64,000 nt of DNA from Histomonas meleagridis (Eukaryota; Parabasalia; Tritrichomonadida; Dientamoebidae), in contig WSYJ01000134.1 in the NCBI GenBank assembly GCA_020186115.1, forward strand, positions 310,001 through 374,000, read 5' to 3'. A program made the position numbers and the translations under genes. Below the pieces are notes generated by a model. The model had not been told where the DNA came from. It searched no databases and saw only the letters and a list, made by a program, of their open reading frames with translations. Each line of letters opens with the position of its first letter. Positions within the stretch are counted from its first letter, which is position 1. Below are positions 1-64,000 of this stretch, piece by piece.

Positions 1-581
1 AACTAAATGTGTAATCATCAATTGCTTTAAGATTTGTAGGTAATGTTATTTCTTTAAGGGAAGTGCAACCAGAAAATGCATACGCTCCAATTGTAGTTAA
101 ATTACTTCCCATTATTGTAAATGTTTTAAGTTTTTCACAATCACTAAATGCATATGTTTCAATTGTTTGTGTACTTGAAGGAAGTAAAATTTATGTTATT
201 CCACTGTACTGAAATGCGTTACTTCGAATTGTTGTAATTCCAATACCAAATGTAATTGTTGATAACGATGAACAATAGTTAAAAGCATTTTCACCAATTG
301 ATTTAACTGTGTCAGGGATTGTAATACTTAGTAATAATTTACAATTTGAAAATAAATTACTTGAAATTGAAATCAATTTTTGATTCATGTCAACACTTTG
401 TAAAGATGCGCAAGAATCAAACACTAATGGACTTATGAAATATGTCTCTTTGGTCACTTGGGATATAAGTGACATTATTGCCAGTAAATACGAGTTCAAC
501 GATCTGATTTTGAATGAGCTTTATATTTTCAAAATCGAGTTGATTTTCGATAAAATAAGTTTTCCTGATTCTTTGATCCAT
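1..581 (-). pseudogene. BspA-like leucine-rich-repeat protein, broken and truncated by the window edge
   Basis: On the minus strand this region encodes BspA/LRR_5-type repeats, with the recurring pattern of a short beta strand, IP..V.SIG..AF..C..L, about every 23 residues. The same frame continues downstream of an in-frame TAA at 191-193 with unmistakable repeats (IGAYAFSGCTSL is visible), so the stop interrupts the repeat domain. Near 430-500 the reading frame changes: an ATG-led frame starting at 581 (MDQRIRKTYFIENQ) gives way to another frame that carries the repeats. No ATG opens the repeat frame itself. BspA-like proteins are cell-surface adhesins expanded in trichomonads. With one nonsense codon and one probable frameshift this looks like a decaying family member; sequencing error cannot be excluded. 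Confidence 0.7.
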
Positions 582-1097
582 TGCTTTTCCCAATCAAATT
601 CAAGTGAAATCTGAAAGAATAAGATGATAAAATGTAGATAGAACAACTGGATTTTAAACGGTCAAAAATCTGCAAAGCACGTTATTTATCACTTTGCATG
701 TCATCAAATAAACGGCCTCTTAACGTGCAATTTTCTTGTGTGTTTTTGGTTGAACTCCATCAAATTAAAAGTTATGATGGATTCTAGAAAATTTCAACAT
801 CGTCCATCCCATGCCGATATAAGTGTTATAACAAAATGTTTGAAAAGGATTTAAATAATGATCTAAAATCTAATATTAAATCAAACAGAACTGCATAAGA
901 AATTGGTTAGGAAAAATCTGGGACACAACAAAATGAAGTATGTTAAGCGAAGAATTAAAATGTGGAAATCAGGAAAACCTGTAAGAGGGAAATTTCTCAC
1001 GTTGGTGTTTCCACCATAAATTGTTATACCAGCCAAACAATAATGAAAAATGACATCAAAAATTTAGCAATGAAATATATTGTTATAAGAAATCAAT
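582..1097. other. intergenic, with short coding-like traces
   Basis: No convincing gene. From about 776 the plus strand has an ATG-led stretch (MDSRKFQHRPSHADISVITK) that soon stops. Further short readable stretches in other frames have the flavour of a helix-turn-helix transposase relic, but nothing can be aligned from the sequence alone. Confidence 0.3.
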
Positions 1098-1823
1098 TTA
1101 TTCAGTTTTAGTTTTTTTGGTTTGCTTTGCTTTATTTTCCGTTTTTGGAGAAAAAATGGATTGTATACATTTGAAAATCAGATAAAGTGTGATCTGAAAT
1201 CCAAATATAATCAATGCAAAATATATAAATTGTTTGTTCTTTTGGATGAAAGCAATGGCTTTGATTATTGCATTGTCTAGCATGTCTTCTGGTGATTGAT
1301 TATTCTTTTGTGGGTTATTAATTATTTTCTCGAATTTTGGATCAAGTTTTGCAACTTCAATTTCTTCTATTAAAAATGCAACGTACTGATCTACGTCATT
1401 TCCAACTCTGTCTGTGATTAAAATTTCAATGACTTTTTGAGATATAAAAATTATGTTATAATTGTAATTGTTATATAAAAATTGCGTGGAATAATGGGAG
1501 AAATCATCTTCGGTAAATGTGAACTTAGTTGGTTTCTCATCTGTTTTAGATTTGAATGTTCCTGAATTTTCAGATTCGTATATAATTTCAAACTGTGCAA
1601 CACGTGGGTTAACCTTTTCTTTGATTCCAATATTTGGTTTCTCGTTACTTCTCCATATTGTTATAATTGTATTAGATGATGTCTTGTTTAAATGAAACTC
1701 AAAAGAATATAGAATTTCATCTTGATATTCAACAGACGATCCTTTGTGTACATCCCACTCTTTTACAAGAGCATCTTTTGCAACAATACAAATAGTTGCA
1801 TGAATCAAACCAATAAACAGCAT
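1098..1823 (-). CDS. predicted single-pass type I membrane protein, unknown function
   Basis: The frame encodes 241 residues and starts at a true ATG. Residues 1-15 (MLFIGLIHATICIVA) are a short hydrophobic segment compatible with a cleaved signal peptide. A polar domain of about 180 residues follows, containing a potential N-glycosylation site (NKTS). One strong transmembrane segment lies around residues 200-222 (FIYFALIIFGFQITLYLIF), then a short lysine/threonine-rich cytosolic tail. The topology resembles small ER-membrane proteins such as EMC or TRAP subunits, but I recognise no family signature, so this is topology only. Its divergent partner is unclear; RPL7 lies downstream on the same strand, 260 bp away. 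Confidence 0.65.
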   Translation of the reverse strand: MLFIGLIHATICIVAKDALVKEWDVHKGSSVEYQDEILYSFEFHLNKTSSNTIITIWRSNEKPNIGIKEKVNPRVAQFEIIYESENSGTFKSKTDEKPTKFTFTEDDFSHYSTQFLYNNYNYNIIFISQKVIEILITDRVGNDVDQYVAFLIEEIEVAKLDPKFEKIINNPQKNNQSPEDMLDNAIIKAIAFIQKNKQFIYFALIIFGFQITLYLIFKCIQSIFSPKTENKAKQTKKTKTE

Positions 1824-2082
1824 TGGAAACCGAAAAGTGACACTCTTCTGTTTTAGCTAAAATCTAAATTCCAAGAAACCACATATCTAAAAATAAAATC
1901 AATTCAATATTTAGTATTAAAATAACCACTATTTGGAATTTAAGTGAAATATAAATTTTTAATTTTCACAATTTAATTATCTTATTAATTTTAATTTTTT
2001 TTGCCAAAGAATTCTACAAGTAAAATGAGCTGTTTTAATGCTTTCAAAACAAATTTATCATAAAAAAAGAATGCTCAATTGT

Positions 2083-2802
2083 TTAGATCATACGAAGAAC
2101 GAGCTGGTCAATGAGGTTTTCACGGTTGCCGTAGTCTCCTCCTTCGACGTAGTGACGACGTGGTTGGCGGAATCCGCCCTTTGGTGTGTTAAGTTGGAAT
2201 GGCCAGAGGAACCTGTTGGCAACGGTGAAGTTTGGACCGCATGTGTAGATTTCATGTGCAACATCTTCAACTGATTCAATTCCAAACTTTCCTAATGTTG
2301 CATATACGATATCATTTGTTGTGAGAGGAAGGCGTTGACCATTAACAGCTGCATAGCCACGCTTGAAAATGAGTTGGCGAACAACTTCTGGTGATGGATA
2401 GCCATAAGCAACATATGATTCTACACGCTTAAGCATTTCGAGAGTTGCTTTGTTGATGCGGATGAAAACAGCGTTGAGTCTTTGACGAAGGCGGAAGAGT
2501 TGGAGGATCTTACGAGTTCTTGGATCAATTCCATTGAGACCACGGATACGGATGACAAGGGCAACCTTAGCTTCAGCTGGAACATAGAAAGCACCTTCGG
2601 CAGCAGCCTTGTTTTTGGCTTCGATTATTTCCTTTTCCTTTGCAACAAGTTCTTGTGCATATTGCTTTGAACGTGCTAATATGCGTTCAGCACGAGCTTG
2701 GGCTTCTTGTGCAAGAGCATCGCGTTTCTTTGTGTATTCAGCTGATTCCTTTTGTTTGCGTTCTTGGATCTTGCGAAGTGTTTCTGGGAGTGGTTTGGAC
2801 AT
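2083..2802 (-). CDS. RPL7: 60S ribosomal protein L7 (uL30)
   Basis: The 239-residue product is eukaryotic uL30. It has the basic helical N-terminal extension (MSKPLPETLRKIQERK onward), then the L30 core with VIRIRGLNGIDPRTRKILQL, which matches the family signature R(I/L)RG(I/L)NG(V/I).P..RK.LQLLRL. It ends with the conserved GDYGNRE.LI..L...M block. Length is normal for the family (about 240-250). The frame extends upstream of the ATG at 2800-2802, but that part reads like non-coding DNA. This ATG sits five bases after a CCTTTT element and matches the conserved protein start. The stop codon is part of TAAA, which fits the trichomonad cleavage/polyadenylation signal. The protein belongs to the large subunit and acts in cytoplasmic translation. 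Confidence 0.97.
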   Translation of the reverse strand: MSKPLPETLRKIQERKQKESAEYTKKRDALAQEAQARAERILARSKQYAQELVAKEKEIIEAKNKAAAEGAFYVPAEAKVALVIRIRGLNGIDPRTRKILQLFRLRQRLNAVFIRINKATLEMLKRVESYVAYGYPSPEVVRQLIFKRGYAAVNGQRLPLTTNDIVYATLGKFGIESVEDVAHEIYTCGPNFTVANRFLWPFQLNTPKGGFRQPRRHYVEGGDYGNRENLIDQLVLRMI

Positions 2803-2807
2803 CCAAT

Positions 2808-2828
2808 AAAAGGAGCGACCAAACCGCC
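2808..2828 (-). promoter_or_regulatory. ribosomal-protein start module: GGCGGTT, 8 nt, CCTTTT
   Basis: Reading the minus strand, GGCGGTT (2828-2822) is followed by exactly eight bases and then CCTTTT (2813-2808), five bases before the RPL7 ATG. The same arrangement, GACGGTT-N8-CCTTTT, precedes RPS7. CCTTT(Y) matches the M5 start-site element described for Trichomonas vaginalis. CGGTT/AACCG is a core Myb-type site. Shared spacing in two unrelated ribosomal-protein genes is the evidence; function is inference. Confidence 0.6.
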
Positions 2829-2849
2829 GACTTGAAACAAAATAAAAAA

Positions 2850-2945
2850 GTGACTGCATGGGAATCGAACCAATTCCCCTTAAAATTGTGAACAATTTTC
2901 TCATAAGATTTTGCCTAAGACTTAACTTAAGTTTTCTTATTTTTA
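2850..2945 (-). other. tRNA-like relic or spurious B-box hairpin
   Basis: The minus strand holds a perfect pol III B-box (GGTTCGATTCCC, 2871-2860), six Ts just beyond (2849-2844), and upstream a perfect 7-bp hairpin AAAATTG-TTCA-CAATTTT (2899-2882) that looks like the long variable arm of a class II tRNA (Leu/Ser). However, no 5' strand pairing with the presumed acceptor TGCAGTC is visible, and the T-stem has a mismatch. It lies just upstream of RPL7, so it may be a decayed tRNA or a chance match. Confidence 0.25.
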
Positions 2946-3748
2946 ACTGATGCAAAAAATGAAAGAGGAAAAGGGATAAGGAAGAAGTAGGAAATCATGA
3001 TACAAATAGAATATATCATGAAATTTCAGAATTGAAACCAGATTCTGATCTCCAAAATGTTTCTGATATTTTGATAAAATTAATTACACACATTATAAAA
3101 GCGTCATCGATATCGGCTTGTCATTATGTAGTCCAACGACACTTAAATTGATTCATAATAATATAGGATCGAAAAATAAAGAAGAAAAGTACATAAAAAT
3201 TTGTTTCTCTCAATGCTTCACGCTGTGCAAATATATGGAAAGTGATAACATGATATTTTTATTCAAGAATTAAAACATTGTTATGAAACCCATAAAATTT
3301 ATTGAGTTACATCTATCTAATGAGCAGATTAAAACATTTGTAATGTTCATTTAATGCTTTAGAATTTTTTTTATTCGTAGCAACATATTAAATCAGATAA
3401 AGAAAATATTTTCATTGAACTTTAAATACAAAACAATCTTTGCTTGATTGAACCTTTTCGACTGTAGAAAAGATTCAAAACAAAAAAACGTTTTGTGAAA
3501 TGCGATTAGTGAAATCTGAAATTTTATTATTTGGAAGCAAATATTAAATAAGTTATAAAGTATAGTCAAATGATAAAATATTTGTTGGAATATATTCAAA
3601 CAATAACTTATTCAAATAAATTTCGTTCAAGTTCATTTAGAAAGGAATTCATAATGTTCATAAAATTTTAGTTGTCATTACCAAGTTTAAAATCAAATTT
3701 CATGAATAGAAACCGAATAAATAATAAATGTATTTGAATACTAAAAAT
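2946..3748. other. AT-rich intergenic region
   Basis: No supported gene. A 68-codon minus-strand frame at 3393-3599 is Phe/Ile/Asn-rich low complexity with no ATG-linked domain and is not called. Confidence 0.5.
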
Positions 3749-5746
3749 TCAAACCCATTGATCAATATCTTTTTTAACAAGACTTTTGATTTCGTTGTCG
3801 ACATGCTCTGTTTGTTCTGCTTCGTAATTTATTGACATATGAGTTGATGCATCTGATGATGAATTGGTTTTCGCTTTGTTATTTTTTTTAATTAAAAATA
3901 TTATAATTCCGATAATTATCAAAACAATTGCAACTGAACAACAGACAATACTAATGAGAGCACTTGTTGAAATTTGATTTTGTTCATCATTACCATTTTG
4001 ATTATTTAATATTGTAAAGAAATTACTATAAATTTGGGAATAAGTAGAATAAATGATATTACCGTGTTCATAATGAACGAATTTCGTATTAATATATGTA
4101 AATGAAGAATTGATATAAGAAATTGTTAATGAATTTGTCATATATGAATTATAAATCGAAACTGTTATAGTAATTGACAAAATATTTGATAAAATGAATG
4201 AATGCGTTAAAGATGAATAATGTGAACTCTCATCTGTTAAAGAAAAGTCATTCAAATCAGTAAATGAATTTGATTTAGTAAATGTATTTGATTTAGTAAA
4301 TGTATTTGATTCAGTAAAAGTATTTGATTTAGTAAATGTATTTGATTCAGTAAAAGTATTTGATTTAGTAAATATTTTTGATTTAGTAAAAGTATTTGAT
4401 TTAGTAAATATTTTTGATTTAGTAAAAGTATTTGATTTAGTAAATATTTTTGATTTAGTAAAGGTATTTGATTTAGTAAATGCATTTGATTTAGTAAATG
4501 CATTTGATTTAGTAAATGCATTTGATTTAGTAAATATTTTTGATTTAGTAAAAGTATTTGATTTAGTAAATATTTTTGATTTAGTAAAGGTATTTGATTT
4601 AGTAAATGTATTTGATTTAGTGAAAACATATGATTTAGTAAATGTATTTGTGAATGTATTTGACTTAGTGAATGTAAGTGTTGGATGTATACATTCGTCA
4701 ATTGTTCCTTTCGTTATCTTTAATTCACCAAATCCTTCACTTGTATATGTTTCATTTACCATAACATATTCTGTTGGAACATCTTGAAAACAATCACTTC
4801 CAATTGCTGGTGAAGTTTCGCCATAAAAATAAATACATTTCAGTGACACACAATACGCAAATGCTTGATTTCCAATATTTTCAACACTTTCGCCAATGAT
4901 AATCGTTTCTAATTCATTACAAAATGAAAAAGCACTTGATTGAATATCTATAACAGTGTTTGGAATTATGAAATTCGTAAATACACAACTTGAGAATGCA
5001 GCACTTTTTATCGTATTTAAACTTTTCCCAATTGAAATTGATATCAAATTTGTACATAAATTAAATGCATCTGATTCAATTGAAGTGACTGAATCTGGAA
5101 CGCTGAATGTTTCCCTGAGATTTCCAAGTGGATAACTAATGAGTTTAGTAATCAATTTATCATATAAAACTCCATCGTTTTCATAATTAGTATAATATGA
5201 ATTATCTTCTGCAATTTTGATATTTTGAAGGCTACTACAGTAAAGAAATGGATTTGTTGATATTGAAGAAACTGTACTTGGAATTGTAACATTTTTAAGA
5301 TTAATACAGTTTTGAAACATAAGAGATCCAATTGTTTGAACACCTTTGCCAAAAATTACACTTTCAAGTTTATCACATCCATTAAATACATCATTACCAA
5401 CTGTTGCAAGAGGACTTTTAATTGTTACATATTTTAATGCAGTGCTTTGAAATGCACTTATTCCAATACTTGTTATACCTTCTCCAAATGAAACTTCTTC
5501 TAAATTAGAACACATAAAAAATGCATAAAATCCAATTGAAGTGACTGAGTCTGCAATCTCTGCTGTAAGCAATGATGTCCATCCATAAAAAGCGGAATAT
5601 TGAATTTCTGTTATTCCACTTGAGATGATAACATATTTTGTATTGCTTTGATAATCATTTGTAAATTCATTTGGATCTGTTATAGTTAATGTTGATGTAT
5701 CTGTATCAAAAGTTTGTATTGAATGAGAAAAAAACAAAATAAATAT
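3749..5746 (-). CDS. BspA-like LRR surface protein with hexapeptide stalk, TM anchor and no in-frame ATG
   Basis: The long open frame has, in order: a hydrophobic signal-like segment (FIFILFFSHSIQ), about 14 LRR_5/BspA repeats (IP.SVTSI...AF..C.NL pattern), a stalk of about 22 FTKSNT-type hexapeptides, a Ser/Thr-rich region, one strong transmembrane helix (ALISIVCCSVAIVLIIIGII), a KK stop-transfer and a 45-residue acidic cytosolic tail ending DIDQWV. This is the standard layout of trichomonad BspA adhesins, displayed outside the cell. No ATG lies in frame before the LRRs: the frame stays open upstream to a TTG at 6052 through Phe/Ile/Lys-rich sequence that looks non-coding. The best lost start is the ATA at 5744-5746 at the head of the signal peptide, one base from ATG. 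The gene may therefore be silent, use a rare start, or carry an upstream exon. Confidence 0.75.
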   Translation of the reverse strand: MFILFFSHSIQTFDTDTSTLTITDPNEFTNDYQSNTKYVIISSGITEIQYSAFYGWTSLLTAEIADSVTSIGFYAFFMCSNLEEVSFGEGITSIGISAFQSTALKYVTIKSPLATVGNDVFNGCDKLESVIFGKGVQTIGSLMFQNCINLKNVTIPSTVSSISTNPFLYCSSLQNIKIAEDNSYYTNYENDGVLYDKLITKLISYPLGNLRETFSVPDSVTSIESDAFNLCTNLISISIGKSLNTIKSAAFSSCVFTNFIIPNTVIDIQSSAFSFCNELETIIIGESVENIGNQAFAYCVSLKCIYFYGETSPAIGSDCFQDVPTEYVMVNETYTSEGFGELKITKGTIDECIHPTLTFTKSNTFTNTFTKSYVFTKSNTFTKSNTFTKSKIFTKSNTFTKSKIFTKSNAFTKSNAFTKSNAFTKSNTFTKSKIFTKSNTFTKSKIFTKSNTFTKSKIFTKSNTFTESNTFTKSNTFTESNTFTKSNTFTKSNSFTDLNDFSLTDESSHYSSLTHSFILSNILSITITVSIYNSYMTNSLTISYINSSFTYINTKFVHYEHGNIIYSTYSQIYSNFFTILNNQNGNDEQNQISTSALISIVCCSVAIVLIIIGIIIFLIKKNNKAKTNSSSDASTHMSINYEAEQTEHVDNEIKSLVKKDIDQWV
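4250..4672 (-). repeat. 18-bp tandem repeat encoding FTKSNT hexapeptides
   Basis: About 22 copies of an 18-base unit (forward strand: GATTTAGTAAATGTATTT and variants) code for FTKSNT, FTKSKI, FTKSNA and FTESNT hexapeptides. KI and NT units alternate in blocks, which indicates expansion by unequal exchange or slippage. The array forms a Thr/Ser-rich stalk between the LRR domain and the membrane of the BspA-like protein. Residue pattern suggests an extended, possibly glycosylated spacer; this is inference. Confidence 0.9.
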
Positions 5747-6777
5747 GAAAACAAATTTAGTGTTTGCTTTCTCTTTGATTTTAAGATTTATTTTAGATTT
5801 TATATAAGAATTTATTATTTTAATGTAACATATAAATTTTTCTAAAATAATGAAATTCAAAATCAAATACAATTTGAAATTTTTTGATGATAAAGCAAAA
5901 AGATGTTTCAAATATGAAAAAATATAATTTAAACATTTGCATTTAAGTTTGAAATATAACAAAAATATTTGATTAAAAGTTGAACTTAAATTTGATAAAG
6001 AAAACAAATATTGTACCAAAAAGTATTGGAACGTCCTGAATATTTGCAACAACTAAGAGAGCTATCAAGAATCCAATATCATTTTCTGATTTTTTTGAAA
6101 AAATGTTGTTTTTGTAAAATTGATTTTTGTTGTAGACATAATCCCCTTCGATTGTTAATTTTTTATAGAAGCCATATATGGTAAACGAGAAATATGTTAA
6201 TTTTTTTTTGAAATGTTTGATAAAAGCTTGCAGCATCCTTTTTGAAAATAAAAATGTCAATCTCTTTTTTCTTTCAAATCTCAAACGAAACATCCATAAA
6301 ATCATACAAAAATTTGCTTTGAGATGTTATCGTTATCATCTCCACAGAAAAAGTGTATTAACCGGTTTATTTCAATGGGTGTTCCGTTTTACGATAGACA
6401 AATTAAATGACAATAAAACAGTTTTTTACAGAAAAAAACTATCGTGTTTGTCATTAGGATTTTCGATGCTAACGTAATATGAGTGAATTCGATTCAACAC
6501 GCAATCGTTTACTTCTTAGCATTAATTTCATAGGTTAACATTGAATTTATATATTTTGAAATATTGGTCTATGTATATATTTATGTCGACTATGCAGATA
6601 AAATTTTGAAACATTTGTACAGTTTTGATTAATCAAAATATGTTTCGTTTAAATTAATGCAATTTTTTAATACAAAAATTTTACATATTCAGTGACAAAC
6701 TAATAAAGAAACTTAGCATTACGTTTATTTTAACAATAGAAATAAATTCAAACAAATTTATATTGAAGCGCATTATA
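5747..6777. other. AT-rich intergenic region, no supported gene
   Basis: Open stretches here are Phe/Ile/Asn/Lys-rich translations of AT-rich DNA. Around 6390-6460 there are nested inverted repeats (AATGACAA...TTTGTCATT, and ACGATAG...CTATCGT) around an AACAGTTTTTT-ACAG-AAAAAAACT hairpin. I assign no function to them. Confidence 0.4.
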
Positions 6778-8262
6778 TCAATTAATTTGGAAAAATTGTT
6801 GGACGATTTTTGAATTTGCAAGCACAACTTTCGTATTTAATTTTTTCTTTATGTTATCCCATTCTTGCATAAATTCTTCTGTTGTTTGAGGATTTGTTTT
6901 TGCAATAAACGGAATCTCGCCGATAAGAAAAGCCGTTATAAAGCATTGAAAAAATTGTGTTAGACCTGAAAAAGTGAAACTCGAAATGAAAATTTTTTGG
7001 ATGTCAACACTTGGGAAGCAATCAAAAAACCAGTGTAAAGCATCTTTGTATATGAAATCAAGAGTGTAAACATGTTTTTGGTGTAAGAATTTCAGGAATT
7101 CTGGAAATTTTTTCTCGATCATTTTTCCAATTGAATCAAATATTTCTCTAAATTTTGACTGAAGGATTACTGTTGAAACATCTAACTTGAGATTATCAAT
7201 GAAGTGTTCAAAACACCAGAATATATCGGATTCAACGTCATCGATCATTACATTATTTCCTTTATGGTCAATAACTGAGTTTTCATTAGCATCCTTAACA
7301 AAAAACTGCATGAATGTAGACAGTATCGGCAAAAGGTCATATGTTAATTTCGACATATTCCAGTTCCAAAATGAATATGTCATTAATATATCAAAAGCGA
7401 TTCTTTTTGCACAATATTTGTTACTGTATGACTCAAACAGACTCTCTGATAAATCTACTGTGTTCTCAAGCTGATCAACTAATTTTTGAAAATCAATAAA
7501 ATTCTCAAATTGTTTCTCGGAAATTGTTAACCATTGATCCCGAATTTCCAAATATTGTTTCCTTTGTTCAATGATTTTTTGGTTTCTTTCTGCTTTTGAT
7601 TTTTGAGCTTCTTCGGAATACATTAACATTGGCCAAAGTTCTTGGAAAACTTCTGGTGCTATATCCTTATTATAGAAATTTGATGCGAAATTTTCAGATT
7701 TTGCTTTTCCATCTTCATCAATTAACTTCAAAAAGTCAGATTCTGAAATCTTATCAATTGTTAAATCAAAGTCAAAACTTATTCCAATTTCTTTAAAACT
7801 TTCAATTATAGGGATTATTGAAACTTTATTTGAATTTGGTTTACATGGTGGTAAAATTGTAAGTGTATAACTTCCTTTGTAACTTCCATCTGATAAAATT
7901 GGACTCATGGTAAAAAGGTTTGGGTTAGATTCAGTGTTAGTAAGACAAATACGATTTTGAACGAAATTAAGAAATAAGTTAAAATCTGATATATTATCAA
8001 AAATCATTTTAACTGGTGGATCATAAAAAGTTGCTGATAAGTTGTTTTCCCAATTTAATTGGAGAATTGAAAAATCACCTATTTGATATACATAATCAGG
8101 AATTTGAGAAAATCGTTTGATTTTTTTTCTAGGTGTTTCTTGTTCAGGAAAAAAACTCATAGAAACAACTTCATCAATAACTTGTAACTTCAATTGTCCT
8201 GTTTTAATGTTTTCTTCATCATATTCTGATGAAATATATATATTTGTATCAGGAATCATCAT
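6778..8262 (-). CDS. TBC-domain (Gyp7/TBC1D15-like) protein without catalytic fingers
   Basis: The 494-residue protein is taken from the first ATG (MMIPD); a few upstream codons are open but begin with GTG. The N-terminal ~200 residues resemble the PH-like Rab-binding region of TBC1D15/Gyp7. A charged linker follows (ERNQKIIEQRKQYLEIRDQW), matching the Gyp7 'ER...K..W' region. The TBC fold itself follows: ILMTYSFWNWNMSKLTYDLLPI aligns with ILMTYS.YN.DLGYVQGMSDL..P, and ESDIFWCFEHFIDNL with DAFWCF..FM. TBC proteins are GAPs for Rab GTPases in vesicle traffic and use an arginine finger (IxxDxxR) and a glutamine finger (YxQ). Here the equivalents read LVDQLENTVDL and NMSKLTY, with neither Arg nor Gln. 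Most likely it is a non-catalytic Rab-binding adaptor. Confidence 0.75.
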   Translation of the reverse strand: MMIPDTNIYISSEYDEENIKTGQLKLQVIDEVVSMSFFPEQETPRKKIKRFSQIPDYVYQIGDFSILQLNWENNLSATFYDPPVKMIFDNISDFNLFLNFVQNRICLTNTESNPNLFTMSPILSDGSYKGSYTLTILPPCKPNSNKVSIIPIIESFKEIGISFDFDLTIDKISESDFLKLIDEDGKAKSENFASNFYNKDIAPEVFQELWPMLMYSEEAQKSKAERNQKIIEQRKQYLEIRDQWLTISEKQFENFIDFQKLVDQLENTVDLSESLFESYSNKYCAKRIAFDILMTYSFWNWNMSKLTYDLLPILSTFMQFFVKDANENSVIDHKGNNVMIDDVESDIFWCFEHFIDNLKLDVSTVILQSKFREIFDSIGKMIEKKFPEFLKFLHQKHVYTLDFIYKDALHWFFDCFPSVDIQKIFISSFTFSGLTQFFQCFITAFLIGEIPFIAKTNPQTTEEFMQEWDNIKKKLNTKVVLANSKIVQQFFQIN

Positions 8263-8742
8263 TTTTCTATGCACGTTTATTTTTGGTACACCCCAAAAGT
8301 AATTATGTTCATCAAAGCTTCCTCATCATAATGTTATAACAAGCATTCAATTGAAATGCCTTCTGATTGTTATCGATTCCAGTTGATTATTATGAAATAT
8401 TCATGAATCGATATTAAAAATGAAACATTTAATATTTTCAAAAAATGATTTATTATGCATAACACTTCCTCAGAAGTTATACAGCTAAAAGCTTTTAACA
8501 CTAAAAGTTAAACCCACAACAATGATTACAGTTATTTACTATATTTGATACAATTTTTAACCTGTTGTTTTGGCCGTCGACGTAGACGATATGTTCAAAA
8601 ACATGGTTTCTTTCAAATATTCAGAGGCTACAGCGTTATTAAAGTCAGATACTTTCAAATCTATTCAAATACAACATCACATCACCAGTCACTTCAAAAA
8701 CAAATTTAATCTTACAACAAATTTAATGAACAAACATAAATA
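8263..8742. other. intergenic, nothing recognised
   Basis: About 480 bp between the TBC gene start and the 3' end of the TCAF-like gene. One 86-codon plus-strand frame at 8570-8830 overlaps the neighbouring gene antisense and has no family features. Confidence 0.4.
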
Positions 8743-10887
8743 TTATTTCTCTTCATACCTCGGGAAATTATGGCACGAGATTGACACATTTAATGGAATT
8801 GGCCTTGCTTGTTGCAAGAAATATGTATAATCCATTTTCCCATTTTTACATAATTCTTGTACAAAATCGAGCCACGTATCCTCAGGCACACCCACAATTT
8901 CATAATCTTTGTTTTGATATTTCTTCAAAGTCTTTTGTATGATGTCTCCATTTCCAGAATTATATATATTCCACAACTCAAAAAACAATTGTTGAGTTTT
9001 CAGTGTTATTGGCATTGGGTTAAAGTCCTTATACAGCTTGGAAAAAGCAACAGCAGATGCAAGCGTTGCAAGTGTTGTTTCAATCACAGAATCAAAACAT
9101 CCCTCACGTATCATAAAGATACCAATTAGGTTAGAAAGTGTTAAAAGAGAGGCATTCGGCTTGTCAATTGACCCAAGAATTTGTGTTATTTCTGATATAG
9201 GAAATACAATTGGATACCCACATCCTGGAGCATCTTCTGGTAGATCAATATCAAACACAACACGAAGAGGATCATTAATTTCGTATGAAAGGAAAGTCGC
9301 AATCTCTCGAATTAATTTTCCAATCACATCAAAGATCTTATCGAAGTCAAGATCCTTCATGTAACTGGTAGGAAGTGTAAAAATGACATTCTCGCATTGG
9401 ATTTCTCCAATTGGAACATCAATGTCTTTGGTCGATTCCCATATACTTGGATCGCCATAGACAACGCGTGGATATTTAACAAAACCTTTGAACGTGAAGT
9501 CCAAAGTCTTTTGCCCTGATTGAAGTTGACTGGTTGCAATGTAAACAGGACCTCCAAATGGTGATACGACATCAGTAGTATCTTTGTTAAGAGAAAAAGC
9601 AAAAACAATAGATGGCCAACGCTTCCATGGTGGTTGTTTTAAAGCCAAAGATTCATGATGAGCGCCAATTTGTAAATTGAGAAAATCAGATGGATCACAT
9701 TCAACAATGCTAACTTTACCAGCTGGAAGATAGAGTCCTGTAGAAGTCCATGTTTCATTCGATATATTAAGTTTCATTGAAAAATCAGCAAGTTCAACAT
9801 CACCGCATTGTCCAGGAAACAACTCATAGCCTGGAAATGGAGTAACAGCTTCCGGAGGTAACTTTGGGAATATATCGAGAAGAATTCCAGAGAGAAGGTA
9901 ATTCGCTGTGAACGATTTGTCAAAAATTTGACTCCCCGACTTTTTGAGATAGCCGATACACATTTCTGAGATATCCGTTAACTGTTGAATTTGACTTTTT
10001 GTTGCGCCATAATTCATATATTGGATGCCTATTGCTGTAGAACAAAGCTCTGGTGAATCCTCAGGTGTATCTGAGGTAATAATCTGTTTAAGTTTTTCTA
10101 TCTGTGGTATGAAATGATGTGAGTAAACAGTTTCAAAATCTTTACATAAAGATATGATAAAAGGTTGTTGTGCAGTCTTGCAAAAGGTATACGCTAGACC
10201 AAACCTGGAAAGGATTTGATTAATGGGGAAATAAAAAGAATTGTTATTGTCTGGGAAATGAAATGTTGCAATTGATCCGCCTTCTTTTATGAAGTTTTTG
10301 AGATCTGAGACTATAGAATCATCAAATAAATCAAAATTGGTTGGCAGAATAATCATTTTGTAGTTGGAGAGCTTACGACTAAGATTGGTTGAAAATCGTA
10401 AATCAAAACCAAAACTTTGAAGGCCAGGCCTCATGGAATCAAAACACTCCTCTGGAAACCCTGCAATGAGAACTGGTACTAAAGCTGTTTTTTGATTTGC
10501 TAACCACTTCAAGCAAGATTTCATGAATTCACAAGTAGGCGTTTGTTCATTTAAATTATATAAAAGCTGATAATGAGGGAAGCACATTATCTTTCCAAAT
10601 TCATATAGAGCGACTGAAATAATTGGGAAACTTTGGCTAATATTATATGTAGGGAAATCAAAATTTGCACAAACAAGTGGGAAAGAGGCTTCTGAAAGGC
10701 ACACCGTTGGAACTATATCCAAGCTTGAACAGTCTATTTCTGTTAAATCATCGAGGATAAATTCAAATATGCACCGAATGATGTTTTTGTTAATAATTCC
10801 AAAAACACCACTAGCCTGGGATTGATTTTTGGCTTTGCCATGAGATATTTTGTATGACTTCTTGTTTGAAGAGGATTGGCATCCCAT
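8743..10887 (-). CDS. TCAF/M60-like protein with dual-acylation N-terminus, HExxH absent
   Basis: The 714-residue product begins MGCQSSSNKK, a typical N-myristoylation plus palmitoylation signal, so it is predicted to sit on the inner face of a membrane. Residues ~60-350 resemble the N-terminal domain of TRPM8-channel-associated factors (TCAF/FAM115). From ~375 the M60-like region follows: STGLYLPAGKVSIVE, then PPWKRWPSIVFAF, then FGGPVYIATSQL, then a C-terminal helical part. M60 peptidases carry a zinc-binding HExxH followed by a downstream Glu. At the equivalent place, before GCFDSVIETTLATL, the sequence reads LSNLIGIFMI, so the zinc site is gone. M60-like proteins are numerous in trichomonads and mucosal microbes, mostly as secreted mucin-directed metalloproteases. 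This one appears cytosolic and non-catalytic. Confidence 0.75.
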   Translation of the reverse strand: MGCQSSSNKKSYKISHGKAKNQSQASGVFGIINKNIIRCIFEFILDDLTEIDCSSLDIVPTVCLSEASFPLVCANFDFPTYNISQSFPIISVALYEFGKIMCFPHYQLLYNLNEQTPTCEFMKSCLKWLANQKTALVPVLIAGFPEECFDSMRPGLQSFGFDLRFSTNLSRKLSNYKMIILPTNFDLFDDSIVSDLKNFIKEGGSIATFHFPDNNNSFYFPINQILSRFGLAYTFCKTAQQPFIISLCKDFETVYSHHFIPQIEKLKQIITSDTPEDSPELCSTAIGIQYMNYGATKSQIQQLTDISEMCIGYLKKSGSQIFDKSFTANYLLSGILLDIFPKLPPEAVTPFPGYELFPGQCGDVELADFSMKLNISNETWTSTGLYLPAGKVSIVECDPSDFLNLQIGAHHESLALKQPPWKRWPSIVFAFSLNKDTTDVVSPFGGPVYIATSQLQSGQKTLDFTFKGFVKYPRVVYGDPSIWESTKDIDVPIGEIQCENVIFTLPTSYMKDLDFDKIFDVIGKLIREIATFLSYEINDPLRVVFDIDLPEDAPGCGYPIVFPISEITQILGSIDKPNASLLTLSNLIGIFMIREGCFDSVIETTLATLASAVAFSKLYKDFNPMPITLKTQQLFFELWNIYNSGNGDIIQKTLKKYQNKDYEIVGVPEDTWLDFVQELCKNGKMDYTYFLQQARPIPLNVSISCHNFPRYEEK

Positions 10888-11350
10888 TCGGAAAGATTCT
10901 CTTCTAACGAATATTGTAAAAAGACTTTCTGCTCAAAAAGTTAAACTTGAAACAATTTTTTGGGAATTTCACTCAAAAGATATTTTACAACAGATCATTC
11001 ACAAATTTCAGTCGATTTAAACGTTGATATTTTGAATTCAGAAACAGTCATTTTCTTTCATACAATTCTTGGCAAATGCCGATGAAAACGATCTAATTCT
11101 ATTCAAAAGTATTTTTTCTCAATATTGAGTACTTTTTTGAATCAATAGGTATCGGTAAGGTAGCTTTTTGTATCAATTTTCAATGCGTTGATGGTTCAGT
11201 TTTCGTTGCCAGAGAAAATCATTTTTATCTAGGTGAAGTGAACAAACGACCGCTTCGAAAATAATTCTTTAGTTTATTCATATCGTTCTGACCGTTAACA
11301 GGTTGCTTGATGAAAATCTAAGTTTGTTTTTAATGAAATTATTTGAAGAA
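10888..11350. other. divergent intergenic region
   Basis: 460 bp between the TCAF-like gene (-) and the importin-beta pseudogene (+). It contains a loose palindrome near 11098-11145 (ATTCAAAAGTA ... TCAATATTGA ... TACTTTTTTGAAT). No gene is seen. Confidence 0.4.
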
Positions 11351-14137
11351 TATGTTTGATCATAAAGATGTAGAAGAGCTGAACACGAAATTTCTCGCAC
11401 TTACTTCTCCTGACCCAAAAGTTCATGATTCAGCTTCGCAAATAATTTAACAAAAAAATGAATTCTGATCCACTTGAATTAGCAATTATATGTGGGTGGT
11501 TCTTAATCAAGCCAATTACCCAGTATCATCTTCCTCGAGTGCTTTACTTTTTATTGATTAAATAATCACTCCTGATGAAAATAATAAAATCGAATTTATC
11601 AGAGAAGAATGGATGAACTATGACCAAGAGAAGCGCAGCTTTATCAAAATTTCTATCCTACGTGCGTTAACTTTACCAGATAGAAGTCTTGCCAATGAAG
11701 CATCACAAACATTAATCAAATTATTTGTAATAGAAAAACATGAAATGCTTCCACTCATTGCACAATTATTTGTTATTATTGAATCATCAGAATACAATGA
11801 TGATACGCATCTCGCAGTCATCAATACTCTTGATTTGTTCAGAAGATATCCTTGATGACATGATTCAATCAGAAGAAGTCAAAGTAGTTCTCGCAAATAT
11901 TTTTTCTTTTATTGGTACGCTTTTTCTTAAGAATAATTCTGAAAACATGTCTTGTACAAGTTTCAATTTGTAATGTATTAAACTCATTAATTTCAATAGC
12001 TACGCCACTCTTTTATCCCCCGGATGTTTTTAATAATTTTGTTACACTTATTGGTAATTATCTTTTTGGTCATCCTTCTCAATTGCTTCATCAGCATTTG
12101 ATGCAACTTTTGACTTCACTCACATTGAAAATTTATGAACACGACGGTTTTAATTTCAGTGGTATCGGCCCTATCGCCCTCAAATTTCTATTCAAAGACC
12201 AAAAACAGAAAAGATCTCTAACGTTCTCAGTTTTTGGGCTAAGCTCACAAATCTCGAAAGGAAAAACACGCAAGCAATTCTATTTAAACAAAGATATGAA
12301 AATCTATTGCAAGAACGTCAACACTCAATTTCAACAACATTACCACCACAGTTCAAATGAGAGATTTAATCAACCCAATTCTTGACAATATAATTCCTTG
12401 TTTAATGGACATGTTAGCACTTATGCCAGACGATGAAAGAGAACCAGAAAATCCTGGGGACCAAACCATCCATGGGAAAGCATTTCAAGTTCTTTCTAAC
12501 ATCTATGAATATCATTCTGATAAAGTATTCTCTTTTATTTTAAAATATTGGCAGACTCATGAACCTTATAGTTCTACATATCCAATTCAAAATTCCTTAT
12601 TATTGACAATAGCAATTGTTTCAAGACCACCTCAATCACCTCAACAAGCAAATGATATTTTTAACTTTTTAACAAGAAATCTTTTATCAGAAGGAGAATT
12701 TTTTATCACCAAATTTTTAATTGAAGCAATTGCACATCCATATAAGCGAATGACAGATACAGCACTTTATGTTATAAGTTTGTTGTTAGAAAACTTTGAT
12801 CTATATATGACAGACGAATATTTTGATATTTTACTTGGACAAATGCAAGCTCATTTTATGGATCATAATATTATTACAGGACGAGTTTTTGCTGTTATTA
12901 ATCAACTAATTTTAAGATGTTATAATTTTAATCATGTGTCACTTTATGAAAAATATTATGAATCTTTAGGAACCTTTTGTGTAAAATTTCTAGGTTTTTT
13001 TTCTCAAACATTTAATGCTCCACCAAGTTTATTACAAACATGTTCTTATGTAATGATAAATTTAATTAAGTATGCACCAGACAGTAAACAAGAAAGTGTT
13101 GGAAAAAATATTTAACCAATCAATGTCAACTATAGATAATTTTAAAGATTTTCAAAACATGGATAATAACAGCGAAAACTTTGCCCTAGTATCAGATAGT
13201 ATTTATTTTGTTATAATGTGTTTCCATCGATTTCCTAATCATTTTCAACATTATGGTGTACCTGTAGCACAAAAATTATTAAGCATAATCAAATTTAGAA
13301 ATGTATTATTAGAAGAATGTTCATATGGTTTAATATCTATAATATCTTCATTAGGTATAAATGTTACAAATATATTTAATGATATGCTTCAATGCATTAG
13401 TTTCTCATTAACAAGTGAAAAACCTTCCGTTATACGAGCTAAAGTTGGAGTACTTGCGGCACTTTATAGAACTGTTTTAAGTGAAGGGGTTAACAATGAG
13501 TGTGCAATAGAATTAATAAATAGATTTCCGACAACTTTACAATTAATCATCGATTGTTTAGTAAAAGGAAATTTTGAAAGAGAATTAAATGTTAAAATTC
13601 TTATGAGTCTTTCAAAAGTTATTAAATCTATTGCTCCTAAGATAAGTAAAGATGAAAGAGACAACTTAATGCAATTATATCGTATATTTGAATACGCCTA
13701 TTAACTTTAGCAATAATAAAAACGAAAAATTCGTATCCGATTTATATACTGCTGTAATTAGAGGTTACGAAGCTTTGCTACATACAGTTAAACCTGGAGA
13801 ATTAAGAAATAGAAGTTTAAAGAGATTTTTCCTTATGAAAACTGTTGATAAAGTATTGGAAATGAAAGAACAAACATTCGATTGCTTAAATGCGATACTT
13901 GATTTATTTATAACTTTTGATGATGTTTTCGGTAATAACTTCTTTCTATGTAGATCAAAAATTTTTCAATTAGTATCATTTGCTTATTGTTTGTCTCTCC
14001 CTGGTAGAAGAAAAGAAGAACTCGAATTAAAACATAAGTCGATGCAATTATTTAGAAAATATCGATATAATTGGAAATTAAAATACCAATGCATTACTTG
14101 GAATCCAATCCCATTTATGACTTCTTCCATTTTCTAA
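11351..14137 (+). pseudogene. importin subunit beta-1 (karyopherin beta), multiply disrupted
   Basis: From the ATG at 11351 the three plus-strand frames together spell a HEAT-repeat importin-beta of normal length (about 850-900 residues): MFDHKDVEELNTKFLALTSP at the N-terminus; EASQTLIKLF; KISNVLSFWAKLTNLERKN, equal to the family's 'ALQGIEFW' HEAT; DDEREPENPGDQTIHGKAFQ, equal to the acidic loop region; and C-terminal HEATs ending near FRKYRYNWKLK. The frame changes near 11450, 11855, 11955, 12200, 12355, 13105 and 13695, and in-frame stops occur early (TAA after ASQII; TAA in FID*IITPDE). Some breaks fit +1 insertions in short homopolymers, but the stops need substitutions, so true decay is likely. 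Importin-beta carries NLS cargo through nuclear pores; a functional copy must lie elsewhere. Confidence 0.8.
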
Positions 14138-14617
14138 AGTTAGAAATAAACCATACTTGTAAATCAAATATTTGATTATTGATTATCTATTTCTGTAACT
14201 GTTAAAGCTCCTTCCATTTTTAAACGCCAACATTCAATGCAAAAGGTGTAAACAGAATTACTTTACGCAAATGATGAAAAGATGGAAACGCTTTTCAACA
14301 ATATCTTTTACTATGTGCGTTATCCCATTGGAAAAACATCTTATGGCAATTGGGATATTGTTTCTTAGCATAAAGTTTGGGAGGACAATGAAATTCGAAC
14401 CAAAATATGATATTTTCCATGCAGTTCATCCATTTGTGAAAATATAGATAACACATAAAAGGCTAAATGAATAAAATTTAATTTTTCATATGAGTAAAGC
14501 TGTTTGACGATTTTCAAATGATTTCTTTTAATCATTTTTTGCCCAACATTTGTTTGATGGCTTTTTAAAATGTGTTAGAATGAATGATACAGATTTTGAA
14601 CAATATTATGTGCGATT
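14138..14617. other. intergenic, nothing recognised
   Basis: 480 bp between the importin-beta pseudogene and the outer end of the left inverted-repeat arm. No coding signal is seen. Confidence 0.4.
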
Positions 14618-14891
14618 ACAAATTTGGTTTATGCAACTAATGAAATTGAAGTTATACAAATTATGGAAATGTTATTAGATAAAAGATTCGATATGAATTT
14701 AACAACGAAAGTAGATGGCAAGCAAACAAAGCCACTCCTTCTTGCTTTTGTTTTTAATATTAAGAAATAATATAAAGTGATTGATTGGATGTTAAATAAT
14801 GGAATAGACCCATACATGAAAGCAAGTAATTACAATATATGAATATGTGATGAATATATCTGACAAAAAAATGAAAGAAATTTTCAAATAA
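14618..14891 (+). pseudogene. C-terminal fragment of a trichomonad ankyrin protein (left copy)
   Basis: The plus strand reads ATNEIEVIQIMEMLLDKRFD...KQTKPLLLAFVFNIKK, then TAA, then YKVIDWMLNNGIDPYMKASN. After a one-base frame change it continues YEYVMNISDKKMKEIFK to a stop at 14889-14891. The helical pattern 'VIDWMLNNGIDPY' is ankyrin-like. Both inverted-repeat arms share the same stop and frame change, so decay preceded the arm duplication or homogenisation. Confidence 0.5.
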
Positions 14892-15100
14892 ATAACAAAT
14901 GTCATATATTTTATTCCATATCTTAAGTTGTGCTTGAATTATTTTTTCTGTAATAATATTTTATAATTTATATGTAATTAAGTATAATTTAAGAATATAT
15001 ACATTTATATTATTAAACAGTTTTTATATGTTCTTATTTCAAAAAAACATTACAAATGATTTTATGTGTTATAAAAATATTTAATATATAAAAACATTTA

Positions 15101-16002
15101 TTAATCAACACTTTCAATTTCATTACTGTTATCGTTGCAATATTGTTCTTCGTCGTCATCTGATGACTTTAGTTCTGGATATTCGTCAATGTTGCCGCCT
15201 TTAGAAAGTAATCTTTCGCGTTGCATTCGTCGAACTTCTCGAAATGATATTTCTTCTTTTTCGACGTTTTTTCTTCTTTAATTCGTTGACGAATAAATTG
15301 TTCGCGGCGATGTCCGCCTTCGTAATAACTTTCAACAAGAAGACGCTCATTAGTATCAACTGTTGAATCATCAAGATACGTGAGGATTTTTACATAGATG
15401 TATAACAGAACGTCGATAATGTTGACATTGATCAACAATCGGATTGTTTTCAAGTCGAAGAACTCGAAGTTGACTCATATGACTCAATATTTCAATAATT
15501 CCGATTTCATAAAGTTTATTATCGCTAATATTAAGGATTTCAAGTGATTGACACTGTAAAATTCCTTGAATTGAGTTGATTGTATCAAGTCGATTATGAT
15601 CAACATCAAGTGTTTGAAGTTGTTGACAATGTTCAAGACCTTCAATATTTTGAATATAATTATGTGATAAATTTAATAAATGAAGTTTTTGAAGTTCTTC
15701 AAGACCTTCAATTTTACTGATAAAATTATTTTGTAAATATAAACTTTCTAATTGTTTTAAACTTGAAAGACCTTCAATTTTAGAAAGTTGATTATCATTT
15801 AACCAAAGAACTTTAACATTAATATATGGATCAAGATGTTGAATTTTCGTAAATCCTTCAAAAATGAAGATATAAAAACTTCGTTAATTTCTGGAATACT
15901 ATATAATTTATTTTGACGACATAATTCTTGAATGATTTGTGGTGTCATTTCATAATTATCTTCTTCTTCTTCTTCTTCTTTGTTGTTGTTATTATTATTC
16001 AT
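15101..16002 (-). pseudogene. DNAAF1/LRRC50 dynein-assembly factor, left-arm copy with several +1 shifts
   Basis: This is the mirror copy of 27327-28224. It begins with the same ATG, poly-Asn and poly-Glu start (MNNNNNNKEEEEEE) and LRRC50 signature (MTPQIIQELCRQNKLYSIPE). Extra bases in homopolymers relative to the right copy (near 15864, 15877, 15385, 15267 and 15257) destroy the frame early. At the one site where the right copy is broken, this copy keeps the correct frame (GGAATTTTACAG, four Ts). Neither copy is intact as written, yet between them each position has an open version. Confidence 0.85.
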
Positions 16003-16081
16003 TAATTTTATTGATTTATTTGTGGAGTGGCCGTTTAAAAATAAACTATAGAAAAAAATTAAATTTTTTTTTCTTTCTTTT

Positions 16082-16400
16082 ATGAATTCAAGAATTAAAA
16101 AAATGCTTCCACTTGGTTGTAAATCTGTTCAAGATTATATTCTTCATTATCATCAAAAATCATGTTCAAAACAAGAACAAAGTTTAAATCTTCATCAAGT
16201 TAATAAAAGTAATTATCTTCAAAATTTACCGACAGAAAAAAACTCTTTCTCATCAAATTAAAGGCAAAACACCAGATAATAGCAAACGTATATCTTTTTA
16301 TGAACGATCTTTCCCAAACGATATTCCTTCGTCTTCACTTCTTAAGCCTTCTGATATATCTTTTTCTTCAACTTATCAAAACAATAAAAAAGATGATTAA
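16082..16400 (+). pseudogene. left-arm copy of the 105-residue unknown gene, one +1 frameshift
   Basis: It is identical in layout to 26930-27247. A run of seven As (near 16236-16242) replaces six As in the right copy, so the frame breaks after the segment LQNLPTEK. The start is 79 bp from the divergent DNAAF1 start, as on the right arm. Confidence 0.75.
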
Positions 16401-16442
16401 AATTTTACAAATATTAATTTTATTCTTTTTTTTTATTACTTT

Positions 16443-17365
16443 TCATATGTACATTAATGCTAACGCTGTAATTCCTTTTGCATGCGATTTATCATTTAAG
16501 TAAACAACATTTCCTTCATTCACATTCCAAGTTCGATAAGTTTTATCTGTTCCACCTGTCACTACATAATTTGAGTCATTAGTAAAAGCTGCATCCCAAA
16601 TCCATTTGTTTGTGTTATGTTTTAATACTTTCTTTTGTATTAATGTGTTTTTGTCCCAAATTTTGGCTGTCGAATCTGCTGACGTCGTAATAATGTTTTC
16701 TTCATTAGGCGAAAGTAAACATCGAAGAATGACATCGTTATGCGCTTCAAACTCATTCGCTTTATGAAATTCATCGTTATAATGATGAACAACAATAACT
16801 TTACCGTCATGACATCCGCAATAAATTTCTTCCCCATTTCGACTTTGTGAAATACTCCGAATAGGTTTAGTACAAAGACGAATCGAATATAAAAGTTTAT
16901 GCTCACTAATATCCCATGATTCAAGATATCCATTCTCATTACATGTAATTAATAATTTCTTATTCGGATGAAGACAAATATTATTAAGTGGTGATGACGT
17001 AGTAATGGTTTGTTGTGGTCGAATTGATCCTTGTCGTCGATCCCAAAAATTAATCGTACGATCTTCACTACATGTATAAAAAATTATCCCCCTGAAAAAA
17101 ACAAGATCATTAACGTTTGAAAATATGTCACTGCATATTGTGACGGTTTAGAATTTTTTAAAACATCATGGATGATAACATATGGATTTAATGCTAACGC
17201 AATTTCGTTGTTTTCTGTGATAACAATTCGATTAACTTGTGAATTACCAGTGCTAATTTTGCTGAACTTTGGAATATCTTCTTTATCTTCAAAAATTTTG
17301 GTAAAATTAACACTTAAATCATATCCTGCTGTTACTAATATAGGATATTTCGTGCTTGAATTCAT
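16443..17365 (-). pseudogene. LST8 WD40 protein, left-arm copy with frameshifts
   Basis: This is the mirror of the intact LST8 at 25971-26888. The first ~80 codons are identical, then at 17084-17130 several differences cluster: CAGTGAC for CAGGAC, ATATTTTC for ATATTTC, seven Ts for six, GGGGG for GGGG and six Ts for five. They shift the frame before the second WD repeat. Downstream sequence is again nearly identical but no longer in frame with the start. It cannot make full-length protein as written. Confidence 0.85.
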
Positions 17366-17680
17366 ATGAAATTTAAAAATACTGTCTCGTGACGATCAAA
17401 AGTGGCATTGTATTTGGCCGATTTAAATGTAAAAAAATTTTTATTAAAAATGCTTTAAATAATTCTAAATTTATATGTATCATGAAAAAAAATATTAATA
17501 TTTTTAATAATTGGATATGATTTATTTCTAAAAAGTATCCGAATCATAAAATTAATTTAATATTATTTATCATCATAATTATGATAATATGTCCAAATAT
17601 AAGTTCTAAGGATCATTATATTAAATAATTCTTAAATTTTACAACCAAATATTTGATACATTAAATAATTCAAAAGTAAA

Positions 17681-19055
17681 TTATGAATTAACTTTTTGAA
17701 GTAACGTAACAACTTCAGTATACCCATTTTCTATTGCTTTTATAAAAGCCGTATTAAATAATATTAATAATTTCCAAATATTATTTTGTAATTTCAATTC
17801 ATCAAAATAAATACAAAATTGTTATAAGGAGCATCTGTAGAATTGATATCAATTCCTTCTTGTTTAAGAAGTAATTCAACTATTTCTATATTCCCATTTT
17901 CAGATGACCAAATAAGCGCAGTTTCAAATAATTTGAAGAATTTCCATATATTATTTGGATATATAAAATTAATATTACAAATTTCATAGAAAAATATAAC
18001 AATATTTTTGGAATTGATATTAATTCCTTTTTGGTCAAGAAGTAATTTAACTATATCTGTATAACCATTTTTAGATGCACAAATAAGTGCTGTATAAAAT
18101 GATTTTAATAATTTCCTTATATTATTTTGAAATTCCGATATATCAAAATAAATTTTAAACAAAACAAATAAATATTTTTGGCATTGACATCAATTCCCTC
18201 ATGTTCAAGAAGTAATTTAACTATTTCTATATAACCAAAAGATGATGCAATAATAAGTGGTGTGTTAAATGTTTTAAACAATTTCCAAATTTTAATTTCA
18301 ATCAGAAAGACATCAAAATAAATTTCACACAAATCAAATAAACATTGTAGTCATTGATATTAATTCCTTTTTGATCAAGAAGTAATTTAACTATTGCAGA
18401 ATGATTAGTTTTAGATGCACATATAAGTACTGTATCAAATATTTTAATTGATTTCCAAATATTACTTCGAAATAGAAAATTATTAAAATAAATATTAAAT
18501 GATATAATTAAATATTTTTAGTATTAATATCAATTTCTTCTTTTTCGAGAAGTAATTTAACTATATTTATATAACCAAAAGAAGATGCAATAATAAGTGG
18601 TGTATTAAATATTATGAATAATTTCCAAATATTATTTTGAAACAGAAAATTATTATTACAAATTTTATATAAAACAAATTAATATCTTTGGCATTGATAT
18701 TAATTTCTTTTTGATCAAGAAGTAATTTAACTATTTCTATATTCCCATTTTCAGATGACCAAATAAGCGCAGTTTCAAATAATTTGAAGAATTTCCATAT
18801 ATTATTTGGATATATAAAATTAATATTACAAATTTCATAGAAAATATAACAATATTTTTGGAATTGATATTAATTCCTTTTTGGTCAAGAAGTAATTTAA
18901 CTATATCTGTATAACCATTTTTAGATGCACAAATAAGTGCTGTATAAAATGATTTTAATAATTTCCTTATATTATTTTGAAATTCCAATATATCAATATA
19001 AATTTTAAACAAAACAAATAAATATTTTTGGCATTAATATCATTTTCTTCTTGTT
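17681..19055 (-). repeat. headless ankyrin-module array in the left arm
   Basis: On the minus strand this array repeats the ankyrin modules of gene 2 (cores such as TALICASKNGYTDIVKLLLD and TPLIIASSFGYIEIVKLLLE). It ends with the same short final module and TAA at 17681-17683. It lacks the long N-terminal (DUF3447-type) frame that precedes the right-arm array. Its 5' end stops abruptly at 19055 next to GGCCGATTTAAAT. Units follow the 170-bp spacing described for the other arrays, with one 171-bp unit. It also contains a tandem duplication of about 305 bp. Without a head or start codon it is probably silent. Confidence 0.8.
17881..18186 (-). repeat. 305-bp segment tandemly reused at 18732-19035 (two ankyrin modules)
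   Basis: Positions 17881-18186 and 18732-19035 are nearly identical; one base of a poly-A run and a few substitutions differ. The second copy lies at the inner end of the left array and has no counterpart on the right arm, so it was added after the arms formed or lost on the right. Confidence 0.85.
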
Positions 19056-19075
19056 CAAGCTCGGCCGATTTAAAT

Positions 19076-19565
19076 ATTGCACTTTATCTATTTTATACGA
19101 ATTCGAAATGAAAGCATTACATTAACCATTATGCTGTAATTATATAGATGATGTTTTCCAAGTTTAATATCCAATTAATTTCAAGATATTTAAAATATTT
19201 ACACAAATTCTGTTAAATTTTATATACAACATTACTTCACAATTAAGGAACCACATTTTATTGTTAAATTATTATTTTTGATCAAGATATTTGTGTTTAA
19301 TTAAACTCACTTACCGATCAAAAGTATTCAAAAAGCAGCCGTTTTTGTAGACGAACGATAGACGAATAAAATGATCAGGAAACATTTCATAGAAAAAAAT
19401 TACCTTCGTTTTGAATCTAACAGATTATAATATGTTATTATTATTAGTGGAGCTGTCTATTAATTCACAAAATTGCATTGCATCACACATTACCAAAAAA
19501 ACACAAATCTAAATAAAATTGTATTAAATATTAAATTTACATTTATATACATTCTTTACTATATA
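19076..19565. other. intergenic, nothing recognised
   Basis: About 490 bp between the left ankyrin array and the transporter gene. No gene is seen. Confidence 0.4.
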
Positions 19566-20567
19566 TTAAATTTCTTCTTCTTCTTCATTGAACAAAGCAA
19601 TTTTTTGTGAATCATTTTGTGGCTTCCTATTGTTAAGTTTTAAGATTCCGTACCATAACGATCCAAACATTGTAACTACAATTCCAACGACATTTAATTT
19701 TGTTAATTTCTTATCAAATATTATCACAGACAGAACTATTGTTATTATTTGCTTCAAGCATCCGACAATTGTCACCGTAAGCGGCGATGTATAATATGTC
19801 GACAAGAAATTTGTCAAATTCAAAAAGAATGCAATTAAACCGGTGAGTAACACAAGTAATATCCCAACTGTAGAAACTGTGTACTTTTCGGATGTTAAAA
19901 TTTTTTGGTTTTCGCCTGTAATTAATATCAATGAAAACATTTCGATCGATGAGATTGGTGACATGCGTTCTAATAAACTAAACGAATGGAGCTCATACTT
20001 GCCTGTGAGCGTCTTCTTGACACTAATGGATTTGGCAGAACTTAAAAAACAGCCAAAAATTGTTACAAAAAAACCATATCGAGTAAGATTGATCTCCCCA
20101 AAACAACTTAGAGCAACTCCAATACAAATGACAAAACACGAAACATAAAGTGTAGGAGCATATTTGTCACGGAGAAATATGACTGAGAGAATCATTGTGA
20201 TTAAAGGAATGATTGCTCTGACAATTTGAACAAAAGCTACCGAGCAATACCTTAGAGAACTGTTTCCAAAAATAATGTTGAGCGTAAATAAAAGGGAAAG
20301 CATTAAAATTCGTGTCATTACTTTTCTTTCATAATTGGGAATTATCATGGATTTTTTTTCTTTTTCGGATTCTGGATGATAACGGAAACAAACCGCACAA
20401 ATGTATGTGCAAAATGTGGAAATTGCTTGATGAATAAAAGAAATTGTTATTGGAAATCTAAAGTTATTAAATTCCATAACACTTTTGTTAAGCAATGTCA
20501 ATGCAATGTTTAACAAAAACCATATTGAAATATATAATCGAGATGGATGGAGAATAAATTCAAACAT
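19566..20567 (-). CDS. triose-phosphate-transporter family (TPT/SLC35-like) nucleotide-sugar or sugar-phosphate translocator
   Basis: The 333-residue protein starts at ATG and contains about ten hydrophobic helices, the normal size and topology for the TPT/drug-metabolite transporter superfamily. Family landmarks are visible: LLNIALTLLNKSVMEF (K in helix 1), RYCSVAFVQIVRAIIPLIT (the S...F.Q..KA..P.... helix), FGCFLSSAKSISVKKTLTG and LLERMSPISSIEM (the LL...SP motif), and SPLTVTIVGCLKQIITIVLS with GIVVTMFGSLWYGILK (TPT end). It likely works in Golgi/ER membranes, exchanging a nucleotide sugar. Substrate cannot be told from sequence. The acidic C-terminus (NEEEEEI) is typical. It sits alone in the spacer of the inverted repeat. 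Confidence 0.85.
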   Translation of the reverse strand: MFEFILHPSRLYISIWFLLNIALTLLNKSVMEFNNFRFPITISFIHQAISTFCTYICAVCFRYHPESEKEKKSMIIPNYERKVMTRILMLSLLFTLNIIFGNSSLRYCSVAFVQIVRAIIPLITMILSVIFLRDKYAPTLYVSCFVICIGVALSCFGEINLTRYGFFVTIFGCFLSSAKSISVKKTLTGKYELHSFSLLERMSPISSIEMFSLILITGENQKILTSEKYTVSTVGILLVLLTGLIAFFLNLTNFLSTYYTSPLTVTIVGCLKQIITIVLSVIIFDKKLTKLNVVGIVVTMFGSLWYGILKLNNRKPQNDSQKIALFNEEEEEI

Positions 20568-20881
20568 AATATCAAGCTAAAATTCATTTTAACAATGTTT
20601 GTTCGATTTTAAACTTATGACTAACCAGATGCACTTGTTGAAGAAATGTTTTTCTTAAAAAAAATCTATCATGAAACATATACTTATTGAATATTTTCAT
20701 CAATATATAAATCTGATATACCAAAAAAATGATATTATCTTGTAATAAACAGATAAACTAAAGATAAAACGAAAATCTGCCACTTAGAAAAATCAGTTTC
20801 CAAACCGAAAATAGTTTAAATTTTCCATCGTATTCGCTCAAAAAAACACAATTTAATCTAAAAGATACTAACTACTTGCTT
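20568..20881. other. intergenic
   Basis: About 310 AT-rich bases between the transporter start and the 3' end of ankyrin gene 1. Nothing is recognised. Confidence 0.4.
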
Positions 20882-23212
20882 TTAATCATCATAGTCATCA
20901 TAACCATCATAATCTTCAGTGTAATTTCCATTCATTCTTTCTTTCGTTTTAGCAAGATTAATCATATTATAACCTTCCACCTTGAGATTAGCCAAGAACT
21001 TAATAATCGGAACGCATTTTTGGTACAATTCTTCATCATCTGGTGATGAAGGTCCTGAATTTTCGAAAAGTATTTGAGTAATATCAAAACGTTTAAATAA
21101 TCCACAGATTGAAATACATGCAAAAATTTTATGAATAAACTACGAAATTCAATAATAAATATTCATTATAAAGAAATAAACTACAAATAATCAAAACGAA
21201 CTGGGTTAGTTGCGAAATCGCATGATGGATGTTCCAAAAGCATCTGAACAATTTCAATTGATCCAACTCTACATGCTAATAATAATGCAGTAATATTAAT
21301 TTTTAAGAAAATTCAAAAAATTATTCAAATAAATTTGGAACATTAAAAACAAATATCTTTTGCATTTATATCAATGTCATCTTTTTCAAGAAGTAATTTA
21401 ACAACGTCAGGATGATTACATAGAGATGCATTCATTAATGCAGTAGAAAACAATATGAAAAAACACCAAATATCAGTTTCAAACATAAAAACATTAAAAC
21501 AAATACATAACAAAAGAAATAAATATCTTTTGCATTTACGTCAGTATCTTTTCTTTCAAGAAGCATTTTGACAATATTTGTGAATCCGAATTTTGATGCA
21601 AAAATAAGTGCTGTAATAATTACTTTCAATAAACATCTAATTGAGCCATGAAACACCACATTAATGATATAAACTTTGTGATAAAAGAAGAAATATATCT
21701 TGCATTTACATTAATATCTTTACATTTAAGAAGCATTTCAACAATTTTTTCATATCCTTTTAATGATGCAGTAATAAGAGGTGTCGAAAATAATTTGAGT
21801 TAATATTAATTAATATTCAAAAACATCAAAAAATTTGATTAATCTGGAAATAACATAATAAAATATTTCCAGCATTCACATCAATATCTTTTTGTTCTAA
21901 AAGTAACTTTACAATATCCACGAAATTACGAGCAATTGCTATTAATAATGCTGTTTCATGAAACAAAAATAAACGCCAAATCTTTCATTTGAATATAAAA
22001 TTATTAAAACAAATTTTATATACATCAAAAAAGCATTTTCAAATTTATATCAACTTCCTTTTGTTGAAGAACGAATTTTATTAATTCGATATTATTCGAA
22101 ATAACACATTGAACTAAAGCATCTTTTGGAACCTGGTGCGTTTGTATGAAATCTTTATAAAGAAATATATTTCCAAGATCTAAACACACATGAATCATAG
22201 AATCATCAACTTCCATTCCTTCATCGAACAAAAAAGAAAGAATTGTATAATTATTAAATTCGACACATTCCGCTCCTAACTTAGCAAGAGGAGGAATTTC
22301 TATTATTTTATTATCATAAAAGTAATGAAAGATCTCATTTCGATGGAATTGAATTGCAGCTTCATAAGCGCCTTCAAATGATGAATGATTTTGTTCACAT
22401 ATTTTGATAATTGCTAAGCTTCCTCCAGTAATTGCAAAATTCATCGATGAAAATAACTTAGCTCCGTTCATTAATAAAAATTTAAAACATTTAATCGAAC
22501 CAAAATATGCTGCAAATTCTATGAGATGTATACCAAAATCATTAACATATGTACATCGTTCATAAAGCGATGGTACAATTGTTTGATTAAAATCAAATTT
22601 CGGTTGTGATGAAATTTGTTGAAGTTTCTCAATTTCATCATTTCGAAGTATTTTAGTAATCTCTGATGGATTAACTCCGTCTTTATTAAGTTTTTTATGA
22701 AGTTTCCAATCATCTTTAATAAGTTCTTTTATGTTTGAAGCAAATTCACTTGAAAACTTTAATTGTATTTGCGATTCTGGTTCAATTGAAGTTATTTCTT
22801 TAAATGTCATATAATGCGCAAAATATACAGTTTGCTTTAATTTAACTACTTGTGGACTAATTAGGTTTTCCTCGACCATTAACTCAAGAAGATAATTCGA
22901 TTCATCTGAAGGTAAACGAAGAAGTAATGATGAAAACGTTTTTATTAAATCATCTGGAATTTTTGTTAATTTTTCTTCTTCTGTTTGTAACAAACCAATA
23001 TATTTAATACATGCAATTGCTTCAATTTCTTGTGTCATGAATGCTCGACAAGCTAGTTGTGAAATAATTTCATTGTAAGATGAAATTAAACTTACATTAA
23101 ATATTTCAATTGTAGTTTTCACAGATGAATCAATATTGTTAACATTTAAGTTTAAGATAATTTGCTCAAGTGGAATGAGCTTTTCCCTGAGAAAACTCTT
23201 TGTTTCAGACAT
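20882..23212 (-). CDS. ankyrin-repeat protein gene 1: 395-residue head plus separated ankyrin modules
   Basis: The head (22025-23212, ATG start) has the trichomonad ankyrin layout: a helical N-terminal domain (DUF3447-like; MSETKSFLREKLIPLEQIIL onward), then ankyrin-like repeats ending with NIELIKFVLQQKEVDINLK. After a stop at 22025 the gene continues as ankyrin cores whose first codons lie at 21954, 21784, 21614, 21444, 21291 and about 21136, each open, separated by ~60-77-nt AT-rich segments containing stops. A C-terminal module with no ankyrin features (GPSSPDDEELYQKC..., acidic tail YDGYDDYDD) ends at TAA 20882-20884. All cores and the tail are undamaged, which argues for use as one gene whose intervening segments are removed. 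If not, only the head is made. Ankyrin proteins of this group are abundant in trichomonads and mostly uncharacterised. Confidence 0.6.
21136..21954 (-). repeat. ankyrin modules of gene 1 at 170-bp spacing
   Basis: Distances between successive TAL/TPL codons are 170, 170, 170, 153 and about 155 bases. Each module has ~93-99 nt of ankyrin coding (T.L..AS..G...IVK.LLE...IDVNAKD) followed by ~60-77 nt of AT-rich spacer, typically starting ATATTT. 170 is not divisible by three, so consecutive cores lie in different frames. Confidence 0.85.
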
Positions 23213-23330
23213 AAAAAAATGTTATCAAAATTGAATACTAAGCGGTTTTTTATTTGTCACAACACTAAATAGTTTCATATAACATTTCCCAACGGTTATT
23301 ATCAGAAAAAGTTTCCAGTGTTGTGGAACA
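23213..23330. promoter_or_regulatory. 118-bp bidirectional start region between the two ankyrin heads
   Basis: Ankyrin genes 1 (-) and 2 (+) start 118 bp apart, head to head, and their heads are paralogous, consistent with an older inverted duplication centred here. No specific motif is assigned. Confidence 0.45.
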
Positions 23331-25655
23331 ATGAAAAGCAAGTATTTCGATTTGCTGATGGAAAAGCAAAAGCTATTTTTAAATAATATCAAATTACTCC
23401 AATCGATTCATCAAATTATTTTTTGTTTGAACAAGGAAAATATTTCTCGATCAGTACATTTAATTATTGAACTATTTGATAATATTTACTCATACACTTT
23501 TAATCTAATAATTAGCCAAATGATATATTGTGCAGTATTTTGTGAAAAATTTAATGATGTTGATATATATATTGAATTTATAAAAGAAATCGAATTATTT
23601 GAAGAAAAAAGCAAAATTAGATTTAAAATATTTGAATTTTTTCCCAATTTTCTTATTCACATTAATACATGTGAATCAAATTTCCTTCTTCACAATATGA
23701 TTGAACATAATATCCTTTCACCAAAAGATGTTAAAAATTGTTTATATTTTGTGCATTATGGTTTAGGTGATTATAAACAAAACGAAGAAAACCTTTTACA
23801 GAATAATTGTGAACTTCATAAGAAATATATTAAAGCTGGTGTTAATCCAAATGAAATTGTGAAAATAATACGAAATGATGATATTATAGAACTTCAAGAA
23901 ATATCATCACAAACAAATTTTGACTTTAATCAAACAATTGAACCATCACTTTATGAAAGATGTGAATTTATTAATCAAAAACATGTTACATTAATTGATT
24001 ATGCAGCATTTTTTTCTGCAGTTAAATGTTTTAAATATTTGCTTATGAATGGTGCAAATGTAAATAAAACAGGTAAATATGCAATTGCAGGCGGAAATAT
24101 TGAAATCATTCATTTATGTGAACAAAACCATATGGCATTTTATGGATTATATGAAGCAGCAATTAAATACCATAAAAATGATATTTTTAAATATATTTAT
24201 GAAAATAAAATCGAAGAACTTTATGATTTAGAAAAATTAGGGATTTTATGTGTTTTACATCATAATTATGAAATTTTTTCATTTTTACTTGGAATTGGAA
24301 TGGATATTAATGAAAATATTATTGTTAAATCAGCAAAAATCGGAAATTTATTTCTCATTAAACATTTTCTAAAAGAAAATTTAATACCGAAAAATATTTT
24401 GTTTTCATCAATAAAATCAGGAAACATTGAACTTGTTCAGTATATTTTAGAACAAGAAGGAATTGATATCAATAGTAAAAATATTAATTTGTTTTATTTC
24501 GAATTGATTTTTATAATTTAATATTTCAAAATAATAATTGGAATTTATCCAAATTATTAGCAACAGCTCTTACTCTTGCAACTAAAAAAGGTTTCGCTGA
24601 AATAGCTCAATTACTTCTTGAGCAAAAAGAAATTAATATCAATGCCAAAGATATTAATTTGTTTTATATAAAATTTGTAATAATAATTTTCTGTTTCAAA
24701 ATAATATTTGGAAATTATTCATAATATTTAATACACCACTTATTATTGCATCTTCTTTTGGTTATATAAATATAATTAAATTACTTCTCGAAAAAGAAGA
24801 AATTGATATTAATACTAAAAATATTTAATTATATCATTTAATATTTATTTTAATAATTTTCTATTTCGAAGTAATATTTGGAAATCAATTAAAATATTTG
24901 ATACAGTACTTATATGTGCATCTAAAACTAATCATTCTGCAATAGTTAAATTACTTCTTGATCAAAAAGGAATTAATATCAATGACTACAATGTTTATTT
25001 GATTTGTGTGAAATTTATTTTGATGTCTTTCTGATTGAAATTAAAATTTGGAAATTGTTTAAAACATTTAACACACCACTTATTATTGCATCATCTTTTG
25101 GTTATATAGAAATAGTTAAATTACTTCTTGAACATGAGGGAATTGATGTCAATGCCAAAAAATATTTATTTGTTTTGTTTAAAATTTATTTTGATATATC
25201 GGAATTTCAAAATAATATAAGGAAATTATTAAAATCATTTTATACAGCACTTATTTGTGCATCTAAAAATGGTTATACAGATATAGTTAAATTAAAAAAA
25301 AAAAAAAAAGGAATTAATATCAATTCCAAAAATATTGTTATATTTTCTATGAAATTTGTAATATTAATTTTATATATCCAAATAATATATGGAAATTCTT
25401 CAAATTATTTGAAACTGCGCTTATTTGGTCATCTGAAAATGGGAATATAGAAATAGTTGAATTACTTCTTAAACAAGAAGGAATTGATATCAATTCTACA
25501 GATGCTCCTTATAACAATTTTGTATTTATTTTGATGAATTGAAATTACAAAATAATATTTGGAAATTATTAATATTATTTAATACGGCTTTTATAAAAGC
25601 AATAGAAAATGGGTATACTGAAGTTGTTACGTTACTTCAAAAAGTTAATTCATAA
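23331..25655 (+). CDS. ankyrin-repeat protein gene 2: 396-residue head running into the right-arm array
   Basis: The head (23331-24521, ATG) is a clear paralog of gene 1: both contain DGVNPSEI/AGVNPNEI followed by K(I)LRNDEIEKLQ or KIIRNDDIIELQ, SSQ..FDFNQTI.PSLYERC, and the repeat ending EGIDINSKNI. Seven further cores begin at 24563, 24733, 24903, 25073, 25244, 25414 and 25584, followed by a short end (EVVTLLQKVNS) and TAA at 25653-25655. Spacing is 170 bp, except one 171-bp unit whose extra A lets two cores share a frame. In core 5 ten bases are replaced by As. The head lies in the unique spacer, the array in the right arm. Translation past the head would need removal of the spacers. Confidence 0.6.
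24563..25655 (+). repeat. ankyrin modules of gene 2 with 170-bp period
   Basis: Core starts are spaced 170, 170, 170, 171, 170 and 170 bases. Spacers are about 77 nt and share a consensus: they begin ATATTTATTTG and end near AATAATATTTGGAAATTATT followed by AAAATATTTAAT before ACA. Neither GT...AG nor the trichomonad GTATGT/ACTAACACACAG intron signals are conserved. Confidence 0.9.
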
Positions 25656-25970
25656 TTTACTTTTGAATTATTTAATGTATCAAATATTTGGTTGTAAAAT
25701 TTAAGAATTATTTAATATAATGATCCTTAGAACTTATATTTGGACATATTATCATAATTATGATGATAAATAATATTAAATTAATTTTATGATTCGGATA
25801 CTTTTTAGAAATAAATCATATCCAATTATTAAAAATATTAATATTTTTTTTCATGATACATATAAATTTAGAATTATTTAAAGCATTTTTAATAAAAATT
25901 TTTTTACATTTAAATCGGCCAAATACAATGCCACTTTTGATCGTCACGAGACAGTATTTTTAAATTTCAT

Positions 25971-26888
25971 ATGAATTCAAGCACGAAATATCCTATATTA
26001 GTAACAGCAGGATATGATTTAAGTGTTAATTTTACCAAAATTTTTGAAGATAAAGAAGATATTCCAAAGTTCAGCAAAATTAGCACTGGTAATTCACAAG
26101 TTAATCGAATTGTTATCACAGAAAACAACGAAATTGCGTTAGCATTAAATCCATATGTTATCATCCATGATGTTTTAAAAAATTCTAAACCGTCACAATA
26201 TGCAGGACATATTTCAAACGTTAATGATCTTGTTTTTTCAGGGGATAATTTTTATACATGTAGTGAAGATCGTACGATTAATTTTTGGGATCGACGACAA
26301 GGATCAATTCGACCACAACAAACCATTACTACGTCATCACCACTTAATAATATTTGTCTTCATCCGAATAAGAAATTATTAATTACATGTAATGAGAATG
26401 GATATCTTGAATCATGGGATATTAGTGAGCATAAACTTTTATATTCGATTCGTCTTTGTACTAAACCTATTCGGAGTATTTCACAAAGTCGAAATGGGGA
26501 AGAAATTTATTGCGGATGTCATGACGGTAAAGTTATTGTTGTTCATCATTATAACGATGAATTTCATAAAGCGAATGAGTTTGAAGCGCATAACGATGTC
26601 ATTCTTCGATGTTTACTTTCGCCTAATGAAGAAAACATTATTACGACGTCAGCAGATTCGACAGCCAAAATTTGGGACAAAAACACATTAATACAAAAGA
26701 AAGTATTAAAACATAACACAAACAAATGGATTTGGGATGCAGCTTTTACTAATGACTCAAATTATGTAGTGACAGGTGGAACAGATAAAACTTATCGAAC
26801 TTGGAATGTGAATGAAGGAAATGTTGTTTACTTAAATGATAAATCGCATGCAAAAGGAATTACAGCGTTAGCATTAATGTACATATGA
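25971..26888 (+). CDS. LST8: LST8 (mLST8/GbetaL) WD40 subunit of TOR complexes
   Basis: The 305-residue protein is a seven-bladed WD40 propeller of the normal LST8 size (303-326). Diagnostic features are the start PILVTAGYDLSVNF (family PILVTAGYDHTIRFW), SQVNRIVITENNEIALALNP (SQVNRLEITPDKRLLAAAGNP), TCSEDRTINFWDRR, LNNICLHPNKKLLITCNENG (VNTVVLHPNQAELISGDQNG), AHNDVILRCLLSPNEENI, and the penultimate blade WIWDAAFTNDSNYVVTGGTD (WVWDCAFSADSAYLVTASSD). LST8 binds the kinase lobe of TOR and stabilises TORC1 and TORC2 in the cytosol. This is the only intact copy in the window. Upstream, TTTCATATG gives a possible Inr (TCATA) hugging the ATG. The gene lies 8 kb from a TOR-like gene on the other strand. 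Confidence 0.9.
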   Translation: MNSSTKYPILVTAGYDLSVNFTKIFEDKEDIPKFSKISTGNSQVNRIVITENNEIALALNPYVIIHDVLKNSKPSQYAGHISNVNDLVFSGDNFYTCSEDRTINFWDRRQGSIRPQQTITTSSPLNNICLHPNKKLLITCNENGYLESWDISEHKLLYSIRLCTKPIRSISQSRNGEEIYCGCHDGKVIVVHHYNDEFHKANEFEAHNDVILRCLLSPNEENIITTSADSTAKIWDKNTLIQKKVLKHNTNKWIWDAAFTNDSNYVVTGGTDKTYRTWNVNEGNVVYLNDKSHAKGITALALMYI

Positions 26889-26929
26889 AAAGTAATAAAA
26901 AAAAGAATAAAATTAATATTTGTAAAATT

Positions 26930-27247
26930 TTAATCATCTTTTTTATTGTTTTGATAAGTTGAAGAAAAAGATATATCAGAAGGCTTAAGAAGTGAAGACG
27001 AAGGAATATCGTTTGGGAAAGATCGTTCATAAAAAGATATACGTTTGCTATTATCTGGTGTTTTGCCTTTAATTTGATGAGAAAGAGTTTTTTCTGTCGG
27101 TAAATTTTGAAGATAATTACTTTTATTAACTTGATGAAGATTTAAACTTTGTTCTTGTTTTGAACATGATTTTTGATGATAATGAAGAATATAATCTTGA
27201 ACAGATTTACAACCAAGTGGAAGCATTTTTTTAATTCTTGAATTCAT
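26930..27247 (-). CDS. small unknown protein, 105 residues
   Basis: The ATG-started frame encodes a basic, polar protein (MNSRIKKMLPLGCKSVQDYI...). No transmembrane segment or known domain is seen. The C-terminal third is Ser-rich (NDIPSSSLLKPSDISFSS). It is divergent from DNAAF1 with 79 bp between start codons, an arrangement kept in both arms, and converges on LST8 with only 41 bp between stops. Being conserved in phase in one arm and broken by one base in the other suggests it is a real gene. Function unknown. Confidence 0.55.
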   Translation of the reverse strand: MNSRIKKMLPLGCKSVQDYILHYHQKSCSKQEQSLNLHQVNKSNYLQNLPTEKTLSHQIKGKTPDNSKRISFYERSFPNDIPSSSLLKPSDISFSSTYQNNKKDD

Positions 27248-27326
27248 AAAAGAAAGAAAAAAAAATTTAATTTTTTTCTATAGTTTATTTTTAAACGGCC
27301 ACTCCACAAATAAATCAATAAAATTA

Positions 27327-28224
27327 ATGAATAATAATAACAACAACAAAGAAGAAGAAGAAGAAGAAGATAATTATGAAATGACACCACAAATCATTCA
27401 AGAATTATGTCGTCAAAATAAATTATATAGTATTCCAGAAATTAACGAAGTTTTATATCTTCATTTTGAAGGATTTACGAAAATTCAACATCTTGATCCA
27501 TATATTAATGTTAAAGTTCTTTGGTTAAATGATAATCAACTTTCTAAAATTGAAGGTCTTTCAAGTTTAAAACAATTAGAAAGTTTATATTTACAAAATA
27601 ATTTTATCAGTAAAATTGAAGGTCTTGAAGAACTTCAAAAACTTCATTTATTAAATTTATCACATAATTATATTCAAAATATTGAAGGTCTTGAACATTG
27701 TCAACAACTTCAAACACTTGATGTTGATCATAATCGACTTGATACAATCAACTCAATTCAAGGAATTTTTACAGTGTCAATCACTTGAAATCCTTAATAT
27801 TAGCGATAATAAACTTTATGAAATCGGAATTATTGAAATATTGAGTCATATGAGTCAACTTCGAGTTCTTCGACTTGAAAACAATCCGATTGTTGATCAA
27901 TGTCAACATTATCGACGTTCTGTTATACATCTATGTAAAATCCTCACGTATCTTGATGATTCAACAGTTGATACTAATGAGCGTCTTCTTGTTGAAAGTT
28001 ATTACGAAGGCGGACATCAACGCGAACAATTTATTCGTCAACGAATTAAAGAAGAAAAACGTCGAAAAGAAGAAATATCATTTCGAGAAGTTCGACGAAT
28101 GCAACGCGAAAGATTACTTTCTAAAGGCGGCAACATTGACGAATATCCAGAACTAAAGTCATCAGATGACGACGAAGAACAATATTGCAACGATAACAGT
28201 AATGAAATTGAAAGTGTTGATTAA
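27327..28224 (+). pseudogene. DNAAF1: DNAAF1/LRRC50/ODA7 dynein arm assembly factor, one extra T breaks the frame
   Basis: After an Asn/Glu-rich start, MTPQIIQELCRQNKLYSIPE and LYLHFEGFTKIQHLDPY match the LRRC50 N-terminus (KLC..HKLY.TP.LND.LYLHFKGF.RIENLE). Six SDS22-type LRRs follow (VKVLWLNDNQLSKIEGL, LESLYLQNNFISKIEGL and others). The LRR cap YRRSVIHLCKILTYLDDS is exactly that of DNAAF1, then a charged helix (QFIRQRIKEEKRRKEE). A run of five Ts at about 27768-27772 where the left arm has four ends the frame at 27788; the continuation is open in the next frame to 28224. With four Ts the gene would encode ~298 residues. DNAAF1 preassembles axonemal dyneins in the cytoplasm, fitting a flagellate. 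The shift may be a sequence error. Confidence 0.85.
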
Positions 28225-28435
28225 TAAATGTTTTTTATATATTAAATATTTTTATAACACATAAAATCATTTGTAATGTTTTTTTGAAATAAGAACATAT
28301 AAAAACTGTTTAATAATATAAATGTATATATTCTTAAATTATACTTAATTACATATAAATTATAAAATATGATTACAGCAAAAAATAATTCAAGCACAAC
28401 TTAAGATATGGAATAAAATATATGACATTTGTTAT

Positions 28436-28710
28436 TTATTTGAAAATTTCTTTCATTTTTTTGTCAGATATATTCATCACATATTCATATATTGTAATTA
28501 CTTGCTTTCATGTATGGGTCTATTCCATTATTTAACATCCAATCAATCACTTTATATTATTTCTTAATATTAAAAACAAAAGCAAGAAGGAGTGGCTTTG
28601 TTTGCTTGCCATCTACTTTCGTTGTTAAATTCATATCGAATCTTTTATCTAATAACATTTCCATAATTTGTATAACTTCAATTTCATTAGTTGCATAAAC
28701 CGAATTTGTT
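28436..28710 (-). pseudogene. C-terminal ankyrin-protein fragment (right copy)
   Basis: Mirror of 14618-14891 with the same internal stop and frame change. Beyond the arm end the same frame continues a few codons upstream (FIWGFRPTNSVYATNE), which the left copy lacks, so the right copy retains slightly more of the ancestral gene. Confidence 0.5.
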
Positions 28711-28801
28711 GGTCTGAATCCCCAAATAAATCAAAACTGTTACCATTGATATTTTTTGCAAACAATTTTATCAATTTTTGGGTTTCCTGATACGCACGCA
28801 T

Positions 28802-29085
28802 AATATATCTATTTTATACTTTATCAACAATCTTCAAAATGAAAAAACTTTTTAATTTTCCATTACTTAATTCTTCAGGTTAAGTCTAAATACAGCAGTA
28901 TATAAATCGGATGCGAATTTTACATATTTATTATTATTAATTAACTTCTTGAAATACCATTAGTATGTTTCCATCACCAATACATATAACAGGAGCAGTA
29001 GACCCAATAACTTTCAAGGCATATTAATATTTAATTCTCTTTCAAAATTTCCTTAAAAAAGATTCAGATTTTTTTAGATTGTATA
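28802..29085 (-). pseudogene. diverged importin-beta relic outside the right arm
   Basis: The minus strand contains AAGGAAATTTTGAAAGAGAA, TCCGATTTATATACTGCTGT and GTTGATAAAGTAT in the same order and similar spacing as importin-beta pseudogene positions 13567-13853. The encoded traces (FASDLYTAV, KPEEL, KIVDKV) match VSDLYTAV, KPGEL and KTVDKV there. About 25 bases are deleted and many substitutions and stops have accumulated. Orientation is inverted relative to the left copy, as expected if the inverted duplication once extended beyond the present arms. Confidence 0.8.
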
Positions 29086-29135
29086 TTTTCTATCAAACAA
29101 AACATTTATTTACAATTTTATATTTATTCTATTAT

Positions 29136-32100
29136 TTATAGTATTTCCATTAAATTTTGGAACATTTCGTTATATTCAATCAGAGGGAAACTTTCCTTTT
29201 CCGCTCTAATCAGTCTGTCTGCAATGATCGCAGTGTACCTCACCATAGGCCCCAATGCTTTCGCGGTGACAATTGAGTCGTGCGGAAGCGGATACAGTTC
29301 GAGCGAATGGTTTTTCTTGTGCACTTTAACGCGGAACAAATGGTCGTTATATGGAGTAATGACAATATGCGCGTCATTAAAATGTGATGATATGGTATAC
29401 TTGTCATAGCCAATGGGGTTTTCACACCAAACAATATGAACGTTGTCATTGCCAATATGTCGTTTTTTAATTAATTGTTGTGGATCATTTGGATCTGTGG
29501 GTAATAATGTAGAGACATGAAACATTAGTTCTAGACGTGGAGTCGAATAATATATTGAATGTGTTCCACACGATTTATATGATAAACCACCACTATAAAA
29601 AGTATGGGTTTTAAGATCACAGACACGTCCTAGTGATAAAAGGAAGTCATTAAAAAGAGGTGACACGTCATTTTGTGTGTTAGCTAAAATTGATTTTTCG
29701 TCAAATTGATTATTTTTGACATAAACAACTCCAATCTTAAGACACTCATGAGGATTTTGCGTAAAAAGTGGTTTTATTTGGCGAGTAATATTAGATGTTA
29801 TATGAGGAATTTCAAAATCAGCAGATATATCAATAAAATTAGAAATAAAGCTAAAACATGGAGGACAATTTATAGTTGCTAATTGTAAATCTTTTGATAA
29901 AACAGAAGTAATTTCTTCAAGTGCAGTGTAATTTGTAATTTCTTCTTTTTCGACACTTTTCTCGTAAACATTTAATTCCAAAATTTCCGGCAAACTTTTT
30001 GTTTGATTTACATCATCTATTTCTATATTAAAATTTAATGTTTTGTTGTTATTACCAAAAAACATATTTAAACAAAATTCAAATTCATCACTTTGATCAT
30101 CAAAATCGTCATTGACAATTTCATCATTAACATCTGGGAATAAAGGATTTTCGTTAATATTTTTCTTTTGTTCTATTTGCGAAATATTTGACTTGAATAA
30201 GTAATTTGGCCCACGAATGTTCACAATGAAATCATTTTCATCAATAAAATCGAACGTATAAAACAATAAATTCCGAATACATAATGCTAAATCTACTTTT
30301 CTTTGATCGAAAATGAAATTTTTCTCATTATAAAATGAGAATGGAAGGTTATTAATCATTTCGATGCACATTGTTTTATATGCATTTGGTAAATCGTCCA
30401 AAATTCTTAAAATGAACTTGAAAAATCCCTTCAAATGTTTTTGGCTGTATCTAACAGTATCGAATATTGAGTAAAACACTAATTGTAATGAATATAAATC
30501 GATATTTTGTAACATCATAATCGTTGATCCTAAAAACATATCCAAAAACTTTGGGAACTTTTCGTCTAATTTTAAGTACATTTCAGCAAAAGATGGAAAT
30601 ATTCGAACTAAACTATGCAAAGTTTCATTATCATTTCTAATCAAAACATCTTTTAACGTTAGTTTACACCATTGTGAACATAATGTAATTTCATCCGAAC
30701 AAATTTCTTCAAATAATATTGGAATGAAATAATTAAATGGTATATTCGAGTTAAATGATTTCGGATATAAGTTTTCTAAAATAGGAAATATAATTTCGCT
30801 TTGTTTCCCATTAAATATTAACATTGTAAGATCAACTAATTCTTTATCTTTCCATTTTGTTGTTAACTCTTTTAATTCCTTTGTTAAATTAAACTCATTA
30901 TATGTGCGACAGATAGCAAATGCTGATAATATAAATGATTGAAGTTGTTTATATTTGATGTTATTTAATATTTCATTGTTTCGTGTTAATGTAGTTGCAA
31001 TAAATGGTATCATGAACATTGAGTTTGGTGAGAATTGTATAAACGCGGATATTATTGATGGAAAGAGACTTATTATAATATCGTTTGATGAATTACATAA
31101 AACTTTTAATAATATTTCTAAGTATAATATATTAATTTCATTAGGATTCGATTGTAACCCAATTTTTTTCATCGAGAAATTAATTTCATTTAATAAATTG
31201 ATATCGGAAAATTCTGTTTTATCATTAAGCATTATGTGAAATAAATCTTCAAAAAAATTATTTCGTAAAAAATCTTCGTTTCTTAAATATGAATTTGGCA
31301 TTAATTTAATTATCGAATTAATATTATGTATAATAATATAATAAACATGTAATTCATTTGGTGCAATTGTAATTATCAATTTAAAAAACATTATAACTTC
31401 TTTGAAAGTAAATCGTTCTATATTTAAATTAAAGATTGGTATATAATGTGTTTTAGATAATTCATTAAATGTCATTTGAAAGTTTTCATTATTTATTATA
31501 TAACTTTCAAATGCTTGTGGATTATTAAATAATTCTTCTAATTGTTCAACAGAGATATTATTATCATTGTTGTTGATATTAATTCTTTTGTTCTTTTCAA
31601 TCGATTTTCGATAATTTTCGAGAAATTCATTTTTCGTTATATTTAATAAAATCGGTGAAAAGTTTATAGTTATTAAAGAGATAAACTTTAAATAGACAAT
31701 GTTCATCTCTTTATTATTATACATTTTATCAATTACATATTGCCATGTCTTTAAGTTTTTTATTTTCATCTCTAAAACACATGTTAAAGAGAATATTATT
31801 CCAATTAATGGAAATAAATTGAACAAATCTTGTGTTGATAAATATATTAATTGTCTAGATATTATAGAATTAGAAAATAATTTATATAATACATTTTTAA
31901 GAAATAGTAATTCATTGTCATTTCGTTCATTAATGGTTAAACAATGAATGGTATATTTGGATAATAAGTAAATGATTAAATAGTTATTGTTTTGCTGATT
32001 ATTTTCATTAAAAGTTGTAACAATTTGTAACAAAACATTTTCTGAAGATAACGATGTTTTAAATAAATTAATGAACCAACAAATAATTTCAAAGTGTTTC

Positions 32101-32846
32101 GGATTGCTAAAATTTAGAGAAAGAAGAATTTGACAGATGGCAATAAATTCAATCAGCTGATCTTTATGAATATGATAATTATGCATGAAAAGTGGTGTCT
32201 GAACAAATAAAATGATGTCATTAACAACTTTTTCAGGTTTATCTAAGATAATTGGAATTTTAGAATAAATATATTGTTTGTCTTGTTTGATAATATTGAA
32301 ACTGTAAAAGAATGTGTATATCCGAAGAACAAAAGCAATCAAAATTTCTTGGTTATTGGTATTGTTCTTGGTCATATATTGAATCAGAAATTTGACTTTT
32401 TCTTTATATTCACCTGAAAGATCGGAAGTAGAATGCATTAGAAACGCTGTCTTTAACACATCATTCCATTTTTGAATTTCAATAATAGGCATTTGAGAAA
32501 AGATTTGAACAAACAATTTCCAAAACTTGAACACAAGTTTCTCATCAAACATTATCTGGATAGTAATATTAAAAACTTGAACAATTTCTTCTTGAAAACA
32601 GTTTTTTAAGGATTCACTGAATGTATTAAATTCAGGTGTCTTTAATAACTTAAGTATTGTATTTAATGACCTAATTACAAATGTGTCTTCGCTTCTTGTT
32701 AATTCAGTGATTTTAGCTTCCTTTAATATGTTTTTATATAATTCCATGAATGGAAAAAAATGATCAATTGCCCTTACCGCGTTATTTTCGGATATCCATT
32801 GTTCAATATTGTTTGCATAAGAAATAATGGTATTTGATAAAGCCAT
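29136..32846 (-). CDS. RalGAP-alpha/tuberin-type GTPase-activating protein
   Basis: The 1236-residue protein has a long helical solenoid (~1-850), an acidic linker and a C-terminal Rap/Ran-GAP domain (~1080-1230). The domain shows YSGGLSYKSCGTHSIYYS, ELMFHVSTLLP, KKRHIGNDNVHIVWCEN and SHFNDAHIVITPYNDHLFRV. The RHIGND motif carries the catalytic 'Asn thumb' (N~1133), which is intact. The signature GGL..K.CGT...YY, N(D).VHIVW.E and the C-terminal MVR.TAI.A.R match RalGAP alpha subunits more closely than tuberin. Such proteins hydrolyse GTP on Ral/Rheb-like small GTPases and act upstream of TOR; a beta subunit would be needed and is not seen here. The start at 32846 (MALSNTIIS) is a true ATG. 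Confidence 0.85.
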   Translation of the reverse strand: MALSNTIISYANNIEQWISENNAVRAIDHFFPFMELYKNILKEAKITELTRSEDTFVIRSLNTILKLLKTPEFNTFSESLKNCFQEEIVQVFNITIQIMFDEKLVFKFWKLFVQIFSQMPIIEIQKWNDVLKTAFLMHSTSDLSGEYKEKVKFLIQYMTKNNTNNQEILIAFVLRIYTFFYSFNIIKQDKQYIYSKIPIILDKPEKVVNDIILFVQTPLFMHNYHIHKDQLIEFIAICQILLSLNFSNPKHFEIICWFINLFKTSLSSENVLLQIVTTFNENNQQNNNYLIIYLLSKYTIHCLTINERNDNELLFLKNVLYKLFSNSIISRQLIYLSTQDLFNLFPLIGIIFSLTCVLEMKIKNLKTWQYVIDKMYNNKEMNIVYLKFISLITINFSPILLNITKNEFLENYRKSIEKNKRININNNDNNISVEQLEELFNNPQAFESYIINNENFQMTFNELSKTHYIPIFNLNIERFTFKEVIMFFKLIITIAPNELHVYYIIIHNINSIIKLMPNSYLRNEDFLRNNFFEDLFHIMLNDKTEFSDINLLNEINFSMKKIGLQSNPNEINILYLEILLKVLCNSSNDIIISLFPSIISAFIQFSPNSMFMIPFIATTLTRNNEILNNIKYKQLQSFILSAFAICRTYNEFNLTKELKELTTKWKDKELVDLTMLIFNGKQSEIIFPILENLYPKSFNSNIPFNYFIPILFEEICSDEITLCSQWCKLTLKDVLIRNDNETLHSLVRIFPSFAEMYLKLDEKFPKFLDMFLGSTIMMLQNIDLYSLQLVFYSIFDTVRYSQKHLKGFFKFILRILDDLPNAYKTMCIEMINNLPFSFYNEKNFIFDQRKVDLALCIRNLLFYTFDFIDENDFIVNIRGPNYLFKSNISQIEQKKNINENPLFPDVNDEIVNDDFDDQSDEFEFCLNMFFGNNNKTLNFNIEIDDVNQTKSLPEILELNVYEKSVEKEEITNYTALEEITSVLSKDLQLATINCPPCFSFISNFIDISADFEIPHITSNITRQIKPLFTQNPHECLKIGVVYVKNNQFDEKSILANTQNDVSPLFNDFLLSLGRVCDLKTHTFYSGGLSYKSCGTHSIYYSTPRLELMFHVSTLLPTDPNDPQQLIKKRHIGNDNVHIVWCENPIGYDKYTISSHFNDAHIVITPYNDHLFRVKVHKKNHSLELYPLPHDSIVTAKALGPMVRYTAIIADRLIRAEKESFPLIEYNEMFQNLMEIL

Positions 32847-33263
32847 GATTGAACTATAGGGAATTTAAATCAGCGTTTATAAATCCGCTATTTTCAAAAC
32901 ATTGAATGCAATTTGAAATGAAAACGACCATTAAAATATTCAAAAAGTTAATTTATGAACGTTTGACCTTTCTTCAAGTGAAAATTGACAAATGACCATC
33001 AACATGTTCATCTATCGAAATCAGCTTTAAAAATTAAGATAAAGAATTTTTTAACAATACAGTTCTAGTGCGACACTTAATAAAATTAGAATTTCCAATA
33101 ATTTTGCAGCTATAAAAATTTTTAAAAATTTAATTAATAATCTAATGAAGAATTCATGAAAAAACTTTTAAATATTTTTAAAAATTATAGAAAGTAAAAA
33201 GCTACACATTAGCTATCAAAATTAAAGTCTTTTTAGTTGGAACAGGCAGAAACAAAAAAAAAT
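32847..33263. other. AT-rich intergenic region
   Basis: No gene is seen between the RalGAP start and the T-run of the tRNA-like gene. Confidence 0.4.
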
Positions 33264-33271
33264 AAAAAAAA
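33264..33271 (-). terminator. pol III T-run after the tRNA-like gene
   Basis: Eight consecutive Ts on the minus strand directly follow the predicted discriminator base G (33272), then an A and a further run of Ts. This is a typical RNA polymerase III termination signal and supports transcription of the tRNA-like sequence. Confidence 0.6.
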
Positions 33272-33368
33272 CATTGGTGCAAGGAATCGAACCTCGATCT
33301 CGCAATTAAAACTTTCAAACTTTGAATGTTTTTAGACATGCGTATTCTTCCCATTAAACTACACCAAT
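33272..33368 (-). tRNA. tRNA-like gene with intron, Asp-like features, anticodon uncertain
   Basis: The minus strand begins ATTGGTG and ends CACCAAT, a perfect 7-bp acceptor stem, followed by G73. T8-A9 and an A-box/D-arm TAGTTTAATGG...GAAT follow, very like tRNA-Asp. The T-arm CGAGG-TTCGATT-CCTTG with a perfect B-box is intact. Total length 97 leaves about 25 extra bases, placed as an intron 3' of the anticodon (CGCAT...TTGCG stem with a T-T mismatch). In that register the anticodon would be CTA; GTC (Asp) is present one base earlier and would agree with G73 and the D-arm but shortens the stem. A decayed tRNA-Asp is possible. Confidence 0.55.
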
Positions 33369-33639
33369 TCCTATTAAAAATGCAAAATATATAATTATAG
33401 TAATCAGCTGATATTTTGTAAAATAGATTCATAAACCGTGGTTTGATTCATCTGTTATTTTTTTTATAATACTAATACTATTTTATCTTTATTTAGCTTT
33501 AAAATCTTTGTTTGTGTTCCTTTTATTTTAAAGTAAAAATCCAATTTGTTACATTGTTTAACAGAATCAAGATTTTCAACTTTTTAAATATAATTTGACT
33601 GTTTGTGTGATGTGAAAGGAGAAAACTTAAGCATCATCT

Positions 33640-34055
33640 TCCTGTCAATAAATATGGAATTTCTATATCTAATAAATCTGAACATGAATAAAATGCACAA
33701 ATTCCAATTGTTGTAACGATATTTGGAATAATAATACTTCGTAAATCTGAACATTATTAAAATGCATAATTTTTAATTACTTTCAAATTTCCCTTAAATT
33801 AGAACTGTTTCTAAACGAGTACATGAACTAAATGCACATTGTTTTAATACTATTTCCAATAGTTACAGTAAATAAATATATTTTCTTCAAGTAACAGAAT
33901 TACCAATCACTATGGAAAGAGTTAGCCTTCTCAATACCTACCATAATTACAGCATAAAGAGTTCCACCTTTAGATACGATCTTTCCTGAATATTCTTTTT
34001 TATTAAGTATTTTTAGTGTTTGAGTTGTAGAATCAAATGTTTCTATTGATTGCAT
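33640..34055 (-). pseudogene. degenerate BspA-like LRR gene
   Basis: From an ATG at 34055 the minus strand reads MQSIETFDSTTQTLKILNKK, matching the post-signal start of the BspA-like gene at 3.7-5.7 kb (HSIQTFDTDTSTLTI). Further on, other frames contain SIIIPNIVTTIGICAFYSCS, a complete BspA repeat, and remnants of two or three more. Several stops and frame changes separate them and the protein has no full repeat array or anchor. It is a short, heavily decayed relic beside the TOR-like gene. Confidence 0.7.
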
Positions 34056-34111
34056 AAAAAAAAATAATTAAAATTTATACATCAATTATTAATTTATTAA
34101 TAAACAGTTTT

Positions 34112-37100
34112 TTACCACCACGGTAGCCAGCACCCGTCCATTTTCGCCTGGTTTTCGATTGCCTTTGCTTTCTTTATCAAATTTTCGATTTCATCATTTA
34201 TGTCAATTTCGTCATCTCCATTAATTCTTTGATACAAACAGTCCACCTCTTCATTTCCCGAATCGTATTCAGTATATTTACTTAAATATTTAGTTGGCAC
34301 CACTTTATTTTCGAATGGTGGCTTACACAAAAAGAATTGTAAAATTGGCGCCAAAACATTTGAAAATTTTCTTAAGTCGCGTAAAGCGTTCAAAAAGGCG
34401 TGTTTGAAAGGACCGTTTACGCCGCTAATTCCGAATGTATACTTTATCATTTTTGTCAGTCTAAACGGCACGGGGTGCTCCTTTCCGGAGACGTTAAATT
34501 TTGTATAAGTTGTTGAACCGCTAATTTTATCAAAAAGTATTGCAGAAGGAGAAGTATCCACCAAACCGAACAAATAAGAAGTAAAGCTTAAGAAACCCAT
34601 TGATTTTCCGAACATTGAGCTTCTATTAATCCATGACATTGAGTTATTTGATGAAACCAAAATTGCGTATGATAAGTCATATAAATTAATTTCATTTTGA
34701 TATTTTTTAATTTTTTTAATTCTTTTTTCTATATTTTTACAATTATTAAATTCATTAATCATTAATATTAATTTTGGTTCTACTATATTATTTTTAGATT
34801 TATTATACATTGATACTAATTCATATAATTGGATGTGACCTTTTAGCAATTCAATTAAAGTGGTTTTCTCCGATAATTCAATGACCGATCGCTGTTTCAA
34901 TTTGTATAAGGGTGAAATTCCATTGACTAAATTCATTAATTCTTCGCTTTGTTTTGTTAACATGTTTTTATAATTCGTATGTAACAAATGATAATTAAAT
35001 TTCTTCCCATTTGATCCAATTATTGATATTCGGAATCCATTATCTAATCTTTGAATCGAATGAAAGAAACGTGAAATTTTTATATCATTTTCGAACCCTT
35101 TATTTCCTAATAATGATAACACCCAATTCGTTTTACGTTCGATGGCTTCATCGAATGAAGTTAAAGGTATTACACGTATTGAGTCTTGTTTTTTAATTAT
35201 TAAATTTAATAATGATATAACTTCATCTTTATTATAATCTTCCGAATTTATAATATTTTCGATATCTTTTTGGAACATATTTAAGAATTCGATATCATAT
35301 TTACATATATTTAATTGTTTTAAAATATATTTCTTCGATTTTATTAATTCTTTTGCAGATTTAATATCATTTTTATTATAATATTCAAGACTTTCATTTA
35401 AAATATTTATCCATTGTTCATAATAATTATTTGATATCATTGTTAATTTAGAAGATATTAAATTCATTTGTGAAAACATTATCGGATTATCACGTTGAAT
35501 GATCGAAATCATTGAGTTAATGTTTGGTAATTTAGGATTATTAATTAAATCATATGCTATAGATTGTGGATAATCAGTACATAAACAACCAATGATATAA
35601 TGTACTAAATTAGTTATTAATTTAGATGAATGTGAAAACATCATTATCGATATATAAGAAATTGGTATAAATGATTTCGTTGGTAATTTTTTAAATGTTT
35701 TAATTATATGTTCAATAGTTTTATTATGTTGATAAAAGTTTATTGATAATGATAACAATTGATATATTACTAATGAATTTAATTTCTTTTTAATTAATTT
35801 ACTGATGTTCTTGGATGATAAATATGAATATTCTTCTAAATTTGTGATATGTGATAATATAGTTAAACAATTTATGATTTTCTCTAAGTTTTTATTCGCT
35901 GTTTGGAAATATTTTAATGATTGGATTAAATCATCAACATTTTTAGATGTATTAAATAATTCTTTTCCAATAAAATTATTAATTCGTATCTTTAAAATTT
36001 GATCATCATTTTCATCTTCATTAATTTGACTTAATAATTCTAATGCTGAATTTAATGAATTTTCTGTTTTTGTATTTAATCGAATTTTTGCATATTTATA
36101 TTTATTTGAGTTTTGATCATTAAAAAATATATTTATTAAATAAGATGTCATTGAATAATTTGATTTAATTGATGATGAAAGTATTTTATATGAATATTCA
36201 TCAATTTCTTTAATGTTTGGAACTAATTTCCGTATTTTTAATAACTCTTTTTGTGCATATGGATTATTATTTAAGAATTGTAATCTTTTATTCCATGCGT
36301 TTTTATATTTATCATATAAATTTGGATCATTAATTATTTTTATTACATTTGTTAATTCATGAAGTTGTTCAGCTTTAAATAATCTTTTTTTTAATTCCGT
36401 TTTATTATTCTTTTCGATAGATATAATTGAAGAACCTAAATATCTCCATCCTAAATGTATTGATTTTTTAGCTTCTTCTAATTGATTAAATTTTATATAT
36501 AAAATTGATTTTTGTATACAATCATCAATCGAATAATCAGATGTTAAATTTGTATAACTAATTGCTTCTTCTTTATTCCCTAAATAAGCTTCTGATATCC
36601 AAAAATATTTAGCTAGAAAACTTTGATCGACCAAATTTTGTTGATATAATTCAGTTTTATATTTATGAATTTCATTCCATTGATCTAATGTAGCTAAACA
36701 TATAATTTTATCTTTAAAATATTTGTTATTATTCTCTAATGTATTTATTTGTTTTAATGCTAAATTAAATTCCCCTAATTCCATCCATACTTTATAATTA
36801 ATTTGTTCTTTATATTTAAATGCTATAGAATATGATTCTGAATTACGTCCTACAATTTGATTTAATTTAATAAGATTTTCAATTTCATTGATATTAATTT
36901 GATGATTTTTCTTATTAAATGATAAATAAGTTTCTAAGAAAAATAATGCTTTCGAATAATGTTTCTCTTGAATACAACGTTCAACAATTAAATTATTATT
37001 AAAGTTTAAATTAAATTCACATAATATAGAGAACTCTAATAAATCAATAAATTGATTTAATATAATTCGTGATACATTTTTACATTTAAAAACTTCATTA

Positions 37101-40100
37101 ATTATTTCACTAACTTGATCTTTTTGATCATTATTTAATATGAAATAAAATTGAATAAACGCAAATTGAAACGTAAACTTTGGTAATTGTGGTAATTCAA
37201 TTAATGTACGAATTATTTCTGATTTGGAATATATTAATAATATATTACGTAATTCTCTAAACCAATGATTAATTTCATTTGAAGATTTATCTTTAATATC
37301 TTTAAATTGAATAAAACTATTTAGAAATGTATTAATTTCATAAGTCGCTTGTTGATTTTGTTGTGAATTTATATTTTGTGTATTATTATTTTTTTGGATT
37401 TCATTTTTGTTTTCATTATTTTGATTATTATTATTTTCTAACATTATTAATAATTGCTTTGCTCGATCTTTCCAACGCATTTGTGAACGAGCAGCCAAAG
37501 AATTAATACAACGTTTAATAGTTGAAATATATATTGATGATTTACAATATTTAATAATGAATTCTAATGTATCTAATGAATATTCTTGAATATAACTTGG
37601 ATTTGTTGGTTGTAAGAAGTCCATCATTCCAGTAATAATAGTTGGTAAATATGATGGACAATATTTTGATATTTCATTTAATAATTGAAATATTTCATTT
37701 GAATAACTTAAATTCATTTGATTATTATTATTATTATTATATGAAGTCTTACTTTCTCTTAATATGAAAAATGATTCAGTTACGATTAAATGTAATATAG
37801 TTTCACATTTTCCATGTGTTGCAATAACTATAGACTTTAATACTTGTGATACTTTTTGCGTATATTTCTTTTCTTTAGATATCCAATGATCATAAACCGA
37901 ATCAAAGATTCGTTTGGAATATGGTAATATTAAATGTCCTGAAACAGTAATAATTTCAGTCAAATTATCAAAGAATTGATCCAAGTTTTCATTCGACGAT
38001 TTTTCAATGAATTCTAAAAAGATATTTAAAAATGATTCAATATATTGTGGTATTAATATTGGCTCTAATTTATATATCTTTGTAATAATTCTAGAAATCG
38101 ATTTTCGTGTTGAATCAATTCCAATCATTTGGAATTGTTTATTTAAATAATCTAAATATATGTTCATGAAATAATGTTTAAATTGTGTCGGATTCTTTAA
38201 TGATGACTTAAATACCATTGGTAATGAAGTTAAATTATATGGTACATCAATAAAACCTATCGCACCTATAACTTTTAATGTTTTCGTAACTAATTTCATC
38301 GAGTTATGTTCATATAATAAATTTAATAAAACCGGTATTAATTGTGGAGTCGTATCAAGTAAATAATCTTTCGTTCCTAAGTTTTTTAATGATTTTAAGA
38401 CATATATCTTAGTCCATGGATGAACTGGTTGTTTTAATATATCACAAAATAATGAGATAATTGGTTTGATCGGAATTATGTCTGGACAAATTTGATGAAG
38501 CTTACTTAAGGATTTGATTAATGCTTCATCAATGTTCTGGAAAATGGCCGAGTTCATATATATTAATGATTCACCTTGAATCTTATTGTTCTTAAATCGT
38601 TGGTTTAAAATGGCCATAAATTGCTTATAAATGGCTTCCGCATAGATATATATCCATGATTCAGCGGCTACTAATAACGATGGAAATACTATCCATATTG
38701 GCATAGTTTCTGGTAAGATGATATTAAAGTTAAAATTCATTTGCTTGAGCGAAGAAAGTATTAAACTTCGTAAGATGGTACCAGTGACAACTTTTAATGA
38801 TCGAAATATGTATAATGCACGTTTTCGAATATCGGTGGATTCGTCATAGATAAAATGACAAAACAATGGAAAGACATCAGGTTGGGCTATATATTTGTAT
38901 GTATTAGGTGTAAATGCAGATAATGATTTTAATCGAACTGACCGAATTGGATCATTTAACGCAAATTGTACAAGCTTTGAGATGGTGCCTAATGGCATTT
39001 TATTAGGAAATGATTCAAATAAATGGATTGATGCAGATGCAATAATTTCTCGAACTTGTGTATCTTTATTAGTTGAAAGCTTTAAGATCAATGCGTTAAG
39101 TTCAATTGCGTCGTTAAATGAAGTGATTGGAATGTTTAATAAAGCTTCAAGTGATATCAGAATTTTTTCAGTTTTAGTAGATGGCGATGTTAATTCTTGT
39201 CTAATTAAATGGATCATTTGTGTCTTGAAAAAGATAAAGCTAGTCGTCCATTTTGGTCGAGCTTTATTTAATGTTATTAATAAGTTTTGGATTGGGATGG
39301 GTACAACCGACGACGATAGAATGTATGGGATAATTGACAGGAACTGTGAAATATTTGACTGTATTGGTAATGATTCAATTGATGATATTGTAATGTTAAA
39401 TGCTATCATTGGACCAATGTCTGCTGGCAATTTCTTACAAAATATATTAATTTGTTCTGTGATAGCTAATGATTTGGTTCCAATATATTTCGGAAATGCT
39501 AAAATTAATTTTGAAAATAATTTCACAGTTTGTTTGGGCATTGTTAACATAAAAGAACAACATATTTTAAATAAAGTTTCAAATAATTCTAGTTTGACAT
39601 CAACGGCATTAATTTTTTGAAGTTTTATAATAATTCCTATTGATGATGTAACAATGTAATAATTTCGAGATTTCAAAAATTCAACACATTTTGGCAACAA
39701 GAGAAATTCTGCAGATTTCTTTTGAACATATGGTTTGATTTTTAATAAAAAGTTTAACAGTTGAAAATTGATAATGAGATTATCAGTATTTGTAATTTCG
39801 GTGAAGTTTTTTGTTGTGGCTAAAAGTAATATTTCGCGTAGTTCTGCAAGAAATTGAGATCCAATACCTGATTTCTCTGTTTGGGAATTAAATAAATTTC
39901 GTAATAATTTGATGAGAATTGGACAAACTATACGATCTCCTGTTTGAAGGTTTTCCGTGATAAGTGTTGTAAACTTTGTCCCGAGTGGAAAGAATAGATC
40001 TGGTGATTCAATAGAAAGTTGTTTTAATATATAACCGGCTGTGTAACGGTAGTCTGGTGGCTGAGAAACAGCTAATAAGCTCATTTGTTTTTCTACAATT

Positions 40101-40510
40101 TGTATTAAAAAGGCATCTCGCTCAGGTCCTGAAATTCTTGCTAAACGTGCTAAAACTTTGGCTCCTATTTTAACTATTGGCTTATAACCAGGAACAAGCA
40201 GTTTTTCTACAACGGGTCTATATTGTAAAATATAATCATCAAATGGAAATAAATGAATTAAACTCGTAACACAAACGGCAGCATTAAAGCGTCGTCTTTT
40301 TTCTCCTGACTTTGCTTCTATTTCTATTAATTTAAGCATTCCACTCAGAAAAGTAGGAACATATTGTAATGAAGAAAATCTAAAGAAATCAATGATTTGA
40401 TTTTGTGTATCATGAACGTAATCAAAAAAATCCGAGAATATTATAGACTCATTCGTTGGTGTTGCATATTGAATGAGTTTTCCTATGTATTCTTGCATCC
40501 AATCATCCAT
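34112..40510 (-). CDS. TOR-family PIKK with degenerate kinase domain
   Basis: The 2132-residue protein has TOR architecture: N-terminal HEAT repeats (to ~1100), FAT (~1150-1680), an FRB-like helix region, a PIKK catalytic region (~1790-2070) and a FATC tail ending GCWLPWW (TOR: GWCPFW). TOR relationship is clear from SWINRSSMFGKSMGFLSFTS (W..R..NY..SLAVMSM) and PFRLTKMI...GISGVNG (PFRLTRML...E.TG.EG). The catalytic residues are not kept. YILGLGDRHPSN reads YLFGLVDTSPSA (Asp kept; Arg, His and the Mg-binding Asn lost), and the HIDFGD segment reads YTKFNVSG, so the DFG Asp is lost. The N-lobe FLLKGHEDLRQDER reads YHLLHTNYKNMLTKQ, losing the ATP-binding Lys. This should be a pseudokinase scaffold, a parallel to TRRAP but on the TOR lineage. 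It begins 72 bp from a divergent methyltransferase gene. Confidence 0.85.
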   Translation of the reverse strand: MDDWMQEYIGKLIQYATPTNESIIFSDFFDYVHDTQNQIIDFFRFSSLQYVPTFLSGMLKLIEIEAKSGEKRRRFNAAVCVTSLIHLFPFDDYILQYRPVVEKLLVPGYKPIVKIGAKVLARLARISGPERDAFLIQIVEKQMSLLAVSQPPDYRYTAGYILKQLSIESPDLFFPLGTKFTTLITENLQTGDRIVCPILIKLLRNLFNSQTEKSGIGSQFLAELREILLLATTKNFTEITNTDNLIINFQLLNFLLKIKPYVQKKSAEFLLLPKCVEFLKSRNYYIVTSSIGIIIKLQKINAVDVKLELFETLFKICCSFMLTMPKQTVKLFSKLILAFPKYIGTKSLAITEQINIFCKKLPADIGPMIAFNITISSIESLPIQSNISQFLSIIPYILSSSVVPIPIQNLLITLNKARPKWTTSFIFFKTQMIHLIRQELTSPSTKTEKILISLEALLNIPITSFNDAIELNALILKLSTNKDTQVREIIASASIHLFESFPNKMPLGTISKLVQFALNDPIRSVRLKSLSAFTPNTYKYIAQPDVFPLFCHFIYDESTDIRKRALYIFRSLKVVTGTILRSLILSSLKQMNFNFNIILPETMPIWIVFPSLLVAAESWIYIYAEAIYKQFMAILNQRFKNNKIQGESLIYMNSAIFQNIDEALIKSLSKLHQICPDIIPIKPIISLFCDILKQPVHPWTKIYVLKSLKNLGTKDYLLDTTPQLIPVLLNLLYEHNSMKLVTKTLKVIGAIGFIDVPYNLTSLPMVFKSSLKNPTQFKHYFMNIYLDYLNKQFQMIGIDSTRKSISRIITKIYKLEPILIPQYIESFLNIFLEFIEKSSNENLDQFFDNLTEIITVSGHLILPYSKRIFDSVYDHWISKEKKYTQKVSQVLKSIVIATHGKCETILHLIVTESFFILRESKTSYNNNNNNQMNLSYSNEIFQLLNEISKYCPSYLPTIITGMMDFLQPTNPSYIQEYSLDTLEFIIKYCKSSIYISTIKRCINSLAARSQMRWKDRAKQLLIMLENNNNQNNENKNEIQKNNNTQNINSQQNQQATYEINTFLNSFIQFKDIKDKSSNEINHWFRELRNILLIYSKSEIIRTLIELPQLPKFTFQFAFIQFYFILNNDQKDQVSEIINEVFKCKNVSRIILNQFIDLLEFSILCEFNLNFNNNLIVERCIQEKHYSKALFFLETYLSFNKKNHQININEIENLIKLNQIVGRNSESYSIAFKYKEQINYKVWMELGEFNLALKQINTLENNNKYFKDKIICLATLDQWNEIHKYKTELYQQNLVDQSFLAKYFWISEAYLGNKEEAISYTNLTSDYSIDDCIQKSILYIKFNQLEEAKKSIHLGWRYLGSSIISIEKNNKTELKKRLFKAEQLHELTNVIKIINDPNLYDKYKNAWNKRLQFLNNNPYAQKELLKIRKLVPNIKEIDEYSYKILSSSIKSNYSMTSYLINIFFNDQNSNKYKYAKIRLNTKTENSLNSALELLSQINEDENDDQILKIRINNFIGKELFNTSKNVDDLIQSLKYFQTANKNLEKIINCLTILSHITNLEEYSYLSSKNISKLIKKKLNSLVIYQLLSLSINFYQHNKTIEHIIKTFKKLPTKSFIPISYISIMMFSHSSKLITNLVHYIIGCLCTDYPQSIAYDLINNPKLPNINSMISIIQRDNPIMFSQMNLISSKLTMISNNYYEQWINILNESLEYYNKNDIKSAKELIKSKKYILKQLNICKYDIEFLNMFQKDIENIINSEDYNKDEVISLLNLIIKKQDSIRVIPLTSFDEAIERKTNWVLSLLGNKGFENDIKISRFFHSIQRLDNGFRISIIGSNGKKFNYHLLHTNYKNMLTKQSEELMNLVNGISPLYKLKQRSVIELSEKTTLIELLKGHIQLYELVSMYNKSKNNIVEPKLILMINEFNNCKNIEKRIKKIKKYQNEINLYDLSYAILVSSNNSMSWINRSSMFGKSMGFLSFTSYLFGLVDTSPSAILFDKISGSTTYTKFNVSGKEHPVPFRLTKMIKYTFGISGVNGPFKHAFLNALRDLRKFSNVLAPILQFFLCKPPFENKVVPTKYLSKYTEYDSGNEEVDCLYQRINGDDEIDINDEIENLIKKAKAIENQAKMDGCWLPWW

Positions 40511-40582
40511 TTCGAGTTACAGTTTTCAATCAAGAACGATCACAACCGCATTCTTGAATTTAAAAGGTTTACTGTAAATTGA

Positions 40583-41347
40583 ATGAAAAATAATGAACAC
40601 GATTATTATAACAGAATAAAAAATTGGGATTTTAGCGATATAAAGTATGAAATAGAAAGTCTAACTGATTGGGATATGTACAAAATATTAAATGAAAAAG
40701 CTACAAAAGAATCTAGAATACTAGATTTAGGAACAGGTGGAGGAGAAAAGGTAATCAAAGAATTTCCAAATGCACTAGAAATAATCGGAACTGATTTTTC
40801 AGAAGAAATGATTAATACAGCCAAAGAGAACTTAAAGAAATCTAATAAGCAAAATATTCAATTTAGAGTTATGGATAATTTAAATATGGATACACAAGAT
40901 GATTATTTTGATATAGTAGTAGCAAGACATACATGCATTGATGCAAAGCAAATTTATAAAACATTAAAATTTGGAGGCATGTTAATACTTAGAGGAGTAG
41001 ATAAATTAGATTGTTGGCAACTCAAAAGGCTATTTAATCGAGGTCAAGCTTTCCATGATATAAAACCAATAAGTCAAATTGATTATGAAAATATATTAGA
41101 TGCTGGCTTTAAAAATGTCGAACTAGTCCCCATATATTATAGAGAATATTTCAAAACCAAAGAAGACTTATTAGCTTTATTACTAAAAACGCCAATATTG
41201 GATGATTTTTCTGAAGAACAAGAAAATGATAATCTTGTAAAAAAGGAAATTGACATGCAAAAGTTGGATGAATACATAAGCAATAACACAACAGATAAGG
41301 GAATTTTACTGAGAAGAAGATATTATGGAATAGTAGCTAATAAATAA
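40583..41347 (+). CDS. class I SAM-dependent methyltransferase, likely acquired from bacteria
   Basis: The 254-residue frame has the Rossmann methyltransferase motifs: motif I SRILDLGTGGGEKVIKEFP, motif II IIGTDFSEEMINTAKENL (acidic D binding the ribose), motif III-like FRVMDNLNMD, and post-motif YFDIVVARHTCID then LKFGGMLILRGVD. Layout and wording resemble small Firmicutes/Clostridia methyltransferases. Codon use differs from neighbours: arginine is almost all AGA (one CGA and one AGG among a dozen), and ATA and CTA are frequent. Substrate unknown. The gene is flanked by clear eukaryotic genes on the same contig (a TOR-like gene 72 bp upstream, RPS7 downstream), so contamination is unlikely. 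Lateral transfer is inferred, not proven. Confidence 0.8.
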   Translation: MKNNEHDYYNRIKNWDFSDIKYEIESLTDWDMYKILNEKATKESRILDLGTGGGEKVIKEFPNALEIIGTDFSEEMINTAKENLKKSNKQNIQFRVMDNLNMDTQDDYFDIVVARHTCIDAKQIYKTLKFGGMLILRGVDKLDCWQLKRLFNRGQAFHDIKPISQIDYENILDAGFKNVELVPIYYREYFKTKEDLLALLLKTPILDDFSEEQENDNLVKKEIDMQKLDEYISNNTTDKGILLRRRYYGIVANK

Positions 41348-41771
41348 TGTAATAAAATATGATTATAAATATAATTGTAAATAATGATTGGTGAATTATA
41401 CATAACACCGCTTTAATTATAAGATAATTGGAGTTGATCGCCTTGTAATTATATGAATTTTTTTATCATTTACATCCAATTATAGCCTAATTTTACTTTC
41501 AATTACAATTAAATTGGTTTTCGAAAATTAGAAGCACTTTTTGATCGGTTTTTATAGAATTACGTTCAAAAAGTGGAATCGATATGTTGATACATAAATC
41601 GAATTTAATGAAAAGAAGCTTTACTGATTTGAACCATAAATGTATCATATAAAGTTAAAACGGTACATAAATACAAAAAGTGGAAGCAAGAATAATCGAA
41701 TTTTATAATATATTTGTTATCCAAAAATTAATTTCTAAATCAAATATAACCAAAAAATTTCAAGTTGTGTT
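41348..41771. other. AT-rich intergenic region
   Basis: 424 bp between the convergent ends of the methyltransferase and RPS7. No gene. Contains two TTTTTGA/TCAAAAA-type short inverted words (CACTTTTTGATCGG, TTCAAAAAGTGG) of unknown meaning. Confidence 0.4.
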
Positions 41772-42332
41772 TTACCTAGTTGACACTTCAAAGACTGTCC
41801 TTAATCCAGTAAGGCGATGATATGCGTTAGCGAAAGATTTAAGACGATCTTCAACACGTGTCTTATCATGAGAATCAAGGGTAACATATGTTGTTTGCTT
41901 TCCGTCAGTATCATAGTGAATACGTTTTGCAACAATTGCTGTTGGATAAACAACATCATCAAGAAGACCTTCGTGGACAGCACGAAGTGTACGGCCAGCA
42001 TTGCGGATTGCCTTGTAGCGACGTCCTGGTTCTGGGGTCTTTGGAAAAGCACGACGCTTTCCAACAATAACAACTTGTGAATTTTGAAGCTTCTTTTCAA
42101 GTTCTGGAATGACAATGGTTTGGAATTGATGCCATGCTGCGATTTGTTTGTATGGAACTTCGATGATTATTGTCTTTAAGCCATCGGATTCGACTTCTTT
42201 AGCTTGAGTGATTTTGAGGTTTTCTAAAACCTTTTTGATTCCTGGTTCTGCACCGGCTGTTACTTCGTTGATTGCTGTAGCAACTTGCTTTTCGAGTGCT
42301 GTTGCTTCACCTTTCTTTAAAATGGTGTTCAT
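41772..42332 (-). CDS. RPS7: 40S ribosomal protein S7 (eS7)
   Basis: The 186-residue product is eukaryotic eS7 (usual length ~190). Landmarks: KTIIIEVPYKQIAAWHQFQ (family I.VP.....F.KIQ.RL), LEKKLQNSQVVIVGKRRAFP (LEKKFS.K.VV.I..RRI.P.P), RTLRAVHEGLLDDVVYPTAIVAKRI (RTLT.VH..IL.D.V.P.EI.GKR) and DSHDKTRVEDRLKSFANAYHRLTG. It is a component of the small subunit in cytoplasmic ribosomes. The ATG lies two bases after CCTTTT, in the same promoter module as RPL7, and the stop overlaps TAAA. Confidence 0.95.
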   Translation of the reverse strand: MNTILKKGEATALEKQVATAINEVTAGAEPGIKKVLENLKITQAKEVESDGLKTIIIEVPYKQIAAWHQFQTIVIPELEKKLQNSQVVIVGKRRAFPKTPEPGRRYKAIRNAGRTLRAVHEGLLDDVVYPTAIVAKRIHYDTDGKQTTYVTLDSHDKTRVEDRLKSFANAYHRLTGLRTVFEVSTR

Positions 42333-42334
42333 TT

Positions 42335-42364
42335 AAAAGGCCAAAGTTAACCGTCATAACCGCC
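42335..42364 (-). promoter_or_regulatory. ribosomal-protein start module: GGCGGTT, GACGGTT, 8 nt, CCTTTT
   Basis: Minus strand: GGCGGTT (42364-42358), then GACGGTT (42355-42349), eight bases, CCTTTT (42340-42335), AA and the ATG. The GRCGGTT-N8-CCTTTT spacing equals that upstream of RPL7. Interpretation as a Myb-type site plus start-site element is inference from known trichomonad promoters. Confidence 0.6.
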
Positions 42365-42765
42365 ACGTAATATTCAATTAAAATACCCAAACAAACCTAG
42401 TCATTTTATTCTAATTGTTTTTGCTTGTTGAACAAGACTATTTAATCATATATGCGTAATTTTATCAAGATGTCGTTATTAATAAATGATGTTGTTATTA
42501 TCTTGATCTTAATAAATGATTATCATATGATAAAATTTTTTATTTGGATTTTTTTTTAATATATTAATACGAATATTTTTATGAAAAATTATGTTATTTG
42601 ATATTATAACAGTTGTTGTAGCTATGGAACTTCAATATTTATTCATATATTAATATAATTAAATTATATATGTTATATATAGATATGTTATATAATTAAA
42701 TTATTAAATTTATAATAAAAAATTTAAAAAATAGTTTTTCGTAATTTATTTAAAATAACTAAAAT
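42365..42765. other. AT-rich intergenic region
   Basis: About 400 bp, very AT-rich, with simple TATATA-like stretches near 42660-42710. No gene. Confidence 0.4.
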
Positions 42766-45700
42766 TTAATCTTTTTTCACGTATTCAGGCATGAACCAAT
42801 AATACTTCAGACATTTTTCATCTTGGCTAATCTTGCACCAATTATCAGGTATGAAGTCATCAATTCTAAACTTTTCAACTTGCGGGAACTTAAATTCTTC
42901 TATAATATATTGAGATTTCTTTAATTTATAATGTTTCTTAAACTTATTTGGATTTAATTTCTTATTCATTTCTCTATCTCTTTTATATTTACTTATCATA
43001 AATAGCACAATTTCATTTGGTAAACTTGGTGAAATACTATCTTTCAATTGCGGATTATCACAAATATTACTAATCATTACTAAAGAAGATACAACTTCTC
43101 TTGTAAGGGGCAAAGATAATCTCGCATCATTTTCGAATGCTGAAAGAAAAGAGTTCCAAATGATAGCATTACTCATACAAAATCTCTCAGGGTTTGTAAT
43201 TATCTTATTCGCAAGCATAATATCGAATTTCTTAAGATATTCTCTCATCAAATAATAGAAAATAGGCTCAGGAAAACTCATTACTTGTTTGTTTTGTTCA
43301 AGAACAGCTAAAAAGTCAACCAACAATGAATAAAACTCAAACGTGGCTGTAGAGAATCGATTAATTAGAAATTCTGTACGTGCTATACATGGCGCTAACA
43401 ATGTTGAAAGCATTGTATCATGGATATAATACAAATTCTTTAAGAATTTGGAGACACGTTTCGGATAGAATTCATATATTGGCGCATAGTGCTGTGTTAA
43501 TTCTATCAAAACAACGACCGTAGTAAATCGATCTTTAAATGTCGACCCGGGAATCTTTGGAAAGTCGGATACAAATACAGCTAATGTGGATTCGAAATGT
43601 TCCGATTCCTCTTTAAATATTTTAGATTCAATAAGTGTGGAAAATATTGGAAATACATAGCGTGTGGATACAAAATTACGTGCTAAAATTGGTGGAGAGG
43701 TTAATGTAGGCCATTCACGTGTTAATACGTCATGGATTAAAAGTTCAGGTGAAATACGCAAATAAGCTTCCATTTGTTTACGCTCTTGAGTATTAAATTC
43801 AGAGTCGGAATCTGAGACATCAGATGAATAGGATGAGCCGCTGGATGAGGAATGACGTGTGGCGTGCGTACGATCGGAGTAGGATTCACTGCCCGAATAG
43901 CTGGAGTCGGATTCGGAGGATTCGCTTTTGGCTTTGTTGGAATCAGAAATTGTTGTGTCACGAGCAACAAGCTCTTTCTCACTGGCATGCGGCTCGTCCT
44001 GTTCTTTAATTTCCTCTTCCTCTTTCCTTAGTCTTTCTTCTTCCTCTTTACGTAATCTTTCTTCTTCTTCTTTCCTTAATCTTTCTTCTTCCTCCTTACG
44101 TAATCTTTCTTCCTCTTCTTTACGTAATCTTTCTTCTTCTTTACGTAATCTTTCTTCTTCTTCTTTTCTTAGTCTTTCTTCTTCTTCTTTCCTTAATCTT
44201 TCTTCTTCCTCCTTACGTAATCTTTCTTCCTCTTCTTTACGTAATCTTTCTTCTTCTTCTTTACGTAATCTTTCTTCTTCCTCTTCACGTAATCTTTCTT
44301 CTTCTTCTTTTCTTAGTCTTTCTTCCTCTTCTTTCCTTAATCTTTCTTCTTCCTCCTTACGCAATCTTTCTTCTTCTTCTTTCCTTAATCTTTCTTCTTC
44401 CTCCTTACGTAATCTTTCTTCCTCTTCTTTACGTAATCTTTCTTCTTCTTCTTTACGTAATCTTTCTTCTTCTTCTTTTCTTAGTCTTTCTTCTTCTTCT
44501 TTACGTAATCTTTCTTCTTCTTCTTTACGTAATCTTTCTTCTTCTTCTTTCCTTAATCTTTCTTCTTCCTCCTTACGTAATCTTTCTTCCTCTTCTTTAC
44601 GTAATCTTTCTTCTTCTTCTTTACGCAATCTTTCTTCTTCTTCTTTTCTTAGTCTTTCTTCCTCTTCTTTCCTTAATCTTTCTTCTTCCTCCTTACGCAA
44701 TCTTTCTTCTTCTTCTTTTCTTAGTCTTTCTTCTTCCTCCTTACGTAATCTTTCTTCCTCTTCTTTACGTAATCTTTCTTCTTCTTCTTTACGCAATCTT
44801 TCTTCTTCTTCTTTTCTTAGTCTTTCTTCTTCTTCTTTCCTTAATCGTTCTTCTTCCTCCTTACGCAATCTTTCTTCTTCTTCTTTTCTTAGTCTTTCTT
44901 CTTCCTCCTTACGTAATCTTTCTTCCTCTTCTTTACGTAATCTTTCTTCTTCTTCTTTCCTTAATCTTTCTTCTTCCTCCTTACGCAATCTTTCTTCTTC
45001 TTCTTTTCTTAGTCTTTCTTCTTCTTCTTTACGTAATCTTTCTTCTTCTTCTTTACGTAATCTTTCTTCTTCTTCTTTACGTAATCTTTCTTCTTCTTCT
45101 TTACGTAATCTTTCTTCTTCCTCCTTACGCAATCTTTCTTCTTCTTCTTTTCTTAGTCTTTCTTCTTCTTCTTTCCTTAATCTTTCTTCTTCCTCCTTAC
45201 GCAATCTTTCTTCTTCTTCTTTTCTTAGTCTTTCTTCTTCTTCTTTCCTTAATCTTTCTTCTTCCTCCTTACGCAATCTTTCTTCTTCTTCTTTTCTTAG
45301 TCTTTCTTCTTCCTCTTCACGTAATCTTTCTTCTTCTTCTTTTCTTAGTCTTTCTTCCTCTTCTTTCCTTAATCGTTCTTCTTCTTCTTTACGTAATCTT
45401 TCTTCTTCTTCTTTACGTAATCTTTCTTCTTCTTCTTTCCTTAATCGTTCTTCTTCTTCTTTCCTTAGTCTTTCTTCCTCTTCTTTACGCAATCGTTCTT
45501 CCTCTTCTTTACGTAATCGTTCTTCTTCCTCTTTTCTTAGACGTTCTTCTTCCTCTTTCTTTAGTCGTTTCTCTTCTTCCTTATTTAGGATTTCTCTTTC
45601 CTCATTTCGGAGACGTTCTTCTTCGTTATTTAACATTTCTTCTTCTTTCGCTTTAAGTTTACTCATTTCTTCTTCAAGTCGTCGTTCTTCTCCTTCTTTC

Positions 45701-48700
45701 CGTCGTCCTTCTTCTTCTTCGTTACGATGCCTTTCTTCTTCTTCTTGTTGAATTCGTTCTTCTTCTTCACGTTTAACTCTTCTTTCTTCCTCTTCTTGAA
45801 CTTTATCTTCTTCTTCTTTGAGATGTTTTTCTTCGTCTTTTTCTTTTCGCTTTCGTTCTTCTTCTTCCTCTTTAATTCTTTCTTCTTCTTCTTTATGAAA
45901 ACGCTCTTCTTTTTGATGAAGTCTCTCCTCTTCTTCTTTATGTAATAACTCTTCTTCTTTTCTCTTTGTTTCTTCTTCCTGTTTTAATTGTTCTTCTCTA
46001 TCTCTTCGTTTGCGTTCTTCTTCTTCGTTGTTGAGAAGATCTTCATATTCTTTGATTTGTTCTTCATATTCTTCATGTTGTTTTCGATATTCTTGTTCTC
46101 TTCCTTTCTCTTCTTCAATTTCTCGTTGTTCATTTTCTTTACTTTCAATCATTTTGATCGAATTTTCTTCATCTCGTTGTTTCTTCTCTTGTTCATTTTC
46201 CTTATCCAATTCTGTTTCTTCTTTATGTCGTGTTTCTTCTTCTTGAAGTTCTTTAGCATGTTTTTCTCGCGTTATTCGTTCTTCTTCTGCTAATTTCGCT
46301 TTATATTCTTCATACTTTAATTCATGTTCACGGGTTTGTCGGTCTCGTTCTTCTTCTTCTTTCCTTATTCGTTCTTCTTCTTCTTTACGATCACGTTCTT
46401 CCATTTCGTTCTTTAATTTTTCTTCTAATTCTTTACGTATTCTCTCTGCTTCCTCCCGACGAAGTCGTTCTTCCTCTTCTTTCTTAAGTCTCTCTTCTTC
46501 TTCTTTCCTCAATCTTTCTTCTTCTTCTTTCCTCAGTCTTTCTTCTTCTTCTTTCCTCAGTCTTTCTTCTTCTTCTTTACGTAATCTTTCTTCTTCTTCT
46601 TCTTTCCTCAGTCTTTCTTCTTCTTTCCTCAATCTTTCTTCTTCTTCTTTCCTCAATCTTTCTTCTTCTTCTTTTCTTAGACGTTCTTCCTCTTCTTTCT
46701 TAAGTCTTTCTTCCTCCTCTTTACGTAATCTCTCTTCTTCTTCTTTCCTCAATCTTTCTTCTTCTTCTTTCCTCAATCTTTCTTCCTCCTCTTTACGTAA
46801 TCTCTCTTCTTCTTTCTTAAGTCTTTCTTCTTCCTCTTTACGTAATCTCTCTTCTTCTTCTTTCCTTAATCTTTCCTCTTCCTCCTTACGCAATCGTTCT
46901 TCCTCTTCTTTCCTTAATCTTTCTTCCTCTTCTTTACGCAATCGTTCTTCTTCCTCCTTACGTAATCGTTCTTCTTCTTCTTTCCTTAGTCTTTCTTCCT
47001 CTTCTTTCCTTAATCTTTCTTCTTCTTCTTTCCTTAGTCTTTCTTCCTCTTCTTTCCTTAATCTTTCTTCCTCTTCTTTCCTTAGTCTTTCCTCCTCTTC
47101 TTTACGTAATCGTTCTTCTTCCTCTTTTCTTAGACGTTCTTCTTCCTCTTTCTTTAGTCGTTTCTCTTCTTCCTTATTTAGGATTTCTCTTTCCTCATTT
47201 CGGAGACGTTCTTCTTCGTTATTTAACATTTCTTCTTCTTTCGCTTTAAGTTTACTCATTTCTTCTTCAAGTCGTCGTTCTTCTCCTTCTTTCCGTCGTC
47301 CTTCTTCTTCTTCGTTACGATGCCTTTCTTCTTCTTCTTGTTGAATTCGTTCTTCTTCTTCACGTTTAACTCTTCTTTCTTCCTCTTCTTGAACTTTATC
47401 TTCTTCTTCTTTGAGATGTTTTTCTTCGTCTTTTTCTTTTCGCTTTCGTTCTTCTTCTTCCTCTTTAATTCTTTCTTCTTCTTCTTTATGTAAACGCTCT
47501 TCTTCATCTTTTCTTATCATTTCTACTTCTTTACTTTGTATCTCTTTATCTTCTTTTCTTCTTCTTTCATCATTTTCTTTATTTAATTTTTCTTCCTCAT
47601 CTCTCATGAAAATTTCTTTCTCATTTCTCAATTTTTCTTCTCCTTCTTTCCTTAATCTTTCTTCATCTTCTTCTTTTCTTATCATTTCTTCTTCGAATTT
47701 TAATTTTTCTTCTGCTTCTCTTCGCTTTCTTTCTTCATCATCCTTCGTCAATGTATCTTCTTCATCTTTACGCTTTCTTTCTTCCTCTTCTTGTATCAAT
47801 CTTTTCTGCTCTTCTTCCTGTTTTAATTGTTCTTCTCTATCTCTTCGTTTGCGTTCTTCTTCTTCGTTGTTGAGAAGATCTTCATATTCTTTGATTTGTT
47901 CTTCATATTCTTCATGTTGTTTTCGATATTCTTGTTCTCTTCCTTTCTCTTCTTCAATTTCTCGTTGTTCATTTTCTTTACTTTCAATCATTTTGATCGA
48001 ATTTTCTTCATCTCGTTGTTTCTTCTCTTGTTCATTTTCCTTATCCAATTCTGTTTCTTCTTTATGTCGTGTTTCTTCTTCTTGAAGTTCTTTAGCATGT
48101 TTTTCTCGCGTTATTCGTTCTTCTTCTGCTAATTTCGCTTTATATTCTTCATACTTTAATTCATGTTCACGGGTTTGTCGGTCTCGTTCTTCTTCTTCTT
48201 TCCTTATTCGTTCTTCTTCTTCTTTACGATCACGTTCTTCCATTTCGTTCTTTAATTTTTCTTCTAATTCTTTACGTATTCTCTCTGCTTCCTCCCGACG
48301 AAGTCGTTCTTCCTCTTCTTTCTTAAGTCTCTCTTCTTCTTCTTTCCTCAATCTTTCTTCTTCTTCTTTCCTCAGTCTTTCTTCTTCTTCTTTCCTCAGT
48401 CTTTCTTCTTCTTCTTTCCTCAGTCTTTCTTCTTCTTTCCTCAATCTTTCTTCTTCTTCTTTCCTAAGTCTTTCCTCTTCTTCTTTCCTTAATCTTTCTT
48501 CCTCCTCTTTTCTTAGTCGTTCTTCCTCCTCTTTTCTAAGTCTCTCTTCCTCCTCTTTCTTAATACGTTCTTCTTCCTCTTTACGTAGCCTTTCTTCCTC
48601 TTCCTTCTTGAGTCGTTCCTCTTCTTCTTTTCTTAGATCCTCTTCACCATGATCAATCTCAACTGATTTTTCGATAATTTGAGGTTCACTTTCTGATTCC

Positions 48701-50670
48701 TTCTCTTCTATTTCAGATCTTGTTTCAGCTTCTTCATTTTCTGATTCTGATTCAGACGATTTCTCTTTTTCTGATTCAGATTCTTTTTCTTCGTTTTCTG
48801 AATCAGATGTTGACTTCTCTTTTTCAGAAGATTCGGATTTCTCTGATTCTGTTTTCTCTTCATCTGATTCTTTCTCTTCATTTTCGGATTCAGACTTCTC
48901 TTTATCTGATGTCGATTCTTTTTCGGATTTCTCTTCATCTGATTCTTTTACTTCATTTTCGGAGTCAGATGTTGACTTCTCTTTTTCGGATTCAGATTTC
49001 TCAGATTCTTTTTCTTCATTTTCTGATTCTGCTTCGGATTTTTCTTCGTCTGATTCTTTTTCTTCATTTTCTTTTTCTGATTCAGATTTCTTTTTATCTG
49101 ATTCGGACTCCTTTTCTTCATTTTCATTTTCTGATTCTGACTTTTCTTTTTCTGATGTTGATTCTTTTTCAGATTCAGATTTTTCTTCGTCTGATTCGGA
49201 CTCTTTTTCTTCATTTTCTGACTTTTCCTTGTCTGATTCAGATTCTTTTTCTTCATTTTCTTTTTCAGCTTCAGATTTCTCTTTATCAGATTCTGACTCT
49301 TTTTCTTCATTTTCAGATTTCTCTTTGTCTGATTCTGATTCATTTTCTTCATTTTCTTTTTCATATTCAGATTCTTTTTCTTCATTTTCTGATTTCTCTT
49401 TATCTGATGTTGACTCTTTCTCTGATTCAGATTCTTTTTCTTCGTTTTCGTTTTCTGATTCAGATTTCTCTTTCTCTGATTCTGAATCAGATTTCTTAAC
49501 CCTTTTCCTTCTTTTTCTTCTTTGCTTTTTTCGCAACTTTTTCTCTTCTTCTTTTCTATGTCTTTCCATGTCTTCTCTCTTTAACTCTTCTTCTTTCATT
49601 TGCAACTTTTCCTCCTTCTGTTGTAATCTCTCTTTTTCCATTTTCAATCTTTCTTCCTCTAACTTCAGCCTGTATTGTTCTTCAAGCCTTAATCTTTCTT
49701 CTTCTTCCTTACGTTCCTTTTCTTCTTTCTTCTTTCTTTTATGCTTTTCTTTTCCTTTTTTCAGCTTCTCTTTCTTTTTCTTAATTTTTTCGTCTTCTTT
49801 TCTCAATCTTTCTTCTTCGTTCTTTAATCTTTCCTCTTCTTTTCTTCTCTTTTCTTCTTCCTCTTCTTTTTGTTTTCTTTCTTCCTCTTCTTTTCTCTTT
49901 TTCTCTTCTTCCTCCTTTCGCTTTCTTTCTTCTTCTTCTTCTTTAACAGCTTTCTCGTCAATTATATCAATAACATCAATACTCGCATTTCGCGATTGAT
50001 GTTTACTTGAATGTTTTTTCTTTTTATGTTTTTTACCACTTTTATTACTCATAGATTCTGATGTGGAATCGGCATTTTCATCATGTTTATGATGCCTTTT
50101 CTTTTTGTGTTTACTTTTTTGTTGCTCATTTAATGGTTCATCAAATGAAATTGCTTCTGAAACATCCCATGCAGAAAGTGGAATATGCGCTTCAGGACGT
50201 CCAATAAATGAAATATCATCCATATCGGCTTGATCAACATTGGCTTCTTCTCCGATGGCAACAAGTTGATAAGATGTATATAAAAGTGGAGGAACTGATC
50301 TGCCACTTTCCATTTCTCTGGAAACATAATTGACATTCTTCATCCCATAAAATGGTGCTATATCTATATTCAGTTTCCCGTAAATTTTTTTCTTCTTACC
50401 TTTGTTTAATGGAACATACCGCTTTAATGTATATGTAACTAATTTTGGACGAACAGATCCATTTGATTTGTTAACATACATAGTACATGGACATTCGAAT
50501 TTTGCGTTAAAGAGTAGTTTGTTTTCTTTTGATGATGATATCTCTTCTGTCATTCCTTTTGATTCACCTCGTTCCCATTTTAGTATAAATTTGCTATCAT
50601 TTTTTGTTCTTAAATCAACATATATTACCGAGAAATGAAGAGTTGCTTTAACTTTTTTCCACTTATTCAT
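42766..50670 (-). CDS. giant charged-helix protein: NT-C2-like N-terminus, ~1500-residue E/R/K helix, DIL-like C-terminus
   Basis: The single 2634-residue frame starts MNKWKKVKATLHFSVIYVDL. Residues 1-165 look like the N-terminal C2 (NT-C2) membrane domain of EEIG1/EHBP1-type proteins (FNAKFECPCTMYVN..., KKKIYGKLNIDIAPFYG). Next come Lys/His-rich patches, a Glu/Ser-rich acidic block (~390-680, ESEKEKSESE type), then ~1500 residues dominated by the octad EEEERLRK. The i/i+4 pairing of Glu with Arg/Lys predicts a single stable alpha-helix rather than a classical heptad coiled coil; length could exceed 200 nm. Residues ~2300-2634 are globular and helical with a DIL-like core (FYYLMREYLKKFDIMLANKI). 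The layout suggests a cytoskeletal or trafficking spacer between membrane and cargo. Domain calls at both ends are moderate. Confidence 0.8.
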   Translation of the reverse strand: MNKWKKVKATLHFSVIYVDLRTKNDSKFILKWERGESKGMTEEISSSKENKLLFNAKFECPCTMYVNKSNGSVRPKLVTYTLKRYVPLNKGKKKKIYGKLNIDIAPFYGMKNVNYVSREMESGRSVPPLLYTSYQLVAIGEEANVDQADMDDISFIGRPEAHIPLSAWDVSEAISFDEPLNEQQKSKHKKKRHHKHDENADSTSESMSNKSGKKHKKKKHSSKHQSRNASIDVIDIIDEKAVKEEEEERKRKEEEEKKRKEEEERKQKEEEEEKRRKEEERLKNEEERLRKEDEKIKKKKEKLKKGKEKHKRKKKEEKERKEEEERLRLEEQYRLKLEEERLKMEKERLQQKEEKLQMKEEELKREDMERHRKEEEKKLRKKQRRKRRKRVKKSDSESEKEKSESENENEEKESESEKESTSDKEKSENEEKESEYEKENEENESESDKEKSENEEKESESDKEKSEAEKENEEKESESDKEKSENEEKESESDEEKSESEKESTSEKEKSESENENEEKESESDKKKSESEKENEEKESDEEKSEAESENEEKESEKSESEKEKSTSDSENEVKESDEEKSEKESTSDKEKSESENEEKESDEEKTESEKSESSEKEKSTSDSENEEKESESEKEKSSESESENEEAETRSEIEEKESESEPQIIEKSVEIDHGEEDLRKEEEERLKKEEEERLRKEEEERIKKEEEERLRKEEEERLRKEEEERLRKEEEERLRKEEEERLRKEEERLRKEEEERLRKEEEERLRKEEEERLRKEEEERLKKEEEERLRREEAERIRKELEEKLKNEMEERDRKEEEERIRKEEEERDRQTREHELKYEEYKAKLAEEERITREKHAKELQEEETRHKEETELDKENEQEKKQRDEENSIKMIESKENEQREIEEEKGREQEYRKQHEEYEEQIKEYEDLLNNEEEERKRRDREEQLKQEEEQKRLIQEEEERKRKDEEDTLTKDDEERKRREAEEKLKFEEEMIRKEEDEERLRKEGEEKLRNEKEIFMRDEEEKLNKENDERRRKEDKEIQSKEVEMIRKDEEERLHKEEEERIKEEEEERKRKEKDEEKHLKEEEDKVQEEEERRVKREEEERIQQEEEERHRNEEEEGRRKEGEERRLEEEMSKLKAKEEEMLNNEEERLRNEEREILNKEEEKRLKKEEEERLRKEEEERLRKEEEERLRKEEEERLRKEEEERLRKEEEERLRKEEEERLRKEEEERLRKEEEERLRKEEEERLRKEEEERLRKEEEERLRKEEEERLRKEEEERLKKEEERLRKEEEERLRKEEEERLRKEEEERLRKEEEERLKKEEEERLRKEEEERLRKEEEERLRKEEERLRKEEEEERLRKEEEERLRKEEEERLRKEEEERLRKEEEERLKKEEEERLRREEAERIRKELEEKLKNEMEERDRKEEEERIRKEEEERDRQTREHELKYEEYKAKLAEEERITREKHAKELQEEETRHKEETELDKENEQEKKQRDEENSIKMIESKENEQREIEEEKGREQEYRKQHEEYEEQIKEYEDLLNNEEEERKRRDREEQLKQEEETKRKEEELLHKEEEERLHQKEERFHKEEEERIKEEEEERKRKEKDEEKHLKEEEDKVQEEEERRVKREEEERIQQEEEERHRNEEEEGRRKEGEERRLEEEMSKLKAKEEEMLNNEEERLRNEEREILNKEEEKRLKKEEEERLRKEEEERLRKEEEERLRKEEEERLRKEEEERLRKEEEERLRKEEEERLRKEEEERLRKEEEERLRKEEEERLREEEEERLRKEEEERLRKEEEERLRKEEEERLRKEEEERLRKEEEERLRKEEEERLRKEEEERLRKEEEERLRKEEEERLRKEEEERLRKEEEERLRKEEEERLRKEEEERLRKEEEERLRKEEEERLRKEEEERLRKEEEERLRKEEEERLRKEEEERLRKEEEERLRKEEEERLRKEEEERLRKEEEERLRKEEEERLRKEEEERLRKEEEERLRKEEEERLRKEEEERLRKEEEERLRKEEEERLRKEEEERLRKEEEERLRKEEEERLRKEEEERLRKEEEERLRKEEEERLRKEEEERLRKEEEERLRKEEEERLRKEEEERLRKEEEERLRKEEEERLREEEEERLRKEEEERLRKEEEERLRKEEEERLRKEEEERLRKEEEERLRKEEERLRKEEEERLRKEEEERLRKEEEERLRKEEEERLRKEEEEIKEQDEPHASEKELVARDTTISDSNKAKSESSESDSSYSGSESYSDRTHATRHSSSSGSSYSSDVSDSDSEFNTQERKQMEAYLRISPELLIHDVLTREWPTLTSPPILARNFVSTRYVFPIFSTLIESKIFKEESEHFESTLAVFVSDFPKIPGSTFKDRFTTVVVLIELTQHYAPIYEFYPKRVSKFLKNLYYIHDTMLSTLLAPCIARTEFLINRFSTATFEFYSLLVDFLAVLEQNKQVMSFPEPIFYYLMREYLKKFDIMLANKIITNPERFCMSNAIIWNSFLSAFENDARLSLPLTREVVSSLVMISNICDNPQLKDSISPSLPNEIVLFMISKYKRDREMNKKLNPNKFKKHYKLKKSQYIIEEFKFPQVEKFRIDDFIPDNWCKISQDEKCLKYYWFMPEYVKKD
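44010..48640 (-). repeat. 24-bp tandem array encoding EEEERLRK octads, in several blocks
   Basis: Most of the 4.6 kb is a 24-base unit (minus strand like AAAGAAGAAGAAGAAAGATTACGT, with synonymous variation) coding KEEEERLR. The unit is in frame throughout, with occasional loss of one Glu (KEEERLR). Synonymous codon variants (CGT, AGA, AGG, CTT, TTA, TTG) occur in recurring blocks, showing multi-unit duplications. The uninterrupted frame shows purifying selection on frame. Confidence 0.9.
45560..48350 (-). repeat. two long internal duplicates inside the charged-helix array
   Basis: The non-octad segment 47821-48350 (LKNEMEERDRKEEEERIRKE, ELKYEEYKAKLAEEERITRE and neighbours) is repeated almost exactly at 45982-46510, offset 1839 bp. 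The segment 47153-47490 (EEDKVQEEEERRVKREEE, EEMSKLKAKEEEMLNNEE) recurs at 45560-45890, offset 1593 bp. Both offsets are multiples of three. The 246-bp difference means the second copy lost (or the first gained) 82 codons between the two segments. Confidence 0.85.
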
Positions 50671-50954
50671 TAAACCCCAACAAAAAAAACCGGCCTATCG
50701 TTTTTGAATAAAGAAAAATTGACAGTATTGTCAATAGAAAAAGTGAAAAATTTGAATTTAAATTTAAAAAAAACGATGGTGTTTTCTGTATCGCCGATGA
50801 ACTCTGGTTATTTTGGAATAATTTCACCAAATTTATTTCATCCGTAAAAATTGATATTTTTTTAAAAAATAGTTGATGCTTTAAATTTTTAAAGTCGAAA
50901 AGGTATAAAAAATTCATGTATACGATTTACTTTTCATTTTTATTAAAACAATTA
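50671..50954. other. intergenic
   Basis: About 280 bp. An 84-codon minus-strand frame (50663-50917) is Phe/Leu-rich and not called. Confidence 0.4.
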
Positions 50955-52298
50955 CTATGATATTTCACACAATTTATTCGTTTTCTTTTCTTGATTTCTA
51001 TCAAGTATATTACTTGTCATTTCTAACAATGTTGAAATTTTCTTTTCAGGTGTTGGTGGCTTAAATACAAGCAACGATTCTGACGTATCGTCGCCTCTTT
51101 CAAATTTACAATACACAAAGAAATCGTTACTGTCGGGGAACCCCAAAGTGGCTGACTTGTCAAATGTAACCGTCCTTTCATGTGCGTTGATGCAGTCAAA
51201 ATCGATAACTTTTTTCGATGCTGCATCAATTTCATTACAATTAAATCCCATAACTTGTTGATTTGGACTATTTGTAAAGTGTGTAAATGATACGTTTTCA
51301 ATTCCAGGTGGATTGATTATATACATGGAATTAATTACTTCTTTAATTTTTACCATTTTCCTTGGAATACTGAGCAAAAGTTGTTCGTTAACGCTTAAGC
51401 TCTCTGGCATTGTTAGTACGATTTTGAAAATTCGAAGTTTAAATGCGATAATGAAATGTGTTTTCCCGCCATAATAAATTGGATACTGAAATACAGATCG
51501 AAGGCCATTACGATCAATATATAACCCAACAATCCATGACAATTTATTTGGATTAGGTACAACATTTGGTAAATATAAAAGTTTAAATCGCTTTCGAATT
51601 GCATATGAAAGTGCCCTAGTAACACTATTACTATACGTAGAATATATAACAGATCGTTTTTGGAAAATGGCAATGCCTTCAATTATATCATGATTATCTT
51701 CAATAAATGAACGACATGCTGTTTCCAGGGTATCACGTCCTTTGAACATAACAGGTTGATGCATGATGGAGTTATATTCGTAGGAAAAGTCTAGATGTGT
51801 CCAATTTACAGATCCAACAATACAGTCAAAAGCAAGTGGGATATTGTGAATAACAGAATTGAGTTGTGGTTCGACAACGTTAGCAATAGAATCTTCGGAG
51901 GTATGGTCTGATGTGGATGGATCAATGTATGAAGGTGGCAAAGGTGGAAGTTCAACAAAAAAATGAGAAAACATAATGCGGCAATAACGGAGAATTGAAT
52001 GAAGAATGAATCGATCGTTACTAGTGCGGGATTCGATGGAAACACCCATCCATATTGGTCCATACAAACAAAGTAAACTACATTCATGGAGGCTTGTTGA
52101 AATGTAGTCGCACTCAGCTTGTGGTTTGAATTTCTGACAGAATCCTAAAAAAGTCATGTATATTCCTGTTTGATTAAGAAGAGAATTAGAATCTTTTTCA
52201 CCTTTAGACCAATATGTTATTGGAGGGCTGCCTTCTTCCTCTGGATTTCTTATGTCGAAAACAATGAAACTTTTTAATTTGGACCCGCTTTCCTTCAT
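50955..52298 (-). CDS. CCZ1-like longin protein (Mon1-Ccz1 Rab7 GEF subunit)
   Basis: The 447-residue protein opens with a longin-type domain: KLKSFIVFDIRNPEEEGSPP, ITYWSKGEKDSN, TGIYMTFLGFCQKFKPQAEC, LHECSLLCLYGPIWMGVSIE and a helix ILRYCRIMFSHFFVEL. This order matches the CCZ1/INTU/HPS4 family (FF.FN....EGEE..KILYY.P, ..IGL.EA...F...F, .EP..WM...V). Two further alpha/beta segments follow, as expected for three-longin CCZ1. In other eukaryotes Ccz1 with Mon1 activates Rab7 on late endosomes. Divergence is large, so HPS4-like alternatives remain. Start ATG at 52298 is unambiguous. Confidence 0.6.
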   Translation of the reverse strand: MKESGSKLKSFIVFDIRNPEEEGSPPITYWSKGEKDSNSLLNQTGIYMTFLGFCQKFKPQAECDYISTSLHECSLLCLYGPIWMGVSIESRTSNDRFILHSILRYCRIMFSHFFVELPPLPPSYIDPSTSDHTSEDSIANVVEPQLNSVIHNIPLAFDCIVGSVNWTHLDFSYEYNSIMHQPVMFKGRDTLETACRSFIEDNHDIIEGIAIFQKRSVIYSTYSNSVTRALSYAIRKRFKLLYLPNVVPNPNKLSWIVGLYIDRNGLRSVFQYPIYYGGKTHFIIAFKLRIFKIVLTMPESLSVNEQLLLSIPRKMVKIKEVINSMYIINPPGIENVSFTHFTNSPNQQVMGFNCNEIDAASKKVIDFDCINAHERTVTFDKSATLGFPDSNDFFVYCKFERGDDTSESLLVFKPPTPEKKISTLLEMTSNILDRNQEKKTNKLCEIS

Positions 52299-52556
52299 TT
52301 AAAAAACGATGGATAAACATTGAAATTATAAAAAAACAAACAAGTAAAGTATGCAATTATGTCAATTTTTGGAAAAACTAAAAATGAATTTTTCTTCGCT
52401 ATTTAATAAAATTATGGTGAACGCTTATGTTAAAACAGTTTAATTTTGATTGTTATCAATAAAAAATGTTGGTATCATGACGAGTACAATTTATAATAAA
52501 AGATCTCCAATTAAAAATTTTCTTGTGAACTTTTATCGGAGCCCGCCGTTTTTGGG

Positions 52557-53033
52557 GTGCCTCATAACAATACGTTTGGCTTCACTTTCATTAATACCAA
52601 AAAATTGGATTCTGATATCCCATTAATTTCCCTTCCAAAACAAAAAATTAGCATTCTTAATAGTTGTGTTAGCCCCAGGTTTTACATTTATATCGAAAAC
52701 TATGCTATGAATTCTACCAATAAATTTATTTTTTATACAATAGATGTAGGAATTCAAAAAGGGCAAATAATTCATTCCCATAAAATCTTTAGACGCTTTT
52801 CTCAAATAAAAAAGTTTGATCAGCAGCTGAGGCAGAGTTATCTTATTTCTCAATATTTAAAACAATTTCCTCCAAAAAAAATCATTAATAACAAAAGCAA
52901 AAATTTCCTTGAAGAAAGGTTTCATGATCTTCAGGCATATTTTTCTTCACTTGTTCTTATTCCAAATATCCTGTTTAATTTTCTCTTTCAACAATTTTTC
53001 GAAGTAAATCGTTCATACACTTCATCAATATAG
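52557..53033 (+). CDS. PX (phox homology) domain protein, start codon unclear
   Basis: The frame encodes a PX domain: RFYIYIENYAM, YTIDVGIQK, HKIFRRFSQIKKFDQQLRQS (the RRFS.F..L motif; Arg binds PI3P), QFPPKK (PPxK loop) and ERFHDLQAYFSSLVLIP (the ..R...L..YL helix). PX domains recruit proteins to endosomal PI3P. No ATG opens this frame; it is preceded in frame by TAA at 52512-52514 and offers only GTG at 52557. An ATG at 52478 (MTSTIYNKRSPIKNF) leads in another frame into the run TTTTTGGGG at 52550-52557; a one-base change there would join the two. Either the gene is frameshifted, an intron was missed, or the assembly has a homopolymer error. Confidence 0.7.
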   Translation: MPHNNTFGFTFINTKKLDSDIPLISLPKQKISILNSCVSPRFYIYIENYAMNSTNKFIFYTIDVGIQKGQIIHSHKIFRRFSQIKKFDQQLRQSYLISQYLKQFPPKKIINNKSKNFLEERFHDLQAYFSSLVLIPNILFNFLFQQFFEVNRSYTSSI

Positions 53034-53303
53034 ATACTGTAACGCGTATGTTGTAAGTTATTAACTTAAAATACAAAGTACTTAATTTGTTTAAGTAAAC
53101 TATGTTTCTATTTCTAATTACTATTTACAAAGAACTGATTTTTTCCCAAAGTACATCCTCACAATGCTTCTTCGGAACTATTTTCGAAGATAAAAAACTT
53201 CAAAACATAATTCAATACGTTACACCATTAACGTTTTCTTTCATCAAATTGAATAAATTAATAAAATCTATAAAAACTTTATTAAATCAAACATTTCTTA
53301 TCA
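53034..53303. other. intergenic
   Basis: 270 bp between convergent PX and coiled-coil genes. An 88-codon plus frame at 53102-53368 overlaps the neighbour antisense and is not called. Confidence 0.4.
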
Positions 53304-55349
53304 TTATTCCTCGCTCTGTTCGTTTTGTTGTTCCAATAACTTCCTTCTCAACTCCATCTCTTCCTTAAAGTTTTGCTTCTTTTCAACTAATGCTTTTCTC
53401 ATTTCCGTAACTTCTTTCTCCATTTCATCAAGCGCAGCATCATCAATGTTTTCCATATTTTGCATTTGTTCCTTAACATCATTTATTTCCCTTATTATCT
53501 CAGAACGTTTTGTTGCTAAAAGACGTAACTCATCAAATTCCTTCGTGTATCGCTCTTCTTGTGAATTTACTTGTATTGTAAGTGCATCGACATCGCTTAT
53601 TATTTGTGAAAGTGATTCATCAACTTGTTCTTCCTCTTCGCTTGAATACTTTTGTTGAAGTAATTCAAGTTTATTGGAAAGTTGATTGATTTCTTCAAGA
53701 AGAACAGATCGTTCATATTGTGTTGGATCTAAAAGTTCATCAATGATTGATAATATATGGCCGGTATTAATGTTCTCACGTGGTTGTGAAACAGGAACTT
53801 TTCCGACTGTTGGAATTGGAGGTGTGTCTAAAGATGTCATCGTTCTGAGTAAAGTATTCAACTGTCCCGACCGAGTATGAATTGAATTGTTGAATTCGTT
53901 ATTTTCACTTTCGGATAGAATGGAATCGATTGAAGATTGTTGTGGGGATTCATCCTCAAAGTGAGGGATGGTTAGAGAGATTTGCGGTGTACTAAGAGAT
54001 GCTTGAAGTTCATCAGGCATCTTGGATAAGAATATCTGCTTGAAATGAGTGATTTCGGGTGATTCTGTATGTCCTCGTTCATGTATTGGAGTTAGCTTTT
54101 GTGGGGTAAGAGTTAGGTCTGGTTCAAAATCTGAAAAATCAATTTCTGATTGGGTGATTGAAAGAGCTTCGCAATGTGTAGAAGCAAGTGATTGCAAAAT
54201 CTGTAGAGGAATCATTTGGGAAGTCCTTTGTGTGAGTTCTTGAAGTTTACAAGAAAGTTCTATTAAAGAAGAATTTTGGATTGATTTTTGCGTATATTGT
54301 GGCTTAGTAGGAATTGAAAATTCAGGGAAAGATAAGTCTTGTTCAGCAAGCTTGTGGAGTGATTCTGAAAGAGATGAATATTGATTGGATGAATTAAGAT
54401 ACTCACATAATGAGGTGAACTGCTCCGATATGGATTCGAGAGGATTTTGATCGTTCGTGGGGTGGGGTATGACGATAGGAGAAATTTGGAAAATTTTGGA
54501 CATTAGTTTCAAACGATCTTGGATCTGTTGTTCATATAAATAAACATCATCTTCTGTTATTGGATTAGAGAGAAGTGTATCTTTTAAGGATGTAAAAAAA
54601 TCGAGTTGTGCTGAATACAATGAATTTGAAATAAATTCATGAGATTGAAGAACACTAACAATCTTTTCTATCTCTAGTTGGAGTTGTTGAACTTTTGATC
54701 GAGGTGGATTAAATGGGATAATATTATTAGCTATTTGAATTTGTTGTTGTGGATCAGAAAAATTTATGCTCGATAACTTGCAGAAAGAATCTGGTTCAAA
54801 TGGTGGTCCTCCAGAGTAATCATTGATAAGAGATGAAAGTGATTCATCATTTTCCCATTGACCATCAACTTCTTTTAAAATTGTAATTTCCTTCTCTATT
54901 TCCGATTTCATTGTGCATAGTTTTTTTGCAGTTTTTTCAAGTTCGTTTAGGTTTGGGACATTATACTCATTTGATATTGTTTGAACTATCTCTTCAAATT
55001 TTTGATTGATTTCTGCTTCTTGCTGCTCTGTTAAATTTGCTTCATTTGAGTTTTGGAACTCTGCATTGGATTCTTCGAAAATGTTAATTAATTTTGTTAA
55101 TTGCTCTGTTTGTTCATCATATTGTTTTCTTTCCCATGCTTTTTGTGTTATTTTCTGATGCATATCGTAATTTTGCTTTTGCAAAACCTTAATTTGATTT
55201 TTTAGTTGAGATACTTCTTGTTTAATATTTTTAATTTGATCAGATTTCCCTTCTATTTCTTGTATTTGTGCATATATTTTGTTAGCATTATTTACTACAT
55301 CTGAATGAATACGCCGGATGATTTCATACTGGTTTTGTCCAGTATCCAT
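53304..55349 (-). CDS. coiled-coil protein, unknown function
   Basis: Taken from the first ATG (MDTGQNQYEI, 55349); the open frame continues 23 codons upstream from a TTG but overlaps the start of the divergent gene. The 681-residue protein has heptad-rich coiled coil at ~5-110 (IKQEVSQLKNQIKVLQKQ) and ~545-675 (LLEEINQLSNKLELLQQK, RREL..QQNEQSEE end). The Ser/Pro/Gln-rich middle carries short helices. The two-ended coil with flexible centre resembles centrosomal or kinetochore scaffold proteins, but no family motif is recognised. It is head to head with a small coiled-coil gene 47 bp away. Confidence 0.65.
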   Translation of the reverse strand: MDTGQNQYEIIRRIHSDVVNNANKIYAQIQEIEGKSDQIKNIKQEVSQLKNQIKVLQKQNYDMHQKITQKAWERKQYDEQTEQLTKLINIFEESNAEFQNSNEANLTEQQEAEINQKFEEIVQTISNEYNVPNLNELEKTAKKLCTMKSEIEKEITILKEVDGQWENDESLSSLINDYSGGPPFEPDSFCKLSSINFSDPQQQIQIANNIIPFNPPRSKVQQLQLEIEKIVSVLQSHEFISNSLYSAQLDFFTSLKDTLLSNPITEDDVYLYEQQIQDRLKLMSKIFQISPIVIPHPTNDQNPLESISEQFTSLCEYLNSSNQYSSLSESLHKLAEQDLSFPEFSIPTKPQYTQKSIQNSSLIELSCKLQELTQRTSQMIPLQILQSLASTHCEALSITQSEIDFSDFEPDLTLTPQKLTPIHERGHTESPEITHFKQIFLSKMPDELQASLSTPQISLTIPHFEDESPQQSSIDSILSESENNEFNNSIHTRSGQLNTLLRTMTSLDTPPIPTVGKVPVSQPRENINTGHILSIIDELLDPTQYERSVLLEEINQLSNKLELLQQKYSSEEEEQVDESLSQIISDVDALTIQVNSQEERYTKEFDELRLLATKRSEIIREINDVKEQMQNMENIDDAALDEMEKEVTEMRKALVEKKQNFKEEMELRRKLLEQQNEQSEE

Positions 55350-55396
55350 TTCGACTATAGTAAAATAATTGACAGTCTCTGTGAATTTTATAATTA

Positions 55397-55615
55397 ATGA
55401 AACAAAATGCTGCTTCAAACCAAAAGAATTTAAAAGAAAGCCTTCTCAAAGAAAAAAGAGAAATTTTAATAAAGCTGAAAAAACTTGAAGAGGATGAACT
55501 TTTTCTTGACGAAGAAATGTATAATGTTCTTTCACAAATTCAAGAGATAATTTTTCAAAATCCACCAAATGACAGTCTCTTCCTTCAAGAAGGTGAATCT
55601 TATGATGGTGATTAA
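55397..55615 (+). CDS. small coiled-coil protein, 72 residues
   Basis: ATG-started frame: MKQNAASNQKNLKESLLKEK..., two amphipathic helices rich in Lys/Glu/Leu, then an acidic end (EGESYDGD). No domain recognised. Its start lies 47 bp from the divergent 681-residue coiled-coil gene, a spacing that fits trichomonad head-to-head promoters. Size and layout suit a small subunit of a helical complex; this is speculation. Confidence 0.5.
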   Translation: MKQNAASNQKNLKESLLKEKREILIKLKKLEEDELFLDEEMYNVLSQIQEIIFQNPPNDSLFLQEGESYDGD

Positions 55616-55927
55616 AGCAAAACTCTGGATAATAACTTCTTAAATTACAATTTCAAATATGCATATTAATGATTATGAAATTCCGCGCTTTATCAGATTC
55701 ACTTTAATGTAAAAAACTTAAAAAAAAAATAATAATAATTTGGTGAAAAAAATAATTAATTTTCAAATTGAAAAAATAATTCTTAAAAAGCACAAAAATA
55801 CAGTTGTTGTTGCATAAGAGTTCCTCTATTTTTCCTTTTTTACAGTTGCGAACAATTTTTTTTCTGTTTTTGGATCGCTACACTGTCATTTTTATTTTAA
55901 TTCAAATTATGTTGACATTTTGATTTT
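55616..55927. other. AT-rich intergenic region
   Basis: About 310 bp with A-runs near 55720-55745. Nothing recognised. Confidence 0.4.
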
Positions 55928-56620
55928 ATGAATACAAAAGACACCATCCTAGCCAAATTAAAACAGATAAATGACGAAAGAGCCAAGAACAGAATACTGC
56001 GTTTCCAAAGCACATCCAATCAGAGCTCAAATAATTTTTTCGAAATCAGCGAAAATGAAGATCCAATTGAGAACTATGTTCAATCTTCTCCGACATGTGC
56101 TCAAGAAATCACAAATCCAATAGAGACATCATTTTATAAGGATTCACCTCCCCCACCAATATTTATTGAAGATAATTCAACAATCAATTTTCTCAATGTA
56201 CTATATCCCATTGGACAAACAGCTAATGGTAATTGGTATATTGTTTCTGAGTGTTTTTACATTGAACCTCTTTGTGAGTACCATAAAGATTGGGAGAACA
56301 ATGAATCTCGAATCAAATCTGTCCTTTTCCATGCAGCTCGTCTTATCGTTGACCTTTCCAAAGTACTTCACAAAGACCTTCCATGCGACATTAAAATAGA
56401 AGGGCCAAAAGTTTTGATCCAATCCAATAATCAAGAATACGATTTGCTCAACTTTTCTCCTCTCCGGCAATTTTTGATTGCAATAAAGCTGTTGAACAAA
56501 GATGCTTTTTATATTGGTAACTTTGGTGAGCAAGCACTCCTTCAGAACTTGCATGCTGCACTTAATCGGAAAAATAATGTCGAAACTGTGAGTTCGATAC
56601 ACTTAAGCAACATTCTTTAA
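55928..56620 (+). CDS. possible UVRAG/Atg14-like (Vps38) C-terminal domain protein
   Basis: The 230-residue protein starts at ATG. The N-terminal half is polar and Ser/Asn-rich with a short helix (ILAKLKQINDERAKNRILRF). The second half contains FLNVLYPIGQTANGNWYIVS, then SVLFHAARLIVDLSKVLHKDLPC and SPLRQFLIAIKLLNKDAFYI. The order (helix with A...V.LLS..L...LP, then a strand, then 'L....F..A..LLNK(D/N)...L') resembles the BARA-like domain of Atg14/UVRAG, which act with Vps34 in autophagy and endosomes. The normal coiled coil is missing and the protein is short, so this assignment is weak. It otherwise remains hypothetical. Confidence 0.55.
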   Translation: MNTKDTILAKLKQINDERAKNRILRFQSTSNQSSNNFFEISENEDPIENYVQSSPTCAQEITNPIETSFYKDSPPPPIFIEDNSTINFLNVLYPIGQTANGNWYIVSECFYIEPLCEYHKDWENNESRIKSVLFHAARLIVDLSKVLHKDLPCDIKIEGPKVLIQSNNQEYDLLNFSPLRQFLIAIKLLNKDAFYIGNFGEQALLQNLHAALNRKNNVETVSSIHLSNIL

Positions 56621-56727
56621 TTGTTATTTGTTAAAAAAAAATGTTTTTCGTGAACTTTGGCTTTTTTCATTGACAATAAACGGGTTCTTTTGTGTTCAAA
56701 TTAATCGTTGTAATATCCATTTTTCAA

Positions 56728-57048
56728 ATGGAAACACGTGAATTCTCTTATAATTTTCAAAACGAAGACCTTTATATTGAAGAAGTTTCTTTTGGTAAGA
56801 GTCGTTATATCTATATCGGCGACAAATCTAGACAGTTCAATGATTTATCAATGGCCATGCCAAATCCTGTTACATCAACACATTTACTTGGAGATAAGCC
56901 CAGTGACGAACTTACCTCATTTATTTCAGATCTTACTAAGTCACCTATTCTTTTATCCTATTCTTTTCCACTTGACAATGAGTCTGATCTTCATCGATTT
57001 GATTTTGTCAAATCCAAACTTCGCGCAATATATTCCACACAGAAGTGA
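56728..57048 (+). CDS. PSMG4: proteasome assembly chaperone 4 (PAC4/PSMG4)-like
   Basis: The 106-residue protein is read from the ATG at 56728; the twelve open codons before it begin with GTG. METREFSYNFQNEDLYIEEV and SRYIYIGDKSRQFNDLSMAM match PAC4's F......L....V.....S.FLWVG.....LRNLAVAM. TSTHLLGDKPSDELTSFISDLTK matches STSLLGD....TS..LAQRLARKT, and PILLSYSFPL matches QVFVSYNL. PAC4 pairs with PAC3 to assemble the 20S alpha ring in the cytosol. Length is near the human protein (123). Confidence 0.75.
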   Translation: METREFSYNFQNEDLYIEEVSFGKSRYIYIGDKSRQFNDLSMAMPNPVTSTHLLGDKPSDELTSFISDLTKSPILLSYSFPLDNESDLHRFDFVKSKLRAIYSTQK

Positions 57049-57079
57049 AACCAAATAAAACAAAAATGTTTTTTTCATC

Positions 57080-57925
57080 TTATTTATTATTTGCTATGAG
57101 TAAAATTCCTGAAATATCGAACCTTTTCAGGTGAATTGACCAATTGTTCAAGTGGCTGACTCCGGAGATAAGGAACTTGAAGAATCGATAATATGAATTT
57201 GTCGAAACAGGGAATGTGGCAAGGGCATCCTCTTTGTTGAGATCCTGGTTGCTTGACTGATCATCAATTTTGTGGAAAGATACATTATCGTTTGATCCAT
57301 ATAAGATCCATGAAGATGGACCTCCTTGTGCTTTTTGATTCATGCGTGGTGGACCCCATAATGTGTATGAAGTGATTTTGGCTGTAAGAAATGGTGGCAA
57401 AGCAATTGTAAATGACGTATTTTGTAATGGGGCTGATGAAAAATAAGTATTATCAAGGCTGAAAAGCTTGGAAATGTGATGTGTAGGATCAGTGGATGCA
57501 TTTGAAGCTTCGGCATAGATAAGACCTTGATCAAATGGATTGATATATGGACGAGATTCACCAGCAGTACCTATTTTCTCTAAAATGTTCTCTATGACAA
57601 GCTGGTTTTCATCATGTTTTGATGGTGCTTTGATACCTACTGCATATTTTTCAAGTTGTGCTTTATTGATTGTGGGATTTAAGAATAGAAAAGAACGGAT
57701 TTGAAGAAGGATTTTATCTTGCATACGCATCCAGCTTTTAAGGATTTCAACGGATAAGTCTTTTGGGATCCAATCTTTATTTAGAAGTGATGTTGCTTTT
57801 CTAATATCAACCATATTAAATTCTTGAAAAGATATTGATTTGATTTCCTTAAGAGCATCATCTGTCTTCATTTCCTTGTTGTCTACTTTCTCGCATATTT
57901 CATTTAGCTTTTCAAACTCTGTCAT
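57080..57925 (-). CDS. discoidin/F5-8C-like galactose-binding-fold protein
   Basis: The 281-residue product is read from the ATG at 57925. The helical N-terminal half (~1-115: FEKLNEICEKVDN..., SVEILKSWMRMQDKILLQIR) resembles the BACK-like helical region found before discoidin domains in trichomonads. The C-terminal half is a beta-sandwich: SYTLWGPPRMNQKAQGGPSSWILYGSNDNVSFHKID, then YYRFFKFLISG and HLKRFDISGILL. This is the standard ending of F5/8-type C domains in protist proteins (W.LEGSND...W..ID, ...YR.F.......RLS..EFFG). No signal peptide or membrane segment; presumably cytosolic. Ligand unknown. Confidence 0.7.
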   Translation of the reverse strand: MTEFEKLNEICEKVDNKEMKTDDALKEIKSISFQEFNMVDIRKATSLLNKDWIPKDLSVEILKSWMRMQDKILLQIRSFLFLNPTINKAQLEKYAVGIKAPSKHDENQLVIENILEKIGTAGESRPYINPFDQGLIYAEASNASTDPTHHISKLFSLDNTYFSSAPLQNTSFTIALPPFLTAKITSYTLWGPPRMNQKAQGGPSSWILYGSNDNVSFHKIDDQSSNQDLNKEDALATFPVSTNSYYRFFKFLISGVSHLNNWSIHLKRFDISGILLIANNK

Positions 57926-58068
57926 TAAAAATGTGCTCAATAATTGGCAAAGAATTTACTTAACAATTTTTGGTGTCATTTTTTTGTGAAAAAGTGAACT
58001 GAATAATTTTAGCAACCGTTGATTTTCAATGAGAAAACGATTAAAATGCGTTGAAACGTTATGTGAGC

Positions 58069-60147
58069 TCACTCCATAGAAAGAATTGCTTCAATCTGAA
58101 ATGAGAATTTATGTTTAAGTGTTTCAAAATCTTCAGATATTTTTTGTAAAAGTGTTTCATGTGATACAGAATTCCAAATTTTATTGAGATGGATTTCAAT
58201 CTTTTCCCATAAATTAGATGATTCCTTGCCAAAACATTGAATAAAAATCATAACATCTAATCTTAATATGTGAATTCCAATCGAATTAATTCGATTTATC
58301 TTAGTGAGATTATAATATATACTGCTTGCAATTCCATCAATGATTCTGTTTTTCTGAAGCTGAAATATTTCACCCCACTTACATTTGGCACTAATAAATT
58401 TATTTAATAAATAAGATACCCAACTATGATGAAATTTTTCCAAATTATTTGATTCCCAATCAAATGATACAAATATAGATGAAATAACAGGATTAATATC
58501 AATAAAAAATTGTTTTATTAACATATCAATAAGTAATTTTTCTAAATATATTCCAACTATATTTAAATCATTAAAACACTTTTCTTTTAACCCATGTTGT
58601 AAACAATGATCAATTATATTTTCTAAATTTTTCCCTGTGTTGTCTCTTAGTTTTTCTAAAATATGAATATGATTTATTCCTTTTATACTTATCATTTCAT
58701 GTATATAATCATAAAATGAAAGAATTGAATTTTTTATAATTAGTGTATCTGCATTTGGACCAAAAATACTATCATTATCAATAAAAGCAATTAAAAATTT
58801 ATCTAATTTTAATTTCCAATTTTTATATATAAAATTAGTTTGTTGCTTCAAATGGTTTCTATACCATAGAATAATGTGTTCGTTAAGTCCATTAATTTTC
58901 TTGTATGATGATTTTGGAAAATTAGCATTCTTTAAAACATTTACTATTTTATTGATTAATAAATGTAGTTCTGTATTAAAAATACCCTCAACTGTCTTTT
59001 TATTATTTTCCTCAATTTGAATCATAACAATCTCTTCAAAAAAATTTATCATTTGAAACATAAGTTTTTCAATTTCTGATAAACATCTTACATATTCTTC
59101 TAAGTTAAATTCCTTGTAAAAAGAGCAAATAATATTAAAAAGTGAGAGTGAATCTTCAAATTGTTGGCACAATAAATCAATTGAACTTTTATTACTTTCT
59201 ACTCTTTCCACAAGTGATTGAAGAATCTCCAAAATTAAATTTCCTTTATGTTCAATACTTAATACTAATTTTAAATGGTTTTTATTGTATGTACTCATTG
59301 ACATTTTTTTAAGATCTTCTTTCAAATAAAAATATAATTTCCGAAGTGATGAATCTATTGAATTAAGTACATTAACAAATAATGGAAGAGATTGCAAATA
59401 TGAATACGAATTAACTTTTTGTATTATCTTTATGATTTCATCAAATTGTCCCATATTTTTATAGTTTTCGATTTCACGAGGAAACTTGAATAAAAATGCA
59501 TATTTCGATAAACTTGATAATAAACTGGATGCATTTGATGCTTCAAAAGATTCCTCATTAAGTGGATCATAAAAGATTTTTGCCTTTTCGATAATATTTG
59601 TAATTAAATGAAGTAGTTTCTCAATTGAAATTTCTAACATCTCTTTGTTTTTAGATTTTTCATTATCTTGAATAAGGTTACTTAATGCTTTTAGAAAAAA
59701 ATGAATATTTTCTGAAATGAGTATTGTTTTGTTATTCGAAACATTTTGAGTTTCTTTTTGTAATAAATCAATAGCAAGAATAATTTGTTGTAGATTTTGG
59801 TTACCAAATATTCTTTCAGCATAATGAACTTCATTAAAGCTTTTAGAGCGCAATGACTTTGTAGATTTATCAGATAGAATTAAAGCTGATCTATTTCTTA
59901 ACGGCATTACTAATCTATCTAAATCATCTATGGTGTTTTGGAATTGTTCTTCATTTGAACATTTCCCTGGAATTCCAAACAAAGATACAGCATCATCCCA
60001 TTTCTTGAATGTTTCATTTTTAAATTCAAAATACGCGTTTGGTAAAAACGAAGACTTTTCATCTATAATTATCTTTGTATTGCTTGGATATATAATTTTC
60101 TTTCTTATTTGCATAAAAAAATAATTTTTACCTAAAGTAAAAACCAT
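58069..60147 (-). CDS. large helical protein, unknown
   Basis: The 692-residue frame begins at an ATG (a second Met at residue 12 is an alternative start). It has no signal peptide or membrane helix and is almost entirely predicted alpha-helical, rich in Leu/Ile/Lys/Asn, with alternating hydrophobic patterns (SLLSSLSKYAFLFKFPREIE, LFNIICSFYKEFNLEEYVRC). The size and all-helical content would suit a tethering-complex or exocyst-type subunit, but I see no diagnostic motif. It is the only gene on this strand segment without a recognisable domain. Confidence 0.65.
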   Translation of the reverse strand: MVFTLGKNYFFMQIRKKIIYPSNTKIIIDEKSSFLPNAYFEFKNETFKKWDDAVSLFGIPGKCSNEEQFQNTIDDLDRLVMPLRNRSALILSDKSTKSLRSKSFNEVHYAERIFGNQNLQQIILAIDLLQKETQNVSNNKTILISENIHFFLKALSNLIQDNEKSKNKEMLEISIEKLLHLITNIIEKAKIFYDPLNEESFEASNASSLLSSLSKYAFLFKFPREIENYKNMGQFDEIIKIIQKVNSYSYLQSLPLFVNVLNSIDSSLRKLYFYLKEDLKKMSMSTYNKNHLKLVLSIEHKGNLILEILQSLVERVESNKSSIDLLCQQFEDSLSLFNIICSFYKEFNLEEYVRCLSEIEKLMFQMINFFEEIVMIQIEENNKKTVEGIFNTELHLLINKIVNVLKNANFPKSSYKKINGLNEHIILWYRNHLKQQTNFIYKNWKLKLDKFLIAFIDNDSIFGPNADTLIIKNSILSFYDYIHEMISIKGINHIHILEKLRDNTGKNLENIIDHCLQHGLKEKCFNDLNIVGIYLEKLLIDMLIKQFFIDINPVISSIFVSFDWESNNLEKFHHSWVSYLLNKFISAKCKWGEIFQLQKNRIIDGIASSIYYNLTKINRINSIGIHILRLDVMIFIQCFGKESSNLWEKIEIHLNKIWNSVSHETLLQKISEDFETLKHKFSFQIEAILSME

Positions 60148-60426
60148 TTACATGTCAGGAAAAAGCAGAAAGTAAAAGGTAATTCACACAAATTCAAATT
60201 ATCTTTCAATTTCCTAAATTATTCACCTAAAATTTGAAAAATAAGATAAGTCATTTTAAAACACATTTTTGAAATCCGCATGAGTACATTTTCGATTAGT
60301 ATATATTATTATTAAATCAAACGAAATAATTATATGAAGTTAATTAATGATATTTTTAATTATAATTATATATCAATTATTTAGATTTAAATGCTAAATA
60401 AATTTCTAAGTGAAACAAAAATATTT

Positions 60427-61311
60427 TTATTCATCAATTTCTTCTGTATCGACCTGTACAGTTTCTCTTCTCGAGAACCCTAATTCCCCGAATGTTTTAT
60501 CCGCGTCTTCTTCCTTCAGTTCTTTTGGTGGGAATCCGAACTTTATTGTTGGCTTCATCGGCGCAAAGTCAACCCAAACAAAATCAAAAAGTAACTGCGC
60601 AGGATCCGATTTACTGAAGCCGCGCATCTTCGCAGGCTTGCCAGTGATCATGCACCTTATTTTTATTGTTTCGGGTGAATCTTGTGGAGGTTCTGGTGGT
60701 AATGAATTAAATCGGCACAATGCGGTAAGTCTAACATTTTCCTCATACTCTTTCTCCGCTTCTTCTTCGGCCTTCTTTTGTGCAACTTCGGCTTCTTCGC
60801 GTTGAACTTGAGCCAAAATTTCATTGTATTCTCTATCTTGATCTATAATTATATCTCTGGATTGTTGTGAATTCTGATATCGTCGCCTCCTTTTTAGGAG
60901 TTCATTTTGTAATGGACGGGAGAGTCTGTAAAGACGATTGAGATCATTTTGTGATGATATTTCAAAAAGCTTTCGAATATCAGAAACATTAGAAGAGGGG
61001 CAAAAAAATACGCCAAGGAAAGGAAGTGAGTTGATTGGAAGACTGCGAGATATTTCATAGGCATTTTTGGAATTATATGGTGCTTTGAAAATAATATAAT
61101 CTTCATGTGGCGGATCAAAAGTAATTTGTGATTCTACTCCATTGTATGTTAAATGTAAAATAAGAAGTTTTCCTTGATTTGAGCAATCACATATCGAGGA
61201 ACGAAGCGTTTTATCTGTTTCGCAGAATGCTTGACTTGGAACGTAGGATTCTTTGAACGAACGGAAAAGAGATTTTATACCATGGCCAACTTTGGATAAG
61301 AAGACAGCCAT
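60427..61311 (-). CDS. FAF1/FAF2-like UAS-UBX protein (p97 cofactor)
   Basis: Read from the ATG at 61311 (MAVFLSKVGHGIKSLFRSF); upstream codons are open but begin with TTG. Of 294 residues, ~40-150 form a UAS thioredoxin-like domain (GKLLILHLTYNG, AYEISRSLPINSLPFLGVFF). Next come a charged helix (DREYNEILAQVQREEAEVAQKK, family DEAY..SL..DQ.K) and the linker LPPEPPQDSPETIKIRC (FAF: LPPEP....ES.KI.FKLP). The UBX ubiquitin-like fold ends FGFPPKELKEEDADKTFGELGFSRRETVQV. These proteins recruit Cdc48/p97 to ubiquitinated or ER substrates. The usual UBA domain is absent and the FPR loop is altered (FGFPPKEL), which may weaken p97 binding. Confidence 0.85.
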   Translation of the reverse strand: MAVFLSKVGHGIKSLFRSFKESYVPSQAFCETDKTLRSSICDCSNQGKLLILHLTYNGVESQITFDPPHEDYIIFKAPYNSKNAYEISRSLPINSLPFLGVFFCPSSNVSDIRKLFEISSQNDLNRLYRLSRPLQNELLKRRRRYQNSQQSRDIIIDQDREYNEILAQVQREEAEVAQKKAEEEAEKEYEENVRLTALCRFNSLPPEPPQDSPETIKIRCMITGKPAKMRGFSKSDPAQLLFDFVWVDFAPMKPTIKFGFPPKELKEEDADKTFGELGFSRRETVQVDTEEIDE

Positions 61312-61821
61312 TTTTCCAATTTGGCCAGAAAGTTCTTTCTGGCAATTTTTATTCTGTTGAAATTTGATTTTTTTGATAATTTTAAAATGCCATAAATTTA
61401 AATCAAAATTTACGATCAAAATGCGCAGAAAATCTCTATGAATTGGGGTTTCATAAAAAATAGAATCAAAAATTCTTATTATAATAAATATATGTATATA
61501 ATATTTTCATTTTTTCGAAAAAAATTTCCATACACTTGTTATTTATTAAAAAATTTTTAAGTGAATTTATCTCATAGTCAACAACCAACTTTCCCTCTCA
61601 TAGATTTTTTTTTTTTAAATTTTGTAATTATTTATAATGTTCAAAGTATATATCAAGCATATAAATAGATGTAGACAAGTTTAGATTAATATATAATGAT
61701 TTTTAAAAATCTTAATTTCCTGAATTTGGTCAAATCTGTTTACGATCAGACCGCGAGCTCGTTTGGGCTTTTACTGATGGTAGCGAGAAATATCTGATAA
61801 TGGTATTCTATTATTTTAACT
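61312..61821. other. AT-rich intergenic region
   Basis: About 510 bp between the UBX and kinase genes. A GC-richer patch at 61740-61775 (CAGACCGCGAGCTCG) stands out in otherwise AT-rich DNA; no gene is recognised. Confidence 0.4.
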
Positions 61822-63153
61822 TTATTTTTTAATATGTTTTAAAATATGATCAAACATATTATCAACACCTTCACCTGTAATTGCACTTGTTTCAAAATAA
61901 GCAGCTTTTATTGTCTTTGCTCTACTAATTCCTTTATCGCGTGATATTACTCTATATTTTGTATCAATCTTATTTGCACATAAACAAAGAAGACCATGGA
62001 ATCCCTTAAGATAAAGTCTTTTGAATATTTCTACGTCCTGAAATGATTTAATATTTTCCACAGAAAAAACAATAATAACAGCATCACAATCAAATTTTTT
62101 TCTTTCGAACAAATCAGGGAAAATTGTTTCATAATCTGGTTCATCATCACATATATCAAAATGCAATTCAATTTTAAATCCTTTATAAATTATTTTTTTC
62201 TCATTTAGAAAATATTCATTTTCATTATCAATTGTTGATTTACATTCATCTAAATCAAAAATACTTTTCTTTAAAGTTGATCTACCAGCAAATTGGCATC
62301 CGTAAATATCTATTTTTAAAGTAGCACTTATTGATTTAGATTTTAAAGATAATTTTGGATTTGTAATCATTAAAAGCATTGAAAGAATTTCATCAATTGT
62401 TGGGCGATTTTTTGGATTCTTTGAAAGCATTTTTTTAATGAGATTTTGTATGTTATTGCTATATTTATTAGAAATTGATATATACTTTCCTTTTGTTATG
62501 GATCTTTTAAGTTCTGCTCTTCCATTCCCATTAAACGGAGGTTGAAGTGTACATAACTCATAAATAATACAGCCTAAAGACCAAATATCTGTTTTATAAT
62601 CATATGATTGGAAATTAATTTGTTCAGGAGACATGTATAATAATGTTCCTGCGTATGTTGTACCACATTGCTGATGAATTGTTTCAAGAATTTTAACATC
62701 ATCAAGATCACCAATCTTGACAACATTTGTCTGAGTAAGGAAAATATTTTGTGGCTTTAAGTCACGATGAATAATGTTATGATGATGCATAAATTGAATG
62801 CCATGAGCAATTTGTATGAAATAATGTATAACTTCTGCTTCTGGAATGTTTGTTTTAGAACTTTGTGATGCTTTTATCCTTTGCGATAAATCACCACCAT
62901 CTGCATATTCCATAACAATATTAATAGCTTGGGATTCTACAAAGCAATCAATATAATTGACAATGTTTTGATGAGAATATGATTTAATTATATTAAATTT
63001 ATTTATAATATTATCTTTTTCTTTTGGTGTAAAATATATATTTTCAATTTTTTTGAGTACGATTTTTTCCCTCGATAAAATATTATCTTCTACAAGGAGA
63101 ATTTTCCCTAAATAACATGTTCCGAGTGTCTTAATCTTTTTATATTTTTCCAT
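61822..63153 (-). CDS. NEK-type protein kinase fused to a Ras/Rab-like GTPase
   Basis: Read from the ATG at 63153 (MEKYKKIKTLG), 443 residues. Residues 4-265 are a NEK-like kinase: G-loop GTCYLG (consensus GxGxxG altered), VLKK, MEYADGGDLSQRI, IIHRDLKPQNIFLT, KIGDLDDVKIL (DFG becomes DLD; Asp kept), SPEQ and DIWSLGCIIYELCTLQPPF. Residues ~278-443 are a small GTPase: P-loop GCQFAGRST (GxxxxGKS/T with Lys changed to Arg), strand HFDICDDEPD in place of DTAGQE, DAVIIVFSVENIKSF, ANKID (NKxD, G4) and ETSAITGEGVDNMF (SAK, G5). Such a NEK-GTPase fusion is unusual. Kinase activity is uncertain, and nucleotide binding by the GTPase is doubtful without the P-loop Lys. Confidence 0.85.
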   Translation of the reverse strand: MEKYKKIKTLGTCYLGKILLVEDNILSREKIVLKKIENIYFTPKEKDNIINKFNIIKSYSHQNIVNYIDCFVESQAINIVMEYADGGDLSQRIKASQSSKTNIPEAEVIHYFIQIAHGIQFMHHHNIIHRDLKPQNIFLTQTNVVKIGDLDDVKILETIHQQCGTTYAGTLLYMSPEQINFQSYDYKTDIWSLGCIIYELCTLQPPFNGNGRAELKRSITKGKYISISNKYSNNIQNLIKKMLSKNPKNRPTIDEILSMLLMITNPKLSLKSKSISATLKIDIYGCQFAGRSTLKKSIFDLDECKSTIDNENEYFLNEKKIIYKGFKIELHFDICDDEPDYETIFPDLFERKKFDCDAVIIVFSVENIKSFQDVEIFKRLYLKGFHGLLCLCANKIDTKYRVISRDKGISRAKTIKAAYFETSAITGEGVDNMFDHILKHIKK

Positions 63154-63903
63154 TTGGGAAAATGTGCCCACAATTAAAATTTTAAATACAGTTCACAAAT
63201 TTTAGTGAAAAGTGCACAAAAACGGGAAGAATATAAAACAAAAGTATTTGATTGATTAAATGCTCTAAAAAATGTGTATGATTTTGCCTATCGCATTTAC
63301 TTACACATACCCAACAGCCTCCAAATCTTTTAACAAATGAGTTACTTAATGCATTAAAAACAACAGAAGTTCAATTATCATCAACATTACGCTATCGGTT
63401 ATTATTAATGTAATAATGTAATTACAATTTAAATAACTGAAAATTATAATGAAATGTTAAATAGTTTATAACCACCATGGTGAAATTATTGGTATAAATA
63501 GAACATGGAGCAAAAACACAATAAGCAGCTAATAAACTTCTCAAAACGGGCTATTTCCACCCCCTATATATATTTCGATAATTTTAATTATTTATTGAAA
63601 TATTGATATTTTGAAGATCAAAAAGTGATCAAAAATGGATTTTTTAAAATTTTTTTATTATGTGATGATTTTAAATAATAATTTTTTTAATTAAAAATGT
63701 TTCATTTTGTTCCACGAATGTATCGCTTGAAAAAAATTTAATTTCAATTTTTCGAATTAATAATTTAGAATTCTCATCAAGCCACTTTTTGAAATGAAAA
63801 AATTAAAAAAAAATAATTTGGGTAATCGTTTTCGCCATGAACCGCCCTTTCAAAAAGTGTAGAAATATTTTCAGGAAATTGACGTTTATTTTTAAAGAAG
63901 GTA
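63154..63903. other. AT-rich intergenic region
   Basis: About 750 bp without a supported gene. Near 63780-63860 the words CCACTTTTTGAAA and TTTCAAAAAGTG face each other about 60 bp apart, a possible divergent regulatory element of the downstream gene. Confidence 0.35.
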
Positions 63904-64000
63904 ATGGAACAAATTATTGAAGAATGCTCTCAGATCAAGATGACATTATTTCCATACAAACAGTATTTAACTATTACACAATTTATCACAGAAATTACAA
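63904..64000 (+). CDS. possible start of a gene running off the window
   Basis: An ATG-led frame (MEQIIEECSQIKMTLFPYKQ...) stays open for 32 codons to the window edge. Its composition is coding-like compared with the preceding intergenic DNA. Too short to identify. Confidence 0.35.
   Translation, partial: MEQIIEECSQIKMTLFPYKQYLTITQFITEIT

Follow-up and report, generated by a model that had tools for sequence, protein, structure and literature searches.

AT-rich 17-nucleotide inserts lie between single codons in ankyrin loops of Histomonas meleagridis

Introduction

The internal eliminated sequences of ciliates are short AT-rich inserts in genes that require removal, and they belong to a two-nucleus biology. 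In Stentor coeruleus, tiny spliceosomal introns measure 15-16 nt, 8173 of 8806 being 15 nt long (PMC9505925), and in Trichomonas vaginalis PMC12316389 describes 63 active introns, defined by extended motifs, with type B introns of about 25 nt (the shortest 23). Here we analyze the window, a stretch of 64,000 nt from Histomonas meleagridis, and related loci of the same assembly, in which ankyrin hairpin loops are interrupted by elements of 17 nt. None of the papers listed in literature searches on introns and ankyrins of Histomonas and trichomonads, or on frameshifts, bypassing and very small introns, describes such inserts in its title or abstract.

Results

The ankyrin cores of gene 2 (plus strand) start at 24563, 24733, 24903, 25073, 25244 and 25414, and the last module, which has diverged, begins at 25584; these are the positions that an earlier note on this DNA had listed at steps of 170/171 bp. 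The gene 1 cores (minus strand) start at 21954, 21784, 21614, 21444 and 21291, which recovers five of the starts given there, while the module it placed at about 21136 was not resolved. Each 170-nt step shifts the frame, as had been stated; the 171-nt (25073 to 25244) and 153-nt (21444 to 21291) steps keep it. Every core of both genes was open, again as described, and the acidic module said to end gene 1 undamaged is open to 20882. In the window and the related loci L001-L058 there were 180 core-to-core intervals of less than 400 nt: 90 measured 170 nt, 45 measured 153, 13 measured 150, nine measured 171, six measured 173 and two measured 190, six fell between 154 and 163, and nine exceeded 200. 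As the core scan required a score above 24, badly broken cores may escape it; these would appear as intervals of more than 200 nt, and each of the nine was inspected. The 170-nt-type spacing of ankyrin cores is real, beyond chance and genome-wide.

Rather than the single block of ~77 nt envisaged earlier, a separator between two cores consists of three or four AT-rich 17-nt inserts interleaved with single codons of the ankyrin hairpin loop, the inserts amounting to 4 x 17 nt (68 nt) or, for separators of the 153-nt class, to 3 x 17 nt. Omitting them yields the canonical loop D-x-x-G-x-T, so that they are probably taken out or passed over in the cell. The A+T content of the inserts is 93.7%, and one insert motif had 2,398 matches genome-wide, whereas the reversed control had 0. 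Some inserts measure 16 or 18 nt; in 84-nt separators, which hold an 18-nt insert, the loop score was positive in six of eight distinct cases (best of four placements), a result that suits recognition of insert boundaries more than a hop of fixed length. A single loop can contain as many as 11 insert-codon units. In one array, the insert-free loop N-N-R-G-K neighbours a three-insert loop, a change resembling intron loss, and in L013 four 17-nt inserts were placed by eye in the first loop after the N-terminal domain. The search centred on the DUF3447-ankyrin family, and the inserts observed all lay in its loops.

In gene 2, the insert-free N-terminal part (23331..24482, plus strand; ORF 23331-24521) contains DUF3447 and ankyrin repeats by Pfam, and the first insert begins at 24483. 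Loop 1 (24483..24562), split by eye, has four 17-nt inserts between CGA, AAT, GGA and GCA and reads N-R-N-G-A. Loop 2 (24650..24732) reads D-K-S-G-N from GAT, AAA, TCT, GGA and AAT, with inserts at 24653-24669, 24673-24689, 24693-24709 and 24713-24729. Four 17-nt inserts also occupy loops 3 (24820..24902, N-N-S-G-D), 4 (24990..25072, N-E-S-G-N), 6 (25331..25413, N-E-Y-G-E) and 7 (25501..25583, D-C-E-G-N), and loop 5 (25160..25243, (K/N)-K-G-G-Y) is 84 nt long with one 18-nt insert; the final ankyrin module and stop codon lie at 25584..25655. A third array, on the minus strand at about 17683..19050, is an inverted, 5'-truncated near-duplicate of gene 2 that shares its insert anatomy and, though truncated, still reads open. 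Its counterpart of loop 5 measures 83 nt instead of 84, and that of loop 6 is 84 nt in one third-array copy.

Gene 1 keeps the anatomy of 17-nt inserts between codons despite its divergence. Its insert-free N-terminal part (22037..23212, minus strand), an ORF with DUF3447 and ankyrin repeats by Pfam, is followed on the same strand by loop 1 (21955..22036, M-K-Y-G-E), whose 82 nt were split by eye into one 16-nt insert and then three of 17 nt. Four 17-nt inserts are found in loops 2 (21785..21867, N-P-D-N-S), 3 (21615..21697, Y-K-G-D-I) and 4 (21445..21527, D-C-Y-G-S, with GGT for glycine), and three in loop 5 (21292..21357). We prefer to split loop 5 with its last two codons adjacent (D-Q-F-N-I), although the counts took it as D-I-I-E-I, with the first two adjacent, which is the standard of the common three-insert class. 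The C-terminal open module with its acidic end occupies 20882..21136 (minus strand), its join to the previous core not being resolved.

The codons between the inserts behave as coding sequence. In 143 of the 168 unique separators (lengths 63, 66, 83 and 86), none of 708 codon slots was a stop, compared to 30.5 expected from column composition. We scored the slots in 124 of the 168 (66 and 83 nt, five slots; the others differ in length) against 27 contiguous ankyrin loops of the same genome, and the true register gave +8.07 bits, whereas the 20 other registers gave -9.2 to -22.8. Since the reference loops were chosen with glycine fixed, the test was repeated without the glycine slot (+3.94 bits against -4.1 or less); one separator for each of 28 loci gave +5.55 bits against -10.3 or less. 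Stops were present in two of 201 cores, where about 76 would be expected at the observed divergence, and core length changes were multiples of three in all seven cases (about five events, as three share one change) compared to two of 15 off-rule separators. In the slot, register and core tests, coding thus continues in frame across the element, and Pfam matches in the N-terminal ORFs, together with the register test, identify ankyrin repeats of 33-34 residues with a D-x-x-G-x-T-A/P-L loop. The in-frame 66-nt class was open in 20 of 41 cases, compared to 16.7 by chance, and is therefore not read through; an in-frame 51-residue repeat was rejected on this ground.

Read in frame, the cores had a dN/dS of 0.80, and the two wrong frames gave 0.50 and 1.04; there is no clear purifying selection, and the measure is uninformative here. 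Inserts are conserved about as well as cores, so homogenisation of the units may inflate all of these counts. The stop depletion, the in-frame core length changes and the match of slot codons to real loops nonetheless bear out the view that preserved cores favour function and support a frame-bridging mechanism, one of the options raised before; the core and slot evidence disfavours another, decaying repeats that kept their spacing.

GT-AG bounded one of 548 inserts, and when the boundaries were shifted by up to 4 nt in either direction it bounded none at any shift. The motif ACTAACACACAG, the extended 3' motif of parabasalid spliceosomal introns, had three matches genome-wide and two in the control, compared to the 2,398 of the insert motif. 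The separators thus lack GT-AG and known trichomonad signals, as first described. No match to the Rfam model of U1 snRNA was found in the assembly, which counts against intron-like removal of the inserts, and there is a candidate U6 snRNA, which counts for it.

Near-full-length copies of the N-terminal part number at least 97 in the assembly. Among 20 copies, the domain stays in a single open frame in 12 and is broken in eight, and the breaks inspected in N-terminal ORFs showed no clean 17-nt insert inside the domain. The protein search returned only three H. meleagridis relatives named by NCBI, and the genome paper does not use the word 'ankyrin' in its main text. Relatives from metagenomes appear to enter the same inserts; one of them, P0001, reaches no more than 55% identity with assembly places among the matches listed. 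With an insert-free consensus as protein query there were 2,279 hits; the 120 listed were all other ankyrins of no more than 60% identity, and no insert-free relative above that level was among them. Viral contig L080 was rejected as an insert carrier, its match being a chance AT-rich 24-mer with no ankyrin core.

Discussion

In the reading that we propose, AT-rich inserts of 17 nt sit at codon boundaries in the C-terminal hairpin loops of DUF3447-ankyrin genes, RNA processing would take them out as ultrashort intron-like elements with single codons serving as exons, and the product would be an ordinary ankyrin array of 34-residue repeats with variable loops. The sequence itself shows how long the inserts are and where they lie, that cores and slot codons behave as coding, that known signals are lacking and that the inserts are abundant across the genome. 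We infer that the protein probably excludes the inserts; whether the RNA or the ribosome is the site of exclusion is close to an even call, the proposal being for the RNA. The complete proposal, in which intron-like removal leaves single-codon exons and a normal ankyrin array, is tentative, with a chance just short of even. We know of no single-codon exons elsewhere.

The main rival to removal from the RNA is ribosomal bypass, in which the inserts would stay in the mRNA and the ribosome would skip each 17-nt AT-rich stretch and resume at the next codon. The short, near-constant length and high A+T content of the inserts suit this reading, and yeast mitochondria correct 81 block inserts in this manner, several without perfectly matched codons (PMC5009743). 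However, the codon before the insert equalled the insert's last triplet in only 10 of 548 cases, exactly the 10.0 expected, so that there are no matched hop codons; the RNA structure of 25 separators was not unusual (mean z +0.77); inserts of 16 and 18 nt exist; and many hops per protein, only 3 nt apart, would presumably need near-perfect efficiency. We regard bypass as unlikely. That the arrays are dead or untranslated, with the protein stopping in the first insert and the coding appearance a relic of recent duplication or gene conversion, seems to us quite unlikely. The broken N-terminal frames, the truncated but open third array, the near-equal conservation of inserts and cores and the uninformative dN/dS would agree with it, whereas the scarcity of stops in cores and slots, the in-frame core indels and the anatomy kept in diverged gene 1 all argue against it. 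Nor was a close conversion donor seen: of 360 matches, with 150 candidates scored, those listed included contiguous copies of only 43-62% identity.

An expressed insert-free version made by DNA excision, in the manner of ciliate internal eliminated sequences, would account for short inserts that have neither splice nor hop signals. No insert-free copy of the whole array was found among the matches listed, though, and to our knowledge no DNA elimination of this kind occurs in parabasalids, and we hold it to be very improbable. One conventional or AT-AC intron of ~77 nt per separator, the AT-AC form having been raised as a possibility in the earlier note, would restore the frame by removing the whole separator, but all such splits (1+4 to 4+1, left and right) scored negatively, averaging -1.9 to -10.9 bits where the 17-nt model reached +7.8 and +8.6, and stops were met in 11 of 12 split-by-class tests. 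Variable, stop-free codons within the separator are left unaccounted for by such an intron, and AT..AC bounded only two of 548 inserts (at most 4/548 at shifts from -4 to +4, when shifted by two), which makes it scarcely credible.

On balance, we favour a broader statement: thousands of 17-nt elements of about 94% A+T would lie between consecutive codons in a parabasalid nucleus and be removed by an undescribed route of RNA processing or decoding that uses no known splice, hop or excision signal, and the inserts, placed in the recognition loops of ankyrin repeats, may act as homology handles through which single loop codons are added or shuffled. If the inserts are removed, exons would extend down to one codon and intervening elements down to 17 nt with no GT-AG, which would alter the definition of introns and of readable genes, and annotation would poorly represent a large family of ankyrin genes in this poultry parasite.

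Comparison with known systems places the inserts beside several of them. Like ciliate internal eliminated sequences, they are short and AT-rich and lie within genes, but they have been seen only in ankyrin loops and show no sign of DNA excision. The type B introns of T. vaginalis are likewise short and found in a parabasalid; introns of that species are defined by extended motifs, whereas ACTAACACACAG is at control level here. In T4 gene 60 and the mitochondria of Magnusiomyces capitatus, nucleotide blocks within genes are absent from the protein (PMC5009743), as we propose for the inserts, which differ in belonging to a nuclear-type assembly and to a single domain loop. The introns of S. coeruleus share with the inserts an ultrashort, near-fixed length and AU-richness; they are mostly GU...AG, whereas the elements described here are 17 nt long, have no GT-AG and stand one codon apart.

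Results

Core spacing and separator anatomy

The earlier note had ankyrin cores recurring every 170 bp, out of frame, across separators of ~77 nt. In the arrays of the window, the spacing and the openness of the cores were borne out, while the change of frame between cores holds for the steps of 170 and not for those of 171 and 153, which keep the frame. Across the window and loci L001-L058 of the same assembly (43.28 Mb, 121 contigs), we collected 180 core-to-core intervals below 400 nt, distributed as 150 (13 intervals), 153 (45), 154 (2), 155 (1), 161 (2), 163 (1), 170 (90), 171 (9), 173 (6), 190 (2) and >200 (9). Every separator joining two cores is composed of single codons, here called slots, alternating with AT-rich 17-nt inserts, and the intervals therefore obey 3m + 17n (102+51 = 153, 102+68 = 170, 99+51 = 150, 105+68 = 173, 105+85 = 190). 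The 83-nt separator class comprises five codons and four inserts in strict alternation with a codon at both ends, and the 66-nt class has three inserts, with codons 1 and 2 directly adjoining. Three to five inserts account for 156 of the 180 intervals and nine and 11 inserts for two; seven fit if core length differs, and 15 are off-rule: 171 (9), 154 (2), 155, 161 (2) and 163. The length-changed cores are open and differ by multiples of three in 7/7 cases (three have one change in common), compared with 2/15 off-rule separators (Fisher p 0.0002). Runs of 5 to 11 insert-codon units with near-identical 17-mers and varied, stop-free codons were seen in L015, L018, L016 and L020; in the 11-unit loop, eight 17-mers are identical and the codons between them differ.

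Coding behaviour of slots, cores and N-terminal parts

Once the inserts are left out, the slot codons spell the ankyrin hairpin loop. No stop was found among 708 slots of 143 separators (30.5 expected, each slot column sampled independently), and two of 201 unique cores carry one, where neutral evolution simulated to the same divergence leaves a mean of 76 (62-99). The core counts, for stops as for length changes, do not rest on independent units, since units multiply by tandem duplication. When 124 separators were compared with 27 contiguous loops from this genome, their mean score was +8.07 bits at the true register, whereas the 20 shifted registers gave -9.2 to -22.8; the contrast persisted without the Gly slot (+3.94 vs at most -4.1) and with one separator per locus (28 separators; +5.55 vs at most -10.3). 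Allowing one 18-nt insert, with the best of four placements taken, gave positive scores in 6/8 distinct separators behind the 171 intervals. Slots of the 83-nt class are also more variable than its inserts (1.11 vs 0.61 bits of entropy). The openness of the 66-nt class, in which the frame is kept (20/41 vs 16.7 expected), and of the 63-nt class (1/13 vs 1.0) is near expectation, indicating that the inserts themselves are not kept open. Core dN/dS was 0.80 in frame vs 0.50 and 1.04 out of frame, which gives the coding reading no support.

The loops of gene 2, a DUF3447-ankyrin gene (23331-25655, plus strand), read N-R-N-G-A, D-K-S-G-N, N-N-S-G-D, N-E-S-G-N, (K/N)-K-G-G-Y, N-E-Y-G-E and D-C-E-G-N, the first split by eye, with Gly in fourth place in 7/7 and T-A/P/V-L/F next after each. 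Its paralogue gene 1 (20882-23212, minus strand), ~42% identical across the N-terminal parts, yields M-K-Y-G-E, N-P-D-N-S, Y-K-G-D-I, D-C-Y-G-S and D-Q-F-N-I; loops 1 and 5 were split by eye, and the fifth could alternatively be D-I-I-E-I. Two of these have Gly codons in fourth place (GGC and GGT), and the remaining three N, D and N.

The N-terminal domain lies in a single open piece in 12 of the 20 copies judged (genes 1 and 2, L010, L014, L017, the plus strand of L018, L019, L020, L021, L025, L026 and L027) and is interrupted in eight, through a stop or a shift of frame (L011, L012, L013, L015, L016, L022 and two in L023); the copies of L009 and of the L018 minus strand are partial, and L024 shows no N-terminal domain.

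Signals in inserts and candidate snRNAs

The 548 inserts (270 distinct, A+T 93.7%) have GT..AG ends in one case and AT..AC ends in two, and in a diverse subset of 38 the sole strongly kept feature is TTT at places 2-4. Folding of separator RNA showed nothing unusual, and the codon before an insert equals the insert's last triplet in 10/548 cases (10.0 expected). A U6 snRNA candidate with a normal ACAGAGA box lies at G000:C36:377228-377335 (L071 1501-1608), scoring 43.7 bits, 0.3 short of the Rfam gathering threshold of 44; a search with the Rfam model did not find U1.

Breadth in the genome and in relatives

The pattern ATTTGGAAATTATTTAAATTATTTNNNACAGCA, at up to one mismatch, has 1204 + 1194 matches (reversed control, 0), and a second insert type in tandem has 926 + 438 (control, 0). 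P0001, a relative of the N-terminal domain, matches at least 97 near-full-length places in the assembly plus two split copies at 48-55% identity, a lower bound since 99 were scored out of 8255 candidates. As identity reaches at most 55% among the places listed, P0001 probably comes from a different species, which would argue against the inserts being an assembly artefact. Eighteen metagenome proteins, P0001-P0018, share 35-52% identity with gene 2, and several of the 14 inspected terminate in, or run into, a stretch resembling the first insert. A reading of the P0016 protein by eye, uncertain as such, gives N-K-[17]-Y/H-[17]-G-[17]-K-T-A-L; by eye, loop 1 of P0003 seems insert-free and its next loop enters an insert-like tail. 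P0022, from Tritrichomonas foetus, has an extra hydrophobic stretch of ~16 residues inside one ankyrin loop, perhaps an unrecognised intron or a related insert. In the L079 array, a three-insert loop is followed by an insert-free one, N-N-R-G-K, as if the inserts had been lost precisely there, or were simply lacking.

Genes and duplicates in the window

The window, G000:C71:310001-374000 of the assembly, has a GC content of 28.4%; for the published virulent H. meleagridis genome, the text available gives 28.66% (187 contigs, 43.4 Mb; PMC8529796). The window holds the two DUF3447-ankyrin genes together with BspA-type LRR and M60-like proteins, and a third ankyrin array at ~17683-19050 (minus strand). 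Gene 2 and the next WD40 gene (23331-26888, plus strand) are seemingly duplicated in inverted orientation at 16460-19060 (minus strand), where the array is 5'-truncated and the WD40 gene broken into two ORFs. In the gene 2 core at 25244-25330 (plus strand), a run of 16 A replaces codons found in the duplicate at unchanged length, a possible assembly artefact. The serial overlapping ORFs in differing frames at 11613-14137 (plus strand) are probably a single long decayed gene.

Discussion

Judged from sequence, the inserts are probably absent from the protein. That the arrays are simply dead is disfavoured, as the stop counts speak against it. Ribosomes might instead bypass the inserts, as a yeast mitochondrion does with its block inserts, some of them, in the portion of that study consulted, without perfectly matched codons (PMC5009743); we regard this route as rather unlikely here. 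We prefer excision at the RNA level, since 16- and 18-nt inserts seem tolerated, since an insert-free loop shares an array with an insert-bearing one, and since a precedent is known in Stentor.

Ankyrin hairpin loops make up a binding surface, and the position of the inserts within them suggests, as a conjecture, a role in loop diversification. Such elements were not described in the titles and abstracts of the literature searched. The H. meleagridis genome paper lists 11,119 genes and 573 predicted introns, and the word ankyrin is absent from its main text as available (PMC8529796). There is a likeness with Stentor, whose introns, in the sections of the report available, are ultrashort, AU-rich and of near-fixed length (PMC9505925), features that the AT-rich Histomonas inserts share.
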